Assembly: GCA_903862655.1 (NCBI GenBank)
Contig: CAIOZA010000019.1
Location: forward strand, 70,960-134,959
Source: an uncultured Ignavibacteria bacterium
GTDB lineage: Bacteria > Bacteroidota > Ignavibacteria > Kapaibacteriales > UBA2268
Length of the DNA: 64,000 bases
Direction: 5' to 3'
The notes under the pieces were generated by a model. The model worked only from the letters and a program-made list of their open reading frames with translations. It made no database searches and was not told where the DNA came from. This document shows, one piece after another, positions 1 to 64,000 of the stretch. Position 1 is the stretch's first letter; each line of letters begins with the position of its first letter. Made by a program: the position numbers and the translations under genes.

Positions 1-229
1 CTTTATCAGGATTTTTTGCAGTTTCTCTGATTCCTACTATATTAAACCCAAGATTGACAACTAACAAAAAATACAACAATATTGAATTCGCAAAATTCAG
101 AACACCAAAGCCTTCTGGAAGAATAACTCTTGCAAGATAAGCAGTTGTTATAAAAACTATTCCTTTATTCGCAGCTTCAGCTACAGATAAAGAAAAGATG
201 TTTTTAAGTATTTTCCTGGAGCTGGACAT
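1..229 (-). CDS. Polysaccharide/oligosaccharide flippase, N-terminal part (cut by window edge)
   Basis: Reading the minus strand from the ATG at 229 gives an uninterrupted frame to base 1, about 76 residues, beginning MSSSRKILKN and containing AYLARVILPEGFGVLNFANS. This arrangement, a basic N-terminus, then helices with an ARxLGPEGFG-like signature, is typical of the first helices of Wzx/MATE-type lipid-linked oligosaccharide flippases, which move undecaprenyl-linked sugar units across the inner membrane. The start codon overlaps the stop of the upstream GH57 gene by one base (TAATG on the coding strand), so translation is probably coupled. The C-terminal part lies outside the window, so family assignment rests only on the first two helices. 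Confidence 0.7.
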   Translation of the reverse strand, partial: MSSSRKILKNIFSLSVAEAANKGIVFITTAYLARVILPEGFGVLNFANSILLYFLLVVNLGFNIVGIRETAKNPDK

Positions 230-1944
230 TAATGTTTCCACCAATCCAGATTAAGCTCCTGGAATGGACAATTTCTTAGTTTAGTTGATTCAAAAAAATG
301 TATGTCATTTATTGAAAGATTCCTTGTTTCGTTCATTTTATCACACATATCAAGAAGTTTATTAAAATCAGAATGGTGATAAGAAAATCTTTGCTCAGCA
401 TAATCTTTAGCTGATTCAGTGAATATCAGGAATTGCCAGTCTGATGATTCTAATAAAGCTAATTCGCGAAGTGCCTGAGTCATCATATCAATTATTAATG
501 GTTCGGAGCTACCAGCATATTTCTGATGATATTCCTTAAATCGATTTTCATTATTATAAATAACTTCCCATGTCCATTTATTATCTTCATTCATCCAAAC
601 ATCATGATTATTATTCTTACCCCATGATCCTTCAGGTAAACTAACAATCTCTGATGGTTTAGTTTTCACAATCTGTTCACTACATGTAACTGCCTTTACA
701 TAAGGTGAATTACTTATTCCCTTCAATACAGCTTTAATAAATTCAGGTCCTTCAAACCACCAATGGCCAAACAATTCAGTATCGAAAGGTGTGCAAAGAG
801 TGCCAAATTTTTGATAATTCCTATTATTCCAATTAAGAGAATTTTCTATATGATGAATAAAATGATTTGATTGTTTGTCAATTTTATCTTTCGTCCAATC
901 AGGATGATACAATGTCTTGTACATCATATCAGATTTAGTATCTGTTACTCTCCAATATCTAAGCATGGATCCAAGATGTTTCTTATGAAAATCAAGATAA
1001 TCTGGTTCGCCTGGATAACCCATTAATCCACTCCATACCTGCATAGATATATCATGGTATCTTGTGAAAGCCATCGCAGTACCATATTCGACCCTATCAC
1101 TTGAACTAATATGGTAAATTTCAAGAGGTGATTTACTAAAATCATTTTGATTTTTAATAAACTGATCAGAATATACAGGGTAAAATGTCTTATCCGGAAA
1201 ATCCTGATACTGACCTATAGCTCCAGATCGTTTTAGTAAATCTTCATCAGTTATGAAATAATCAATGTTATATTTTGATAGAATCTGCTCAATTCCTGGT
1301 CTGAGTTTTGGCTCATTATATGGATAGATTGGAAGCATAGAGTGCCAGTCATAAGTCGGTCGATAAGCACACTCAGGCAACCAAATTCCTTTGGGATCCC
1401 TTCCGAAATGTTTCTTATAGTTAACAGCAGCAGCATGAACCTGAAGATCGACACTATTATCAGTAGGTAGTAAAGGTAAATATCCATGAGTTAGACCACA
1501 AGTCATGATCTCGATAGCTCCTTCCTCCTGTAGTTTTCTTAATCCTTTTATGATACTGGAGTCATACTTGTGAACGAAATCATTGAGTCTATCCTTATAC
1601 CAGTTCTGCCAGTAATTTGCTAACCAAATATGATGCGGATCGTAGCCCCAATCGGTGAAGTTTCTCTCGTCATTAATTGCTGATAAAATTTTATCATTAC
1701 AATATTTTTCAAAAATGATCTTGAAGTCTGGATGCTCTAATTGCTCACACAGAATGGGAGAAATATCAATCGTAACCTTTGGGAGTATTCCGTGATCGAG
1801 TAAATCATTGAAGACATTGAGCAGTGGGATATAACATTCAGCTGCTGCTTCAGTAAGCCAATCCTCGCCATGAGGCCAGGATCCATGGTGCAAAACCCAT
1901 GGTAAATGGGTATGAAGAACTAAAACATAATTTCCTGTTTGCAT
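229..1944 (-). CDS. GH57 family 1,4-alpha-glucan branching enzyme
   Basis: 571 residues with the conserved GH57 blocks in order: HTHLPW (H11, H13), a TCGLTHGYLPLL block near 148-159, GIWLPECAY with the expected nucleophile E191, and PFDTELFGHWWFEGP with the expected acid/base D388. The C-terminal helical region (after about 430) matches the DUF1957-type domain of branching enzymes. These enzymes transfer alpha-1,4-glucan chains to alpha-1,6 positions in glycogen-like polymers, fitting the glgA gene at 14.5 kb. The length agrees with bacterial GH57 branching enzymes. The gene follows the GT-C-like protein by 1 nt and overlaps the flippase gene downstream. GH57 also includes amylases, so branching activity is inferred from motif spelling. 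Confidence 0.85.
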   Translation of the reverse strand: MQTGNYVLVLHTHLPWVLHHGSWPHGEDWLTEAAAECYIPLLNVFNDLLDHGILPKVTIDISPILCEQLEHPDFKIIFEKYCNDKILSAINDERNFTDWGYDPHHIWLANYWQNWYKDRLNDFVHKYDSSIIKGLRKLQEEGAIEIMTCGLTHGYLPLLPTDNSVDLQVHAAAVNYKKHFGRDPKGIWLPECAYRPTYDWHSMLPIYPYNEPKLRPGIEQILSKYNIDYFITDEDLLKRSGAIGQYQDFPDKTFYPVYSDQFIKNQNDFSKSPLEIYHISSSDRVEYGTAMAFTRYHDISMQVWSGLMGYPGEPDYLDFHKKHLGSMLRYWRVTDTKSDMMYKTLYHPDWTKDKIDKQSNHFIHHIENSLNWNNRNYQKFGTLCTPFDTELFGHWWFEGPEFIKAVLKGISNSPYVKAVTCSEQIVKTKPSEIVSLPEGSWGKNNNHDVWMNEDNKWTWEVIYNNENRFKEYHQKYAGSSEPLIIDMMTQALRELALLESSDWQFLIFTESAKDYAEQRFSYHHSDFNKLLDMCDKMNETRNLSINDIHFFESTKLRNCPFQELNLDWWKH

Positions 1945-1945
1945 T

Positions 1946-3526
1946 TTAATGTAATATATTTATTTTTTGATAAATTTCAGTTGGTAACAAAACTGAATAT
2001 TGACGCAAATTCCTTACCAATTTAATATATGTTATTGAATCTTTTGCAAAAAAATTAATTCTTGGCTCGCCACAAGAAATATTATTTTGTATTGTCCAGC
2101 TTCCGGCTCTAATCCAGTTTTTATAAAAATCCTTTTTTTGCTGAAACCATTGAGTATAAATTACAGCAGTTTTAACATTTTCGATCATTAAAAGGCTATC
2201 AATCTTTTCTGCTGTGAAAATATTATTATTCTTAAGGTTAAAAATATCTTTATTGGCAAGGCCCCATAAATCAACAATCCTAATATTAGAATAATACGAT
2301 ATAGCTCCTATATCATGGATTGCAATTGGATTTGACTGGTAGAATTTAGAGAAGAAACAAGCAAGCTGATATTGCTGACTAAATATGTTATTTGATGCTT
2401 GTACTATATTAGAATGTGAGCCATAAGATCGGCTAATGACTGGTATTAGGAGGATTATAGCTATAATTATCTTAATTGATATTTTAGCTTTTATCGATTT
2501 ATAAATGTCTAGATTAATAATTATCCAGAAAAAACCAATTCCAATGAGGTATGCTTCATACCTATAGAACCATCCCAATTGTGCAAGAACAAGATGTAAC
2601 AGGATTGTTGAAAGTATTGATATTGTCAAGAAGTAATCAATTCCATGCCTGTTATTACGATTGATAAACTGTACGTAAGCAAGAATTATCAACCCAGAAA
2701 TGACGCTTGTGATTCCCGCATTCAGATATAACTTTTTCAATGGAAAATATACGAGAAATTTGATGACTTCATTTATACTGGCATTATCCAGCTGACTTCC
2801 CTTAAGCATTAAAGAAGTAGGTAGAAAGAACCATCCATTATTTTTGGAGTAAAATCCAATTATCATAATTGGAATGACTGAGAAAAGAACTAACATTATT
2901 ACTTTTGTGAACTTTTTCTTTAATAAGCAAAGTATTATTAATGGAGTTAGAATAAAGATAGATTCATATCTGATCAACATTAATAATGCGGCTAATATAG
3001 AAACCATCAAATCATATTTTATTTCATTGTACTCGAAGAATTTTCGGAAATTAATTATGAAAATAAGAGATAAAAGTAAATGGAGAAAGTGTTCCATACC
3101 AATAAAAGTTAAGACCAATCCTGGGATGAAGGCAAAATAAATAATGATAATAACGATTCTGGGTATTATGTGGAATTTTAATTTCCTAAACTCAAAATCC
3201 AGAATTAAGATGAGTATTAACCCAATAATCGCGTTTAAAATTAGTGGTAAAAGTACTGAATTAATCCCAATAAGTTTAAAAATCATTAAAAGAGCCGTCC
3301 ATAGTGGCGATGAAGTTAAAAAGGCAAACTCGCCAGGATTAATTCCCAAAATCCCAGTAGAAGCAAAATTCTTAGCCAGAGTTAGATGGATATAGGAATC
3401 ATCAAGCGGATAAGTAAAGATTCCGTTATTCGTAGATAGAATATAGAAGTACAAGATCACAAACGAAATAACATATAAAACAGCAGGCAATAAAAATGAA
3501 AAATTCTCTATGAACCTGCGTCTCAT
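1946..3526 (-). CDS. GT-C-like (GT39/PMT-type) multi-spanning membrane glycosyltransferase
   Basis: 526 residues with roughly ten to twelve hydrophobic helices. An acidic pair in the first periplasmic loop (PLDDSYIHL, D42-D43) is followed by a GILGINPGE segment, and the soluble tail holds HDIGAISYYSN and DLWGLAN. The Asp-Asp loop after the first helix plus the trailing domain is the usual plan of GT-C enzymes that use polyprenyl-phosphate sugars. Donor and acceptor cannot be read from sequence. It is the first gene after a terminator and abuts the GH57 gene by 1 nt, so the three minus-strand genes to base 1 look like one envelope-glycan transcript. It could equally be annotated as a membrane protein of unknown function. 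Confidence 0.6.
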   Translation of the reverse strand: MRRRFIENFSFLLPAVLYVISFVILYFYILSTNNGIFTYPLDDSYIHLTLAKNFASTGILGINPGEFAFLTSSPLWTALLMIFKLIGINSVLLPLILNAIIGLILILILDFEFRKLKFHIIPRIVIIIIYFAFIPGLVLTFIGMEHFLHLLLSLIFIINFRKFFEYNEIKYDLMVSILAALLMLIRYESIFILTPLIILCLLKKKFTKVIMLVLFSVIPIMIIGFYSKNNGWFFLPTSLMLKGSQLDNASINEVIKFLVYFPLKKLYLNAGITSVISGLIILAYVQFINRNNRHGIDYFLTISILSTILLHLVLAQLGWFYRYEAYLIGIGFFWIIINLDIYKSIKAKISIKIIIAIILLIPVISRSYGSHSNIVQASNNIFSQQYQLACFFSKFYQSNPIAIHDIGAISYYSNIRIVDLWGLANKDIFNLKNNNIFTAEKIDSLLMIENVKTAVIYTQWFQQKKDFYKNWIRAGSWTIQNNISCGEPRINFFAKDSITYIKLVRNLRQYSVLLPTEIYQKINILH

Positions 3527-3543
3527 GTTATTCCTTTCTTTAG

Positions 3544-3590
3544 AAAAATAAAAAAGGCTGTTAAAAAATACAAGTAAATTTTAACAGCCT
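3544..3590 (-). terminator. Rho-independent terminator of the TPR-DUF3467 operon
   Basis: Perfect 12-bp arms (3555-3566 and 3579-3590, aggctgttaaaa with its complement) with a 12-nt loop. On the minus strand a T-rich run follows (3544-3554). It lies 15 bp past the DUF3467 stop codon and separates that operon from the GT-C/GH57/flippase genes. Confidence 0.85.
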
Positions 3591-3605
3591 AAAAATTAGA
3601 TCAGA

Positions 3606-3929
3606 CTAGTTAATTTTAGGATTACCATTGAATCCTGGAAATATATTATCTGGTCGGTCAAGAATTACTTCCCCATACTGACTTTCAAACTTACCAAGAT
3701 TTTCCATCATTGCATGCAAAAACAATTTAGCATGCTGAGGTGTCATAATAATTCTAGATAACACTCTACCCTTAGGTATACCAGGCAATATTCTGGTAAA
3801 ATCAAGAATGAATTCAGCAGGAGAATGAGAAATAATGGCTAAATTGGAATAAATACCTTCAGCTTCTTTTTCACCCAGCTCAATATTAATCTGTTGTTGG
3901 TTAGGTTGTTCTTTATTTTTGTCGCTCAT
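3606..3929 (-). CDS. DUF3467 family protein
   Basis: 107 residues, no signal peptide. The core (INIELGEKEAEGIYSNLA, then SPAEFILDFTRILPG and MTPQHAKLFLHAMMENL) matches the DUF3467 family, small cytosolic bacterial proteins of unknown function whose pattern is a beta strand, an FxxDF-type segment and a helix with TPxHAK. Residues 1-15 are Lys/Gln/Asn-rich and probably disordered. It starts 15 nt after the stop of the TPR gene and precedes the terminator, so the two form a compact operon. No biochemical role is established that I can name. Confidence 0.8.
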   Translation of the reverse strand: MSDKNKEQPNQQQINIELGEKEAEGIYSNLAIISHSPAEFILDFTRILPGIPKGRVLSRIIMTPQHAKLFLHAMMENLGKFESQYGEVILDRPDNIFPGFNGNPKIN

Positions 3930-3944
3930 AATAAATATAATGTA

Positions 3945-5486
3945 TTAGTTGGAAAGATTTCTTGCTTTTTGTTCATACAAAGCTGATTTTTTGGGATCAG
4001 TTATTCTTTGCTGGAAAATTTTAATTAGCGCGTAATAATATTTCTCAAGTGATTCTTTAGGAATCACAGGTTCCAATGATTCCATTTCTGCAACAGTCGC
4101 TTTTAATCTATCTAGCTGCTCAGTAGCATAATATATATCTGCAAGATCGTTTAAGACAAGGTAATCCTGCAAGTATTTTACTGATTTTCTGCATTTTTCA
4201 AAATTCTCTGCAGATTTGATTAATAATGGCTTAAATTCATTTATGTCGATCTGTTTCTTTTTTGTCGGATCTTTTTCAATTTCATCTAATTGTTTCTTCT
4301 GAATAAGGACCGCTTTGTTTTTGTAGCAAGCACCCAGGTTTCTTAAGACATCATAAAATAATGGATCAATTTTTAATGCTTCCTCATATTGGACGATTGC
4401 TTTGTCATAATCTTCAACCTGAGAGAGAATATCTCCATAAATCTGCTTGTATTGTTTATTCTTTGGATCTTTCTTTACCATATCAGCAACTCGTTTTGCA
4501 GCATCTTCTTTTTTACCCATTGCCTCATACACAGTGACCATGAAGCGATTAGCATCTTCATTCATTGGATCAATCATTAATATACCATTAAGATAGACTA
4601 AAGACTGATCATACTGCTTTAAATCAAAGTAGTACTGAACCAGATCCACTAGAGGAGGAGATATCTGAAAATCAAAAGCCTGTGATCTCTCCTGGTCGGG
4701 TAAAGATTTTGGCAAATCATAGTACCAACTCTTGAGTAAGAGGTTGTTATCTTTTTGATCCTGTGAAAAAATAATCAATTCTTTTCCATTAACTGTAAAA
4801 ATATCAGTTATAGTAGAATCACCTGATCTTAACTTAATTCCGAAAGTTTCAACAGGCTTATCAAATAATTTTAACATTTCCGGTCTTGACATGCCAATGT
4901 AAAAACCTTTTTTCTGTGCAATTTCCATTGCAGAATAATTCATTTTGTAATATGTTTCAAAGGTTTTAACTCTGTTAGCGACATCCCCCAAAATATCAAA
5001 ACATTGCCCTTTTATCGATTGAAAAAATGAGATTTCTGGTCGAATTCTGATAGCAGTATTAATTGCTTGTAAGGCAGAATCAGCATGAATTTTGTAAATT
5101 GGTTGATTAGCAGGTTTTTCAGCAAATGCCTTTTGCAAATAATCTATACTTACCGTATATGCTTCAATCCAAAGCTTTCTTTTAAGCTGCGACACTTGAA
5201 AAGAAATTTTTGGATCTTTCTTGGAATGTTCTTCGGCTTTATCTACGGCAATCAAGGCATCATTAATTTTTTTCAAAGCTAACTTTGTTTCGGCAAGGAA
5301 AAGCCATGCCTCAGCATTTTGTGGGTTTTTTGTTACTTCTTTTTCAAGATATTCTTCAGCTTTGGGGTATTCCCCTCTTTTTAATGCGAGTTTAGCAGTT
5401 GTATATTCCGGTGAAGCACATTGGAATCCCTGAGCTAATAATGCTCCTAATATCAAACAGAATAACATCAATAAATATTTTTTCAC
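3945..5486 (-). CDS. Exported tetratricopeptide-repeat protein
   Basis: 513 residues. The N-terminus is a signal sequence (MKKYLLMLFCLILGALLAQG) followed by FQC with Cys23; the lipobox is not canonical, so lipoprotein status is uncertain. TPR-like helix pairs occupy about 27-95 (LKRGEYPKAEEYLEKEVTKN), 140-180 and 285-400 (YDKAIVQYEEALKIDPL). A non-TPR insert around 195-265 includes a GMSRPEMLKLF segment. Such proteins act as periplasmic or outer-membrane scaffolds; the partner is unknown. It leads a two-gene operon with DUF3467. Upstream is a good Bacteroidota-type promoter at 5522-5553. Confidence 0.75.
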   Translation of the reverse strand: MKKYLLMLFCLILGALLAQGFQCASPEYTTAKLALKRGEYPKAEEYLEKEVTKNPQNAEAWLFLAETKLALKKINDALIAVDKAEEHSKKDPKISFQVSQLKRKLWIEAYTVSIDYLQKAFAEKPANQPIYKIHADSALQAINTAIRIRPEISFFQSIKGQCFDILGDVANRVKTFETYYKMNYSAMEIAQKKGFYIGMSRPEMLKLFDKPVETFGIKLRSGDSTITDIFTVNGKELIIFSQDQKDNNLLLKSWYYDLPKSLPDQERSQAFDFQISPPLVDLVQYYFDLKQYDQSLVYLNGILMIDPMNEDANRFMVTVYEAMGKKEDAAKRVADMVKKDPKNKQYKQIYGDILSQVEDYDKAIVQYEEALKIDPLFYDVLRNLGACYKNKAVLIQKKQLDEIEKDPTKKKQIDINEFKPLLIKSAENFEKCRKSVKYLQDYLVLNDLADIYYATEQLDRLKATVAEMESLEPVIPKESLEKYYYALIKIFQQRITDPKKSALYEQKARNLSN

Positions 5487-5521
5487 TTATATTCTCCAAT
5501 ATTTGTAATGTATCAATCTTA

Positions 5522-5553
5522 CAAAATTACTTAGTTGGAGCGAGCAAGCCAAA
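5522..5553 (-). promoter_or_regulatory. Bacteroidota-type promoter of the TPR-DUF3467 operon
   Basis: On the minus strand, TTTG (5553-5550), a 20-nt spacer and TAATTTTG (5529-5522). This fits the sigma-ABfr consensus TTTG-N19..21-TAnnTTTG. Transcription would start about 5516, some 30 nt before the start codon at 5486. Confidence 0.6.
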
Positions 5554-5774
5554 TATATATTGGAATTATTCAAAAATAATATCAATTTTTTATTCATTGA
5601 AAATGTTCAAATAATACACTCAAATCATCGACATTTACCATTATTTCTATCGTTAGCATGATAAGCTATTTAATTTGAGATGCTTATATGAATTTTTATT
5701 AATAAGTAGTTAATTGTTTTATTGGTGTTAGTGTTATAATTTGAATTTGGTGATTGAGTTTATTACCAAATATT

Positions 5775-6566
5775 ATGTTTAACAATTTGAGTTTATTAGT
5801 GATTTTAAAAAACACATGGATTAAGTCTTTACTTTTTATTTTAGGTATTATTGCAGTAATTTCCGCTCCATTACTATTAGTGAATGCTGATAGTGATAAA
5901 TTTGGGTCTAATTTTAGAAAATTAAATGAAACAAACGTAAAATCAGATAATATTGAAGATTACGATATAGCACATTACTTTAAGTTTGATCAATCAGGAC
6001 AGGCATCATGGTATGGTAAAAGATTCCATAACAGAAAGACAGCCAGTGGCGAAATTTACAACATGAACGAACTTACTGCAGCTCATAAAACAGTTCCTTT
6101 TGGCACAATACTGAGAGTTACTAATGATGAAAACAATATTTCTGTTCTTATTCGCATAAATGACAGAGGACCTTTCGTAAAGAACAGAGTAATTGATCTA
6201 TCATTTGCTGCAGCAACTGAAATAGATGGCGTTGGTATTCCTGACGTAAAAATTGAAGGAATGATTCCTGATGAATTTCTTGATATTCTCAACAATGATG
6301 ACACCTATTTCTTTGGTTACTCATTCGATAGACCTTTGATTTGTATTCCATCATCAGTTGTGAGAATTTTTGAATCCACTTCAAGTTTTAATGAAGCTTT
6401 AAATCTTTATAGTCTATATATGGCTGAGAACCCAGGTAAATTAGTATATTTGTTCACTAGAACCGTAAAATACAATAGCAATATATTTAAAACCCAAGAC
6501 CTGTATTTTGTTGGTATGTTTGATCCAACTATGGAAATTACACCAAAAGATTTAGTGCAGAAATAA
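5775..6566 (+). CDS. RlpA-like double-psi beta-barrel protein (septal ring lytic transglycosylase family)
   Basis: 263 residues from the ATG at 5775; an in-frame TTG at 5754 would add seven residues but has no better support. A long hydrophobic segment (about 11-37) exports or anchors the protein. The DPBB domain spans about 70-165: GQASWYGKRFHNRKTASGE, then AAHKTVPFGTILRVTN and IRINDRGPF, the signature blocks of RlpA, which cleaves denuded glycan strands of peptidoglycan. The C-terminal 70 residues are not an obvious SPOR domain, though the position would suit one. Monocistronic, ending in a strong shared terminator. Confidence 0.8.
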   Translation: MFNNLSLLVILKNTWIKSLLFILGIIAVISAPLLLVNADSDKFGSNFRKLNETNVKSDNIEDYDIAHYFKFDQSGQASWYGKRFHNRKTASGEIYNMNELTAAHKTVPFGTILRVTNDENNISVLIRINDRGPFVKNRVIDLSFAAATEIDGVGIPDVKIEGMIPDEFLDILNNDDTYFFGYSFDRPLICIPSSVVRIFESTSSFNEALNLYSLYMAENPGKLVYLFTRTVKYNSNIFKTQDLYFVGMFDPTMEITPKDLVQK

Positions 6567-6586
6567 AGAGAAAATATTCATAAGAA

Positions 6587-6613
6587 AAAAGCCGCATCAG
6601 AGCGGCTTTTTTT
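6587..6613. terminator. Rho-independent terminator between convergent genes
   Basis: Nine-bp arms (6587-6595 and 6602-6610, aaaagccgc with its complement), 6-nt loop and a T run to 6613. The A run before the left arm supplies the U-tract for the opposite strand, so it can serve both the RlpA-like and malic enzyme genes. Confidence 0.85.
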
Positions 6614-6634
6614 ATGTTTAAAGATGATTTACAA

Positions 6635-8353
6635 TTATTTTTTTCCAGCACGATAATTATAATAATTTCCATCCCACTGTGACTTTCTTACAAATAATTC
6701 GATTTCATCATCAGTTGCTAGTCTTCCTAATCCGCAATCTCTTGCTTCTTTTGCAACAGCAATAGCGATCTGTGCAGAAATTTCTCGGATATTATTCATT
6801 TCTGGCAATAATAAACCTTTACTAAGTTCTTCTTTAGAAACCAAACTAGATAGTCTTTTGCTCGCGGCCATGAACATTTTGTAAGTTATGTAAGGTGTTT
6901 TGCTAACCAAAGCTCCTAATCCGACACCAGGGAAGATATACATATTATTACACTGAGAAGCATACATAGTTCCATATTGTCCCTCAACAGGATCAAATGG
7001 AGAACCGGCAGCTATTAGCCCTTTTCCTTTTGTATGTTCATAAACATCCTTTGGTGTACATTCAGATTTGGATGTAGGATTAGAGAGAGCAAAGATAACT
7101 GGTCTATCAGTATTCTCACTCATCATTCTCAGAATTTCTCCATCGAAAAGATTAGGTTGAGCAGTTACACCAACAACTACTGTAGCCTTAGAATTCTTGA
7201 TTACATCCTTTAATCCGATAAAGTTTGAATTATCAAGATTCCAATCCACAAGATCAGATCTTCTTTGAGCAAAAGGTTTCATTTGATTTTCAAGGTTTGG
7301 CATATCGTCAACTAATAATCCTTGAATATCGACAGCAAATATCCTCTGTTTAATTTCAGAAGCATCTAATCCCTCCTCAAGCATTGCCTTCTGTATGTTG
7401 AAACAAACACCGGATCCAGCTTGTCCCATACCAACAATGACATATCTCTCATCCTTAAATTTTGTATTCTTTATCTTGAAGGCTGAATATAGAGCAGCTA
7501 ATGCAGTTGCACCTGTTCCCTGAATATCATCGTTGAAAGAAAGCACTCTTTGATTATATCTTTCAAGAAGATCGAAAGCCTTATTTTTACTAAAATCTTC
7601 CCATTGTAGTAAAGCATGTGGAAAATTTCGTCTTATACCTAAGACAAATTTTTCAATAAATTTATAATATGCCGGTCCATCGAGTCTTTGCTTCCTTACT
7701 CCAATATAGAGAGGATCATTTAAACGGGCTGGATTATTTGTGCCTACATCCAGAGTTATTGGCAAACAGCATCCCGGATTCAACCCACCAGCAGCTATAT
7801 ATAAGTTTATTTTCCCAACTGGAATACCCATTCCATCTGAACCTAAATCGCCTAAACCAAGAATTCTTTCCCCGTCAGTAACAACTATAAGATAAATTTC
7901 AGGTAATTCAATATGCTGGAAGATAGTATCTATATTGTGGATATTTTCTTCAGTTATATAAATTCCTCTAAACTTCCTGATAATGTGGCTCATCAACTGG
8001 CAGGCTTTACCTACAGTAGGAGTATAAACAATAGGAAGCATTTCTTTTAAATTTTTATGGAGTAGATGATAAAATAAAGTTTCATTTCTATTTAGAACAC
8101 CTTGAAGAAAAATATATTTTTCAAGGTCATCATGCTTCCTTAAAAACATTTCATAACTTCTTTCGGCTTGTTCATCTACTGTTAAAATCTGATCACGTAA
8201 AAAACCGTCTAAACCTAAATTCATTCTTTCTTCATAACTGAATGCCAAACCTTTATTTAGGAATGGATTGTTCATCAGCTGCTGACCTTTGAGATAAACT
8301 TCAAGATAATTCTCACTTGTCAACGGATCAATTTTGTACGAAAAAGTTTTCAT
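6635..8353 (-). CDS. Malic enzyme (malate dehydrogenase, oxaloacetate-decarboxylating)
   Basis: 572 residues from the ATG at 8353; an upstream in-frame start at 8386 would add 11 residues but looks less natural. Motifs of the long (MaeA/SfcA, eukaryote-like) class are present: IVYTPTVGKACQ, TDGERILGLGDLGSDGMGI, GKINLYIAAGG with the catalytic Lys, LQWEDF and FNDDIQGTGA as metal ligands, and the dinucleotide site VGMGQAGSG. The enzyme converts malate to pyruvate and CO2 with reduction of NAD(P). The length fits the 540-580-residue class without a phosphotransacetylase domain. NAD versus NADP preference cannot be settled by eye. Monocistronic. Confidence 0.92.
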   Translation of the reverse strand: MKTFSYKIDPLTSENYLEVYLKGQQLMNNPFLNKGLAFSYEERMNLGLDGFLRDQILTVDEQAERSYEMFLRKHDDLEKYIFLQGVLNRNETLFYHLLHKNLKEMLPIVYTPTVGKACQLMSHIIRKFRGIYITEENIHNIDTIFQHIELPEIYLIVVTDGERILGLGDLGSDGMGIPVGKINLYIAAGGLNPGCCLPITLDVGTNNPARLNDPLYIGVRKQRLDGPAYYKFIEKFVLGIRRNFPHALLQWEDFSKNKAFDLLERYNQRVLSFNDDIQGTGATALAALYSAFKIKNTKFKDERYVIVGMGQAGSGVCFNIQKAMLEEGLDASEIKQRIFAVDIQGLLVDDMPNLENQMKPFAQRRSDLVDWNLDNSNFIGLKDVIKNSKATVVVGVTAQPNLFDGEILRMMSENTDRPVIFALSNPTSKSECTPKDVYEHTKGKGLIAAGSPFDPVEGQYGTMYASQCNNMYIFPGVGLGALVSKTPYITYKMFMAASKRLSSLVSKEELSKGLLLPEMNNIREISAQIAIAVAKEARDCGLGRLATDDEIELFVRKSQWDGNYYNYRAGKK

Positions 8354-8505
8354 TGAATTACTATTATTAAAAATGGTTAAAATCACAACTACAATATTAT
8401 TAAATTTTTTATTACGTTATTCTATTTTTACAATGTATTTATTTGTTTATTTTTGTTTTCAATTAAAAAATCATAAATTTAATTACATAATCTCAGGAGA
8501 AACCG

Positions 8506-11500
8506 ATGAAAAAATTCTTGGTGTGTCTAATCATTATTAACTTCTCTCTTTTCTTGAATACATATGCTAAGAAGGAGCAACCAAAAGAAATTGATAAACC
8601 TGAAAAAATGAATTCTTCTGTTTTTAGCGGTCTAAGTTTCAGAGCTTTAGGTCCAGGGGTTACTTCTGGAAGAATAGCAGATATTGCAGTAAACAAGGAT
8701 AATCATAATGAATATTTTGTAGCAGTTGCATCTGGTGGTGTATGGAAAACCACAAACAGAGGATTAAATTTTGAACCAGTGTTTGAGAATGAATCCTCAT
8801 ACTCTATTGGCTGTGTAACAATAGACCCAAATAATTCCAATGTCATTTGGGTTGGATCGGGTGAAAATAACTCTCAAAGAAGTGTAGCCTGGGGCGATGG
8901 TGTCTATAAATCAATAGATGGCGGAAAATCATGGAAAAATATGGGTTTGAAAACTTCAGAACATATTGGAAAGATTGTCATAGATCCCAAAAACTCCAAT
9001 ATCGTTTATGTTGCGGCACAAGGACCATTATGGGGTCCAGGTGGTGAAAGAGGCCTTTTTAAATCCACAGATGGAGGGACTACATGGGTGCAATCTTTGA
9101 AAATCAGCGAGAATACAGGTGTGACAGATGTTTGTATAGATCCTAGAAATCCTGATATTCTTTATTGTGCATCATATCAAAGACGCAGACACGTTTGGAC
9201 ATTAATTAACGGAGGACCAGAAGCTGCCATTCATCAATCCACTGACGCTGGAAAAACATGGAATAAATTATCAAATGGTCTCCCAGGAGGTGATCTTGGA
9301 AGAATTGGTCTTGCTATTTCACCTGTTAATCCTGATATTGTTTTTGCCGTCATAGAAACTAAAGATGACAAGGGTGGGATATTTTGCTCAACTAATAAGG
9401 GTGCAAGCTGGGAAAAGCGAAATAAGTGGTTTTCTCCTAGTGCACAATATTATCATGAAATATTCTGCGATCCTGTAAATCCAGATCTGGTATATTTTAT
9501 GGATACGTATACGAGAATTTCTTATGATGGAGGAAGGACATTATCTGTTCTGAGCAATAAATTCAGACATGTCGATGATCATGCTCTTTGGATTGATCCG
9601 TCAGATACAAAGCATTTATTAATTGGTGGAGACGGTGGTTTATATGAAACTTTCGACCGTGGAAATGCCTGGAGATACTTTTCAAATCTTCCTGTTACTC
9701 AAAATTACAGAGTAGGTATTGACAATGCTGAACCATTCTACAATCTTTATTATGGAACACAAGATAATAATTCATGGGGTGGACCATCCAGAACAACAAA
9801 CTCTGGTGGAATTACTAATGAAGACTGGTATTTAGTTGTAGGGGGCGACGGGTATCAAGCTAGGGTAGATCCTACAGACCCAAACATAGTCTATGGGCAA
9901 TGGCAGTATGGTAATCTTGTAAGATACGACCGAAAAAGTGGTGAGGTATTCTATATTCAACCTCAGGCTCAAAAAGATGAGATGCTAAGATGGAACTGGG
10001 ATACTCCACTTATCATTAGCAATCACTCACCAACAAGATTATATATTGCAGCTAACAAAGTATTCAAGACTGACGACAGAGGGAATACGTGGAAGGCTAT
10101 TAGTGGTGATCTTTCGCAACAAATAGACAGGAACCAATTAGAAGTAATGGGAAAAATCTGGGGACCTGACGCAGTAGCAAAAAATGCTTCTACTTCCCTG
10201 TATGGCAACATTGTAGCATTAAGCGAATCACCAATCGATCAAAATGTTTTACTCGTCGGAACAGATGATGGTTTGATTCAAATATCAAATGATGGTGGTA
10301 ATAATTGGAATAAAGTAGATAAAATTGCTGGAATACCAGAGACCACATACGTTTCGGATATTTTTGCATCTCAGTTTGATGCAAAAACTATTTATGCAAC
10401 ATTTAACAATCATAAAAGAGCTGATTTCAAGCCATACATCGTAAAAAGCAATGACCAGGGTAAGACATGGACATCAATTTCAGGAAATTTACCGGTAAAT
10501 GGTCCTGTATGGACAATTTATGAAGACTTTAAGAATCCCAATCTCTTATTTGCAGGTACCGAATATGGGTTATTTGTAACACTTGACGGCGGAGATAAAT
10601 GGATTCAATTGAAGTCGGGCCTTCCAACAATAGCGATACGTGATATAGAAATTCAAAAGAGAGAAAATGATTTGTGTCTGGCTACATTTGGACGAGGTTT
10701 GTATATTTTGGATAATTATTCTCCTTTGCGTGATGTATCACCTGAAATGCTTGACAAGGAAATTCAGGTATTTCCTATTAAGGATGCTCTGATGTTTGTT
10801 GAGGACGATTCAAGAAATAAAAATGATCAGGGTGAAGCTTTTTTCCGTGCAAAAAATCCAACTTATGGAGCAACAATTTCATATTACATGAAAGAATCAT
10901 TTAAAACAAAGAAACAAATTAGAGTTGATGAAGAAAAGAAAGCAGAGAAAGATGAGAAAGTTATAACTTATCCAAAAATGGAAAGTCTAATAGCTGAAGA
11001 CAAAGAAGAAGCTCCGTATTTACTTTGCAAAATTACTGATCTCGATGGAAACACCATAAGACTATTGAAAGCTCCTTCTTCTCCTGGTATAAACAGATTA
11101 AACTGGGATTTACGTTTTCCTGATGTATCACCTGTGAATGAGAATACAGACATAAACAAGAATTCCGGATTTCTTGTTCTTCCTGAAAAATACAAAGCAC
11201 AATTTGCAAAAAGTATAAACGGGGAGATTACATTAATCGGAGAGCCGGTAGAATTCACATGCAAACTGTTAAATAATACTACAATTTCTGCCCCCAGTAG
11301 AGAAAAGTTAGTTGAATTTCAAAAGAAAGTAGCAAAACTTCAGAATGCTATGAATGGAATTTCAGCAGTTATTGAAGAATCCAGAAAAGAGATTGAATTG
11401 ATTCGTAAAACTCTTATGGTTTCTTTGAATATTAAAAAAGAACCAATTATGAAAACTACTGAAATTTTACGCAAAATTGATGATTTGAATATAAAAATGA

Positions 11501-11772
11501 GTGGCAACAGATCAATTGACAGCAGAAATGAAAATCGGACTCCTTCGCTAAATGACAGATTGAATTATGTTTTGAATGGTATGATTACTACAAACTGCGA
11601 GCCAACAGCCACTCAAAAAGATGCGTATAAGATTGCATCTGAAGAATTGCTACCTATAATTGATTCTTTGAAGATTATAGTCGATAATGACATCACTAAT
11701 TTGAAAAAAGAGATTCAGAAAATTGGTGGTCCATGGGTACCAGGAACGATTCCCAATTTTAAACCTGAGTAA
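8506..11772 (+). CDS. Secreted Asp-box (BNR/VPS10-like) beta-propeller protein
   Basis: 1088 residues with a signal peptide (about 1-21). Residues 80-760 hold at least eleven Asp-box turns, for example SIDGGKSW, STDGGTTW, STDAGKTW, SNDGGNNW, SNDQGKTW and TLDGGDKW, spaced as in two multi-bladed propellers of the sortilin/VPS10 type. Residues 800-1088 form a separate domain with a beta-sandwich-like part (ITDLDGNTIRLLKAP) and a Lys/Glu-rich helical part. No type IX sorting domain is seen at the C-terminus. Substrate and activity are unknown; annotation as glycosyl hydrolase would rest only on the Asp boxes. A purine-rich ribosome site (aggag) precedes the ATG, and TATTTTTG at 8448-8455 could be a -7 box. 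Confidence 0.75.
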   Translation: MKKFLVCLIIINFSLFLNTYAKKEQPKEIDKPEKMNSSVFSGLSFRALGPGVTSGRIADIAVNKDNHNEYFVAVASGGVWKTTNRGLNFEPVFENESSYSIGCVTIDPNNSNVIWVGSGENNSQRSVAWGDGVYKSIDGGKSWKNMGLKTSEHIGKIVIDPKNSNIVYVAAQGPLWGPGGERGLFKSTDGGTTWVQSLKISENTGVTDVCIDPRNPDILYCASYQRRRHVWTLINGGPEAAIHQSTDAGKTWNKLSNGLPGGDLGRIGLAISPVNPDIVFAVIETKDDKGGIFCSTNKGASWEKRNKWFSPSAQYYHEIFCDPVNPDLVYFMDTYTRISYDGGRTLSVLSNKFRHVDDHALWIDPSDTKHLLIGGDGGLYETFDRGNAWRYFSNLPVTQNYRVGIDNAEPFYNLYYGTQDNNSWGGPSRTTNSGGITNEDWYLVVGGDGYQARVDPTDPNIVYGQWQYGNLVRYDRKSGEVFYIQPQAQKDEMLRWNWDTPLIISNHSPTRLYIAANKVFKTDDRGNTWKAISGDLSQQIDRNQLEVMGKIWGPDAVAKNASTSLYGNIVALSESPIDQNVLLVGTDDGLIQISNDGGNNWNKVDKIAGIPETTYVSDIFASQFDAKTIYATFNNHKRADFKPYIVKSNDQGKTWTSISGNLPVNGPVWTIYEDFKNPNLLFAGTEYGLFVTLDGGDKWIQLKSGLPTIAIRDIEIQKRENDLCLATFGRGLYILDNYSPLRDVSPEMLDKEIQVFPIKDALMFVEDDSRNKNDQGEAFFRAKNPTYGATISYYMKESFKTKKQIRVDEEKKAEKDEKVITYPKMESLIAEDKEEAPYLLCKITDLDGNTIRLLKAPSSPGINRLNWDLRFPDVSPVNENTDINKNSGFLVLPEKYKAQFAKSINGEITLIGEPVEFTCKLLNNTTISAPSREKLVEFQKKVAKLQNAMNGISAVIEESRKEIELIRKTLMVSLNIKKEPIMKTTEILRKIDDLNIKMSGNRSIDSRNENRTPSLNDRLNYVLNGMITTNCEPTATQKDAYKIASEELLPIIDSLKIIVDNDITNLKKEIQKIGGPWVPGTIPNFKPE

Positions 11773-11812
11773 AGGACTTAAATTTTTGTCAAATAATTTT
11801 AAGGATGAGTAG

Positions 11813-12781
11813 ATGAGAAATGGATATCTTCCTATTTTGATTATTTTCTTGGTAGCTGTTGCTACTGGAAAATCAGAAATTATTTTCAATGAGGGTAAAA
11901 CATTACAGATAAATTTCGGATTGAGTTATTCGAACACAGGTAGTCGTTACAATCTCGATGGTAAATTTAAAGCTGATTATCTGGACACAATACCAGCCAG
12001 AAACCAGCCAACACCAGATTCAATCAAAATGGATGCGATTCGGGGTATTTTCAATATCAAAAAATACACTGCACATTTTGGTGTAAATTTCGCCATAACT
12101 AATAATAGTAATTGCTTCATACAAATGCCTTTGTCTTATATCACTTTGTCAGACAAATATGAACCTACACTGAATTCTACCGGCGAAAAGTTAGATAAAT
12201 TTCCAGCATACGACTTTTCGTTAACTCAACCTGATTATTACCTTATTGGTGGAAGATATAGAATTGATTCCGCTAAGTTATCTCCAATTGTTACATTGGC
12301 AGCATCTATTCCACCAACTTTTAGAAATGGATATCAGAATGATACATCGAAATCCTTCAAATTGTACAATTCCTATCAGTTCTTTCTAGCGGGAGCTGGT
12401 AATTTGCAGTTTGAAAAAGCTTGGGTGGAAGCTGAAGCAACTCTAGCACTTAGAACCGGAGATTTTGCTAATGAGTTTATCGGAAGATTGGAGGGCGGGT
12501 TTAGCACTGTTCCAAATACATCGATGAGAGGATTCATAATCTGGACTCAGAGTTTGAGTAATTTTGATAAAGCCAGACCTATTTACCAGCAACTAACAAC
12601 AATTCAGGAATATCACCCTGACATTACTTCATTTCAGGAAAATTGTCTTGACGTTGGAGCAGGGTTCAACGCAAGTGTAATAAACAGAATTTCTCTCGAT
12701 ATTTCATATTCAGTAAGATTAGGTCTCCGGAATACTTTTGCCTGGGGATCTTTTCTTATGAATATTGGTTATCGTTTATAA
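11813..12781 (+). CDS. Predicted outer-membrane beta-barrel protein, unknown function
   Basis: 322 residues beginning with a hydrophobic signal (MRNGYLPILIIFLVAVATG). The rest alternates polar and hydrophobic residues in strand-like stretches (QINFGLSYSNTGSRYNL, IGGRYRIDSAKLSPIVTLAAS) and ends SFLMNIGYRL, a terminal strand suited to BAM-dependent insertion. No enzyme motif is seen. It lies 40 nt after the propeller gene on the same strand and may be co-transcribed with it. It is convergent with the kinase gene, with only 5 bp between stop codons. Confidence 0.6.
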   Translation: MRNGYLPILIIFLVAVATGKSEIIFNEGKTLQINFGLSYSNTGSRYNLDGKFKADYLDTIPARNQPTPDSIKMDAIRGIFNIKKYTAHFGVNFAITNNSNCFIQMPLSYITLSDKYEPTLNSTGEKLDKFPAYDFSLTQPDYYLIGGRYRIDSAKLSPIVTLAASIPPTFRNGYQNDTSKSFKLYNSYQFFLAGAGNLQFEKAWVEAEATLALRTGDFANEFIGRLEGGFSTVPNTSMRGFIIWTQSLSNFDKARPIYQQLTTIQEYHPDITSFQENCLDVGAGFNASVINRISLDISYSVRLGLRNTFAWGSFLMNIGYRL

Positions 12782-12786
12782 AAAGG

Positions 12787-13452
12787 CTATTTAATCAAAT
12801 GTAAAAATGGGGTAAGTATCGAATCGGCATAAACACCGAATAAATACAAAACAGAAGCCACACTAATTGGTATAGAAAGATTATCATCTACTTTCAATTT
12901 GGTTGATGCTGCTTCAATAAAACCACCAACAATTGAAGCAGTTATACCGCCAATAAAGAAAATGATGGGTGCATTAAAAATGATTCCGTATATAAAAACA
13001 ACAACAATTGCAGAAATCATAAATGCAAATGTACCTTCCCAGCTCTTATTTGTGAATAACTTGTGTTTTCCGAATTTTCGTCCAAACAGGGCTGCTGATA
13101 TATCTGAGATGATTAATATAGTAAAACTTACGACAGCAAGGTATTTTGGGAAAATAAAGACACAGGCAACTGCGGAGATGAATACCCATGATGCACCATT
13201 GAGCACATACTTTTGATTAAGTTCATGTGGACGGAGCATTTTCCCGAAATATTTCTTGAGCAATATTCCAATAATATTATTAAATTTACTTAGAAAATCA
13301 ATAACAATAGCAGTGATGGCTAATGACACCAAAATAAAAAGTGCTGTTTCTCTAGTAACAAAAACATAGATAATAGGAATAGATAATGAAATAAGATGTA
13401 TTCCCTTTCGTAATACTTCTTGAGAAAACGATATTTCGGTAGATTCACTCAT
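12787..13452 (-). CDS. SEC59/DGK1/VTE5 family integral membrane kinase (CTP-dependent lipid or polyprenol kinase type)
   Basis: 221 residues with about six transmembrane helices. Signatures are LRKGIHL near the N-terminus and ISDISAALFGRKFGKHKL followed by NKSWEGTFAF, the block shared by dolichol kinase, yeast diacylglycerol kinase and plant phytol kinases, and related to CdsA cytidylyltransferases. Members phosphorylate lipid alcohols with CTP; the substrate here is unknown. The gene is divergent from ispE with only 21 bp between start codons, so its promoter must lie within, or very near, the ispE coding region. Confidence 0.8.
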   Translation of the reverse strand: MSESTEISFSQEVLRKGIHLISLSIPIIYVFVTRETALFILVSLAITAIVIDFLSKFNNIIGILLKKYFGKMLRPHELNQKYVLNGASWVFISAVACVFIFPKYLAVVSFTILIISDISAALFGRKFGKHKLFTNKSWEGTFAFMISAIVVVFIYGIIFNAPIIFFIGGITASIVGGFIEAASTKLKVDDNLSIPISVASVLYLFGVYADSILTPFLHLIK

Positions 13453-13473
13453 TCTACAATTATAAGAATAAAA

Positions 13474-14313
13474 ATGTTAAAAATAAAATCTTATGCAAAA
13501 GTCAATTTAGGACTCGAAGTTTTAAATAAACGCCATGACGGCTATCACAATATAAATACAATTTTTCACAAGATTTCTCTTTTTGATGAAATTATTATTG
13601 AACCATCGATTGATTTCGTATTCGTTTGTTCATCGATGACTGATATTCCTTGTGAGCTTAATTTAGCTTATAAGGCTGCAAAAGAATTACAGAAATTTCA
13701 TCATCTTGATGCTTTACCGTTAAGAATTACTATTAATAAATCAATACCCACCGGAGCAGGCTTAGGCGGCGGCAGTTCAAATGCAGCCTACACTCTAACA
13801 GGAATTGATAAATCCCTCAATCTGAAAACTTCGATCAAAGATTTGATGCAAATAGCTTCTAGGATTGGATCTGATGTAGCATTTTTTATTGGAGAACAAA
13901 ATTCTGCAATTGGGTCTGGAAGAGGAGAAATCCTTGATTATTTCAATATTTCACTCCCCTATTCAATATTATTGGTTTTTCCAGAAATTCATATATCAAC
14001 GCCAGCAGCTTATTCTTCACTTAAAAGAACAAATAATTACAGATCAGTTTCAGATTTCAAATCTATTATTAATGATTTATTGATATATCCCAAAAGCCTT
14101 CAAAAGTTAACAAATGACTTTGAACAATCAGTATTCAAATCACATCCGATCTTATCTGGAATAAAAGAACAATTATATCACGATAAAGCCAGTTTTGCAC
14201 TGATGTCAGGGAGTGGTTCGACAATTTATGGACTATTCGAATCTATTGATGATGCAAAGAACGCTCAATCGAATTTGTTAAATTTTAAATCACAAATCTG
14301 TAATTCGATATAA
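13474..14313 (+). CDS. ispE: 4-diphosphocytidyl-2-C-methyl-D-erythritol kinase
   Basis: 279 residues from the ATG at 13474, which gives the family-typical N-terminus MLKIKSYAKVNLGLEVL; an earlier in-frame start would run into the divergent gene. GHMP kinase motifs are intact: Lys9 in SYAKVNLGL, the ATP loop PTGAGLGGGSSNAAY (92-106), GSDVAFF with the catalytic Asp134, and a C-terminal SGSGSTIYGLF. It catalyses the ATP-dependent step of the MEP pathway that makes CDP-ME 2-phosphate for isoprenoids. Divergent from the lipid-kinase gene. Confidence 0.93.
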   Translation: MLKIKSYAKVNLGLEVLNKRHDGYHNINTIFHKISLFDEIIIEPSIDFVFVCSSMTDIPCELNLAYKAAKELQKFHHLDALPLRITINKSIPTGAGLGGGSSNAAYTLTGIDKSLNLKTSIKDLMQIASRIGSDVAFFIGEQNSAIGSGRGEILDYFNISLPYSILLVFPEIHISTPAAYSSLKRTNNYRSVSDFKSIINDLLIYPKSLQKLTNDFEQSVFKSHPILSGIKEQLYHDKASFALMSGSGSTIYGLFESIDDAKNAQSNLLNFKSQICNSI

Positions 14314-14454
14314 CAATTCATACAAAGTTAAAAAATTAACCCTTTTTTAACAATTGATTTAATCAATGTTAACAAGTTTACGCTTTATTTCGATTTTTTT
14401 TGGTCGATATTTGATAAATTGAAATTTTGTGTCAAACAGTTATTGAACAAATAT

Positions 14455-15930
14455 ATGAATATTATATTAGCATCGGCTGAAGTTGCTCCATTTGCAAAGA
14501 CTGGAGGACTGGCCGACATGGCATTGTCGTTTCCGGTCGAATGGAAGAAATTTGGCCAGAACCCAATTGTCATATTACCTAAATATGGATCTATAGATGT
14601 TTACAAGTGGAACATAAGACCTACCGACATAACTATCAATGTTCCAATGGGATATTGGACGGAATATGGTCATGTCTGGTATGGCAAACTTCCAAACAGC
14701 GATGTCCCCATTTACTTTATAGAAAATGCTGACTATTTTAACCGCGATGGGATATATGGCAATCCGGATGAATACCATGACAACGACCGTAGGTTCATTT
14801 TCTTCAGCAGAGCTGTGTTCGAAGCAGCTAAAGCATTAAACTTCAAACCAGACATCATTCATGCTCACGATTACCATACTGCATTTACAATGGCATTCCT
14901 AAAATCTCATTACAGGAATGATCCTATGTTTGATAATACAGCCGGTATTTATACAATCCACAATCTTGCTTACCAAGGCTGGTTCAATCCTCAAAGAGCC
15001 CTTGACTTTGCTTCATTTGGTTCAAATGATTTTTATCCGGGATCTTGGTTTGAAATGAATGGAGCTGTCAATGCAATGAAAACCGGAATTATGTTTGCGG
15101 ATAAGATAACAACAGTAAGTCCGACTTATTCTGCTGAAATTAGAACTCAAGGTTTGGGGGAAGGTCTGCATGATGTTCTTAATTCAAAAGGACCAGAGCT
15201 GATTGGCGTTCTGAACGGTGCTTATTACAAGGAATGGAGTCCGGAAGTTGACACTCAGATTTCTTTGAAATATAGTGAAAATAATCTAGACCATAAAAGA
15301 ATCAATAAGAACAGATTCTTGAATGAACATAATATGGGTGAATGGAATCATCTTGAGACTCCACTTGTTGGGATGGTAACCCGATTAACAGATCAAAAAG
15401 GTATTGATTTATTAATGGAATTGCTAGAAGATAATCTTTACCATAACAGATTTAGATTTACCCTGCTTGGTTCAGGAGAGAGCAGATATGTAGATTATTT
15501 CAATTATCTTGCCTGGAAGTATCCTGGAAGAGCGTTAATTCATATGGGCTACAACAATACAATTGCTCATAAAATCATTGCCAGTTCCGATTTTTTGATT
15601 GTTCCATCCAGATTTGAGCCATGCGGACTCACTCAGATGTATGCTCTCAAATACGGTACGATACCTATTGTCAGACAAACCGGTGGACTTGCCGACACAG
15701 TATTTGAATATGATTACGAAAATCAAACAGGTAATGGTTTTTCATTTCTGAAGTATAGTGTCGAAGATTGTGCTTTTGCATTAAATAGAGCCATGGATAT
15801 TTATTCAAATGAACCCCATTGGGCAAAGATTAGACAGAATGCGATGAGATGTGATTTTTCTTCTGCCAGATCTGCGATGGAATACCTGAAAGTATTCAAC
15901 TGGGCTTTAGAAAAATTAAGAGGCATTTAG
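14455..15930 (+). CDS. glgA: Glycogen synthase (ADP-glucose type, GT5)
   Basis: 491 residues from the ATG at 14455 (MNIILASAEVAPFAKTGGLA), the usual bacterial GlgA start with the KTGGLAD nucleotide-sugar loop. Later motifs are HAHDYHTAF, TIHNLAYQG, the C-terminal GT-B signature PSRFEPCGLTQMYA with its conserved Glu, and QTGGLADTV. It elongates alpha-1,4-glucan from ADP-glucose (family knowledge). The GH57 branching enzyme at 0.2 kb would act on its product. The ATP-grasp gene follows after 4 nt, so they probably share a transcript. Confidence 0.93.
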   Translation: MNIILASAEVAPFAKTGGLADMALSFPVEWKKFGQNPIVILPKYGSIDVYKWNIRPTDITINVPMGYWTEYGHVWYGKLPNSDVPIYFIENADYFNRDGIYGNPDEYHDNDRRFIFFSRAVFEAAKALNFKPDIIHAHDYHTAFTMAFLKSHYRNDPMFDNTAGIYTIHNLAYQGWFNPQRALDFASFGSNDFYPGSWFEMNGAVNAMKTGIMFADKITTVSPTYSAEIRTQGLGEGLHDVLNSKGPELIGVLNGAYYKEWSPEVDTQISLKYSENNLDHKRINKNRFLNEHNMGEWNHLETPLVGMVTRLTDQKGIDLLMELLEDNLYHNRFRFTLLGSGESRYVDYFNYLAWKYPGRALIHMGYNNTIAHKIIASSDFLIVPSRFEPCGLTQMYALKYGTIPIVRQTGGLADTVFEYDYENQTGNGFSFLKYSVEDCAFALNRAMDIYSNEPHWAKIRQNAMRCDFSSARSAMEYLKVFNWALEKLRGI

Positions 15931-15934
15931 ATAT

Positions 15935-16798
15935 ATGATACATCTGGCTATACTGACATCAGAACGTGTCCCTAATTTGCTCGAATACGATCAGAAGCTT
16001 GTCAAGGAGTTATTAAAGTATGATATTATTGCTGAAGCAGTAATTTGGGAGACCCAAAGTTCGAAATTATTAAATTTTGATGCTGCTTTATTTAGGACAA
16101 CATGGGGTTATCATGAGAAATTCCATGCCTTTCTTGTATTTCTGGATTATTTGGATTCGCTGAAAATACCTGTATTAAATCCTGTAAGAATAATTAGAAA
16201 AAATTTACATAAGTACTACCTCAGAGAATTGCCATCATTCGATGTTCCGATTATTGATACAGTATTTGTTGACAAGAGTTCTGATATTAGCTTGCAATCA
16301 TTAATTACTGACAAGAATTGGGATAAATTTATTATTAAACCGGCTGTGTCTGCTGGAGCTTACAAAACTCACCTTATAAATAATTATTCGGAAGATGGTT
16401 CTGAAGGGATTTTCAGAGCATTAGTATTAAATTATGATTTATTGATTCAAAAATATATTCCTGAGATCAAAACTGATGGTGAATGGTCCACAATCTTCTT
16501 TAACAGGGATTATCATTATACTGTTAACAAAATACCTAAGCATGGTGATTTTAGGGTTCAGACATTATTTGACGGAACTTATACAGTTTGCAATCCTCCC
16601 GATAATGTTCTCGATGTATCGAAAAGAGCTGCTGAGTTGTTTTTGGATGAATGTTTGTATGTAAGAGTGGATGGAGTCCGATCAAACGGGCAATTCCTGA
16701 TAATGGAAATTGAAATGATTGAACCGGATATTTATCTGGATTATCATCCGGAAGGAATTCCTATATTTGCAAAGTCAATTTCAAAGAGATTGAAATAA
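15935..16798 (+). CDS. ATP-grasp domain protein (glutathione synthetase/RimK-like fold), substrate unknown
   Basis: 287 residues, no signal peptide. The pre-ATP-grasp part (1-85) includes ALFRTTWGYHE; the ATP-grasp core has NPVRIIRKNLHKYYL, KFIIKPAVSAGAY (the ATP-binding Lys in the IKP block), LIQKYIPEIKTDGEW and VDGVR with LIMEIEMIEPDIYL, a metal-binding E-x-E. This resembles prokaryotic ATP-grasp ligases near D-cycloserine ligase DcsG and glutathione synthetase. Such enzymes form amide bonds through acyl-phosphates, but neither substrate can be named. It follows glgA by 4 nt, which suggests co-expression without explaining function. Confidence 0.7.
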   Translation: MIHLAILTSERVPNLLEYDQKLVKELLKYDIIAEAVIWETQSSKLLNFDAALFRTTWGYHEKFHAFLVFLDYLDSLKIPVLNPVRIIRKNLHKYYLRELPSFDVPIIDTVFVDKSSDISLQSLITDKNWDKFIIKPAVSAGAYKTHLINNYSEDGSEGIFRALVLNYDLLIQKYIPEIKTDGEWSTIFFNRDYHYTVNKIPKHGDFRVQTLFDGTYTVCNPPDNVLDVSKRAAELFLDECLYVRVDGVRSNGQFLIMEIEMIEPDIYLDYHPEGIPIFAKSISKRLK

Positions 16799-16799
16799 T

Positions 16800-16906
16800 T
16801 AGTCATTCTGAAAGACCGCTGCGACTGAAGTGCCGAAAGCCTGCGACGCGCATCCAGACCGTTTTTCAGCAAATACATAGATTCCTCACTTTGTTCGGAA
16901 TGACTA
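16800..16906. repeat. Dispersed intergenic element with terminal inverted repeats
   Basis: A 107-bp element directly after the ATP-grasp stop codon. Its ends are 13-bp inverted repeats (16800-16812 tagtcattctgaa; 16894-16906 ttcggaatgacta) with one mismatch that would be a G-U pair in RNA. The right end contains the motif attcctcact..gttcggaatga, which recurs at 18878-18903 and 18913-18938 and in degraded form near 59639. It has no credible coding content. Confidence 0.75.
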
Positions 16907-16961
16907 GTAAGTACTATAATAGCTTTCAATTTTTTATTTGAATAAATAATCAAGGTGATAA

Positions 16962-17948
16962 ATGGAATCAAGAAGAGATTTTCTGAAAACATCTGCGATA
17001 GCAACAATCGGTGTGGCTATTCCTGCATCATTATTATCACAGAAGAAGACTGGTCAATCGAAAAAGAGTAAGGCTAAGAATAATTATCCGATTGTAGTAT
17101 CAACATGGAATCATGGCGTACCTGCAAACAAAGCTGCCTGGGAAGTTCTGAGTACGGGAGGTTATGCATTGGATGCTGTCGAGCAGGGGGTTCATGTTCC
17201 TGAGGCTGATCCCGAAGTATCGAGTGTCGGTTATGGAGGCTTCCCTGACAGGGATGGACATGTCACATTAGATGCTTGTATAATTGATGAAAAAGGCAAC
17301 TGCGGATCTGTGGCTTTTCTTGAGAATATAATGCATCCGATTTCTGTGGCAAGAATGGTACTGGAAAAAACCCCTCATGTGATGCTGGTTGGTGATGGTG
17401 CTTATAAATTTGCCAGAGAGCATGGCTTCCCGAAAGAAGATTTGCTGACAAAGAATGCAAAGGAAGCATGGGCGAAATGGATACTGGAGAACAAATACAA
17501 GCCTATTGATTTCAATAATCATGATACTATCGGCATGCTGGCAATTGACAGCAAAGGTCAAATGTGCGGTGCATGCACAACTTCAGGACTTGCATGGAAG
17601 ATACATGGCCGTGTCGGGGACTCCCCTATCATCGGTGCAGGACTTTATGTTGACAATGAAGTTGGCGGAGCAACGGCTACAGGCAAAGGCGAATCAGTAA
17701 TCAAGATTGCAGGATCATTCCTGATTGTGGAACTGATGAGGCAGGGAATGTCTCCGAAGGAAGCCTGCAAGACTGCCGTTGAAAGAATAATCCGTAAACA
17801 GCCTGATTATAAGGATTTTCAGGTTGGGTTCATAGCGATGACCATGCAGGGTGAGTATGGATATTATTCTTTGCAAAAGGGATTTGAAGTTGCCGTTCAC
17901 GATAAGGATGGAAGCAAGTTGTTGAGTTCGGAATATGCGAGCAAATAA
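16962..17948 (+). CDS. Glycosylasparaginase (N4-(beta-N-acetylglucosaminyl)-L-asparaginase), Tat-exported
   Basis: 328 residues. A twin-arginine signal (SRRDFLKTSAIATIGVAIPA) directs export. The mature part is an N-terminal nucleophile hydrolase: NHDTIGMLAID holds Thr189, the expected autocleavage site and catalytic nucleophile, followed by GRVGDSPIIGAGLYVDNEVG and ATGKGE. The family cleaves the GlcNAc-Asn link of glycoasparagines. The ATG at 16962 is preceded by aaggtg. Codon choice looks more G+C-rich than in flanking genes, and repeat elements bracket the gene (16800-16906 and 17949-18951), so recent acquisition or rearrangement is possible. Confidence 0.88.
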   Translation: MESRRDFLKTSAIATIGVAIPASLLSQKKTGQSKKSKAKNNYPIVVSTWNHGVPANKAAWEVLSTGGYALDAVEQGVHVPEADPEVSSVGYGGFPDRDGHVTLDACIIDEKGNCGSVAFLENIMHPISVARMVLEKTPHVMLVGDGAYKFAREHGFPKEDLLTKNAKEAWAKWILENKYKPIDFNNHDTIGMLAIDSKGQMCGACTTSGLAWKIHGRVGDSPIIGAGLYVDNEVGGATATGKGESVIKIAGSFLIVELMRQGMSPKEACKTAVERIIRKQPDYKDFQVGFIAMTMQGEYGYYSLQKGFEVAVHDKDGSKLLSSEYASK

Positions 17949-17978
17949 TTAATAATTAATAATTAATAATTGATAATT
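17946..17978. repeat. AT-rich direct repeat (taataat units)
   Basis: Repeated taataatt units begin at the stop codon of the glycosylasparaginase gene. Low-complexity; no function inferred. Confidence 0.6.
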
Positions 17979-18073
17979 ATTCTTTTTGCATTGAAGGTGC
18001 TGAATTTGAATAACCCGTGGGTTAAAACTTTTCAATGAACAAACACCAATGAAATAATGATCAATAAATAAAG

Positions 18074-18102
18074 TATTGGTATTGGTATTGGTATTGGTAT
18101 TG
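18074..18102. repeat. Hexanucleotide microsatellite (tattgg) about 4.8 copies
   Basis: Four full tattgg units and a partial fifth, with no mismatch, followed by a run of twelve T. On the minus strand it would encode Asn-Thr repeats, but no supported gene covers it. Prone to slippage. Confidence 0.9.
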
Positions 18103-18152
18103 TTTTTTTTTTTGATTGCATGATTTGCATCGCATCTTTTAGCATTTAAGGA

Positions 18153-18218
18153 CACTCCGATGGAGCTTTGATTTGTTTTGTAATTCGTTTTCTACAAACA
18201 GAACGCTACTACATAGCT
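18153..18218. repeat. Dispersed repeat, copy A (paired ctccga/ctacta units)
   Basis: Two related 15-mers, cactccgatggagct (18153-18167) and cgctactacatagct (18204-18218), 51 bp apart with a T-rich gttttct spacer. The same two-unit design, with the same agctttgat and gttttct context, recurs at 62111-62177. Each unit has a small palindrome. Confidence 0.65.
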
Positions 18219-18638
18219 AAATTCAAATTGCACTTTTGCATCATTTTTTGCATCTTTTGCACTATTTTAATGAACAATTAGTTATGTAAAACATCCGTAA
18301 CCTATTTATTTTTCAACCATCTTGTTTTTGTATTTGCACTTTTTGCATCAATTGCATAGCTTTTTTTATTTTTCAAATATTCATTAAAAAATACAATTTC
18401 ACAGAGAACCACAGAGTATTGATTTTCTCTGTGTGGCTCTTGTATTCCTCTGTGTAACTCTGTGTAATTATATAAATCGTAAAGAGAACCATAGAGAAAA
18501 GAAAGAAATAAGGTTTTCAGAAATACAGAATTTCCCTCACCCTGCCCTCTCCGACAATCGGAGAAGGAATTTAATACAATGCAATTTGCGAAATAGGGGA
18601 TGATATTACAAAGAAACGATTTTTAAAGGAAATAAAAA

Positions 18639-18857
18639 CTATATTTTTAGAAATTTACTAACTTTATCGCCAATCCTGACATAGTACATCCCCGAAGCCA
18701 AGCCGGAGATATCTACTCGTAGGGGTTCAAGATTTTGCATCCCTACAGAGAATACAGTTTGTCCGAAAATATTAATTATCTTCACTTCGCTTGTTTCGGA
18801 CACGGCACGCCGTGTCCCTACGTGAAAAAACGAGAAGGGCGGGTTTGTAACCCGCCC
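18639..18857 (-). pseudogene. Orphan type IX secretion C-terminal sorting-domain remnant
   Basis: Minus-strand reading is open for about 72 codons and ends at a TAG (18641-18639) with VDISGLASGMYYVRIGDK then VSKFLKI, preceded by SEVKIINIFGQTVFSVG. This is the last 50 residues of a type IX (Por) type A sorting domain; compare the end of the gene at 62609, IDISSFNKGIYFVRIGDR. There is no start codon and a TAA lies just upstream (18860-18858). The N-terminal 20 residues are translations of palindromic repeats (18798-18817, 18835-18859), so no cargo domain remains. Most likely the decayed tail of a lost secreted-protein gene. Confidence 0.75.
18798..18817. repeat. Palindromic repeat, 9-bp arms
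   Basis: ggacacggc-ac-gccgtgtcc, perfect arms with a 2-nt loop. G+C-rich in an AT-rich context and located in frame within the sorting-domain remnant. Confidence 0.8.
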
Positions 18858-18859
18858 TT
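18835..18859. repeat. Palindromic repeat, 11-bp arms
   Basis: Perfect arms aagggcgggtt (18835-18845) and its complement (18849-18859) with a 3-nt loop. The motif is not followed by a T run, so it reads as a REP-like element rather than a terminator. Confidence 0.8.
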
Positions 18860-18877
18860 ACAGGGGATACATATACA

Positions 18878-18938
18878 TAGATTCCTCACTACGTTCGGAA
18901 TGAAAGTTGAGCTAGATTCCTCACTACGTTCGGAATGA
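18878..18938. repeat. Two direct copies of a 26-bp dispersed repeat
   Basis: Identical 26-mers at 18878-18903 and 18913-18938 (tagattcctcactacgttc followed by ggaatga), 35 bp apart. Each has a short internal attcc/ggaat palindrome. They match the right end of the element at 16800-16906, which has tt for ac at one place. Confidence 0.85.
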
Positions 18939-18951
18939 CATATATAGAATT

Positions 18952-20649
18952 TTATTTATAGAAATTACGGACTTTTTCTACAATGTCTGTTATATTGACA
19001 ACTCCGCGTTCGTTGGTGGCTCTGATTTTGAATTCGATCTGACCGTTATCGATGTTCTTTTTGCCGCCGATTATCTGGATTGGAATTCCGATCAAATCAG
19101 CATCATTGAATTTGATTCCGGGCGATTCATCTCTGTCGTCGAAGAGGACGTCAAATCCAGCATCAGTCAGTTCTTTATAGAGATCCTCGCATGCTTGCTG
19201 TACTTCGGGTGATCTGAGTAAATTCAAACCCAGGAGATGAACATGATAAGGTGTGAGAGCTTTGTTCCAGATTATACCTTTATCGTCAAATCCCTGCTCG
19301 AGATAACATGCCATAACTCTTTCGACTCCGATACCGTAAGAGCCCATGATAATTGGCTTTTCGACACCTTCAGCATCGAGGATGTTAGCATGCAAAGCTG
19401 TGGAATACTTTGTTCCGAGCTTGAAGATATGACCTAGTTCGATAGCTTTGACAACGCGGATAGGACTTCCGTTGATAGGGCAGGGTTCGCCTTCGCAGAT
19501 TGTTCTGAAATCGTGATATTCATCGATTTTGCAATCTCTGGAGAAGTCAATATTTTTGAAATGGAATCCATCTTTGTTTGCTCCGGAAACGAGACCGTTT
19601 GCATCTTTCAGAAGATTATCGGCTACAATTTTTATTTTTGTTTTAAGATTGATGGGACCGATTGAGCCGGTATGAGCCCCTGTGATCTCGAACAATTCTT
19701 CTGCTTCGGCAGGTCTGAACTGATTTGTCTTGAAGACAGATTCGAGTTTTGATTCGTTCAGCTCATCATTACCGCGCATAAGGATCAGCACAGGTTCAGA
19801 ATTAACCATGTATACAACAGATTTGGCTAATTGATTTTCTGTTAAACTGAATTGATTTTTCAGATCATTGATTGTTTTTGCACTTGGTGTTGCGAATTCT
19901 TCTATTGCATTGGTGGAATCAATTCTTCCAACTCCCGGGAGTGCAGAAGTTGCCACTTCGAGATTAGCGGCATATCCGGAATCGGAAACAGCGCACACGT
20001 CTTCACCTGCATCTGATTCTACCATAAATTCCTGGGATGCACTGCCACCCATTGCTCCGCTGGACGCACCAACGATGAAGAACTTCAAACCACATCTTTC
20101 GAAAATCCGGCAATAAGCATCATAATGTTTTTGATAACTTACATCCAAACCTTCGACAGTAGAATCCATTGAGTAAGCATCCTTCATTAAGAACTGTCTG
20201 CCTCTCAGGACACCGGATTTCGGTCTGGGTTCATTTCTGAATTTTGTCTGAATCTGGTACCAGATCTGAGGAAGATCGCGATAGGATTGAATGTGCTGAC
20301 GAGCATGATATGTAATTATCTCTTCGTGAGTCGGAGCAAGGACAAGACCTTCACGGTTCTTGATGTGGAACATAACGTCACCCATAGCTTCCACCCTACC
20401 TGTTTGCTCCCATATTTCGATAGGATTCAAAGCTGGGAGAAGGAACTCCTGACCACCGATAGCATCCATTTCATCACGAAGAATGTTCATTATTTTTTTT
20501 AAGACTATATGACCCAGAGGAAGCCATGAAAATATACCTGCCGCCAACTGTCTGACAAGTCCTGATCTGAGCATTAGCCTATGAGAAGGTATGATTGCAT
20601 CCGCAGGAACTTCCTTGAGTGTTGGAATAAAATATTTGGATTGTCGCAT
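18952..20649 (-). CDS. proS: Prolyl-tRNA synthetase (bacterial type)
   Basis: 565 residues, the usual length of bacterial-type ProRS with the editing insertion. Class II motif 1 is near GQEFLLPALNPIEIWEQTGR, motif 2 in FRNEPRPKSGVLRGRQFLMK, and motif 3 in GSYGIGVERVMA. Between motifs 2 and 3 (about 225-385) lies the YbaK-like INS domain, which normally hydrolyses Ala-tRNA(Pro). The C-terminal anticodon-binding domain starts near TPYHVHLLGLNL. It charges tRNA(Pro) with proline. It follows holA by 69 nt and may be the last gene of a murI-holA-proS transcript. Confidence 0.95.
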   Translation of the reverse strand: MRQSKYFIPTLKEVPADAIIPSHRLMLRSGLVRQLAAGIFSWLPLGHIVLKKIMNILRDEMDAIGGQEFLLPALNPIEIWEQTGRVEAMGDVMFHIKNREGLVLAPTHEEIITYHARQHIQSYRDLPQIWYQIQTKFRNEPRPKSGVLRGRQFLMKDAYSMDSTVEGLDVSYQKHYDAYCRIFERCGLKFFIVGASSGAMGGSASQEFMVESDAGEDVCAVSDSGYAANLEVATSALPGVGRIDSTNAIEEFATPSAKTINDLKNQFSLTENQLAKSVVYMVNSEPVLILMRGNDELNESKLESVFKTNQFRPAEAEELFEITGAHTGSIGPINLKTKIKIVADNLLKDANGLVSGANKDGFHFKNIDFSRDCKIDEYHDFRTICEGEPCPINGSPIRVVKAIELGHIFKLGTKYSTALHANILDAEGVEKPIIMGSYGIGVERVMACYLEQGFDDKGIIWNKALTPYHVHLLGLNLLRSPEVQQACEDLYKELTDAGFDVLFDDRDESPGIKFNDADLIGIPIQIIGGKKNIDNGQIEFKIRATNERGVVNITDIVEKVRNFYK

Positions 20650-20718
20650 AGAGGAAACCTTATTTAATACTATAGTTTAACTGTTAATTGTCTAATTGAG
20701 AAAGTTAATTTAAATTTT

Positions 20719-21798
20719 CTACTTTTCCATAATTCCGATAAAAAGCTTTTCCAAGAGAAACAAAGCCGGGATAGAAGTTGATTTCAATTTATAATCGACT
20801 TCTGTGAGTTGTTTGATAGCTCTGTTGATTTCATTTGAAGAATACCGACGCGCAGCTTCCTGATATTCAGCAACAAAATATGGACTGATACCAATTTTGC
20901 CTGCAAGATCGAACTGATTCGAAGAGTTCTGCTGAGCTTCGATCAATTTCCAAAGAGAAATAAAATAACGCGAAATCATTGTAACAATGAGAATTTCCTG
21001 CTTTTCGGTAGCAAGCATATTCTGCAGTATAGTGATAGCTAATCCAAGATTGCGCGCTCCAACTGCTTTCTGGAGCTCGAATACATTGTAATGTCTTGAC
21101 TTGCCGATTGATTCAGCCATATCGTCAACCGTAACATTTTTATTTTCACCAATGTAAAGAATAACTTTATTTATTTCCTCAGCAAGATTTCTGAGGACAA
21201 GATCAGAATTGGCGATAAGAAATTCAGCTGCAAGAGTTTCGATTGTTTTATCAAAACTTTTAAATCTTTCCTTTACCCAATTAGAAATATACCCCTGACT
21301 AATCTTGGGATATTCTATCCAAGAATGATTATTGATAAGAGTTAAGAATGGGAATTTAAGAGAATCTAGTTTCTTCTTTGCTTTTGCTTCCTGCTTTTTA
21401 TTTTTTAAATCGGCACTTACTCCAAACAAGCTATCAAGCTCTGCTTTGATGATCAGGCAGGTGGATGATGTCGGGTTATCCATATACTTTTGGAATCCTG
21501 TGTGCTGACCATCTTTTTTTGAGTGTTTATCGGCAAGAGCATCAAAATTATTGACAACCACAACCCTGTGAGAATTAACAAAAGGATATGAACTGCATGA
21601 ATCAACGATTCGATTAAAATCTGATTCTGAAGCATCAATTACTTCAAAATCAAATTTTGATTCATCTGTTGGGAGCAAATGGAGAAGAAGAGAATTGAAA
21701 TCTTCTTCCAAAAGAAAATTTTCCTCACCAAATAACAGTAAAATTGGAGGAATACTTCCCGATTTGATTAAGCCTTGTATTGATTCAATCTGTGGCAT
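20719..21798 (-). CDS. holA: DNA polymerase III subunit delta
   Basis: 359 residues with the HolA N-terminal pattern PPILLLFGEENFLLEEDFNSL and the later LRNLAEEINKVILYI and NVFELQKAVGARN blocks of the delta family. The Walker A motif is degenerate, as expected for delta, which opens the sliding clamp within the clamp-loader complex. A Lys-rich insertion near 135-146 (LKNKKQEAKAKKKL) is not usual. Its ATG is 2 nt after the murI stop codon, so translation is likely coupled. Confidence 0.88.
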   Translation of the reverse strand: MPQIESIQGLIKSGSIPPILLLFGEENFLLEEDFNSLLLHLLPTDESKFDFEVIDASESDFNRIVDSCSSYPFVNSHRVVVVNNFDALADKHSKKDGQHTGFQKYMDNPTSSTCLIIKAELDSLFGVSADLKNKKQEAKAKKKLDSLKFPFLTLINNHSWIEYPKISQGYISNWVKERFKSFDKTIETLAAEFLIANSDLVLRNLAEEINKVILYIGENKNVTVDDMAESIGKSRHYNVFELQKAVGARNLGLAITILQNMLATEKQEILIVTMISRYFISLWKLIEAQQNSSNQFDLAGKIGISPYFVAEYQEAARRYSSNEINRAIKQLTEVDYKLKSTSIPALFLLEKLFIGIMEK

Positions 21799-21800
21799 GA

Positions 21801-22616
21801 TTAGATAATGACTTTCTTTGGAGATTCAACATCAAAACCGAGAAATCTCTGAGCAACCTCATAAAATGTTGAATGGATATCCGTTACGTAAAATTCCATT
21901 TCGGGAGTGAAATTATATTCATCACGTTCGTCAGCCAGCATCCCTGTTTCACCGAGAACGCGTATCGCATTGACTGAAGCATGTTCGCCAGAGTCAATAA
22001 GATTAATTCCCGGCATAATGTCTGAGATCATTTGAGATAATAATGGATAATGAGTGCATCCCAGAACTAAAGTATCAATATCCTTTTCCTTTAAATCCTT
22101 TAGATATTCTTCGGCAATGATTCTGGTCGCCTGATGTCTCAACCATCCTTCTTCGACAATAGGAACGAAGAGAGGACATGCCTGTTGAAAGATATTGAGC
22201 ACTCTGTTGTCAGATAATTTTGTTAGTGTATATTCATAAGCTTTGCTGGCAACTGTGGCTCTAGTGCCAATAACACCAATTCTTCCGCTAACGGAAGCTC
22301 TGAGTGCAGCCTGAGCAGCCGGGAAAATCATCCCGATAACAGGCACATCAACAGAATCCCTGACAGCTTCGAGAGCAACGGATGATGCTGTATTGCAGGC
22401 AATAACGATTAGCTTAACATCCTTATCAATAAGGAATTTTGATGCTTCTTTACTATATTCAATGACAGTCTCAGGAGATTTATTCCCATAGGGTACTCTA
22501 GCAGTATCGCCAAGATAGATATATCTTTCATAAGGAAGAAACCTCAGGAACTGCTTAAGAACACTAAGTCCGCCAATTCCGGAATCGAATACACCAATTG
22601 GATTTGTTTTGCTCAT
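21801..22616 (-). CDS. murI: Glutamate racemase
   Basis: 271 residues from the ATG at 22616 (MSKTNPIGVFDSGIGGLSVL); an in-frame ATG four codons upstream (22628) is also possible. The two catalytic cysteines are present: VIACNTASS (Cys74) and LGCTHYPLL (Cys187). DSGIGG and PYGNK are the other conserved blocks. It makes D-glutamate for peptidoglycan. First gene of the murI-holA(-proS) cluster; TAATTTTG copies on the coding strand just upstream (22640-22647 and 22626-22633) could be promoter -7 boxes, without a matching -33 box. Confidence 0.93.
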   Translation of the reverse strand: MSKTNPIGVFDSGIGGLSVLKQFLRFLPYERYIYLGDTARVPYGNKSPETVIEYSKEASKFLIDKDVKLIVIACNTASSVALEAVRDSVDVPVIGMIFPAAQAALRASVSGRIGVIGTRATVASKAYEYTLTKLSDNRVLNIFQQACPLFVPIVEEGWLRHQATRIIAEEYLKDLKEKDIDTLVLGCTHYPLLSQMISDIMPGINLIDSGEHASVNAIRVLGETGMLADERDEYNFTPEMEFYVTDIHSTFYEVAQRFLGFDVESPKKVII

Positions 22617-22753
22617 GAAATTGTACAAAATTAAAAAAACAAAATTAAGTTATTTTTAATAATTAAATTAAAGATTATTGTTAAATGATAATTAAGATTA
22701 GTTTATTAATTTTGTAAGTTTAACATTGAAATGAATAAATAACTGGAGATTAC

Positions 22754-23965
22754 ATGGCAGAAATTAAGAAGATTGGGATTATAACCAGTGGTGGAGATTG
22801 TGGCGGTCTTAATGCGGTTATACTCGGAGCTACCAGGGTTGCACAGTTTTCGGGTATTGAGTGTTGCCTGATACCCAATGGTTACGCGGGGTTATACAAT
22901 CTTAAAAATATTGAACTAGATAATTTTGATTGGATAAGATCAGATAAAATTCTTTCCGGTGTTGCAGGTTCAGAAGCAGGTCACTCACGTGTTAAAATCA
23001 GCAAAATAAAAGATCCAAATAAATACAATCAGATAAAAGAAGGTTTAGCAAAGCATAATATTGATGGACTTGTTATAGCCGGTGGAGATGACACAGGTTC
23101 TGTTGTTGTTGATTTGATTAATAACGGAATAAAATGTATTCATGTTCCGAAAACAATGGATTTGGATCTTCAGACATATTCGGTTGGAGGGGATTCGACA
23201 ATTAACAGGATAGCAACATTTACCCGCGACTTAAGAACTACAGGTTTAACTCACAACCGTGCCTTAGTAATCGAAGTATTTGGCAGATATGCCGGTCATA
23301 CTGCATTCAGAGGTGGAGTCGGCGCGGATGCGGATTGCGTTCTCATACCAGAAATTCCAGTTGATTACGAAGTCGTTTATGAGCATTTCAAGAAAACCTA
23401 CATGACAAGACTTAAAAATAGTGATGTAAAAGGTTCGACTTATATCATAGTTGCCGCTGAGGGTATCAAAAACAAAGAAGGTCAATACTTCACCGATACA
23501 GACAGGGGTTCGGATTCATTCGGTCATCAACGATTACAAGGTGGCGGAAGTTACGTCAGGTCACAGCTCGAAAGCTACATGCATAAGGATCCGGATTGGC
23601 ATGCATTTTTACAGGAAATGGGGATTTTCATTCCAGATATCTATATGTATCCTGAAATCAGAGAGATTGCACTTGGGCACCTCGTCAGAGCTGGTGACAC
23701 TAGTGCTTATGATGTTGCATTTGGTAAACAGGCTGGTGCAGCAGCAGTACATTTGTTGAAAAAGGATATTTGCGGTGTTACAGTAGTTGGTGTAGAACAT
23801 GATTATATTACATATATCCCTACTGCAGAAGCGATTATCCAACGTTTTGTCAATCTGGATGAAATATCATTGTACGAAGGAATGGGTATTTGCTTTGGAA
23901 GACCAGTGGAGGAATATCAGCCGAAATTCAAGAAACAGGAAGGCATGATACATAGATATATGTAG
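22754..23965 (+). CDS. 6-phosphofructokinase, probably pyrophosphate-dependent
   Basis: 403 residues. PFKA-type fold: KKIGIITSGGDCGGLNAVI, AGGDDTGS (110-116), PKTMDLDLQ (132-140) and VFGRYAGHTA. Family knowledge: ATP enzymes carry GGDGS and P-G-TIDND, whereas PPi enzymes carry Asp after GGD and Lys after Pro. Here Asp113 and Lys133 are both of the PPi kind. The usual TIDND is spelled TMDLD, so Asp136 is the expected catalytic base. It interconverts fructose 6-phosphate and fructose 1,6-bisphosphate. A ggag ribosome site precedes the ATG. Monocistronic. Confidence 0.85.
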   Translation: MAEIKKIGIITSGGDCGGLNAVILGATRVAQFSGIECCLIPNGYAGLYNLKNIELDNFDWIRSDKILSGVAGSEAGHSRVKISKIKDPNKYNQIKEGLAKHNIDGLVIAGGDDTGSVVVDLINNGIKCIHVPKTMDLDLQTYSVGGDSTINRIATFTRDLRTTGLTHNRALVIEVFGRYAGHTAFRGGVGADADCVLIPEIPVDYEVVYEHFKKTYMTRLKNSDVKGSTYIIVAAEGIKNKEGQYFTDTDRGSDSFGHQRLQGGGSYVRSQLESYMHKDPDWHAFLQEMGIFIPDIYMYPEIREIALGHLVRAGDTSAYDVAFGKQAGAAAVHLLKKDICGVTVVGVEHDYITYIPTAEAIIQRFVNLDEISLYEGMGICFGRPVEEYQPKFKKQEGMIHRYM

Positions 23966-24000
23966 ATGTTTATGTGATCAAAGGTATCTCAAAATTCTCA

Positions 24001-24092
24001 TTCTGAGCGAAACAGATTGAAGCGATGAGCCGTAGGCTTGCGTAACTCAACTTGAACATCATAAAATACTGGATACCAGACTTCGTTCAGAA
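24001..24092. repeat. Degraded dispersed element with inverted ends
   Basis: Ends ttctgagcgaa (24001-24011) and ttcgttcagaa (24082-24092) pair with a single mismatch, as in the element at 16800-16906. The interior differs. Lies between the phosphofructokinase and DnaJ-like genes. Confidence 0.5.
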
Positions 24093-24181
24093 CAACAAAT
24101 TCATATTAAAATTCATGAAAGTCTTTTTTATCATAAATATAAAATATATCGTCTATAACAAGCAAAATTAATAGGAATAGA

Positions 24182-25138
24182 ATGGATTTTAAAGATTATT
24201 ACAAGATACTTGGCGTAGAAAAGACTGCAACTTCTGATGAGATAAAGAAATCATACAGGAAGCTTGCTAAGAAATTTCATCCTGACAATAACCCCGGTAA
24301 TAAAGAAGCAGAGTCGAAATTCAAAGATTTGAGTGAAGCTTATGAGGTTCTGCATGATGGAGAAAAAAGAAAAAAATATGACACTTTAGGTTCTCAATAC
24401 AGCAGATACAGACAATCCGGCGGTAATAGCGAACAATTTGACTGGAACAATTGGTATGATAATTCTTCAAGAACATCAAGAAGACCACAGAGTAGTCAAG
24501 GCTATGGAAGTATAAACGATATGTTTTCGGGTTCAACCAGCGGCGGTGGATTTACTGATTTTTTTGAGAAGATCTTTGGTGGTTATACAGCCGGTCAGAC
24601 CAAAGGAGGCCGTTCCACTGGACCATCCAAAAAAGGTAACGACCTGGTTACTAACTTGGAAGTTACTTTTGAAGAATCCTTCAAAGGAACCAATAAAGTG
24701 ATTGAAGTTAACGGGCAAAGGATTGACCTAAAAATCAAACCAGGCATAAAGGATGGACAACAACTCAAATTATCCGGTCAGGGTGAACCCGGAAGGAACA
24801 GCACAAATGGAGATTTATATATTAACGTTAAAGTTCTTCCTCATATTAAACTGAAGAGAATCGAAAACGATTTATTTCTTGATTTGGATATTGATCTTTA
24901 TAAGTTCATTCTTGGTGGGGAGACTAAAATATCAACATTCAGCGGTACATTAAAAATCGTTATACCTCCAGAATCTCCCAATGGAAAAGTTCTATTAATT
25001 AAAGCTCAGGGCATGCCAAAGTATAATGTGCATGATGAAAATGGCGATTTATTTGTAACTCTTCATGTCAAATTACCAGAAAAACTGAGCTCGAAAGAAT
25101 TGGATCTATTCAAGCAATTGAAGAGTTTGAGAGTATGA
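24182..25138 (+). CDS. DnaJ-like co-chaperone (class B, CbpA type)
   Basis: 318 residues. The J domain (about 4-70) has the HPD motif at 33-35, needed to stimulate the DnaK ATPase. A Gly/Ser-rich linker (70-150) is followed directly by the two beta-sandwich substrate-binding domains ([49 protein letters not shown]). The zinc-finger domain of DnaJ proper is absent, which makes it CbpA-like. The partner would be a DnaK encoded elsewhere. No operon partner: the sigma-factor gene downstream is on the other strand. Confidence 0.88.
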
Positions 25139-25294
25139 TTCCTTAAAGAGAATTTATAAATACACATTATGTCATTTACGCTTGCAGGAATCATGCATTG
25201 ATGATGTATTACAGATACCTGAATTAGCTTCGCTGTTAGTTCGTGATCACAGGTATGACAAAAAAAGGAATTTTTAGAACCCACCTTAAAGAGA

Positions 25295-25930
25295 TTAATC
25301 ATTAAATAGATATTTATGATTTTTCAACTGGTCATAAAGAATTTTTCTTGCTCTGAATAAATGTGCTTTTACTGTTCCAAGAGGAATACCAAGTTTTTCG
25401 GAAATTTCACTGTAATCTAATTCTTCTCCATGACGCATTTTAATGATTTTCTTGTAGTTATCTGGAAGTTGTTCTATCGCATCGAGTAAAACTTTCCTTC
25501 TTTCAGAGGATAATACATTCATATCTGGAATATATGAATCGTCTTTAATTTCGAGTTCTCCACCATCCTCAGTATCGCCATAACCTTGAGAAATAGAGAC
25601 AAAGCCAAAACGCTTTTTTCGAAGGAAATCAATACAAGTATTAGAAGCAATTTTAAATAACCAGGATGAAAATGAATAACTGCTCTGGTATTTTGAAAGC
25701 CCATTAAAAGTTTTGATGAACGTATCCTGAGTCAGATCCATAACATCGTCTTCATCTTTGATCATTCTTCTGATAAGAGATGAGATAATTCTTTTATACT
25801 TTTTCTGTAGAATGGCAAAGGCTTCCGAGTCGCCATTTAATATGCGATTTACGGTTTCAACGTCCTCTAAATTAGATATTTTCTTATTTTCGTTCAAACT
25901 TACCAAACAGATAAAAGAATAAATCGTCAA
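25295..25930 (-). CDS. ECF-type RNA polymerase sigma factor
   Basis: Up to 211 residues. Region 2 is DVMDLTQDTFIKTFNGL followed by FSSWLFKIASNTCIDFLRK, which melts and binds the -10 element; region 4 is LPDNYKKIIKMRHGEELDYS and GIPLGTVKAHLFRARKIL, the -35 helix-turn-helix. No ATG lies near the N-terminus: TTG codons at 25930, 25906 and 25897 are candidates, and the last would start LNENKKISNL, so the exact start is uncertain. No anti-sigma gene lies beside it. The PASTA protein gene diverges from it. Confidence 0.88.
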   Translation of the reverse strand: MTIYSFICLVSLNENKKISNLEDVETVNRILNGDSEAFAILQKKYKRIISSLIRRMIKDEDDVMDLTQDTFIKTFNGLSKYQSSYSFSSWLFKIASNTCIDFLRKKRFGFVSISQGYGDTEDGGELEIKDDSYIPDMNVLSSERRKVLLDAIEQLPDNYKKIIKMRHGEELDYSEISEKLGIPLGTVKAHLFRARKILYDQLKNHKYLFND

Positions 25931-26028
25931 TCTAATAAATTTTTTTTACATATAGTAATTTAATATTTTTTTATTCTTTTGTTTAGTTTATATTTATCTT
26001 TGTTATCAAAACTTTGTACGATTCTCAG

Positions 26029-26763
26029 ATGAATGAAAATTTTAGAACAGTTCTCAAATATCTCGGTGTAACCGTAGGATTTATTTTTACGATAATACTT
26101 CTTGTTATTATTGTAGACAAGTTGATTCTTCCTGCACTTATACACGACAAGGACAATGTTACAGTTCCTAACTTACAGAACAAAACTTTGGCTGAAGCCG
26201 AACAGCTTATAATTCAGAATAAACTATCATTAGCCAAAGTTAATGAACAGTACAATGAAAAATCGCCGGCCGGCACAGTTTTGAGTCAAGTACCAAAAGC
26301 AGGTTCAGAAGTAAAATCAGGTAGGAGTATTTATCTTTCTGTAAGCAAAGGCATGGAACTAGTTACCGTTCCTTACGTTATTGGTATGCCATATCGAACA
26401 GCCAGAGTAACACTCAAGAATCGTGGCATAGAAGTTGGAACAGTTACTTATCAGACCTCGGAGAATCTAGGTTCCGACACTGTAGTAAGCCAGTTGACAC
26501 CTTCAGGGAAAAGTATTCCTTATGGTAATTCAATTGATTTAGTGGTGAGCAAAGGACCGGAAGCACAAGTTAAGATTCCGAATTTAATCGGAAAGCGAAT
26601 CGATGATGTCCAGAAAATTCTTCAGGAATCAGGATTACAACTTGGATCGGTAAATACAGTCAGACATGAGACGTATCTTTCGAATACAGTTGTTAATCAG
26701 TCCCCGGAAGCTGGAGATCTTGCCAGCAAGGGAACTGTTGTAAATATATTAATTTCTAAGTAA
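26029..26763 (+). CDS. Single-pass membrane protein with three PASTA domains
   Basis: 244 residues from the ATG at 26029. A single helix at about 12-36 is followed by three PASTA domains starting at VTVPNL (44), VTVPYV (112) and VKIPNL (about 180). Each has the GT-V-x-Q-x-P-x-G pattern (AGTVLSQVPKAGSEV, SDTVVSQLTPSGKSI, SNTVVNQSPEAGDLA). PASTA domains bind peptidoglycan fragments or beta-lactams in kinases and PBPs, but neither a kinase nor a transpeptidase domain is present, so a structural or sensing role in the periplasm is likely. TATCTTTG at 25995-26002 fits the -7 box; no well-spaced -33 box is seen. Confidence 0.85.
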   Translation: MNENFRTVLKYLGVTVGFIFTIILLVIIVDKLILPALIHDKDNVTVPNLQNKTLAEAEQLIIQNKLSLAKVNEQYNEKSPAGTVLSQVPKAGSEVKSGRSIYLSVSKGMELVTVPYVIGMPYRTARVTLKNRGIEVGTVTYQTSENLGSDTVVSQLTPSGKSIPYGNSIDLVVSKGPEAQVKIPNLIGKRIDDVQKILQESGLQLGSVNTVRHETYLSNTVVNQSPEAGDLASKGTVVNILISK

Positions 26764-26829
26764 CAAAAAATTTGTTACAAAATTCAAAAATTTCATTAAT
26801 GATTAAATTCTTCTCCTTAAATCATTAAT
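26761..26829 (+). promoter_or_regulatory. Hairpins between the PASTA gene and the helicase gene
   Basis: Two inverted repeats in the 100-bp gap: taacaaa-aaa-tttgtta (26761-26777, includes the PASTA stop codon) and attaatgatt / aatcattaat (26795-26804 and 26820-26829, 15-nt spacer). Neither has a clean T run, so they may be weak terminators or leader structures of the helicase mRNA. Confidence 0.35.
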
Positions 26830-26863
26830 TAATTGGATTACACATACATAAAGGTCCTATAAA

Positions 26864-28414
26864 ATGAATAAGTTTAAGTTCGAAGAATTGAATCTCTCTC
26901 CAGCAATGATCAAGGCAATATCCGAAATGGGTTTTGAGGAAGCCACACCGATTCAAACTGAGTCGATACCCAGTATTATGGCAGGGAAAGACATTATCGG
27001 CCACGCCCAAACAGGAACAGGTAAGACAGCAGCTTTTGCTATTCCAACAATTGAAATGATCGACACAAACCTGAATTTTATACAAGCAATCGTCCTCTGC
27101 CCGACGAGAGAATTAGTTGTGCAGGTTACTGAGGAATTCAGAAAGTTAATGAGATACAAGGAAGGAATGTCAGTTCTTGCCATATATGGAGGACAGGAAA
27201 TTGACAGACAATTTAAAGCATTGAAGAAGAATCCCCAGATTATTGTTGGTACTCCTGGAAGAACTATAGATCATATTCACCGTGGTTCAATCAAGTTAGA
27301 TTCTATTAAATTTGTAATCCTTGATGAGGCTGACGAAATGCTGGACATGGGCTTCAGAGAAGACATCGAATTGATTTTGAGTGGTACTCCTGAATACAGA
27401 CAGACTGTTATGTTTTCAGCAACATTACCGGATATAATCTTGAAGCTAATGAAGAGATACCAAAAAAATCCAGTAAGAATTGATGTTACTCACCACAAGC
27501 TACATGCTCCGAAGATTGATCAGTTTTATTTAGAAGTAAATGCCAGTGCAAAGCCAGAAGCACTTGCCAGATTAATTGATTATCATTCAATTAAACTAGC
27601 CCTAGTCTTTTGCAATACTCGTTCTCAAGTTGATGAATTAGTTGATATTCTGAAAACCAGAGGATATTTTGCTGAAGGTTTGCATGGTGAAATGAATCAA
27701 AGACAACGTGAGAAGGTGATGGGCGGATTCAGAACCGGGTCGGTTGAAATTCTTGTGGCAACTGATGTAGCAGGCAGAGGAATAGATGTAAATGACATTG
27801 AAGCAGTATTCAATTATGATCTTCCACAGGATGATGAGGATTACATTCATAGAATCGGCAGAACAGGCAGAGCCGGCAAAAGCGGTGCAGCTTATTCGTT
27901 TGTAACCGGTAGGCAAATGTATAATCTTCAAAGAATTGAAAAAGCGAATAAGGTAAAACTCCAAAAAAGATTAGTTCCGACTATGGAAGATCTTGATGAG
28001 ACCAGAATTCAAACAATATTCGAAACAATAAAACCAATCATCGCCAAAGGATCATTAAAGAAATACAGGAATCTAACTGAAGAAATGATGTGTGAGGATT
28101 ATAACTCAATGGATATTGCGGCTGCTCTACTCAAGATTACTTTAGATGCACGAAATGATGGTTTTGACAGCTCCATGGTTATTGAGGACAGATATCATGA
28201 AAGATCCGACAGGAATGATCGTTCCAAACGCAGGGATTCCGGTGGACGAGATTCTGGAAGACGCGATTACGGCAGAGACTATGGAAGAGACTCAGGTAGA
28301 GATAGATATAGCTCAGGAAAAAAGGAAGGCAAAAAAGATTCAAAGGATAATTCATTCTTTGAAAAGAAAAAGAAGAAAAAAATTGAGAGTAAACCATATA
28401 AAAACAATCGCTAA
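26864..28414 (+). CDS. DEAD-box ATP-dependent RNA helicase
   Basis: 516 residues with all helicase motifs: Q motif (ATPIQ, Gln31), AQTGTGKT (48-55), PTREL, GTPGR, DEAD (154-157), SAT (185-187), VFCNTR, ATDVAGRGID and HRIGRTGRAG. Next is a conserved-looking linker (370-440), then a low-complexity tail rich in Arg, Asp, Gly and Ser (GRDSGRRDYGRDYGRDSGRD) and a final Lys-rich stretch. It unwinds RNA duplexes, probably in ribosome assembly or mRNA turnover, as do DeaD/CsdA and RhlE; the subtype is not certain. A strong terminator follows. Confidence 0.92.
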   Translation: MNKFKFEELNLSPAMIKAISEMGFEEATPIQTESIPSIMAGKDIIGHAQTGTGKTAAFAIPTIEMIDTNLNFIQAIVLCPTRELVVQVTEEFRKLMRYKEGMSVLAIYGGQEIDRQFKALKKNPQIIVGTPGRTIDHIHRGSIKLDSIKFVILDEADEMLDMGFREDIELILSGTPEYRQTVMFSATLPDIILKLMKRYQKNPVRIDVTHHKLHAPKIDQFYLEVNASAKPEALARLIDYHSIKLALVFCNTRSQVDELVDILKTRGYFAEGLHGEMNQRQREKVMGGFRTGSVEILVATDVAGRGIDVNDIEAVFNYDLPQDDEDYIHRIGRTGRAGKSGAAYSFVTGRQMYNLQRIEKANKVKLQKRLVPTMEDLDETRIQTIFETIKPIIAKGSLKKYRNLTEEMMCEDYNSMDIAAALLKITLDARNDGFDSSMVIEDRYHERSDRNDRSKRRDSGGRDSGRRDYGRDYGRDSGRDRYSSGKKEGKKDSKDNSFFEKKKKKKIESKPYKNNR

Positions 28415-28435
28415 GGAGCTTAATTAATTCAAAAT

Positions 28436-28468
28436 AAATGGGAACGATTAGCAATATCGTTCCCATTT
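28436..28468. terminator. Bidirectional terminator between convergent genes
   Basis: Perfect 13-bp arms (28436-28448 aaatgggaacgat; 28456-28468) with a 7-nt loop, lying between the helicase stop and the M2 peptidase stop. The flanking A and T runs are short. Confidence 0.75.
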
Positions 28469-28488
28469 TAATTTACATCAAAAGCTGA

Positions 28489-30207
28489 TTAGTTTACAAA
28501 TTGCTGAGCATAGTATTTTGCTGTTAGTTTCTCACCAGTAGCTTTTTCAATCATATCATTCCAATAATATTTACTTCCTGGTTTGAAAATATAATCAATA
28601 AGATATTTTCCGATATCTGTTTTGTTTGTGAAGCTTGCTGTTTTCACATCTCCTTTTAGAATCTTAGTCGAAAGAGTGTAATAAAGCTGTGAAGCAAGAA
28701 GTTCACCAAGAAGATAATTGTGATAATAACATGGACTAGTTGCTATATGAATTTTGGTTGCCCAATCAGGCATGTTTCTGCCGGCTGGTCTTTTAATCAT
28801 CTGGTATTTCTCAACAATATCCCACCAGAGCTTGTTTAAATCCTGATCAGGATTAGCATACATTGATTTCTCAAAGTTGTACATAACCTGAGCCCAACGG
28901 CTGAATACCAGCTGTTGTAGACGTAATGTGTTAGAACAATCCTGTGAAACTTTTGTAGCTTCTTCTTTACTCATCCCAATGTTTTCGATCATCCATTCAG
29001 GTTTACTAGCAAATCGGCCAAACATCATTGCAATTGCTTCAGTAGTAAAAATATGTGCTGGAGATTTCAAATCCCAAGGAAGATCCTGACTAAGGAATTT
29101 CTCATACAAAGCATGACCAAATTCATGCAACATTGTCTCCATCCATCTTGCCGTTGGCTTAACATTGCATAGAGCTCTGATATCTCTTGCATCTCTGTCT
29201 ATATTGATACAGTAAGCGTGTTGATTTTTTTTCTCTTTTTCGAAAAGATCACTCTTTGCTACTAAATCTTCGATTGGAAGATTCAAACTTTTATAATATT
29301 TAATTGTTGTTGCAACGATGTCTTTATCTTTGTAATAAGAATCAAGATCAACTTTATAAACTTTTGGTGCTTCCTGGAAGAATCTATTTTGATAATGCCA
29401 TGGCATCATTTCGGCTGTAGTAATCCCATAAGTCTTTGCTAAAATATTGTCCATTTTAGTTTTTTCTTTGCTAAAGGCATCACGAGTGAGATTATCCAGC
29501 TCACCAAATAATTTCTCTATTTCGATTGGATCCTGATCACTAAGTTTGAGACTCATTTCATGATAATTATTGAAGCCTAATTCTTTTGAGATTTCATTTC
29601 TAAGTTTGACAAGAGCAATAATATCAGCAGCAACGAGAGGTCCGATATTTTTGTGGGCTTCCCAGGTAGCTTGTAATTTTTTGCTATCTTTTTCTGTTTT
29701 TAATATTTCTTCTACCTCGTTATCGGAAAGTTTTTTTCCTCCAACTTCAGCCCTGAAATTGGAATACTTCTGTTCGATATTACTCTGCATTTGAGAGAGT
29801 AAATTTAGTTTTGCAGTATCAATATGCTTACTTAGAAAAGTAAGATATAAGACATAGGCATGGCGCTTCAGGAGAGGATCCTGAAGAAGATTTGACTTAT
29901 AAATTTTTTCAATCTGAGCAAAATCTGCCTTATTAGATAAAATTTCATTTAATTTCATATCGAAAGCAGCATACTTTTTCCAATTCTCGTCCGAGCTGTT
30001 AATTGAAGCTTCGAAGTATCCAAGTGACATATCTTTGTATGCTGGTTTAATTTTGGCTTCATAAGCTTTTACAAAATCAGTAAAATCTTTTTCCATTTTT
30101 TTCACTTCCTCTTGATTAATTGATTCTTTTTTTGAACAGCTAGTTGCAAAACTAAAAAAGATAACTGCAACAGATAGCATCACTAATAGCTTTAATGAGT
30201 GTTTCAT
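28489..30207 (-). CDS. M2-family (ACE-like) zinc dipeptidyl carboxypeptidase, exported
   Basis: 572 residues from the ATG at 30207, giving a signal sequence MKHSLKLLVMLSVAVIFFSF then ATSCSKKE, a possible lipoprotein cleavage site before Cys. An earlier in-frame start at 30234 adds nine residues. The zinc site is MLHEFGHALYEKFL (H361, E362, H365) with the third ligand in FTTEAIAMMFGRFA. Blocks such as NIDRDARDIRALCNVKP and YHNYLLGELLASQ match peptidyl-dipeptidase A (M2) homologues, which release dipeptides from peptide C-termini. An M3-type relative is the alternative. Monocistronic. Confidence 0.8.
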   Translation of the reverse strand: MKHSLKLLVMLSVAVIFFSFATSCSKKESINQEEVKKMEKDFTDFVKAYEAKIKPAYKDMSLGYFEASINSSDENWKKYAAFDMKLNEILSNKADFAQIEKIYKSNLLQDPLLKRHAYVLYLTFLSKHIDTAKLNLLSQMQSNIEQKYSNFRAEVGGKKLSDNEVEEILKTEKDSKKLQATWEAHKNIGPLVAADIIALVKLRNEISKELGFNNYHEMSLKLSDQDPIEIEKLFGELDNLTRDAFSKEKTKMDNILAKTYGITTAEMMPWHYQNRFFQEAPKVYKVDLDSYYKDKDIVATTIKYYKSLNLPIEDLVAKSDLFEKEKKNQHAYCINIDRDARDIRALCNVKPTARWMETMLHEFGHALYEKFLSQDLPWDLKSPAHIFTTEAIAMMFGRFASKPEWMIENIGMSKEEATKVSQDCSNTLRLQQLVFSRWAQVMYNFEKSMYANPDQDLNKLWWDIVEKYQMIKRPAGRNMPDWATKIHIATSPCYYHNYLLGELLASQLYYTLSTKILKGDVKTASFTNKTDIGKYLIDYIFKPGSKYYWNDMIEKATGEKLTAKYYAQQFVN

Positions 30208-30385
30208 TAGTCTATACCCAATCATAATGAACAAAATAAATTAGTTTACAAAAATATGAAAAAGAAATATAATTCGATGTTATTACTTTTATAATTTTAA
30301 TTGTTTTATTCAAATAGGTTGAAGAATAATTCTTAATTTTTATTAAATTGTTTTTTTATAGTTTCTAAATCTGAAAAGGTGTTCG

Positions 30386-31618
30386 ATGAAATTTTTTAAA
30401 AATAGTATTATTGTCCTATTGATGCTTTTGGTTATATCTATTTATTCCAATGGACAGTCAGAAACCAAGAACAAAGGAAAGTTTATTGAGAAGAAAAATG
30501 AATTCTGGGAAGAGATCAAAACCGGAATAGATGAATTCAACAAAAAAGATACTAAAAAGAAGATATCTTATGTTATGGATTTTGAGGATGTTAACATTCC
30601 CAAATCCGATAAAGATTTTAGCCAGCAGTGGCACAATCCTCCAATATCGCAGGGTAGCACCGGTACTTGCTGGTGCTTTTGCTCAACATCATTTTTTGAA
30701 ACAGAAGCATATAGAATAAACAAAACAAAAATCAAGTTATCTGAAATGTTTACTGTTTATTGGCAATATGTTGAAAAAGCTCGCAGATTTGTACGGGAAA
30801 GAGGAGAATCCGAATTTGGGGAAGGAGCACAGGCAAATGCAACAAAGGAAATGTATAAGCAATATGGATGTGTACCTGCAAGTGCTTATTCAGGCATGAA
30901 ACCCGGTCAGAAATTCCATGATCATTCCAAAATGTTTGGCGAAATGAGAAGCTATTTAAATAAAATTAAGGAATCTAATTTTTGGGTGGAAGAAGAAGTA
31001 CTATCCAATATTAAATCAATTTTGGATTACTATTTGCTTGTACCTCCATCCAAATTTGAGTTTGAAGGCAAAACTTATACTCCTAAGGAATTTTTAGCTA
31101 ATTATTTAAAATTGAATCCTGATGATTATGTTGATGTAATGTCATTGCTTGAACCTGGTTACTGGAAAAAAATTGTTTATGATGTTCCCGATAACTGGTG
31201 GAAAGATGGAAGCTATAACAACGTTCCACTTGATGACTATATGTCAGTTATTAAGAAAGCTATTAAAAATGGATATACAATGGATCTTGGTGGAGATGTT
31301 TCTGAGGCTGGCATTGAATCTCATCTAAATGTTGCAATGGTCCCAAGTTTTGACATTCCATCAACCTATATTGATGAGTATGCACGTCAATTTAGATTCA
31401 GCAATAACACAACAACAGATGACCATGGAATTCATTTGGTAGGCTACAAAGAAGAAGGCGGAAAAACCTGGTTCCTGATTAAAGATTCCGGTTCTGGAGC
31501 CAGAAATGGCAAAGCAGTTGGTTATTACTTCTTTCACGAAGATTACATTAAATTGAAAATTATGAGTATTTTTATTCATAAATCTGCTGTTGAAGATATT
31601 TTGAAGAAAGTTAATTAA
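30386..31618 (+). CDS. C1-family cysteine peptidase (PepC/bleomycin hydrolase-like), exported
   Basis: 410 residues with a signal peptide (1-23, ending YSNGQ). The catalytic Cys95 lies in QGSTGTCWCFCSTSFFE and the His347 in TDDHGIHLVGY. The third conserved position, usually Asn in a KNSWG block, is spelled WFLIKDSGSG, so Asp367 stands where Asn is expected. Length and order match PepC-like enzymes, although those are cytosolic aminopeptidases; this one is secreted or periplasmic. Substrates are unknown. No operon partner: 120 bp separate it from the DUF721 gene. Confidence 0.82.
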   Translation: MKFFKNSIIVLLMLLVISIYSNGQSETKNKGKFIEKKNEFWEEIKTGIDEFNKKDTKKKISYVMDFEDVNIPKSDKDFSQQWHNPPISQGSTGTCWCFCSTSFFETEAYRINKTKIKLSEMFTVYWQYVEKARRFVRERGESEFGEGAQANATKEMYKQYGCVPASAYSGMKPGQKFHDHSKMFGEMRSYLNKIKESNFWVEEEVLSNIKSILDYYLLVPPSKFEFEGKTYTPKEFLANYLKLNPDDYVDVMSLLEPGYWKKIVYDVPDNWWKDGSYNNVPLDDYMSVIKKAIKNGYTMDLGGDVSEAGIESHLNVAMVPSFDIPSTYIDEYARQFRFSNNTTTDDHGIHLVGYKEEGGKTWFLIKDSGSGARNGKAVGYYFFHEDYIKLKIMSIFIHKSAVEDILKKVN

Positions 31619-31738
31619 TTTTTATCATTGTTATCTGTTACTTTTTTACTTTTGAGAAGTGTTAATTTATATATTACTCAGGATGGGTATCAGATAACTT
31701 TATTTAATTTTTAAACCAATTAATTTTTTTTATTGAAA

Positions 31739-32038
31739 ATGCCACTTTTCAGCAACAAAGATCCAAAATCTATCAAAACAATCATGGAAATGATAACTAA
31801 GCAATCAGGATTGGATGTTAAGTTACGCGAAGCATCCATTCCTGATATTTGGGTAGAAATTGTTGGAGAGATGATAAATACCCACTCAAAAGTTATCAAT
31901 ATTACAAGCGGAAAGCTTTTTATTTCTACAGATTCATCAACATGGAAAGCTGAAATCTTCCTAAGAAGACAGGAAATTATTGATAAAATCAACAACCGAC
32001 TCGGAAAACCTCACATCAAAGAATTAATCGTAAGATAA
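31739..32038 (+). CDS. DUF721/DciA-like protein
   Basis: 99 residues from the ATG at 31739; an in-frame TTG two codons upstream is possible. The fold signature is an N-terminal helix (IKTIMEMITKQSGLDVKL), then VEIVGEMINTHSKVINITSG and KLFISTDSSTWKAEIFLRRQEIIDKIN, matching DUF721 proteins. Larger family members include DciA, the loader of the replicative helicase DnaB in most bacteria. The gene lies 78 bp upstream of gyrB, a replication context that supports the assignment; function in loading is inference. Confidence 0.75.
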   Translation: MPLFSNKDPKSIKTIMEMITKQSGLDVKLREASIPDIWVEIVGEMINTHSKVINITSGKLFISTDSSTWKAEIFLRRQEIIDKINNRLGKPHIKELIVR

Positions 32039-32104
32039 CGTATTTTTTACTAAGAAAAGTCATCAATTTTTCGTAAATTTGCTTGTTTAGTAATCAACCA
32101 TTAA

Positions 32105-34198
<2,094 letters not shown>

Positions 34199-34213
34199 TT
34201 TTTGGAAGCCAAT

Positions 34214-34591
34214 ATGAAACAAATTATAAGAACAGACAATGCCCCTCAGCCAATTGGTCCATATTCGCAGGCTGTATCAGCTGAAGGAAAATTATTATTT
34301 ATTTCTGGTCAGATTCCACTTAAGGCTGACGGTACAATGGTTGGTGAAGATATTACTTCACAAACACATCAATGTATTCTCAATATTGAAGCTATTTTGA
34401 CTGAAGCTGGTTTAACTTTTGACAATGTTGTAAAAACAACAGTACTAATGGTTAATCTTAGTGATTTTGGGACAATGAATGAGATATACAATGGGTATTT
34501 TGCCAATAGTAAGCCCGCAAGAGCCGCATTTCAAGTTGGACGGCTACCAAAAGACGTCTTGATTGAAATTGAAGCTGTAGCGGTATTCTAA
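34214..34591 (+). CDS. ridA: RidA family reactive-intermediate deaminase
   Basis: 125 residues from the ATG at 34214, which yields the standard N-terminus; a TTG at 34202 is also in frame. Signature blocks are APQPIGPYSQAV, LLFISGQIPL, the conserved Arg in KPARAAFQVGRLP and the terminal IEIEAVAVF. RidA hydrolyses 2-aminoacrylate and other enamine/imine intermediates released by PLP enzymes. It is 15 nt after gyrB and probably read through from it. A perfect hairpin starts 52 bp after its stop codon. Confidence 0.9.
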   Translation: MKQIIRTDNAPQPIGPYSQAVSAEGKLLFISGQIPLKADGTMVGEDITSQTHQCILNIEAILTEAGLTFDNVVKTTVLMVNLSDFGTMNEIYNGYFANSKPARAAFQVGRLPKDVLIEIEAVAVF

Positions 34592-34642
34592 TTCTATTAT
34601 TTGGAATTGTAGAATGGATTACAATCAACACTTTATAAAATT

Positions 34643-34677
34643 CAAAATGCTTCCATTTATTTACTGGAAGCATTTTG
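34643..34677 (+). promoter_or_regulatory. Perfect 13-bp hairpin enclosing the start codon of the DUF5683 gene
   Basis: Arms caaaatgcttcca (34643-34655) and tggaagcattttg (34665-34677) with a 9-nt loop. The ATG of the next gene (34647) is in the left arm. The sequence after the right arm (ttattattat) is T-rich but not a continuous run, so it can be a weak terminator for gyrB-ridA, a translation-blocking structure, or both. Confidence 0.6.
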
Positions 34678-35288
34678 TTATTATTATAAGTTTATCACTT
34701 ATGTTATCCAATGTAACTGCATTTTCTCAAGAAAAAAAAATTCAGGATACAGTTAAAAAGAAGAAGTCATATTATATTCCTCCAATGGATTCGTTGAAAT
34801 TTCAAAATTTGAATACGATCACTAATGACCAAAAAATACAAGATGTAAAGTATGTTATGACGAAATCCCCTACAGGTGCCTTGTGGCGTTCTTTTGTTCT
34901 TCCAGGATGGGGTCAGATTTATGTGGAATCTTACTGGAAAGCACCTATTTTCTTCTTAGGAGCTGGGACACTTGCTTATTTCTCATTTTGGAATAGCTCA
35001 AAATATCAGACCGATCAACTCTTATATGACAAAACCAAACAAAATGACCCGACAAATAAAACAAAATTGGATTCATTAGATCGGTATAAAGAATATTACA
35101 GGAATAATCGAGATCAATGTATCTTTTATATTGGTTTAACGTATATATTATCAGCTGTTGATGCTTATGTCGGTGCTCATTTGTATGATTTTGATGTCAG
35201 CGAAAAGTTATCAATGAGGATTGAACCATACTATAATATCAATCGATATAATGCTTATGGTCTTACTTTTAACTTAAAAATCAAATAA
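34647..35288 (+). CDS. DUF5683 family membrane-associated protein
   Basis: 213 residues from the ATG at 34647, chosen because it places a signal or anchor sequence at the N-terminus (FVIIISLSLMLSNVTAFSQ); an earlier in-frame ATG at 34614 adds eleven residues. After a basic linker comes the DUF5683 core: WRSFVLPGWGQIYVESYWKA, a hydrophobic helix (IFFLGAGTLAYFSF), a charged loop, and CIFYIGLTYILSAVDAYVGAHL. The family is common in Bacteroidota and its function is unknown. The C-terminus (YYNINRYNAYGLTFNLKIK) is strand-like. The start codon is inside a stable hairpin. Confidence 0.75.
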   Translation: MLPFIYWKHFVIIISLSLMLSNVTAFSQEKKIQDTVKKKKSYYIPPMDSLKFQNLNTITNDQKIQDVKYVMTKSPTGALWRSFVLPGWGQIYVESYWKAPIFFLGAGTLAYFSFWNSSKYQTDQLLYDKTKQNDPTNKTKLDSLDRYKEYYRNNRDQCIFYIGLTYILSAVDAYVGAHLYDFDVSEKLSMRIEPYYNINRYNAYGLTFNLKIK

Positions 35289-35316
35289 CCAAAATATTAA
35301 TATAAATGGAATAATC

Positions 35317-37563
35317 ATGAAAAATTTAGTATTGTTTTTATCTTTATCATTTTTATTTTCAGTTACATGTTTTTCTCAAAATGAGAACAACCCTTATCTG
35401 AGCAAAATGATTAAGGAAATGTCACCCGAAAAGGCAATATTTTTGCCAATATTCTTGTCAAAATATACACCTGAAGAATTGGCTAAGCTGGATCATTCAA
35501 AAATTGAATCATTGCTTGGGGAAGATTTTAACCAGTTCATTGCTGATTCTGGAGTAAAATACCGTCAATTACTCGACGATCCAAAGAACAACATCAAACA
35601 GGTAATGACTCCAGAAATCCTCGTTTCACTAAAGCGAATTGGAACTCCAAAAACATCACCTGACGGAAAGAAGATACTCTTCACAATTACGAATCCAAAT
35701 ATTTCTGAAAATAAATCCAATACAGATATTTTCATTATGGAAATTAATGGTTCGAATTTGATTAATCTGACATCCAACTCGCCAAAATCAGATTTCGATC
35801 CTATTTGGTCACCTGACGGCAAAACTATTGCTTTTCTATCAGCAAGAAATGGTGAATCACAAATATTTACCATGAATATAGATGGATCAAATGTCCTAAA
35901 GATCACGGATGTTCCAACTGGGGCATCGAACCTGCTTTACTCACCAGACGGAAAGTATTTTTCCTACACTGCCGATGTTAAACTCGATAAATCCCCGGTA
36001 GATAAATATCCTGCATATCCCAATATAAATGTCAGAATATATGAAAGCCTACCGGTCAGACATTGGGATGAATGGACTGATGAAAGTTACAGTCATTTAT
36101 TTATTATTCCTGCTGCCGGTGGAAACCCCTTGGATATCATGCCAGCAGAAAGATTTGACACTCCATTAAAACCAAATGGTGAAGTAAATGAGATAGCATG
36201 GTCGCCGGATTCAAAGGAAATAGCATATACCTGTAAAAAGGAAATTGATTTTGTTCATTCTACAAACTCAGATATCTATATCTACAGTTTTAAGGACAGT
36301 ACAACACGAAACATAACTAAAGGTATGCCGGGATATGATAAGGATCCACTTTATTCCCCAGATGGCAATTGGATAGCTTTTCATAGCATGCAAAGAGCCG
36401 GCTTCGAAGCAGACAGAATCAGGTTGATGTTGTTTAACAGAAAGAGTGGAGAAATTACTGAGTTGTCTAAAACATTGGATCAATGGGTAGGATCGACAGT
36501 TTGGTCAAAAGACAGTAAGAGTCTTTTCTTTTCTGCTGAAGATGGTCCTGTTGTCCAGCTCTATAACATTAACCTAAGCGATGGAAAATGGAAAATCTTA
36601 ACTACTGGAAAACATAATTGCGATGGAGGACTCGATTTGACGCCTGATGGTAAGACTCTTGTGTTTGGAAGAAGAAATATGATGGTCCCATTTGAGTTAT
36701 TTTCAATGAAGACAGATGGATCTGACATGGAACAATTATCCCATCAGAATGATATTGTTTTGAGACAGTTACAACCAATAGCGTTTAAGGAAAGATGGAT
36801 AAGTAGCAAGGATGGAAAAAAAGTCCATACATGGGTGATATACCCACCGGGTTTCGATTCAACTAAAACATATCCGATGATTACTTATTGCCAGGGAGGC
36901 CCACAATCAACAATCAGCCAATCTTTCAGTTACCGTTGGAATTTATACACATTTGCTTCGAAAGGTTATATTATCGTCGCCCCTAACAGAAGAGGTATGC
37001 CTGGATTTGGTCAGGCATGGAATGACGCCATCAGCTTAGATTGGGGTGGTGGTGCAATGAATGACATTCTAGCTGCGACAGATGAATTAGCTAAGGAAAA
37101 ATATGTTAAAAAAGATGGCATTGCAGCTATAGGAGCATCTGCCGGTGGTTATGCCGTATTTTGGCTTGAAGGCAATCACAATAAAAGATTTTCAGCGTTT
37201 GTTTCTCATTGCGGTGTATTCAATGTTGAGAGTAAGTATGGTTCTACAGAAGAGCTTTGGTTCCCAAATTGGGAATTTGGCGGTCCTTACTGGGAAGCTA
37301 AAAACAAACCGAATTTTGACAAAAATTCTCCTCATAGATTTGCAGACAAATGGGATACACCAATTTTGATTTCGACAGGGGAAAAGGATTTCAGAGTGCC
37401 GTTCACTCAGAGTCTCGAAGCATTTACAGTAGCACAGGTTAAAAAAATTCCATCGAAATTGATTGTATTTCCAACCCAGAATCACTGGATACTAAAATTA
37501 CAAGAACAGATAGTTTGGTATAAGGAAGTATTTGATTTTCTTGACAAGTATTGTAAAAAGTAA
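35317..37563 (+). CDS. S9-family serine peptidase (DPP-IV/acylaminoacyl peptidase type), exported
   Basis: 748 residues with a signal peptide (1-21, ending CFSQ). Residues 110-480 form a beta-propeller with repeated SPDGK motifs (IWSPDGKTIAFLSARNG, LYSPDGKYFSYTAD, PLYSPDGNWIAFHSM). The C-terminal alpha/beta hydrolase has the triad Ser608 (GASAGGYA), Asp691 (TGEKDFRVP) and His723 (TQNHWI). Such enzymes release dipeptides or oligopeptides in the periplasm. It starts 28 nt after the DUF5683 gene and ends in a strong terminator, so DUF5683-S9 form a pair. Confidence 0.9.
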   Translation: MKNLVLFLSLSFLFSVTCFSQNENNPYLSKMIKEMSPEKAIFLPIFLSKYTPEELAKLDHSKIESLLGEDFNQFIADSGVKYRQLLDDPKNNIKQVMTPEILVSLKRIGTPKTSPDGKKILFTITNPNISENKSNTDIFIMEINGSNLINLTSNSPKSDFDPIWSPDGKTIAFLSARNGESQIFTMNIDGSNVLKITDVPTGASNLLYSPDGKYFSYTADVKLDKSPVDKYPAYPNINVRIYESLPVRHWDEWTDESYSHLFIIPAAGGNPLDIMPAERFDTPLKPNGEVNEIAWSPDSKEIAYTCKKEIDFVHSTNSDIYIYSFKDSTTRNITKGMPGYDKDPLYSPDGNWIAFHSMQRAGFEADRIRLMLFNRKSGEITELSKTLDQWVGSTVWSKDSKSLFFSAEDGPVVQLYNINLSDGKWKILTTGKHNCDGGLDLTPDGKTLVFGRRNMMVPFELFSMKTDGSDMEQLSHQNDIVLRQLQPIAFKERWISSKDGKKVHTWVIYPPGFDSTKTYPMITYCQGGPQSTISQSFSYRWNLYTFASKGYIIVAPNRRGMPGFGQAWNDAISLDWGGGAMNDILAATDELAKEKYVKKDGIAAIGASAGGYAVFWLEGNHNKRFSAFVSHCGVFNVESKYGSTEELWFPNWEFGGPYWEAKNKPNFDKNSPHRFADKWDTPILISTGEKDFRVPFTQSLEAFTVAQVKKIPSKLIVFPTQNHWILKLQEQIVWYKEVFDFLDKYCKK

Positions 37564-37570
37564 ATTTCTT

Positions 37571-37596
37571 AAAGACCGGTTATCCGGTCTTTTTTT
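37571..37596 (+). terminator. Rho-independent terminator after the S9 peptidase gene
   Basis: Arms aaagaccgg (37571-37579) and ccggtcttt (37584-37592), 4-nt loop, then a T run to 37596. Starts 7 bp after the stop codon. Confidence 0.88.
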
Positions 37597-37654
37597 AAAC
37601 TTTTTGTCAAGATTTGCGTCTTACTTGTTTTACATATTAACTATAGAATTGATT

Positions 37655-38293
37655 ATGAAAAAATTTGCACTGATTCTAATACTCGTTATATCATTTTTCT
37701 TATCTTCGCAGAACTCATATTCATTTTTGAACTTGACTATATATGGTGGTCTCTCTACACCAAACAACCAAATGGCTTATGTTTACCAGAAGGATGGAAC
37801 TTTCAAAGATTTTGTTAATAAAGGTATCAATCTTGGATGGCATTTAGGAGCGAGATTCAAACTGCCGCTTGATGAGGGTTTACTTTTTGTTGCGAGTTTG
37901 GGATGGAATAGATTTCCAGATGCTCAATTAGATGCTATAACTTCAACATCACCACAAGATCCAAAGGTACCAATAACTGCAGTACAGGATATAATACCAA
38001 TCGGAGCTGGAGTTCAGTATTATATTATCGATAAGACCATAAAAGTATATTTAATTGGAGAACTTAATTATAATTACTTTACTGCTCATGGATCATTTCT
38101 TGGAATACCTGTGCCCAATACTGATTTGAGCCAAAGTTCGAGCAGAATAGGTTTTGTAGGTGGTGCAGGAGCTGAACTAAACTTAGGTATTGTCAGCCCC
38201 ATATTAGAGTTTAAATATTCTTTAGCAAATTTAATAGGCAAGGAATCCGGAGAACTTACAAAATCTTATTTCATGCTATCTATCGGTTTTTAA
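37655..38293 (+). CDS. Outer-membrane beta-barrel protein, unknown function
   Basis: 212 residues from the ATG at 37655. This start gives a clean signal peptide (MKKFALILILVISFFLSSQN); longer in-frame reading back to 37532 runs through the terminator and the previous gene and is rejected. The body has glycine-rich strands (GINLGWHLGARFKLPL, GAGVQYYIIDKTIKVYLIGE, GFVGGAGAELNLG) and ends SYFMLSIGF, a C-terminal aromatic strand. It resembles small OMP_b-brl barrels; ligand unknown. Monocistronic after a terminator. Confidence 0.72.
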   Translation: MKKFALILILVISFFLSSQNSYSFLNLTIYGGLSTPNNQMAYVYQKDGTFKDFVNKGINLGWHLGARFKLPLDEGLLFVASLGWNRFPDAQLDAITSTSPQDPKVPITAVQDIIPIGAGVQYYIIDKTIKVYLIGELNYNYFTAHGSFLGIPVPNTDLSQSSSRIGFVGGAGAELNLGIVSPILEFKYSLANLIGKESGELTKSYFMLSIGF

Positions 38294-38312
38294 AAAATCA
38301 TTTTAGTAAAAT

Positions 38313-38401
38313 ACAGAAGACCTTTGAGAATAACTCAAACCTAATTCATCGAATTGAATTTGAAAATTCGATTAATATTAATAATGAATTTAAGGTCTGT
38401 G
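38313..38401 (+). other. Possible structured RNA in the 282-bp intergenic region
   Basis: Three nested or adjacent stems: an outer agacctt/aaggtct pair (38318-38324 with 38392-38398), an inner tttgag-aataa-ctcaaa hairpin (38323-38339) and an inner atcgaatt/aattcgat hairpin (38348-38355 with 38365-38372). There is no coding potential. No known family is recognised. It could be the 3' end structure of the preceding mRNA. Confidence 0.3.
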
Positions 38402-38575
38402 CCGATTATTTGTGTCGTAAAAAAGCTTCTGTATGCATTTCATTTTTTTTATAAGCTATAATTTTCCGAATATCATTGATTTTGATGTGAATTATCTTCA
38501 AATTATTCATATTTCCTGAAATCAATTAGATTTTTTTGTTTAATTTTGATGTTTTATAATTTATTAAGTTATTAA

Positions 38576-39520
38576 ATGAGAATTAGCGTTGTAATCGTAA
38601 CACGAAACCGGAAAGATGATGTAAGAACCTCAATCCAAGGTTATCTTAACCAGAAATATGAGAACAAAGAAATAATAGTAGTTGACAATGCCTCAACTGA
38701 TGGCACAAGAGAAATGATTCCTTTAGAATTTCCAACAGTTACTTATCTTTGGCTACCAGAGAATTTCGACATAAGAACAATTAATATTGGTGTTGAAATG
38801 TCAACCGGAGATGTAATCTGGAGAACAGACAGCGATTCTCACCCCGAGAGCGAGAATGCGTTCCAAATGGCAGTAGATATTTTCGAAAGTCATCCTGATA
38901 TAGACATTATTTCTACAGAAGATATAGAAGTTCGCAAAGGATTCGAACCATGGGATTGGTATCCTTTAGCCTGCGATAAACAAAATGTACCTCATGATGG
39001 ATATAAGGCAAACTTTTTCCCGGGAACAGGTGCAGCAATAAGAAGAAGAGTTTTCGATAAAATCGGTGGATTCTGGGAATTTGGGTTTGAGGAACTAGAT
39101 TTCTGTACCAGAGCAATAGTTGCCGGTTTTAATGTTCGATATTTTCCCAATATTCATACTTTGCATTATGCTTCGCTGTTCGACAGAGATGATCCGAATA
39201 GATGGATATGGACTTCAAGGCAGTTTATGCGTTATAATTGGCGGTATTTCCCGGCAAGAATAGCTATTCCTCGTACAATACAACAATTCTTTTATCAGTT
39301 ACTGATGGGAATAATTAAGAAATATCCAATTCTTTCAATAATTGAATGTTTCTTTTCTATGACTACAGTAATATTTTTTACCTTTAGAAATGAACGCAGA
39401 ATAGTTCCTGACGACAAACTATATGACATAACACTAGGTGTTTCTCTAGCAAATACTCAGTTTAGATATTTCAAGCAGGTGGTTACTTCAAAGATTAGAA
39501 GAATGTGGAAAAAACAATAA
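38576..39520 (+). CDS. Family 2 glycosyltransferase
   Basis: 314 residues, cytosolic with a hydrophobic C-terminal segment (SIIECFFSMTTVIFFTF). The GT-A start is ISVVIVTRNRKDDVRTSI, with EIIVVDNASTDGT, the DxD-type metal site WRTDSDSHP and a late GTGAAIRRRVFDKIGGFWE followed by EELDFCTRA, the usual order in GT2 enzymes such as rhamnosyltransferases. The sugar is unknown. The next glycosyltransferase gene begins inside its last codons (16-nt overlap), so the two act together, probably on a surface glycan. Confidence 0.88.
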   Translation: MRISVVIVTRNRKDDVRTSIQGYLNQKYENKEIIVVDNASTDGTREMIPLEFPTVTYLWLPENFDIRTINIGVEMSTGDVIWRTDSDSHPESENAFQMAVDIFESHPDIDIISTEDIEVRKGFEPWDWYPLACDKQNVPHDGYKANFFPGTGAAIRRRVFDKIGGFWEFGFEELDFCTRAIVAGFNVRYFPNIHTLHYASLFDRDDPNRWIWTSRQFMRYNWRYFPARIAIPRTIQQFFYQLLMGIIKKYPILSIIECFFSMTTVIFFTFRNERRIVPDDKLYDITLGVSLANTQFRYFKQVVTSKIRRMWKKQ

Positions 39521-40725
39521 AAATACTTCAGCTAGCTCCCAGATTTACATTTCCTCCTGATGACGGTGGAAAGATTGGAATAGCAAATATTACGAAACAA
39601 TTCAAACATTTGGGAGCAGAAGTTACATTCTTTTGTTTTAATGATTATTCTCAATTTGATCCTGACTTATACCTGATTGATGAATTTGCGGAACCACTAA
39701 TTTACGAACACTCAACAAAGAATACTGCTTACAGGATATTAAAGTCACTATTTAGAAAGCAATCGCTCTATTTTTCGAAACATTACGACAGAGATATATT
39801 AGCTTATCTTGAAGCTGTTGTCAAATCAAACGAATTCGACATAATACACGCTGACCATTCTTGTATGGCTCCAACAGCTCTACATCTGAAAAAGAAATTT
39901 AATATTCCAGCAGGACTACGATTACATAACATTGAACATCTCATTTGGCAAAGGTATGCAGATGTTCTACCGAGCCATTCTTTAAAAAGAAAATATATAC
40001 AATCTCAAGCAAATAAGATTAAACTCGATGAGCGATCCACATATCCTCAGTTTGATGTTTTGTTCTCAATCACTGAACCAGATAGAAATCGAGCATTGGA
40101 ACTAGCACCAAATTCACATATTATAACATCAACGGCGGGAGTTAATATTGAAGAATGGACTCCTGATGATTCTGTCCGCAAATCACCTAATCAATTAGTT
40201 TTAGCTACTACTTATCATTGGAGACATAACTTAGATGGAGTTGTTTGGTTTATAGAAAATGTTATGACTAAACTAAGATCAAACATTCCAGATATTTCCT
40301 TGAACCTGATTGGTAAAGATGCTCCTGCGAGCTTAGGCATTTACAGTGAATTAGGTGTAAATCTTGTTGGATATGTAGACAAGGTACAACCCTATTTAGA
40401 TCAGGCATCATTATACATTTCACCTCTATTTGTTGGAGGAGGAATAAGGATAAAAATACTGGAAGCCATGGCTATGAAACTACCGGTTATAGCTACATCA
40501 ATTGCGGCTGAGGGAATAGATGCCGGAGAAAATGAAGGACTATTCCGTTGTGACAATCCTGAAGATTATTCGAATATTATTACTATGCTACTCTGTGACA
40601 ATTATAAACGCCAAAGATTAGGAAAGAATGCCCGGAATAGTATTCAAATAAAATATTCTTGGGAGCAGAATGTCAAGACAATCTACGACTCATATCGTGA
40701 GATTATTAATAAAAAGTTTAAATAA
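39505..40725 (+). CDS. GT-B (family 4-like) glycosyltransferase
   Basis: 406 residues starting at a GTG (39505) inside the GT2 gene. The N-terminal Rossmann domain has LQLAPRFTFPPDDGGKIGIA, IIHADHSCMAPTAL and RLHNIEHLIW. The C-terminal domain has the E-x7-E-like block FVGGGIRIKILEAMAMKLPVI and TSIAAEGIDA. This resembles sugar transferases of surface-polysaccharide clusters. Nucleotide sugar and acceptor cannot be named. It ends 84 bp before the STAS gene. Confidence 0.85.
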   Translation: MEKTIKILQLAPRFTFPPDDGGKIGIANITKQFKHLGAEVTFFCFNDYSQFDPDLYLIDEFAEPLIYEHSTKNTAYRILKSLFRKQSLYFSKHYDRDILAYLEAVVKSNEFDIIHADHSCMAPTALHLKKKFNIPAGLRLHNIEHLIWQRYADVLPSHSLKRKYIQSQANKIKLDERSTYPQFDVLFSITEPDRNRALELAPNSHIITSTAGVNIEEWTPDDSVRKSPNQLVLATTYHWRHNLDGVVWFIENVMTKLRSNIPDISLNLIGKDAPASLGIYSELGVNLVGYVDKVQPYLDQASLYISPLFVGGGIRIKILEAMAMKLPVIATSIAAEGIDAGENEGLFRCDNPEDYSNIITMLLCDNYKRQRLGKNARNSIQIKYSWEQNVKTIYDSYREIINKKFK

Positions 40726-40809
40726 TCATATTGATATTAATTTAAAATTTCTTAATTTTAGTTACTAAATTAGATGATATACAGAAAATAATAAATTCAG
40801 GGGAGTCAT

Positions 40810-41148
40810 ATGACAAAAATTGAAGTGTATAATTACAACAGTTACAAGGTAATTGAACTAGCAGGAGATTTTGTTGGAGTAGAAGAAGTAGACGAACTAC
40901 GAGACAAATTTAAGGAAATTGGTGCTGAAGAAAATCTAAATCTAATTGTTGATCTAAAAGGTGTGAATTATTTGAATTCTACTTCTTTGGGTGCATTTTT
41001 ATCAGCAAATGCTCTTTTAGAAAAAGGAAATGGCAAAATGTTAATTTGTAACACAAGTGATTATATTGCAAATATTTTTTCAATAACAAAGCTGTCATTA
41101 ATATTCCCATTATATCAGAACCTCGAAGAAGCTATAGCTGCATTGTAA
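40810..41148 (+). CDS. STAS-domain protein (anti-sigma factor antagonist type)
   Basis: 112 residues forming one STAS domain: a YKVIELAGDF strand, a helix (VDELRDKFKEIG), LNLIVDLKGV and the phosphorylation loop YLNSTSLGAFLSAN. In SpoIIAA-type proteins the loop is DSSGLG, with the Ser after Asp phosphorylated; here it is N56-S57-T58-S59, so Ser57 is the likely phospho-site and Asp is replaced by Asn. Partners would be a switch kinase and a phosphatase, neither seen here. A ggggag ribosome site precedes the ATG and a strong terminator follows. Confidence 0.85.
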   Translation: MTKIEVYNYNSYKVIELAGDFVGVEEVDELRDKFKEIGAEENLNLIVDLKGVNYLNSTSLGAFLSANALLEKGNGKMLICNTSDYIANIFSITKLSLIFPLYQNLEEAIAAL

Positions 41149-41170
41149 TTTTTCTTTAATAGACTTTATT

Positions 41171-41209
41171 TTCAAGAGAGGCTTTATACTTAATGAAGCC
41201 TCTCTTGAA
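41171..41209. terminator. Hairpin terminator between the STAS and barrel genes
   Basis: Perfect 14-bp arms (41171-41184 ttcaagagaggctt; 41196-41209) with an 11-nt loop, between two convergent genes. The T-rich flank on the minus side is modest. Confidence 0.7.
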
Positions 41210-41213
41210 ATAA

Positions 41214-41945
41214 TTAAGCTCCAAAACCTAATAGAAGCCTTAGATAGAACTCCGGTTGTCCAGATTTGGCCTTACCTACACTGAATGTTGGACTTAGTGC
41301 TACCCATATATCTTTGCTTCCATGAGCTAGGGTTGGGCCCAAATAAACTCCATCTTCACTCGCTTTTGATTCAATCCCAAATTTCAATTTATCACTAATT
41401 GCATAACTAACTCCTAAAGCATATTGAGGTTTGAATTCCCATTTACCTGCTCCTTCTTTTTCAAATTCAATATATGGATTAAGAGCAACATTAAAGCTGC
41501 CTATGTCCTTGGTTAAAATTAATTTGAATTCGAAGGTATGGTTCTGAAAATCGGGTACCCCCTGATATTCAAAATAAATAAGTGGATTGAAAAAAAGTTT
41601 CCCGGTTGATGATAGTTTATATCTCCCCCGAAATTTAAAACCATCATAATGAATTCCACCTTCGCCAGTTTGAGAAAATATCTGATAGATACCAAAATCA
41701 AAAGTTTCACTCATTCCTACTTCAAGCTCGATTTGATGTTGAGTTGTGGTATTCCCTTTAAAATGATTTAATTCATTTGCTGATATAGTGTTATAATATT
41801 CCAGTTCCCATGAACCTTTTGATAAAGTTTGGTATTCATAAGTCCATACATAAGATCTTTGGTCGGCTAATGCATTTCCAAAGAATATAATCTCGGTTAA
41901 GAAGATCAATGATAGAATTTTGAAGAGATTCACAATATTTCCCAT
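41214..41945 (-). CDS. Predicted outer-membrane beta-barrel protein
   Basis: 243 residues with a signal peptide (about 1-27, ending NALAD). Strand-like stretches with aromatic girdles follow: SYVWTYEYQTLSKGSWELEY, HQIELEVGMSETFDFGIYQ, KLFFNPLIYFEYQG, QYALGVSYAIS and FYLRLLLGFGA. This resembles the transporter-like barrels of the phenol-degradation MetA (PF13557) type, but the similarity is weak. Function unknown. It is preceded by a 10-bp inverted repeat (41946-41989) and sits between two terminators, so it is transcribed alone. Confidence 0.6.
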   Translation of the reverse strand: MGNIVNLFKILSLIFLTEIIFFGNALADQRSYVWTYEYQTLSKGSWELEYYNTISANELNHFKGNTTTQHQIELEVGMSETFDFGIYQIFSQTGEGGIHYDGFKFRGRYKLSSTGKLFFNPLIYFEYQGVPDFQNHTFEFKLILTKDIGSFNVALNPYIEFEKEGAGKWEFKPQYALGVSYAISDKLKFGIESKASEDGVYLGPTLAHGSKDIWVALSPTFSVGKAKSGQPEFYLRLLLGFGA

Positions 41946-41989
41946 TTTAGTATTAACTAATATTTATTTTATACTAAACTAATACTAAA
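41946..41989 (-). promoter_or_regulatory. Inverted repeat immediately before the barrel gene
   Basis: Perfect 10-bp arms tttagtatta (41946-41955) and taatactaaa (41980-41989) with a 24-nt AT-rich spacer; the inner arm ends at the start codon (41945). May be an operator or a leader hairpin; AT-rich context makes chance occurrence possible. Confidence 0.35.
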
Positions 41990-42045
41990 TATTCAGGAAA
42001 CCAATTTTTTTACGTTTCTGGATTTGAAATGCTGTATAAAAAATA

Positions 42046-42074
42046 AAAAAAAGCGGGTTTTAACCGCTTTTTTT
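42046..42074. terminator. Bidirectional rho-independent terminator
   Basis: Arms aaaaaaagcgg (42046-42056) and ccgcttttttt (42064-42074) with a 7-nt loop; A and T runs on both sides serve either strand. It ends the Asp-box gene (stop at 42099, minus strand). Confidence 0.85.
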
Positions 42075-42098
42075 AAAAATAACAGATTCAATAAATAA

Positions 42099-45026
42099 TT
42101 ATTTATTTACTACAATAGGGAACGTCTTTGAAACTCCATTTAAAGTAACTCTAAACTGATATACACCGCTTACCAGACTTGAAAGATCAACGTCATAATT
42201 GAACTTTCCAGCATCCACTGAATTATTATAAATATTCTTAACATTGTTACCAAGAATATTAAATAAATCAATATTGAGAATGCCAGATTGTGTAATCATC
42301 AAATCAAGATTAGTGATATCATTTGAAGGATTTGGAGAAACCAACATGTTCATTCCATCGTAAATTCTTGATAATTCATCTACTGAATTAGGATCGCTAT
42401 CCAAAGTTAGATTATCAATATACCAGCCGTCATTTGCCTTTATAGGGCTTGCAGTCATAGTAAAACGTATGTAAAGAGTGTCATTAGCATACGAGGCTAA
42501 CGTTCTATGTTCACGAAACCAGGAGCTGGTTGCAACATCTGTTTTCCAGTCAGTTGTCCGATTTTTATCAAAAGCTATTATATCATTCCATTTCTTAAGG
42601 TCAGTGGAAACACTGACAATACCAAAATCGCCAACTTCGATTAGTGCAATATGGGAGAATGATAGAGTTGAGTTCGTACTCTTAATAACAACTGGTGCAA
42701 AAACAACAGAATTTGATTTTCCATTTGGATAGTTGCCAGATGGTGAATCAGTAAATGAATTGGGCATTGATTCAGCGGCTTTGTTTGTTATTCCCCAGCT
42801 AGTAGCTCCAGATTTATAGGTAGCTATCATTTTAGTAGTATCATCAAAAGTTTCATTTAAAGTTGTTAGCGGAGCTCCTGCATAACAATAAACTGTATCT
42901 GTCGATGTGCTGAAGACCGTTTTACTGTTTCTGTTAGTTACAGCTAATAAATGAATCTTATAAAACTTTTCTGTGGGTAGTGTAATTAACTGTGAAAATG
43001 ATTTTCCAGCATCGTCGATGGTCATTGCAATTTCTTTAGTAAGAATACCATCCATATAAATATTAATCTTGGAGAAATCATTGAGGATGGATCCATCATC
43101 ATGAGTCTCCGGATTCTTCCAGCTAACAGTAATACCAGTGGAAGCTAATTTAGCAGTAAGATCAGTTGGTGGTTTGGGAATAGTAGAGCCTCCTGCGATA
43201 CCAGATATTGCTACAAGTTCACTTTCCTGTCCATCAGATGTCTTTGTCGAGAGAGTGTAAGTGAATTGCTGACCTTCAATAGCTGAATTATCAGTATAGG
43301 CACGAACTCCTGGATCAACTTCAGCAACTTTATTTGTTCCCTTATAAATTATTATCTTAAAAGTACCTATTGCTCCTCCAAGCTTGTTAGTAGTTGGATC
43401 AATCCAATTTAATTCAACCTTTGTAGGCTGTAGATAATTATTCTTGTAAGTTACGTTCTGGGGAGGCATTGGTAGAGCGGAAATGTCAGCTGTATAAGCA
43501 GTGACAGTATTATATCCTGATGTAGGAGAGTTGGGCATCCAAAAACAAGGATAAATTTTTCCATTGTATGATGTTATTGAAGAATAGTCTCCCCAATAAT
43601 AATTACCCGTTCCTTGGTAGCTGACATCACCAGCACTTTTTATAAACCATGTAGTAGGTGTCAGTCTGAAAATTTTAAAAGAGAGTCCATCAAAAGAAAC
43701 TGCTAAATATGCATCGATTCCCTGATTTTTTGAGTCATTTTGTGATGAATAGTAAAAAATTGAAATCATACCTGTTACAGGGTCAACTGAAACTGACGGG
43801 AAAAACACATCAGTTCCAATAGTGTTATCATCAATCTGTACTTTAGGGCTCCAATTATCTCCCTTATTGGTTGATGTTGATAAATAAGTGTGTGAATTTC
43901 CATCAGCATCTTTACCAGCACAAACTGAATAGATAGTACCTCTTCTTGGTCCAGATGAATTGTCTACGATAATATAGGGACAAGAACTTACTCTGATGCT
44001 CTGCTTATCGGCTAAGACATTTCTGCCGCTTTGAGAGTTTATTGTTCCTAGATTTTTAACATTTGCTATAGTTCTGGCACTACTAAGCCAAGTTTTTCCG
44101 CCATCAGTTGATCTCTGGAACATCATATTAGTAGAATTTTCCATATCAGATTGTCTCCATGCAACGTAAACTTCACCATTAGGACCAACGGCAGGCATTG
44201 GTGCTTGGGTTCCGTTGCTACTGCCCGGAAGCGGTAAGGGTGATGTCCAGTTTTCGTTATAATCAGATGAGTATGCGAACATTACTCCAGGTGACTGAAC
44301 GAATCTCTGCCAAGTTATATATATTCTATCTTTGTATGGCGAAGAAGCATTCACATCGCTAGCTATTGAATATCTGTCATGAAAAGCCTGACCTTTTGTA
44401 CCTGCATTTTCGAGAGCAACAGGTACAGGCATGTCCCAATTTTTTCCGCCATCAGTTGATTTATTGACAAATACTCCATTATCTCCTTCATCATTATTGG
44501 AACCCACCTGAGCAAAACCATAACAATAATAGAGATTACCTTTGGTATCGAAAGCTAATCCAGGATCAAAATTAGTCATACTTCCTGATGCAGCTATATG
44601 CACATTTATGTTGGATGGAGTTGTTGAAATAGCCCAAGTTTTTCCACCATCGAGAGTATAGTAAGCAGCCATTTTGTAGCCAACTCCACTATGATTATAT
44701 CTGATGTTGTTAGATGAGCCAACAATATTAAGTGGGTTGTTCGGATTTAAAGTAATCCAAGTTTCATCCTGCGAACCTTGATTACCAGAGATATTGATAA
44801 GTTTAAATCCATTTTCGGATAACATATTATCCGGTAATGGATATTTTGTGTTATCAAGAGGAGCATCCCCTCTGATATAAGCATGATGCTTAGCAAATAC
44901 AATATCACTTTTATCTGCATCAAATTTCAGATAATATGGAAACTGCCGTGCATCATATTGCGAGAATGCAGTATTACAAGAAAACAATCCAATTAATAAT
45001 AAAATTGGTAAGCAACTATTCTTCAT
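42099..45026 (-). CDS. Type IX-secreted Asp-box (BNR) repeat protein
   Basis: 975 residues. Signal peptide about 1-22. Residues 90-500 form an Asp-box propeller: YTLDGGKTW (124), STDGGKNW, STDGGKTW and STNKGDNW, as in sialidase-like proteins. Two fibronectin type III-like units follow (about 520-720; QNVTYKNNYLQPTKVELNW and PPTDLTAKLASTGITVSW). A MAM/jelly-roll-like domain (740-890) includes WYIDNLTLDSD. The last 80 residues are a type IX sorting domain (VSPNPSNDITNLDLMI ... VSGVYQFRVTLNGVSKTF). The catalytic residues of sialidases are not identifiable, so a glycan-binding or structural role is as likely. Confidence 0.85.
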   Translation of the reverse strand: MKNSCLPILLLIGLFSCNTAFSQYDARQFPYYLKFDADKSDIVFAKHHAYIRGDAPLDNTKYPLPDNMLSENGFKLINISGNQGSQDETWITLNPNNPLNIVGSSNNIRYNHSGVGYKMAAYYTLDGGKTWAISTTPSNINVHIAASGSMTNFDPGLAFDTKGNLYYCYGFAQVGSNNDEGDNGVFVNKSTDGGKNWDMPVPVALENAGTKGQAFHDRYSIASDVNASSPYKDRIYITWQRFVQSPGVMFAYSSDYNENWTSPLPLPGSSNGTQAPMPAVGPNGEVYVAWRQSDMENSTNMMFQRSTDGGKTWLSSARTIANVKNLGTINSQSGRNVLADKQSIRVSSCPYIIVDNSSGPRRGTIYSVCAGKDADGNSHTYLSTSTNKGDNWSPKVQIDDNTIGTDVFFPSVSVDPVTGMISIFYYSSQNDSKNQGIDAYLAVSFDGLSFKIFRLTPTTWFIKSAGDVSYQGTGNYYWGDYSSITSYNGKIYPCFWMPNSPTSGYNTVTAYTADISALPMPPQNVTYKNNYLQPTKVELNWIDPTTNKLGGAIGTFKIIIYKGTNKVAEVDPGVRAYTDNSAIEGQQFTYTLSTKTSDGQESELVAISGIAGGSTIPKPPTDLTAKLASTGITVSWKNPETHDDGSILNDFSKINIYMDGILTKEIAMTIDDAGKSFSQLITLPTEKFYKIHLLAVTNRNSKTVFSTSTDTVYCYAGAPLTTLNETFDDTTKMIATYKSGATSWGITNKAAESMPNSFTDSPSGNYPNGKSNSVVFAPVVIKSTNSTLSFSHIALIEVGDFGIVSVSTDLKKWNDIIAFDKNRTTDWKTDVATSSWFREHRTLASYANDTLYIRFTMTASPIKANDGWYIDNLTLDSDPNSVDELSRIYDGMNMLVSPNPSNDITNLDLMITQSGILNIDLFNILGNNVKNIYNNSVDAGKFNYDVDLSSLVSGVYQFRVTLNGVSKTFPIVVNK

Positions 45027-45181
45027 TTTAAAACCTTTTAAAAATTTAAAATCTTTCTAAATACTAAGACACATCAAACATTCAAAAAATTACATGAAAA
45101 CTTAAAAAAGCTTATAAAAATAGCTAAAAGTATTCATTTTTAAAAATACAATTTGATGTAGAGTATTAGACGAATGATTTA

Positions 45182-45571
45182 CTAAATTAATAAATTTAAT
45201 ATTTTTCCAGTAAATTCATTTTTATAATCAGATTTTAATCTTCCGATACTATCGACTGCTGTACTTTTTACAACACAATTGATTTGCATCGGAATACCTA
45301 TTGCAGAATCAGAATAATGACTAGGCGTCTCTGTTAGAGTTTGTAGTTGGGAAAAAGCCAGAGTTTCATTCGTTAATAAAGACATTTCATTCTGAATAAT
45401 TCTATTAAAAGAGTTATCGACTTTGTCTTCTTGAAAAACAGGAGTAAACGAAAGAAAATCAGAAATCAGATGAGCTTTAAACTTCATGGCTTTATTTATG
45501 TCCAAAGCCTGTATCCTCAGTTTAATAGTTTCATTTTTTTTCGATTGTTCAGAATTTTCTGTATAATTCAT
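45182..45571 (-). CDS. Hypothetical protein
   Basis: 129 residues, no signal peptide or membrane segment and no recognised domain. The sequence is Ser/Thr/Asn-rich with a charged N-terminus (NSEQSKKNETIKLRIQ) and a predicted helix (DINKAMKFKAHLISDFLSF). It lies 83 bp after the rluA-like gene on the same strand, at the end of the dnaE-led run. No strong competing frame exists, but reality as a gene rests only on this. Confidence 0.45.
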   Translation of the reverse strand: MNYTENSEQSKKNETIKLRIQALDINKAMKFKAHLISDFLSFTPVFQEDKVDNSFNRIIQNEMSLLTNETLAFSQLQTLTETPSHYSDSAIGIPMQINCVVKSTAVDSIGRLKSDYKNEFTGKILNLLI

Positions 45572-45654
45572 TTTATTTCTCTGCTTATTTATGAACTGTT
45601 ACAAAAATATCACAGTTTATAGCATAAAGAAATAGAGAGAAATACTTAGAAAAA

Positions 45655-46392
45655 TTAAGAAATTGAAGAATATTTATCAAGAACCTGAATTGTAGCCTCA
45701 ATATCTTTTGGGTAATCACATGAGTATTCAACTTCCTCATTACTAGATGGATGCTTGAATCCTATATCTTTGGAGTGCATTGAAACTCTTGAGATTAAGG
45801 GGATTTCAGTTGTATTCTTCTGGAGATTATATTTCCTTTTAATCATAGACAGCTTGAAACAATCCGATTTACCATACATAGGGTCAACAAGCATCGGATG
45901 ACCAATTGCCGCCAGATGTGCCCTAATTTGATGATGTCTGCCAGTAATTAGCAAACATTTAACCAGTGAAGCCGATCGATATCTTTTAATTATTCTCATT
46001 ATTGTTAATGATGATTTTCCTCTGACACTAGGGATTGTTTTACCCCTGTCGTTCGGATCAGTCATTAGTGGAATATCGATTTCCATTTCATCATTTATTA
46101 CAGCACCCGAGACAATACAGTGATACACTTTTTTGACAGCAAGTGCTTCGAATTGCATACTAAGATTGCGATGAGAATCAGCATTTTTGGCAAATAACAT
46201 GATACCGCTAGTATCACGATCCAATCTATGAACAACGAAAATTTGCCCGTATTTTTCAGTTAGAATGTGTCTTAAATTTAATGCATTTTTATCATATCTA
46301 TCTGGAATAGTTAAAATTCCTGCAGGTTTTGATAAAACAATTATATCTTCATCTTCAAAAATATAGTCAATATTCTGTTTTTTGTATGGCAA
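45655..46392 (-). CDS. RluA-family 23S rRNA/tRNA pseudouridine synthase
   Basis: 245 residues; the start is a TTG at 46392, directly after the folD stop codon, since no ATG fits. The catalytic block VHRLDRDTSGIMLFAKN has the essential Asp58. Other blocks are IIVLSKPAG, the LITGRHHQIRAHLAAIGHP block with its conserved Arg, and VDPMYG, the standard RluA/RluD order. It isomerises uridine to pseudouridine in structured RNA; whether the target is 23S rRNA or tRNA is unclear. No S4 domain is present. It is translationally linked to folD. Confidence 0.88.
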   Translation of the reverse strand: MPYKKQNIDYIFEDEDIIVLSKPAGILTIPDRYDKNALNLRHILTEKYGQIFVVHRLDRDTSGIMLFAKNADSHRNLSMQFEALAVKKVYHCIVSGAVINDEMEIDIPLMTDPNDRGKTIPSVRGKSSLTIMRIIKRYRSASLVKCLLITGRHHQIRAHLAAIGHPMLVDPMYGKSDCFKLSMIKRKYNLQKNTTEIPLISRVSMHSKDIGFKHPSSNEEVEYSCDYPKDIEATIQVLDKYSSIS

Positions 46393-47271
46393 TTAAAATC
46401 CTCCTGAGGCAGATTTGAAAGTATTACTTAGTAACATTGCTATTGTCATTGGTCCAACACCACCAGGCACAGGAGTTATTGCAGAAGCCTTTGAAAACAC
46501 TCCTTCATAATCCACATCCCCGACAATTCTATAACCCTTTTCCTTTGTTGGGTCATCAACACGGTTAATTCCAACATCAATAATCACAACACCATCTTTA
46601 ACATCATCGGCCTTAATTATTTCCGGTACGCCAACTGCGGCAATTAGTACATCAGCCTGTTTTGTGTATTGCCTCAAATCGCTTGCTCCTGTATGACAGA
46701 TTGTAACTACTGCATTCGCATGTGGATTCTTTTGATATAATAGATTTGCAATGGGTTTGCCAACAATGTTACTTCTACCTACAACGACGACATGCTTACC
46801 TTTCAGATTTATTTCGGATCTAATTAATAATTCCATGATGCCGGCGGGAGTACAAGAAACAAATCCAGGCATACCAATCACTAATCTACCAAAACTCTCG
46901 GGATGGAATCCATCAACATCTTTTTTAGGAGAAATGGCTAGTATAATTTTTTGTTCATCGATGTGCTTGGGTACTGGTAATTGAACCAGAATGCCATGAA
47001 TTTTGTCATCCTTGTTCCACTGATCGATTATATTTAATGCTTCAAGTTCAGTTATTGTTGCTGGCTCTCTTCTTACAATCGAATTGTATCCAATTTCTTT
47101 GCATGATTTCTCTTTTGAAGAGACATAAATAGTAGATGCAGGATCTTCACCAATCAATAGCAGAGCTAATCCAGGAATTATTCCCTTCTCTTCAAGCAGC
47201 TTTGCCGTTTTTTCTTTGAGTTCAGCTTTGATTTGAGCTGAAATCAATTTACCATCAATGATCTTTGCCAT
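46393..47271 (-). CDS. folD: Bifunctional methylenetetrahydrofolate dehydrogenase/methenyltetrahydrofolate cyclohydrolase
   Basis: 292 residues, the family length. Signatures: ASTIYVSSKEKSC (with the catalytic Lys of the YxxxK motif), VQLPVPKHID, PKKDVDGFHP and VGRSNIVGKP for the dinucleotide fold, and TPVPGGVGPMTIAML near the C-terminus. It interconverts 5,10-methylene-, 5,10-methenyl- and 10-formyltetrahydrofolate for purine and methionine metabolism. It lies 32 nt after the DUF6588-like gene and abuts the pseudouridine synthase gene, as part of the dnaE-led minus-strand run. Confidence 0.95.
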   Translation of the reverse strand: MAKIIDGKLISAQIKAELKEKTAKLLEEKGIIPGLALLLIGEDPASTIYVSSKEKSCKEIGYNSIVRREPATITELEALNIIDQWNKDDKIHGILVQLPVPKHIDEQKIILAISPKKDVDGFHPESFGRLVIGMPGFVSCTPAGIMELLIRSEINLKGKHVVVVGRSNIVGKPIANLLYQKNPHANAVVTICHTGASDLRQYTKQADVLIAAVGVPEIIKADDVKDGVVIIDVGINRVDDPTKEKGYRIVGDVDYEGVFSKASAITPVPGGVGPMTIAMLLSNTFKSASGGF

Positions 47272-47303
47272 TTATTATTTCCTTCTATTTCGATGTATCT
47301 TTT

Positions 47304-48623
47304 TTAAAGTATTATCTGAATTCCACCAGCTAATAAATGCATTTTGCTGTAATTATATTCTACAAAAAATCTAAAATTTGAAATTTGCTTTGCTAATCCA
47401 AGGGTAACTTTAAATCTTTTATCCTGCAAACTTAGAACAACATTTTGCGGTTGAGTATCACCTGTATATCCTCTTGATGGATCGGCAGGGAGAATTCGTC
47501 TTAATGGTTGGCCCAGAGAATCTTTTCCCAAATCAATTGCTTCAAGTAATCCTAATTGCCATTGTACTTCAACCGGGAGAGTGAATTGATAATTGGTATT
47601 TATATTAAATATATCGTAAGACAAACCACCATAGACATCAAGAATTCCTTCAAATTGTTTGCTGGCATGCAGATTAAAATTCCAGATAGTGCCATTTGCT
47701 TCGAGAGTTGCTTGAGTGACACCTACTATATTCTTTAAGTTTGTTCCCTGGTAAACAATCTGAAAGGCAAGATCGAACCATCTTTCAGGAAAATATTGAG
47801 AAATACTGTGTTTCAACCCGATTCCCCAAAATGCAAATTTTCCGATAGTCGGTCCCCAATCAACTGGGGGAATTATTCTCAACATAAGTTCTGTACCATA
47901 GATTGAACCTATTTCGAATTGTGGAACTACTGCATAAATTCTCTGTAAATCTGCTCCATCAGGTAAAGTGTAAACTGTTGGAAATTGTTTTATTGCATTT
48001 GAAATAGTCGCTTTCATTGAATCACTCAAAAGGGACCAAAGAGGCTTGTTGAGTAATGGAATTACAGGATAAGTTTGAACAAGACTATCCAGAACATAAG
48101 TTGGAATGAAAATTCTTGACTGGCCTTTTCCCAGAATTGTCGGTGCAGTAGTTGGTGGAGTCATTGACCCTCCTACAATAGCCTGATTAAGATATACTTT
48201 GAATGCGTAGGCCAGTAAACCTGCAGTGTCCTTTATTGTCTTTATTCCAGGTGTAGGTAACATCTGTAATTCAACATATTTCTGCAACTCAGTAGCATCA
48301 AATTCAGCTCGAGGGATTTTAGGGGTATAAGTTTTTTGTCCATCACCAATAAAACCCATCATGCCGTTGACACTGATTTTGAAATAAGGCTTACTAACAT
48401 CTTTTGGAATATAAGCCTGATTATAAAAACCGGAGTTTGACGTAGAGTTTACAGCTTCTACAAGAGGATTCATGTACGGAAGACCGTTGAGTTCAAATAT
48501 TTCTTTACTGAACATCCTGGCAAGACTGATTGTATAATCACTTGCACGAGGATAATTCAATTCTGAATAAACTGAACCACTGTAAATGATAAGAAATATG
48601 CCTATTATCAGAAATTTTTTCAT
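47304..48623 (-). CDS. DUF6588-like outer-membrane protein
   Basis: 439 residues with a signal peptide (MKKFLIIGIFLIIYSGSVYS). The N-terminal part has NGLPYMNPLVEAVNSTSNSG and a conserved-looking HxxVNGMMGFIGD-like segment (FKISVNGMMGFIGDGQKTY). The C-terminal half alternates like a barrel and ends LLAGGIQIIL. This agrees with DUF6588 proteins of Bacteroidota, possibly with OmpP1/FadL-like folds; the function is unknown. It follows a 65-codon membrane-protein gene by 2 nt and is in one run with dnaE upstream and folD downstream. Confidence 0.6.
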   Translation of the reverse strand: MKKFLIIGIFLIIYSGSVYSELNYPRASDYTISLARMFSKEIFELNGLPYMNPLVEAVNSTSNSGFYNQAYIPKDVSKPYFKISVNGMMGFIGDGQKTYTPKIPRAEFDATELQKYVELQMLPTPGIKTIKDTAGLLAYAFKVYLNQAIVGGSMTPPTTAPTILGKGQSRIFIPTYVLDSLVQTYPVIPLLNKPLWSLLSDSMKATISNAIKQFPTVYTLPDGADLQRIYAVVPQFEIGSIYGTELMLRIIPPVDWGPTIGKFAFWGIGLKHSISQYFPERWFDLAFQIVYQGTNLKNIVGVTQATLEANGTIWNFNLHASKQFEGILDVYGGLSYDIFNINTNYQFTLPVEVQWQLGLLEAIDLGKDSLGQPLRRILPADPSRGYTGDTQPQNVVLSLQDKRFKVTLGLAKQISNFRFFVEYNYSKMHLLAGGIQIIL

Positions 48624-48625
48624 AT

Positions 48626-48811
48626 TTATTTAAATAATTTTTTTCGAATAATTACAAATAATGGTAAAGCTATTAACAAAACAAGGATAATCATGCTAAT
48701 ATTAAATATCACAGAAAAAGCAAGTCTCAACATGGACAAGAGTAGGCTCATTAAGACAAGGGCGATAATAATTGCTACTACCCAGGATGCTATAATTTTG
48801 AAAGTTTTCAT
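48626..48811 (-). CDS. Small two-helix membrane protein
   Basis: 61 residues from the ATG at 48811 (a second in-frame ATG is four codons upstream). Two hydrophobic helices, about IASWVVAIIIALVLMSLLLS and FSVIFNISMIILVLLIALPL, with a basic tail (RKKLFK). It lies 17 nt after the dnaE stop and 2 nt before the DUF6588-like gene, so it is probably translated from the dnaE transcript. No domain is recognised. Confidence 0.65.
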   Translation of the reverse strand: MKTFKIIASWVVAIIIALVLMSLLLSMLRLAFSVIFNISMIILVLLIALPLFVIIRKKLFK

Positions 48812-48828
48812 TTTTTGCTCCAAATAAC

Positions 48829-51800
48829 CTATAAAGAAGTTATTAATTTAACATTATTTTTTCCAAAAATATCAAGAATTTTATTTATAGTCTTTTCATT
48901 AATCGGCAAATTAACTTCCTCGGCTATAAGTTTTCTTCTGGTATTCAATATCTTATCAGTAACAAAAAAATTAATAAGTGTTTTGGCAGAAGGATCATCG
49001 CATAGTTTTAAAAATGACATCATATCGTATTCAGTATGCTTTTGAGAATCAAGCGAAATATTGAATCCTCTGGAATATTCAATAATACCATCGCCCAAAG
49101 GCATTATTTTATCAACAATTATCTTTATAGTTTCACCATCACTTTCGGCTTTACCCAAACAAATAACAATTACATCTTCTTTCAAGTGATGAGCATTTCG
49201 ATTGTAAGATTCACTCCAGAAAATTAATTCGGCTTTAGCTGTCAAATCCTCAATTTTAACAAATGCAAAAGTATTACCTTTTTTATCAAGCCTAGTTTGT
49301 ATCTCGGTGATTATTCCGCATACCCTTACTTGTTCACCGATAAGTTTGCTATCAGGATTATCAAATTTAATGGTAGAAAGTGTCTCGATTAGGCCTCTAT
49401 ATCTTTGTAATGGATTACCAGACACATAGAATCCCAAATACTCTTTCTCTTTTGATAATTTATATCTTTCTTCCCATTCAGGACGATCAGTTAACTTTGG
49501 TTCTTTAACTTCAGTATGTTCTGCAGTACCCATGAATAAGCTATCCATATCATTTGAAGGCTTGCTTGAGGATTTAGAATAGTCGATAGCCATTTCAACA
49601 CCATAAAACAAAGTGGCTCTGTTTCCGGTTTTTGTTGAATCGAAAGCACCTGCACATATTAGTGCTTCAAGCACTCTTTTGTTAGCCATTTTACTATCAA
49701 GTCTGGATACAAAATCAAACATGGATGAGTACGATCCATTGCTGATTCTATCATTCATGATATTTAATGCGGCACCACTACCAACATTTTTGACTCCTGC
49801 CAGAGAAAAGTAGATTGTATTGCCAATTGCATTGAACTTTGAAGTTGAATTATTTACATCCGGTGGAAGTACTTGGATGTTCAGACTAGTGGCTTCAACC
49901 ATAAAATCTACAATCTTGCTTTGATTATTAAGTTCAGCAGTCATGTTGGCAGCGATAAATTCAGCTGGATAATGAGCCTTGAGCCAAGCGGTCTGATATG
50001 CCAAAATTGAATACGCCAGTGAATGCGATTTATTAAAACCATATTGAGCAAACTTTTCAATTAAATCAAATATTTCCTCAGCAATTTTTTTTGTAAAATC
50101 ATTTTTCATTGCTCCTTCAACAAATTTCGCCTTTTGTTCAGCCATCATTTTTGCGTCTTTTTTTCCCATAGCTCTACGAATAATATCTGATTGGCCCAGA
50201 GTAAAACCGCCAATATCTCTTGCTAACTGCATGACCTGTTCTTGATAAACAATAACTCCGTAGGTTTTGTTTAATGAATTTTCCATAGTTGGATGCAAAT
50301 ATTCAATAGATTTTCTTCCGAACTTTCTTTCGATAAACTCGGGAATATTTTCCATTGGTCCAGGACGATAAAGAGCATTCATAGCTGTAATCTCTTCAAT
50401 ATCTTTCGGCTTTAATTGTTTGAGAAATTCTTTCATTCCATCAGATTCAAACTGAAAAACACCTAGAGTCTGACCATTTGAAAATATCTCATAAGTCTTA
50501 TCATCGTTAAAATCAATAGTATCTACGTCAATATCAATTCCATGATTATTCTTTATCATTTCGAGAGTATTATCTATGATTGAAAGAGTTCTCAGACCAA
50601 GAAAATCCATCTTGAGCAATCCAGCAGTTTCAAGGTCTTTCATCCCATATTGAGTAGCTATATCAACGCCCTGATTTTTAGAACTAGGTGACTGATAAAG
50701 AGGAACATAATCAACAACATCACCCGGTGTAATAACAACTCCGGCAGCATGAGTAGATGTGTTGCGGAAGAGCCCCTCCAGAAGAGATGAATACTCAATT
50801 AGTTGTTTCATTTCAATATCTTCAGATTCGACAACCCATTTCAGATCATGCATTTTAATAGCATCATTGATAGGAGTAACCTTACCCTGAATTACAGGTA
50901 TCTTCGCAGTAATTGTATTTATTAGATTATGATTGATTCCAAGAACTCTACCAACATCCTTGAGAACAGCGCGAGATGATAATTTTCCAAAAGTAACAAT
51001 CTGAGCTACTGAATTCACTCCATACTTTTGTTTGACATATTCTATTACCTTCTCTCTTTTATCATCACAGAAATCAATATCAATATCAGGCATGTTTACA
51101 CGCTCAGGATTAAGGAATCTCTCGAAAAGCAAATCGTAAGGTAATGGGTTTACATTAGTAATTCCCAGAACATAAGCGACTAAACTTCCTGCAGCTGATC
51201 CTCTGCCCGGTCCTACCCTTACCCCCATTTTTTTTGCGGCAACTATGAAATCCTGCACAATCAGAAAGTATCCAGCAAATCCCATATCCAGAATAACCTG
51301 AAGCTCATATTTTAATCTGTCTTCTATCTCTTTAGTAATCTCTGGAAATCTTTCATGAGTTCCTATCCAAGTAAGTTCTGTAAGATAGTCATCCAAAGTA
51401 ACAGATTTACTGACTTCAGGAATAGGGAAATTTGGCAGGAAATATTTATGTTCAAATTCCAGATCACATTTATCCGCGATTTCGTTAGTATTTTCGATTG
51501 CTCCAGGAAAATCCTTGAAAAGATCATTCATCTGTTCGGAAGATTTAAAGTACATTTCTGCAGTACGATATCTTAACTGAGTGATATCAATTTTCTCGGA
51601 ATTACTTGATGAAGCGTCTTTAATATGAAGATAGACGTTATGAGCAATCGCATGTTCTTGTTTTATGTAATGAATATCATTTGTGGCAACCATCTTTATA
51701 TTCAATTTCTCTGCAATTATTGGTATATCTCTCAAGATAATTGGATCTTCAAGTAAATTATGATTCTGTAATTCAAGATAAAGATCATCCCCAAATACAT

Positions 51801-52302
51801 CTTGATAAAATTGAGCCTTTTTCATAGCAGTTTCAAAGTCACCATCAACCAGATGTGCATTGATTACTCCACCTAGACAAGCAGTACAAGCGATAATTCC
51901 TTCACTGTATTTTGCTATTAGTTCCTCATCAATCCTTGGTTTATAATAGAAACCTTCTGTATGGCCCAAAGTAGTAAGTTTTAACAGATTTTTATATCCT
52001 GTCATATTCTTTGCAATCAGCAAGAGATGGAAATAATTTTTCCTTTTTGATTTTTGTTTGCCGGAAGTATTGTCGAACCTGCTGCCATTAGCGACATACG
52101 CTTCGAAGCCGATTAGAGGTTTAATTTTTTCTTTTTTTGCTTTGTAATAAAATTCAAGACAACCAAACATTACTCCGTGATCTGTCAGAGCAAGAGCTTT
52201 CTGATCATATTTCTTAGCTTCTTTGATCAACTGCTCAGGAGTGCATGCTGCATCAAGAAGTGAGTAATGAGTATGATTATGCAAATGTACAAAATCGCAC
52301 AT
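48829..52302 (-). CDS. dnaE: DNA polymerase III alpha subunit
   Basis: 1157 residues from the ATG at 52302, which gives the family N-terminus MCDFVHLHNHTHYSLLDA; an in-frame ATG 27 codons upstream is rejected. The PHP domain (HLHNHTHYSLLDA and later ITDHGVMFG-like block) comes first, then the polymerase palm with PDIDIDFCDDKREKVIEYV carrying the catalytic aspartates, fingers, the HhH region (FDFVSRLDSKMANKRVLEAL) and an OB-fold near 1000-1060 (VRVCGIITEIQTRLDKKGN). It is the replicative polymerase. It leads an apparent five- or six-gene run to 45.2 kb. TATTTTTG on the minus strand at 52361-52368 may be a -7 box. Confidence 0.96.
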   Translation of the reverse strand: MCDFVHLHNHTHYSLLDAACTPEQLIKEAKKYDQKALALTDHGVMFGCLEFYYKAKKEKIKPLIGFEAYVANGSRFDNTSGKQKSKRKNYFHLLLIAKNMTGYKNLLKLTTLGHTEGFYYKPRIDEELIAKYSEGIIACTACLGGVINAHLVDGDFETAMKKAQFYQDVFGDDLYLELQNHNLLEDPIILRDIPIIAEKLNIKMVATNDIHYIKQEHAIAHNVYLHIKDASSSNSEKIDITQLRYRTAEMYFKSSEQMNDLFKDFPGAIENTNEIADKCDLEFEHKYFLPNFPIPEVSKSVTLDDYLTELTWIGTHERFPEITKEIEDRLKYELQVILDMGFAGYFLIVQDFIVAAKKMGVRVGPGRGSAAGSLVAYVLGITNVNPLPYDLLFERFLNPERVNMPDIDIDFCDDKREKVIEYVKQKYGVNSVAQIVTFGKLSSRAVLKDVGRVLGINHNLINTITAKIPVIQGKVTPINDAIKMHDLKWVVESEDIEMKQLIEYSSLLEGLFRNTSTHAAGVVITPGDVVDYVPLYQSPSSKNQGVDIATQYGMKDLETAGLLKMDFLGLRTLSIIDNTLEMIKNNHGIDIDVDTIDFNDDKTYEIFSNGQTLGVFQFESDGMKEFLKQLKPKDIEEITAMNALYRPGPMENIPEFIERKFGRKSIEYLHPTMENSLNKTYGVIVYQEQVMQLARDIGGFTLGQSDIIRRAMGKKDAKMMAEQKAKFVEGAMKNDFTKKIAEEIFDLIEKFAQYGFNKSHSLAYSILAYQTAWLKAHYPAEFIAANMTAELNNQSKIVDFMVEATSLNIQVLPPDVNNSTSKFNAIGNTIYFSLAGVKNVGSGAALNIMNDRISNGSYSSMFDFVSRLDSKMANKRVLEALICAGAFDSTKTGNRATLFYGVEMAIDYSKSSSKPSNDMDSLFMGTAEHTEVKEPKLTDRPEWEERYKLSKEKEYLGFYVSGNPLQRYRGLIETLSTIKFDNPDSKLIGEQVRVCGIITEIQTRLDKKGNTFAFVKIEDLTAKAELIFWSESYNRNAHHLKEDVIVICLGKAESDGETIKIIVDKIMPLGDGIIEYSRGFNISLDSQKHTEYDMMSFLKLCDDPSAKTLINFFVTDKILNTRRKLIAEEVNLPINEKTINKILDIFGKNNVKLITSL

Positions 52303-52484
52303 ATATAAATTCCTTATTCTATTTCCGGTGATTGTAATGCTTTTATCATTTTTCGTGGAACAAAAATAAATATTCAGCACCACTGATTATCCACAAAATC
52401 AAATTTCGATAAATGTATAATCTGTTCATTATTTGTCAAAAAGTTAAGTATTTTTGTAGTTTATGATTTAACCAGGTTATTTAA

Positions 52485-53588
52485 TTGAAAAGATATTTCA
52501 TTGTAGCAGGTGAGCCTTCCGGAGATATGCATGGTGCAAGGTTAATTAATTCAATGAAACGAATCAATCCAAATATTGAATTCGTTGGTATTGGTGGACC
52601 GGCAATGGCTATGGTAGGATTGATTTCTATTGTTCCGATGGAAAAAATTTCAGTTATTGGTATGTGGGAAGTTGCTAAAAGAATTATTTTTTTTAGGAAT
52701 TTACTTTCAGATTGCAGAAAAATATTGGCTCAATCAAAATTCGATGCATTTATCCCAATAGATTTTCCCGGGTTTAACCTCAAACTATCAGAATTTGCTC
52801 ACAAAATCAATATTCCAGTAATTTATTATATTGCTCCACAATTGTGGGCATGGGGTAAAAAAAGAGCTATTAAGATGCAGAAGATTGTTGATCAACTTCT
52901 AGTCGTTTTTCCATTCGAGGAGGAATTTTTTACTAATCATAAAATAAAGACAACTTTTGTCGGCCATCCACTTCTTGATGATCCAACAATCCCTGACAAT
53001 TTTCCCGAGTTTGAAGGCAGACAAAATAATATCGTGATTTTTCCTGGGAGTAGAAAACAAGAATTATCGAGACACTCTCAATTGATTATTGATATTGCTA
53101 AAGAAATCAACCAAAAACTACCAGATTATTCCATATCGTTAGCCTCAGCAAAATCCTTAGACGTAAAAGAATATGAACTAATTAAAAGGAATACACCAAA
53201 TATTCATTTTGATTTCAATAACCGAAAAATGATGCTGAATGCCAAAGCCGGTATTATCAAAACAGGCACATCAAATCTTGAAGCAGCCTTATGCGGACTA
53301 CCTTTTAGCATGTTTTATAAGACTTCTTCTCTTTCATATTGGATAACTCGTAATCTTGTAGATATTAAGTATCTGTCTTTAATTAATATCTTAACGAATA
53401 AACCAATTATACATGAATTCATTCAATGGGAAGCAAATTCAAAAGCCATTGTTGAGGATCTGATTGAAATTCTGCAAAACCCTCAAAGATATAAAGAAAT
53501 TCAAGACAATTATCGGACTATAAAAAAATTGCTTGGGAATAAAGGTGCATCAGACATAGCTGCATCAAAAATTGTAGAATTGACTTAA
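52485..53588 (+). CDS. lpxB: Lipid-A-disaccharide synthase
   Basis: 367 residues beginning with a TTG at 52485 (KRYFIVAGEPSGDMHGARL), the only start giving the family N-terminus. Blocks: FVGIGGPAM, DFPGFNLKLSEFAHK, YYIAPQLWAWGKKRA, FVGHPLLDD, FPGSRKQEL and KTGTSNLEAAL. It condenses UDP-diacylglucosamine with lipid X to make lipid A disaccharide. It starts a five-gene cluster with 4-nt or smaller gaps: lpxB, DUF374 acyltransferase, lpxK, a C26-type hydrolase and an M23-like protein. Confidence 0.93.
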   Translation: MKRYFIVAGEPSGDMHGARLINSMKRINPNIEFVGIGGPAMAMVGLISIVPMEKISVIGMWEVAKRIIFFRNLLSDCRKILAQSKFDAFIPIDFPGFNLKLSEFAHKINIPVIYYIAPQLWAWGKKRAIKMQKIVDQLLVVFPFEEEFFTNHKIKTTFVGHPLLDDPTIPDNFPEFEGRQNNIVIFPGSRKQELSRHSQLIIDIAKEINQKLPDYSISLASAKSLDVKEYELIKRNTPNIHFDFNNRKMMLNAKAGIIKTGTSNLEAALCGLPFSMFYKTSSLSYWITRNLVDIKYLSLINILTNKPIIHEFIQWEANSKAIVEDLIEILQNPQRYKEIQDNYRTIKKLLGNKGASDIAASKIVELT

Positions 53589-53592
53589 ATTA

Positions 53593-54177
53593 ATGGAAAA
53601 AGTAAAACTCAAATACAAAATTGCATCTCTACTTATTGCACTTCTTGTCAGAACCTGGAGGATTAAAATTTCAGGCAATCTGCCAAAATCAAATGCTATT
53701 GTAGTATTCTGGCATGGAAAGATGCTACCGGGATGGTATATTTTCCGAAAGCATAATCCAATTGGAGTGGTGAGCCCTAGCAAAGATGGAGAGATTTTAT
53801 CTTATTTGCTTAGCTTATGGAATTATAGACTACTCAGAGGTTCATCGAATCAAAACAGCAAACAACTTTTAGAAGAAATAACTGCCGAAGCAAAAAATAA
53901 TCTGATTGTAATGACTCCGGACGGACCCAAGGGTCCAATTTACAAGATGAAAGCAGGAGCTTTAGTAGCAGCTCAAAGAGCTAATGTACCCATCATCTTA
54001 TGTGGAATTCAATCAGATTGCAGTAAGCTTTTTATTAAAAGTTGGGACAGGTTTTTATTACCATTTCCATTTGCCAAAGTGATTATTAATTTATCAGCTC
54101 CTATATTTATTTCTCCTGCACTGAACCGAGAGGAAGTTTCGATGAAAATTGAAGAACTTGAAATGGAGTTGAATTAA
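53593..54177 (+). CDS. Lysophospholipid acyltransferase family protein (DUF374)
   Basis: 194 residues. The DUF374 motifs are VVFWHGKMLPGWYIFRK (with the conserved His of the acyltransferase HxxxxD-like site), VSPSKDGEIL and MTPDGPKGPIYKMKAGALV, which resemble PlsC/LpxL-family enzymes. A hydrophobic helix (YKIASLLIALLVRTW) may associate with the membrane. Position between lpxB and lpxK suggests a lipid A late-acylation role; this is inference. Gaps to neighbours are 4 and 2 nt. Confidence 0.82.
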   Translation: MEKVKLKYKIASLLIALLVRTWRIKISGNLPKSNAIVVFWHGKMLPGWYIFRKHNPIGVVSPSKDGEILSYLLSLWNYRLLRGSSNQNSKQLLEEITAEAKNNLIVMTPDGPKGPIYKMKAGALVAAQRANVPIILCGIQSDCSKLFIKSWDRFLLPFPFAKVIINLSAPIFISPALNREEVSMKIEELEMELN

Positions 54178-54179
54178 CT

Positions 54180-55214
54180 ATGATTAATGGTAAATTCACT
54201 GGAAGAATCTTAAAATCTTTAAAATCATTTTCATCATTGATTTATGAACTGATTGTCAATTTCAGAAATAAGCGGTTTGATGAGCATAAGATAAAAACTT
54301 ATAAAACTGTAAAACCGTTGATCAGTATTGGCAATATCTCAATGGGAGGAACCGGTAAGACTCCACTGACAATCTATCTTTGTAAATTAATTCTTGATTT
54401 AGGTTATAAACCTACAGTTATTGGTTTAGGATATAAACGCACAAACAAAGGGCTGGTATCGATCAACAAAGATAATCCTGAAAACACAGACTGGTATGAA
54501 ATTGGCGATGAAATGTATTTGATCCACAAAAAATTAAACGTTCCAGTTTATGTTCATGAAAAAAAATATGTTGCGGCTCTGGAAGCCGATAAAAATGATT
54601 CGGACATTTTAATTTTGGATGATGGATACCAGCATAGATATTTAGAAAGAGATCTAAATATCCTAATTTTAGATAATCGCACTTTTAACGAACCATTTGT
54701 AGTGCCCAAAGGATACTTGCGTGAACCTTTTTCAGAGATTCAAAGAGCTAATTTAATTTTTATACCTGATACAATTCAAGATGCTGCTTTGCTTCATGAT
54801 GTAAATCAAGATAAGATTATCCGTTTCAATTTTTCCAATTATATACCATATCTAATGGATGACAAAAGTGTTCTGCTAAATCAAGACGAGAATCTACTAG
54901 CTTTCTGCGGGATTGCTAATCCTGAAAGATTTTTTCAAAGTGTAACTAATTTTTGTCCTCGTATGGTTTTTGCCTTGAAATTTCCCGACCATCATCACTA
55001 TACTGATGTTAATATTAATAATATCGTTAAAAAGGCACTCAACAGCAATGTTAAAATTTTAATCACAACAGAAAAAGATGCTTTAAAAATTCTTAAATTT
55101 GCCGATATATTAAAAGAAAATGACATAAAGTGTTTTGTTTATCCGGTAGATATTCAGATTACTAGTGGATATGATTTGCTATTGAATAAAATTAACGATC
55201 TATTTGAAAAATGA
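54180..55214 (+). CDS. lpxK: Tetraacyldisaccharide 4'-kinase
   Basis: 344 residues. The P-loop is SIGNISMGGTGKTPL (49-63), and the LpxK signature LILDDGYQHRYLERDLNILI is present, with VPKGYLREPF and KDALKIL-type C-terminal blocks. It phosphorylates the lipid A disaccharide at the 4' position. A single N-terminal membrane helix is expected; residues 15-27 are only moderately hydrophobic. Its stop codon overlaps the ATG of the next gene (ATGA). Confidence 0.93.
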   Translation: MINGKFTGRILKSLKSFSSLIYELIVNFRNKRFDEHKIKTYKTVKPLISIGNISMGGTGKTPLTIYLCKLILDLGYKPTVIGLGYKRTNKGLVSINKDNPENTDWYEIGDEMYLIHKKLNVPVYVHEKKYVAALEADKNDSDILILDDGYQHRYLERDLNILILDNRTFNEPFVVPKGYLREPFSEIQRANLIFIPDTIQDAALLHDVNQDKIIRFNFSNYIPYLMDDKSVLLNQDENLLAFCGIANPERFFQSVTNFCPRMVFALKFPDHHHYTDVNINNIVKKALNSNVKILITTEKDALKILKFADILKENDIKCFVYPVDIQITSGYDLLLNKINDLFEK

Positions 55215-56038
55215 GGTTTGTTTTGAGAAAATTGATCTACTTGAAGATTTACTTAATTTTGCTAATATTTGTCCTGACCTTTACAGCATGTTCAAGAGAA
55301 TTACCTGATAAAAAAATAATAATTGCTATTTCTAAAGGTAGCGGATCTGAACATTATGAACAATATGCCAAATGGTTGAAATCTATCGACAATAATATTG
55401 TTTGTATCGATCTTTACTTTAAGAGCAACAAAGAAGCAATGGAAATCATCTCGAAAGCCGATGGTCTATTACTAACAGGAGGCCCTGATATTCACCCCCA
55501 GCGCTATGATAAAAATGAGGAAGCAAACAGATGTGAGATAGATTTAAAGAGAGATTCTTTAGAATTCACTATAATTGATTCTGCATTAAAGAAAAAAATT
55601 CCAATTTTCGGTATTTGTAGAGGATTACAAATACTGAATGTCGCACTTGGTGGCTCGTTGATTGTAGATATTCCTGAAGATTTTGGTAAAAAGATAAAAC
55701 ATCGTTCGGATGATGGGAAAATTTGTACGCATGATGTATATCTAATTAATAACAATTCTGCTACTTCAAAAATTATATCTTTGAGAAAAGGTCAAGTAAA
55801 TTCTTATCATCACCAAGGTATTAATAAACTGGCAAAGGATTTGATAGTGACTTTAATGGCAAATGATAGTTTGCCGGAAGCCATCGAACTACAAGACATG
55901 AAGAGCAGATCTTTTTTAATGGCAGTACAGTGGCACCCGGAGAGACTTGACAGCAATAATGGCTATTCTAAACCTTTTGCTGTCGAATTTATCAAACAAG
56001 TTCGTCTATACAATATGAATACTAAAAAGTCATTATAA
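55211..56038 (+). CDS. Lipoprotein-type class I glutamine amidotransferase (peptidase C26, PuuD-like)
   Basis: 275 residues; ATG overlaps the lpxK stop. N-terminal signal (YLKIYLILLIFVLTFTACSRE) with Cys27 is lipobox-like, so the protein is probably lipid-anchored. The C26 fold follows: LLLTGGPDIHPQRYD, the nucleophile Cys136 in PIFGICRGLQILNVALGG, and VQWHPER with the catalytic His and Glu. Family members hydrolyse gamma-glutamyl amides (PuuD cleaves gamma-glutamyl-GABA in the cytosol). A lipid-anchored one in an lpx operon is unusual; the substrate may be periplasmic gamma-glutamyl peptides or peptidoglycan. Confidence 0.82.
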   Translation: MRFVLRKLIYLKIYLILLIFVLTFTACSRELPDKKIIIAISKGSGSEHYEQYAKWLKSIDNNIVCIDLYFKSNKEAMEIISKADGLLLTGGPDIHPQRYDKNEEANRCEIDLKRDSLEFTIIDSALKKKIPIFGICRGLQILNVALGGSLIVDIPEDFGKKIKHRSDDGKICTHDVYLINNNSATSKIISLRKGQVNSYHHQGINKLAKDLIVTLMANDSLPEAIELQDMKSRSFLMAVQWHPERLDSNNGYSKPFAVEFIKQVRLYNMNTKKSL

Positions 56039-56041
56039 GTT

Positions 56042-56593
56042 ATGAAAATTTGGCCAGTACCAGATAGCTATAGTCAGGAATTACCGAAACCGGGCACTCC
56101 CGGATGTTTTTGGGATAATCGCGAAGATAGGTACCATTGTGGAGTTGATATTTTTGCTCCACCCAATTCTGTTGTATACGCCATTCAGAGTGGTGTGGTA
56201 ATTGATGTAGGTGTTTTTACGAAACCTGATGAATTATTATTCTGGAATACGTCTTACTATGTTACAATCAAAACTCCTCAGAATTTGAATATAAAATACG
56301 CAGAGTTATCAGAAGTATTTGTAAGAATTGGAGATTTTATTAATGCTGGTCAGATGCTTGGTCGAATTAACGATGTTCTAAATGAAGAAAACATATCACA
56401 TAATACTCTTCAGTATATTCGTGAATTGCTTTCTTTAGGTTTCACATGTATGTTACATCTGGAAGCTTATATAGCTCCAATTACTGAAGTCAGACCTTAT
56501 GATAGCGGGAATTACTTTGGAACAGAAAAGCCTTATTCGCTAATCGATCCGGCAATCATATTAAATGGCACCAAAAGCCGATTTAATGATTAA
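56042..56593 (+). CDS. Degenerate M23/LytM-like protein, probably non-catalytic
   Basis: 183 residues, no signal peptide visible. M23 landmarks: RYHCGVDIFAPPNSVVYAI gives zinc ligands H32 and D36; TIKTPQNLNIKYAELSEVF has YAELS where active enzymes have YAHLS (Glu88 for His); MLHLEAY has Met137 where the first His of HxH is expected but retains H139. So zinc ligands remain and both catalytic histidines are missing, as in regulatory LytM domains. It starts 3 nt after the C26 gene and ends 1 bp before the convergent gene, leaving no room for a terminator. Confidence 0.7.
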   Translation: MKIWPVPDSYSQELPKPGTPGCFWDNREDRYHCGVDIFAPPNSVVYAIQSGVVIDVGVFTKPDELLFWNTSYYVTIKTPQNLNIKYAELSEVFVRIGDFINAGQMLGRINDVLNEENISHNTLQYIRELLSLGFTCMLHLEAYIAPITEVRPYDSGNYFGTEKPYSLIDPAIILNGTKSRFND

Positions 56594-56594
56594 C

Positions 56595-58559
56595 TTATAA
56601 ATTCAAATCCAGCTGAAAATAGAATCTTTGATCAAGATTGCCATAAATCAAATCATAGCCACTTCCAATATTATTAACATTATATTTCTTTGTTAAGGAA
56701 TATTTCAAACTGATTGAAACTTTCTCAAATAGATCATATACAAGATTTATTGAAGTTCTGATCCCATTGCCATACAATGGTGGTGTTGACATTATGCCTG
56801 GTGCGGTATATTCAAACTGATAAATTGCTGTCTCGAAGCTTGAAGTTGAAAAATAGGCAAGTCTGGCAGATATATTTAGTTTTTCGAATAATCCATATTT
56901 TACATCCATATAAACGGCTGTTCCCATTTCATTTGGCTTATTTTGTTCGAAATTAACAAATACTACTTCAGCCCTAGTTCTTAGAGTTAGATTATTTCTA
57001 AATTCATGGGTGAATTCGCCTCTTAGATAATACTGAGATCTTCTGTAAATGATCTTGTTATTAGCTGCATTTGTTAAAATATCTTTCTTATTCTCAACTT
57101 TTGTCCTGATTTTCAATTCATTCTTTTGATCAAGAATAAATAATGACTCGGTTAAGAAATCAATGCCATTGATTGGCTCAGGTACATAATATGTTCGTTC
57201 ATAGGATTTATAAAAATCAAGGTATGTTGCAAACTTGAAGCTCTTCATTCCTTTTAATAGTAAACCAGAGTATAATCCAACTTCATTGTTTGGAGTAGAT
57301 GCTTCTCCAAATAACATACCAAACGGTGTTCTATATTCGGGGGAAAATGAACGAAAGTGAAATATCAATTCAAAAGATTGGTTTATAAATTGTGCAATAG
57401 CCTTATAAGCCATTTGTCCTCCATCATCACGTCCAGCCTCAGCACTAAAACTCATATCATTGATTATCAAAGTTGTAAACAAAGAACTCATAAAAGCATC
57501 TTCTCCATTGATTTGGGTATGAGATTCACTGGTTATGTTTTTGTTATAAATTAATCTATAAGCTGTTCCTCCGATAATTAATTTATTAAATGTAAGCTGA
57601 ACAGCACTACCAATATTTTTTTCATTCAGAGCATTTAGTTTACTTAATTCAGTCTGAGTGCGGAACAGTCCAGAAGTATAAATGGAAGTAGCAGAATTAG
57701 AAGCACTATCTATTGATGCAGATTTATTGACAGATGAAAACCATCCTTTCAAAGAAATCCATGTGTTTTCATTTATTGATAAGTTCCCGGATAATGCCGC
57801 TCCTCTAAAAAATCCATATTCTGAACTTGATTTGAATGGATTTATTTGAAAAGCTGTTTGTCCTGCAGGATTAATAACATCAGCTCCTTTGCCCATTCCA
57901 CTTCCGGACCATAATACATTTCCCAAACCAATCTGATTATAAAAATCCCCAATTATCAGATTCATACCATAGGAATTCAAAGACAAATATCCTGAATAAA
58001 AGCTTGCTAATGAGCTTTCACCTTTGTCCTTGGTTAATAAAATTCCAGCTGACTGACCAGAGAAATACCCCTGATATCTTTGATATAAATCCGTTCTTGA
58101 ACCAGAATACTGCCCCTGAGCAAAACCTCTGATATAGTTCATTTGCTCAATAGCACGTAATCTGGATGAAATATTGTCAATTTTTTGCTGAGGATGTCTT
58201 GATTCTACATAACTGCACAACTCAAGTATGTATCGATTGTCATCGTCCAAACCTAAGCTATCGGCAATCATACTAATTGAGAAATTAGCAGAGATAGCCA
58301 GTGAAGAAATTTTTCTGGCAGTGATCAGATTAATTGTTGGTATTTCGGCAATGGATGATGGTTTAGCTTTTGATAAATTGATTGGATTCTTATTAAGCTC
58401 TTCAATTTGATCTAAAGCTGTTGAAAGCTCATTATTTTCTGAAATATTTGCAAGAATGAGTTCAAGCTTATCGCGATCGATATCACTTTTTAATTCATTA
58501 AAATTAAACGAAATAAAAATGAACATTATAACTAATAGCTTAAATAATTTCATAATCAT
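56595..58559 (-). CDS. Helix-hairpin-helix plus outer-membrane barrel protein
   Basis: 654 residues. Signal peptide (1-25). The N-terminal 60-130 region has a ComEA-like helix-hairpin-helix pattern (NPINLSKAKPSSIAEIPTI, NLITARKISSLAIS). From about 165 on, long alternating strands form a probable barrel (GILLTKDKGESSLASFYSGY, LIIGDFYNQIGLGNVLWSG, FYFQLDLNL at the end). Such combined proteins are common in Bacteroidota; nucleic-acid binding is inferred only from the HhH. The ATG two codons downstream (58553) is an alternative start. Confidence 0.65.
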   Translation of the reverse strand: MIMKLFKLLVIMFIFISFNFNELKSDIDRDKLELILANISENNELSTALDQIEELNKNPINLSKAKPSSIAEIPTINLITARKISSLAISANFSISMIADSLGLDDDNRYILELCSYVESRHPQQKIDNISSRLRAIEQMNYIRGFAQGQYSGSRTDLYQRYQGYFSGQSAGILLTKDKGESSLASFYSGYLSLNSYGMNLIIGDFYNQIGLGNVLWSGSGMGKGADVINPAGQTAFQINPFKSSSEYGFFRGAALSGNLSINENTWISLKGWFSSVNKSASIDSASNSATSIYTSGLFRTQTELSKLNALNEKNIGSAVQLTFNKLIIGGTAYRLIYNKNITSESHTQINGEDAFMSSLFTTLIINDMSFSAEAGRDDGGQMAYKAIAQFINQSFELIFHFRSFSPEYRTPFGMLFGEASTPNNEVGLYSGLLLKGMKSFKFATYLDFYKSYERTYYVPEPINGIDFLTESLFILDQKNELKIRTKVENKKDILTNAANNKIIYRRSQYYLRGEFTHEFRNNLTLRTRAEVVFVNFEQNKPNEMGTAVYMDVKYGLFEKLNISARLAYFSTSSFETAIYQFEYTAPGIMSTPPLYGNGIRTSINLVYDLFEKVSISLKYSLTKKYNVNNIGSGYDLIYGNLDQRFYFQLDLNL

Positions 58560-58575
58560 TTTTGACTAAATTAAT

Positions 58576-58608
58576 TTTGACTAATCTAATAAAAATTTAA
58601 TAATTTTG
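58576..58608 (+). promoter_or_regulatory. Bacteroidota-type promoter of the PorD-like gene
   Basis: TTTG (58576-58579), a 21-nt spacer and TAATTTTG (58601-58608), matching TTTG-N19..21-TAnnTTTG. Transcription would start near 58614, about 34 nt before the ATG at 58648. Confidence 0.6.
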
Positions 58609-58647
58609 GTAACGTCTTTTTCATAATATTACAAAAACGAGATTAAT

Positions 58648-59562
58648 ATGACTATCAAGAATTTGATTATATTCGTAATTTTTGTTGTCGGCTCAACTCT
58701 TGCCACAATTTCTCAGGAGATAAAAGCCACAGTCATAGTAAATACTGACCAGCTCCAGATGGAAGCTTTGAATAGTGTTTCTTCGATGGCAAACGATTTA
58801 CAAAATTACATAAACAATAACCGCTTTCTTGAAACACAGTGGGAAGGTGAACCAATTCCCGTTGAAATAAATATTTACCTGTCTGGTGGCAGAAACAACA
58901 GATTCAGCGGAAAAATGTTTATTGTTTCTAAAAGGGTTTTGGATGGACCTAAGGACAATCAAGGTCAGTCAATTAATCTGCGATTGAAAGAAGACACTTG
59001 GAGTTTTGAATATTCCAGAGGAGCTAATTTCACCTATAATGTTCTGCGTTATGATGAATTTGTTAGTATGATTGATTTTTATATGCTTCTGATAATTGGC
59101 TATGACCTTGACACTTATGGAGAACTGGATGGAAATAAAGCCTTTGACAATGCCAGATCCATAGTGAACATGGGTGCAGGTAATAATGTTCCAGGATTTA
59201 AATCAGTCAGTAATCCAGGTGATTTCACTAAATACAACCTTCTATCTGAATTACAGGATATGAAGAATTATCCCTTCCGTAAGATTATTTTCGCATATTA
59301 TGTCGATGGATTAGATAAAATGGCAAGTAAGAAAGATGAAACCTTGAAGAGTCTTGAGAATATTCTTTCAGACATGGTATTATTCAAGCAGAAGCTCTCA
59401 GGTGCAAGTGTAATAATGCAATTATTTTTTGATACAAAAGCTCAGGAACTTGCGACCATATTCAGCTCATATACGAACAGAGATGTCTTTAATAATCTGA
59501 TTTATCTCGATCCGAGCAATACAATGCTTTATCAGGATTCGAGAGATGGGAAGCTAAAGTAA
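58648..59562 (+). CDS. porD: DUF4835/PorD-like type IX secretion system protein
   Basis: 304 residues with a signal peptide (1-22). The core blocks EIKATVIVNTDQLQ, FLETQWEGEPIPVEINIYL, LRYDEFVSMIDFYMLLIIGYDLDTYGELDG split as LRYDEFVSMIDFYM and GYDLDTYGE, and NYPFRKIIFAYYVDGLDKM, match DUF4835, which is the PorD family required for type IX secretion in Bacteroidota. Its biochemical role is not known. It is divergent from the HhH/barrel gene with a well-formed promoter. Sorting-domain cargo genes at 42.1 and 62.6 kb agree with a functional type IX system. Confidence 0.8.
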   Translation: MTIKNLIIFVIFVVGSTLATISQEIKATVIVNTDQLQMEALNSVSSMANDLQNYINNNRFLETQWEGEPIPVEINIYLSGGRNNRFSGKMFIVSKRVLDGPKDNQGQSINLRLKEDTWSFEYSRGANFTYNVLRYDEFVSMIDFYMLLIIGYDLDTYGELDGNKAFDNARSIVNMGAGNNVPGFKSVSNPGDFTKYNLLSELQDMKNYPFRKIIFAYYVDGLDKMASKKDETLKSLENILSDMVLFKQKLSGASVIMQLFFDTKAQELATIFSSYTNRDVFNNLIYLDPSNTMLYQDSRDGKLK

Positions 59563-59870
59563 ATTCCACCAAAAAGTGCTTTGCAAAAATGATTTCAACC
59601 TGAGCAAAATGGATTGAATCGAAGAATCGAATGAATAATAGATTTTTCACTGCGTTCTGAATGGCATAATCAAACTATCTATATTTTTTGATATAGCTTC
59701 TTAATTATAAATCTCATTTTCAAATATGAACTATGACTTTTTTAACTTTGATAATAATTCAATTGCCATTCCATCAAAAATATATCATTAAATAACTTTC
59801 CAAATGGACAATATTTTATTATCTTGCAAACTCCCACGGAAATAGTAACAAAAAGATTGTTTATTCATAA
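59563..59870. other. 308-bp intergenic region with a degraded repeat
   Basis: Contains a degraded copy (59639-59665) of the attcctcact..gttcggaatga repeat and an AT-rich leader. TAACTTTG at 59743-59750 fits a -7 box, without a clear -33 box. Nothing else is recognised. Confidence 0.55.
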
Positions 59871-62063
59871 GTGAAGCGATTGAAGTATATTGATTTACAT
59901 AAAACAGTAAAGAGAATGTTAGTTATTTTGGTGATTATGACTTATTCAGTTTGTCTTTTTTCACAGGAAAGACTTAGTACTGATTTTGCTCGTATCGGAA
60001 TTTTTGGTAATTACAATTTTAATTCTCATAATGCTGATTTTACGTCAATACCCGGTTGTCCTAACTGTTCACCAGGACATGAGGAAGGACATGGTACTGG
60101 CTTAGCTTTGGGTGCATTATTTGAATATCCATTCTCAGGGTTCTTCAGAGCAGGTATAAGGGCGTCCTATATTGACCATAGTGCACTATTAACACATTCA
60201 GATTCTATAACAATTTTTTATAGTGAGAATTTTGAGTTAGGAAGATTTGAACATAGATTTGATGCTAAAATCAAGACACTAGGATTTGAACCTTATGCTC
60301 AGTTTCGGATTATTTCCAATTTATATGTCGGAGTAGGTCTTTACATAGGATTTATGTCCACAGCAAGCTATAATCAGACTGAGAAAATCATTTTTCCTGT
60401 TGGAGCAGGAACCTTTCTTGATTCTAACGGTAATGACACAAAGAAAAGAACCAGAAATGAATTATCCGGTTCAATTGCAAATGCCAGCAGCATTATCATG
60501 TCTTGTGGTGCCGGTTTGTCGTATGAAGTTCCTTTGAATAAGGAACGGACTATTCTGGCAGAACCAAGGATCAACTACGCTCTCGGTTTATCTAATGTGG
60601 TAAATTCATTTGAAGTGCCCAAATGGTCTATTAATTCTTTTAGCGCAGGAATATCTCTAAAGTATGTTTTCCGTTCAAAACCAACACTTATAAAGAAATA
60701 TGAGAAGATTGAGAGAGTTGATACAATCAGAGTCGAATCTGAATTAATAACGGCAGAACAGTATTCTCCCGGACTAGTGAACATAAAAACTGAAATTACT
60801 AATCAGGAGAATATTGAACTTACGTCAGAAACCAGTCAGAGAACCGATACGATATTTGTTCCGACAACTATTGACCTGAAACCATTTATCACAGCTGTAA
60901 GAGTAGATAGTTCCGGTAACGAAATTCAGGAACCAGTTTTCAAAATTGAAGAGTTTCTATCAACAAAGATACAACCAATATTAAACTATGTTTTTTTTAA
61001 GGAAGGATCTTATGCTATTCCTTCACGTTATGATCTGATTAGCAAAACAGAGATATCAAGCTTCAAGGAAGCAAATTTGTTTCACAACACTACTCTTAAC
61101 AGCTATTATGATATTCTCAATGTGATTGGCAATAGAATGTCAAAAAAGAAAGATGCAAACTTAACTCTTATAGGCTGTAATGATGGATTTACGTCTGAGA
61201 AAGAAAATGATAATTTATCTAGAAAACGCGCAGAATCGGTGCGTGACTATCTGAATCAAACATGGAACATTTCGTTGGACAGAATAACAATTGAAACCAG
61301 AAATTTACCTGATAAACCATCTACGCCGATTCAGGAACCCGAAAAAATTGAAGAGAACCGCAGAGTAGAACTTTATTCGGATAATGATGAACTATTGAAA
61401 CCAATTCAATATACTGATACATTAAGGGTAATTGCTCCTCCAACAGTAAGATTCAAAACTGATGTTTTATCAAATAATCCTGTTATTAATGCAGATATAA
61501 TTATTAAGAACGGCGATAAAGTGATTAAGGTGATTAAATCTAATGCCATTACAGGGAAATTTACTGATTGGAAGCTTGATGAAGACTTAATTATATTGAA
61601 AAATGTTACTAGCGATTTAAGCTATAAGCTTGTTGTTAAAGACAGTAAAAATCACATATCGAGTACTAATGAAAAGTCTATCCAATTTAAGGTTACAACG
61701 GTCAAACAGAAGAAAAAGGACAAGAAGGGCGACAAAGAAATTGACCGTTACAGCTTGATTCTTTTCGATTTTAATAAGTCCGATCTCGAAAACAATAATC
61801 TGAAGATTATTAATGATATCAAACAGAAAATCAAATCAAATTCCGATATTTATATTACAGGCCACACAGACCGTACAGGCGAGGATAGCTATAATCTCCG
61901 CTTATCGATTGAGCGTGCATTCGCCACGAAGAAGGCTCTTGGATTCCCCAAAGCAATTGCCGAAGGAATGGGAGAGAAAATCATATTGCAGGATAATGAC
62001 CTACCCGAAGGCAGATTCTTCTGCAGAACAGTTAACATTGTTGTAGAGACAAAATTAAAGTGA
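59871..62063 (+). CDS. Outer-membrane protein with two OmpA-like domains
   Basis: 730 residues starting at GTG (59871), which supplies the basic n-region before the signal helix (MLVILVIMTYSVCLFSQ in its later part); an ATG at 59919 would lose it. Residues 30-270 form an OmpA/OMP_b-brl barrel with GVGLYIGFMSTASYN. Residues 365-500 form a first OmpA-like unit (NYVFFKEGSYAIPSRY, LTLIGCNDGFTSEKENDN, LSRKRAESVRDYLNQTW, ENRRVELYSD). A fibronectin-like segment follows (about 525-620). The C-terminal OmpA domain is 624-730 (SLILFDFNKSDL, DIYITGHTDRTGEDSYNLRL). Both would bind peptidoglycan; two tandem units are unusual. Confidence 0.85.
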   Translation: MKRLKYIDLHKTVKRMLVILVIMTYSVCLFSQERLSTDFARIGIFGNYNFNSHNADFTSIPGCPNCSPGHEEGHGTGLALGALFEYPFSGFFRAGIRASYIDHSALLTHSDSITIFYSENFELGRFEHRFDAKIKTLGFEPYAQFRIISNLYVGVGLYIGFMSTASYNQTEKIIFPVGAGTFLDSNGNDTKKRTRNELSGSIANASSIIMSCGAGLSYEVPLNKERTILAEPRINYALGLSNVVNSFEVPKWSINSFSAGISLKYVFRSKPTLIKKYEKIERVDTIRVESELITAEQYSPGLVNIKTEITNQENIELTSETSQRTDTIFVPTTIDLKPFITAVRVDSSGNEIQEPVFKIEEFLSTKIQPILNYVFFKEGSYAIPSRYDLISKTEISSFKEANLFHNTTLNSYYDILNVIGNRMSKKKDANLTLIGCNDGFTSEKENDNLSRKRAESVRDYLNQTWNISLDRITIETRNLPDKPSTPIQEPEKIEENRRVELYSDNDELLKPIQYTDTLRVIAPPTVRFKTDVLSNNPVINADIIIKNGDKVIKVIKSNAITGKFTDWKLDEDLIILKNVTSDLSYKLVVKDSKNHISSTNEKSIQFKVTTVKQKKKDKKGDKEIDRYSLILFDFNKSDLENNNLKIINDIKQKIKSNSDIYITGHTDRTGEDSYNLRLSIERAFATKKALGFPKAIAEGMGEKIILQDNDLPEGRFFCRTVNIVVETKLK

Positions 62064-62608
62064 TTGCCTCTTTTGCATTAAGTGCACTGTGATTTTCATT
62101 TTTTTCAAGTCGCTCCTACGTAGCTTTGATCAGTTTTGATGATTTATTTTCTATTCCGATTTCGCTACTACGTAGCTCATTTCAATGACCAATTATTAAA
62201 TACCGATGAACAATAAATACAGAATTGTCCTCACCCCGACCCTCACTGGACTATTTTTATAAATATGCTGAAATTTCAAAGACTTACGGTGGATTTTTAT
62301 TTTTACCTTTCTTATTACATACACTTAAATTTCTCAACCTCTCTAAATCCTTATTGATTTCATTGGGTAGATTAATCAACTTAAACAAACAAAAAAATGT
62401 AGTAACGAACATTATATTTCTAAACACAATCGATCATATGAACGTTTCCATTAATAAACCCAGTAATTCCAGGCAACACCACTAGCAATTCAATCATGAG
62501 GCATTGAAAAGGCAGGAAATGGACTTTATGTGTTTGGAGCTTATTAAGTTGCTAATTAATATTACTTGGAATTAAACAATGTGAGCTAATAGTATTATAT
62601 AATAAATT
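62064..62608. other. 545-bp intergenic region with dispersed repeat, otherwise unrecognised
   Basis: Holds copy B of the paired repeat (62111-62177) and a ctcaccccgaccctcactgg segment (62230s) similar to one at 18.54 kb. The remainder (62260-62600) has no supported gene, RNA or terminator. Confidence 0.6.
62111..62177. repeat. Dispersed repeat, copy B (paired ctacgtag units)
   Basis: Units cgctcctacgtagct (62111-62125) and cgctactacgtagct (62163-62177), 52 bp apart, each with the perfect palindrome ctacgtag. The agctttgat and attttcta spacer context matches copy A at 18153-18218. Both copies follow a gattgc...ttttgca stretch. Confidence 0.7.
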
Positions 62609-64000
62609 TCAAAGCTTAAAAAACTTCTGTACTCTATCCCCAATCCTTACAAAGTAAATTCCTTTATTAAAACTTGAAATATCAATTTTAAGGGATTCAA
62701 GATATTTAATTTGTACGTCAAATACGGTTTCTCCCAAAATATTACTGATTCGTATATTTTGGTTTGCGAATTCATTTCTATGTTTAAAGTCGATGTTTGA
62801 TATTTCAACTAAATCAGAACTTGGATTAGGGAAAATATTAAAATAAAAACCTTTAGAATTGTTTTCACCAACATCAGTGTATGTAAAGAAAACTGAGTCT
62901 GAGATGCGACTAAAACAACCTGTATTTACTTCTTTTATTTGTGTCTGGTAATATCCTGTAACTCTAGGATAAATCATATCAGAAGTAGAATCTAATAATA
63001 TATTTCCATTAAAATACCACTGATTTCCAAGAGCATAAGATGATATTAACCGATCCTTCGATAAAGTAATATATGGTTGATTCGGCAATTTATTAATTTT
63101 AATTTTTACAGAATCCTTCATTAAACTTGAACAACCAGATATTGAATTCGTTGCTATAACATGATAAATTCCTTTTTCTTTGATAAGTCCAAAATCAATG
63201 TTAATACCAGTTCCAAGAATCCAATTCCCTAATTTGTTGCTGTCTTGATAGAGTTGATAGGTCATATTGATTTCCGATCCGGTCAATCCGATGATTAAAC
63301 CACTATCACCTTCGCAATAAGTACCACCACCAGCCATTTTATATACTTGCGGTAATGCGAATACAGTTATTGAGTCAAGGTTTTGATACGCAAAATATCT
63401 ATAATTCATTGTACCGATTTTAATAAGATACCCTTTTCCTGATGATGTTGTTTGAGGAATAAACGCTTTGATTGTGTAATCTTTATAATCGAATACGATA
63501 TCGAGTGTATCAGGATCAGAGAAACTGCCATATTTATCAGATAATATAGCATTAAAAATTACACCCCCACCAAAATTGCCTTTTAAATGAAAATTTATTG
63601 ACATTGTATCACCTTGGCAGATTTTATTATCCGATAAGCTATGTACAAAAATTTCATTTATATCTGACAAATAGACTCCTCTGGCAATAGTACCACAGTA
63701 AAATTTTGAGTCCTCTATTAATAAAGTAGTAATTACACTATCTCTTAATACATATTCTTTCAATCCTGAATTAACATAACTCCATAAGTATCTACTCTTT
63801 AATGAGCAATAAATACCACCACCATTTGTTCCTGCAAATATTAAACTATCTGATACTGCTATACTCGAAATATCTTTTTTGATTTGATTTGAGCCAATAG
63901 AAATCCAATTTCCACCTAGATCTGATGAATGAAATATTTCACCTCCTTTTGTTCCAGCATATATATCATTACCTTTAACTGCAAAACAAAGGATATTTTT
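62609..64000 (-). CDS. Type IX-secreted propeller/Ig-like protein, C-terminal part (cut by window edge)
   Basis: The frame is open from 64000 to the stop at 62609, about 463 residues; the N-terminus lies outside. Propeller-like units are AGTKGGEIFHSSDLGGNW, FAGTNGGGIYCS and FYCGTIARGVYLS. An Ig-like domain follows (AGGGTYCEGDSGLIIGLTGS, then GIYHVIATNSISGCSSL). The last 85 residues are a type IX type A sorting domain (NIFPNPSSDLVEISNID, NIRISNILGETVFDV, LKIDISSFNKGIYFVRIGDR). It is probably exported to the cell surface. Its tail is very close to the orphan remnant at 18639. Confidence 0.85.
   Translation of the reverse strand, partial: KNILCFAVKGNDIYAGTKGGEIFHSSDLGGNWISIGSNQIKKDISSIAVSDSLIFAGTNGGGIYCSLKSRYLWSYVNSGLKEYVLRDSVITTLLIEDSKFYCGTIARGVYLSDINEIFVHSLSDNKICQGDTMSINFHLKGNFGGGVIFNAILSDKYGSFSDPDTLDIVFDYKDYTIKAFIPQTTSSGKGYLIKIGTMNYRYFAYQNLDSITVFALPQVYKMAGGGTYCEGDSGLIIGLTGSEINMTYQLYQDSNKLGNWILGTGINIDFGLIKEKGIYHVIATNSISGCSSLMKDSVKIKINKLPNQPYITLSKDRLISSYALGNQWYFNGNILLDSTSDMIYPRVTGYYQTQIKEVNTGCFSRISDSVFFTYTDVGENNSKGFYFNIFPNPSSDLVEISNIDFKHRNEFANQNIRISNILGETVFDVQIKYLESLKIDISSFNKGIYFVRIGDRVQKFFKL

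Follow-up and report, generated by a model that had tools for sequence, protein, structure and literature searches.

The window, a stretch of 64,000 nucleotides from an uncultured Ignavibacteria bacterium, contains about 1 kb made up mostly of dispersed repeats, with proS (18952-20649, minus strand) on one side and a gene ending at 17948 on the other. In this region lies an open frame of the minus strand (18639..18857), consisting of 72 codons, read from 18857 to 18642 as GRVTNPPFSFFHVGTRRAVSETSEVKIINIFGQTVFSVGMQNLEPLRVDISGLASGMYYVRIGDKVSKFLKI, and a TAG stop at 18639-18641. The frame encodes a truncated T9SS type A sorting tail, preceded by residues derived from repeats. In profile searches the tail scored 27.9 bits against TIGR04183 (cut-off 23) and 32.8 bits against PF18962 (cut-off 27); intact tails, for comparison, gave 34-48 bits, above the family cut-offs. 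An earlier note on this DNA had read a full sorting tail here. The tail itself was recovered, but alignment with intact tails showed that strands s1-s2 (PNPxxDFIEIS) are missing, which leaves the seven-strand domain incomplete. No ATG, GTG or TTG was found in the frame ahead of codon 19, and the first possible start, the GTG at this codon, falls inside a palindrome (p1, below). The tails of intact cargos are C-terminal on a secreted protein, whereas none is attached to this one. With half a tail and no start codon ahead of it, the orphan is most likely not a working gene.

Strands s5-s7 of the sorting domain (VDISGLASGMYYVRIGDKVSKFLKI, 18642..18716) and s3-s4 (VKIINIFGQTVF, 18750..18785), both on the minus strand, were assigned from the alignment and from predicted strands. 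The s4-s5 loop between them, hereafter site B, is occupied by a palindrome at 18719..18746 (minus strand, GTAGGGATGCAAAATCTTGAACCCCTAC), read as VGMQNLEPL, and the same kind is present in the intact cargo tails t00, t45, t47 and t51. The s2-s3 loop, or site A, holds p1 (18798..18821, minus strand, GTAGGGACACGGCGTGCCGTGTCC), whose core GGACACGGCACGCCGTGTCC covers 18798-18817, whose GTAG tag extends to 18821, and which is read as VGTRRAVS. Both p1 and the site B element consist of a palindromic stem with GTAG at one end. Further out is p2 (18835..18861, minus strand), with core AAGGGCGGGTTTGTAACCCGCCCTT at 18835-18859 and a tag that is GTAA in the window copy and GTAG in other copies. The residues ahead of the tail were thus correctly described in the earlier note as translations of two palindromes, p1 and p2, although the third, at site B, had been taken for ordinary tail. 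Their positions were also right, and they are not chance palindromes: at up to 3 mismatches, p1 was found at 14 places in the genome and p2 at 19, against 0 for either reversed control.

Beyond p2 are two copies of the dispersed repeat p3 (GATTCCTCACTACGTTCGGAATGA, plus strand, 18880-18903 and 18915-18938), part of the same intergenic cluster; a further copy (GATTCCTCAC..GTTCGGAATGA) lies between genes at 16880-16903 of the window. On the other side, the 3′ flank (18245..18638, minus strand) is held in common with the intact cargo gene at C139:49750 and, over shorter lengths, with those at C95:45116, C47 and C86:9044 (C numbers denote contigs of this genome). It includes another palindromic repeat, p4 (CCCTCTCCGACAATCGGAGAAGG, 18538..18570, plus strand), similar, as judged by eye only, to the TPTLSTSGEG kind of site B insert. 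A dispersed repeat of about 275 nt with CACAGAG stretches covers 18224-18500 of the window, and copies 75-85% identical to it were seen on C12, C7, C139, C55, C119 and elsewhere. A scan of the window against Rfam gave no match.

Alignments within the genome revealed that the two halves of the locus have different relatives. Left of p1 and through it, the window matches intergenic copies on C114, C122 and C95, which share a layout of p2, a spacer of about 17 nt and p1, with p3 beyond p2 in the closest copy (C114). The p2-p1 spacing is 39-40 nt and alike at C95:53332, C114:1599 and C122:10109. Right of p1, the match is to the intact C139:49750 cargo; it runs through the remaining tail and the stop and takes in about 400 nt of 3′ flank, where C139 has an additional segment of about 150 nt. 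Between C139 and C86, co-linearity extends across tail and flank. The switch from intergenic repeat to cargo tail falls within the 24-nt palindrome p1. A more decayed join with the same layout (p3-p2-p1-tail) was found at C119:28740-28970.

Because the p2-p1 composite is found between genes as well and the junction lies within p1, we take p1 to be the usual loop insert of such a tail and p2 to be in frame by accident. On the sequence evidence, VGTRRAVSE reads as a normal site A insert for these tails, and the residues GRVTNPPFSFFH as a chance translation of the intergenic repeat. The suggestion that both palindromes had inserted into a former coding region is not supported, since the composite is also intergenic at C95:53332 and on C114 and C122. 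The broader claim, that the orphan derives from a cargo tail as its remnant or its copy, is supported by the C139:49750 match right of p1. The gene at 62609, earlier thought to have a very close tail, shares 52% identity over 48 residues and ranks 26th among the tails compared; several others, at 62-70%, are closer to the orphan tail.

As the matches on the left and on the right differ, we conclude that the orphan is most likely what remains of a cargo gene, joined in p1 to an intergenic repeat, and thus ordinary debris, and that it probably arose by recombination within p1. A possible but weaker alternative is that a tail was copied into an intergenic repeat cluster and never formed part of a cargo gene at this place. 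The second join with the p3-p2-p1-tail layout at C119 and the scatter of some 20 short tail pieces through the genome would agree with such a copy, but the 3′ flank is co-linear with intact cargos for about 400 nt, and deletion of a cargo body is an equally simple account. It is very improbable that the assembly wrongly joined two loci sharing p1. The junction does fall exactly within a repeat, and several of the assembled contigs end in tails; against this, the shared stretch is just about 24 nt, below read length, a comparable join exists on C119, and the wider pattern recurs in a genome of 3.9 Mb assembled in 6 contigs (G032).

Of 85 related tails that were gathered, 57 are preceded by 150 residues or more, and these were searched for hairpins with stems of at least 8. 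Strong hairpins in these 57 intact cargos numbered 29 at site A, 19 at site B and 1 in the rest of the tail region, meaning that 48 of 49 sit at the s2-s3 or the s4-s5 loop. Cargo bodies contained 17 in 69 kb, or 0.25 per kb, against 21-32 per kb at the tail peaks. Such hairpins were absent from the 30 top-scoring TIGR04183 tails, which without two members of the subfamily studied here left 28 tails of other subfamilies as the control. At least 5 kinds of insert were distinguished at site A and at least 7 at site B. Palindromes within intact cargo genes, a check proposed by the earlier note, are therefore present: besides the two-loop pattern, the intact tails at C47, C139:49750, C147 and C95:43673 each contain p1 or a variant of it. 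The same-subfamily tails t31, t32, t33 and t36, also of intact cargos, have no insert.

Intact tails are C-terminal and have the expected strand order. A fold was predicted for one tail with inserts (mean pLDDT 72); in it, site A is flanked by strands 15-19 and 31-36, and site B by strands 41-46 and 54-58. By strand order, the counterparts of the two sites in the RgpB CTD, whose strands and loops have been described (PMC4804311), would be its s2-s3 and s4-s5 loops. The genome also encodes a component of the T9SS translocon, an SprA with a TIGR04189 match of 881 bits (C114:44428-50571); a second, partial SprA match, at a contig end (C139:3-509), reached 61 bits and is below cut-off.

The tail subfamily was found in all 54 genomes searched of the same bacterial family. 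In five other genera, 60 tails taken from eight genomes showed the same two peaks, with palindromes of other sequence, and single examples from four more genera were similar. Hairpins are missing from some tails, among them the one sampled in genome G033 and the majority of those in G017. In the genome G032 a single palindrome is read within a sorting tail at 10 of its 10 places, one of these being an orphan.

We then considered how palindromes and tails are distributed as DNA. Tails make up about 0.9% of the genome, which serves as a yardstick for the following counts. The VGANGRSPL palindrome lies in tails at 26 of 27 places (1 outside) and the VGAIHELPL palindrome at 9 of 9; for p2 the figures are 12 of 19 in tails and 7 outside, and for p1, 5 of 14 and 9 outside. 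Freely moving REPs would be expected to scatter, and the bias towards tails fits palindromes that are passengers of the tail. As p1 and p2 are also widespread between genes, some of the inserts may be independent insertions.

The tails themselves share more than their inserts. Cargos with unrelated bodies match in tail DNA, often over the whole stretch between the PNP motif and the stop and in some cases past it; of the 35 pairs whose 3′ flanks begin alike, 33 have bodies that are unrelated or non-comparable. Codon agreement between tails is 0.56, compared with 0.43 expected from codon usage. (Global alignment gave unrelated bodies identities of about 74%; free gaps inflate these values, which were left out.) Groups with the same 3′ flank differ in their inserts at A and B, and t56 and t36, with body DNA 76% identical, differ in both. 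The kinds of insert at A and B are associated in part (permutation p 0.002, 43 tails); as the association is partial, copying of whole tails is not the sole process. These observations fit a picture in which tails have been copied and recombined between cargo genes, with the palindromes carried along.

The reading that we hold to be probable combines both parts: the orphan is the 3′ remnant or copy of a cargo gene, joined at p1, and it belongs to a palindrome-bearing tail subfamily spread chiefly by tail copying. Palindromes would insert into either loop, where some 6-15 extra residues may be tolerated by the domain and where the frame starting with GTA would run through the palindrome without a stop. 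First entry was presumably by REP-type transposition, as the GTAG ends and the Y1 transposases of the genome suggest (cf. PMC3733652); the position and recurrence of the inserts point to loops that carry them at little cost. Multiplication would then proceed mainly by tail copying or recombination between cargo genes, and not by fresh insertion each time. The same traffic, together with deletions, could leave orphan pieces such as the one in the window, where the cargo body and the first tail strands would have been lost and the remnant joined within p1 to the intergenic p2-p1 repeat.

Repeated, targeted insertion would also produce inserts at two fixed sites. A RAYT-type (Y1) transposase would place GTAG palindromes into a preferred DNA target in the loops, and most tails would have been invaded independently. 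The genome does contain 14 matches to Y1 transposases (PF01797), and one such gene (C6:82403-82792, locus L184) has p2 just upstream and a second p2-like palindrome in frame within it (IRAGLESAPT). The presence of several kinds of palindrome at two sites in one genome, and of other kinds in other genera, also suits this explanation. We nevertheless consider it unlikely: the two commonest tail palindromes are nearly absent outside tails, unlike free REPs, none was found in same-genome tails of other subfamilies, and several kinds of insert have no GTAG tag. Selection for the inserts, whose peptides or DNA/RNA hairpins would have a function, for example in translocon recognition or mRNA stability, might likewise explain why they recur at these two sites across many genes and genera. 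We regard this as quite improbable, because intact cargos with insert-free tails of the same subfamily exist and the peptides are wholly different between kinds. Moreover, in the 27 copies of the main kind, VGANGRSPL, all changes are one-sided and there is no compensatory pair, which makes a kept hairpin unlikely, and we rejected it for that kind; VGAIHELPL gave two compensatory cases among 10 copies. A further idea is that palindromes and tail form a recombining cassette, with the loop palindromes as crossover points by which whole tails or parts of tails move from one cargo gene to another and into intergenic DNA. We give it a low probability; if true, a selfish repeat would be driving the spread and reshuffling of a secretion signal.

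Palindromes read in frame within genes are already known. The GTAG-tagged REPs described by Di Nocera et al. (2013, PMC3733652) resemble those reported here: they are 20-30-nt palindromes with a GTAG end, single or paired, some of them in frame within genes, and they occur in genomes with Y1/RAYT transposases. GTAG-tagged REPs lie mostly between genes; here the share outside tails ranges from 9 of 14 places for p1 to 0 of 9 for VGAIHELPL. The present repeats differ in that their copies within genes gather in two loops of a single domain family, over dozens of genes, that several kinds are nearly confined to the sorting domain, and that some have no GTAG. Rickettsia palindromic elements (RPEs), to which the earlier note had likened the repeats, are palindromic DNA in frame in functional-looking genes, where they give the protein a short extra peptide at a place that its fold can accommodate (PMC3733652). 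The likeness, drawn from their description, is borne out by the in-frame palindromes of intact cargo tails; however, RPEs are reported from many unrelated proteins, whereas here one export tail is both host and carrier. The tails differ from the T9SS type A domain as defined by TIGR04183 and PF18962 in having peptides encoded by repeats that extend the s2-s3 and s4-s5 loops, and in sharing more DNA than conservation of the protein would require; the window copy has neither s1-s2 nor cargo. In the openly licensed literature we found no report of palindromes concentrated in the loops of T9SS tails, or spreading with the tail, and the two-loop concentration appears to be new.

The export tag seems to offer short palindromic repeats a safe harbour in dozens of genes. 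In Porphyromonas the sorting tail is cut off after export (PMC4804311), and if the same is true here the cost of carrying an insert would be low. The family offers a natural replicated experiment on the entry of repeats into coding DNA, on the tolerance of loops and on the movement of a secretion signal between genes. A word of caution follows for annotation: where predicted secreted proteins contain peptides like VGAIHELPL or VGANGRSPL, these derive from repeats.

Orphan tail pieces elsewhere in the genome were also inspected. A general tendency of such pieces to break at palindromes was not supported, 3 of 19 having a G+C-rich hairpin near site B. About 8 pieces follow an intact tail of their own strand at a distance of 0.1-0.8 kb (loci L097, L099, L100, L105, L106, L108 and L110). 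Insertion of a 3′ cassette that displaced the old tail downstream was considered for these and not retained: just three share upstream sequence, and tandem cargo arrays with deletions explain them equally well. At L106 (C126:2925-3807) and L100 (C28:7701-8706), the cargos end in another type of tail (IYFxIIKS...KFxI), and a piece of the usual type (FVRVG...KFVK) follows after 0.5-0.8 kb, an arrangement that looks like replacement of the 3′ end. Finally, several contigs start or end at a sorting tail (C9:58, C48:58, C31:157, C34:104, C76:34219 and C20:77), which suggests that the repeated tails probably break the assembly.
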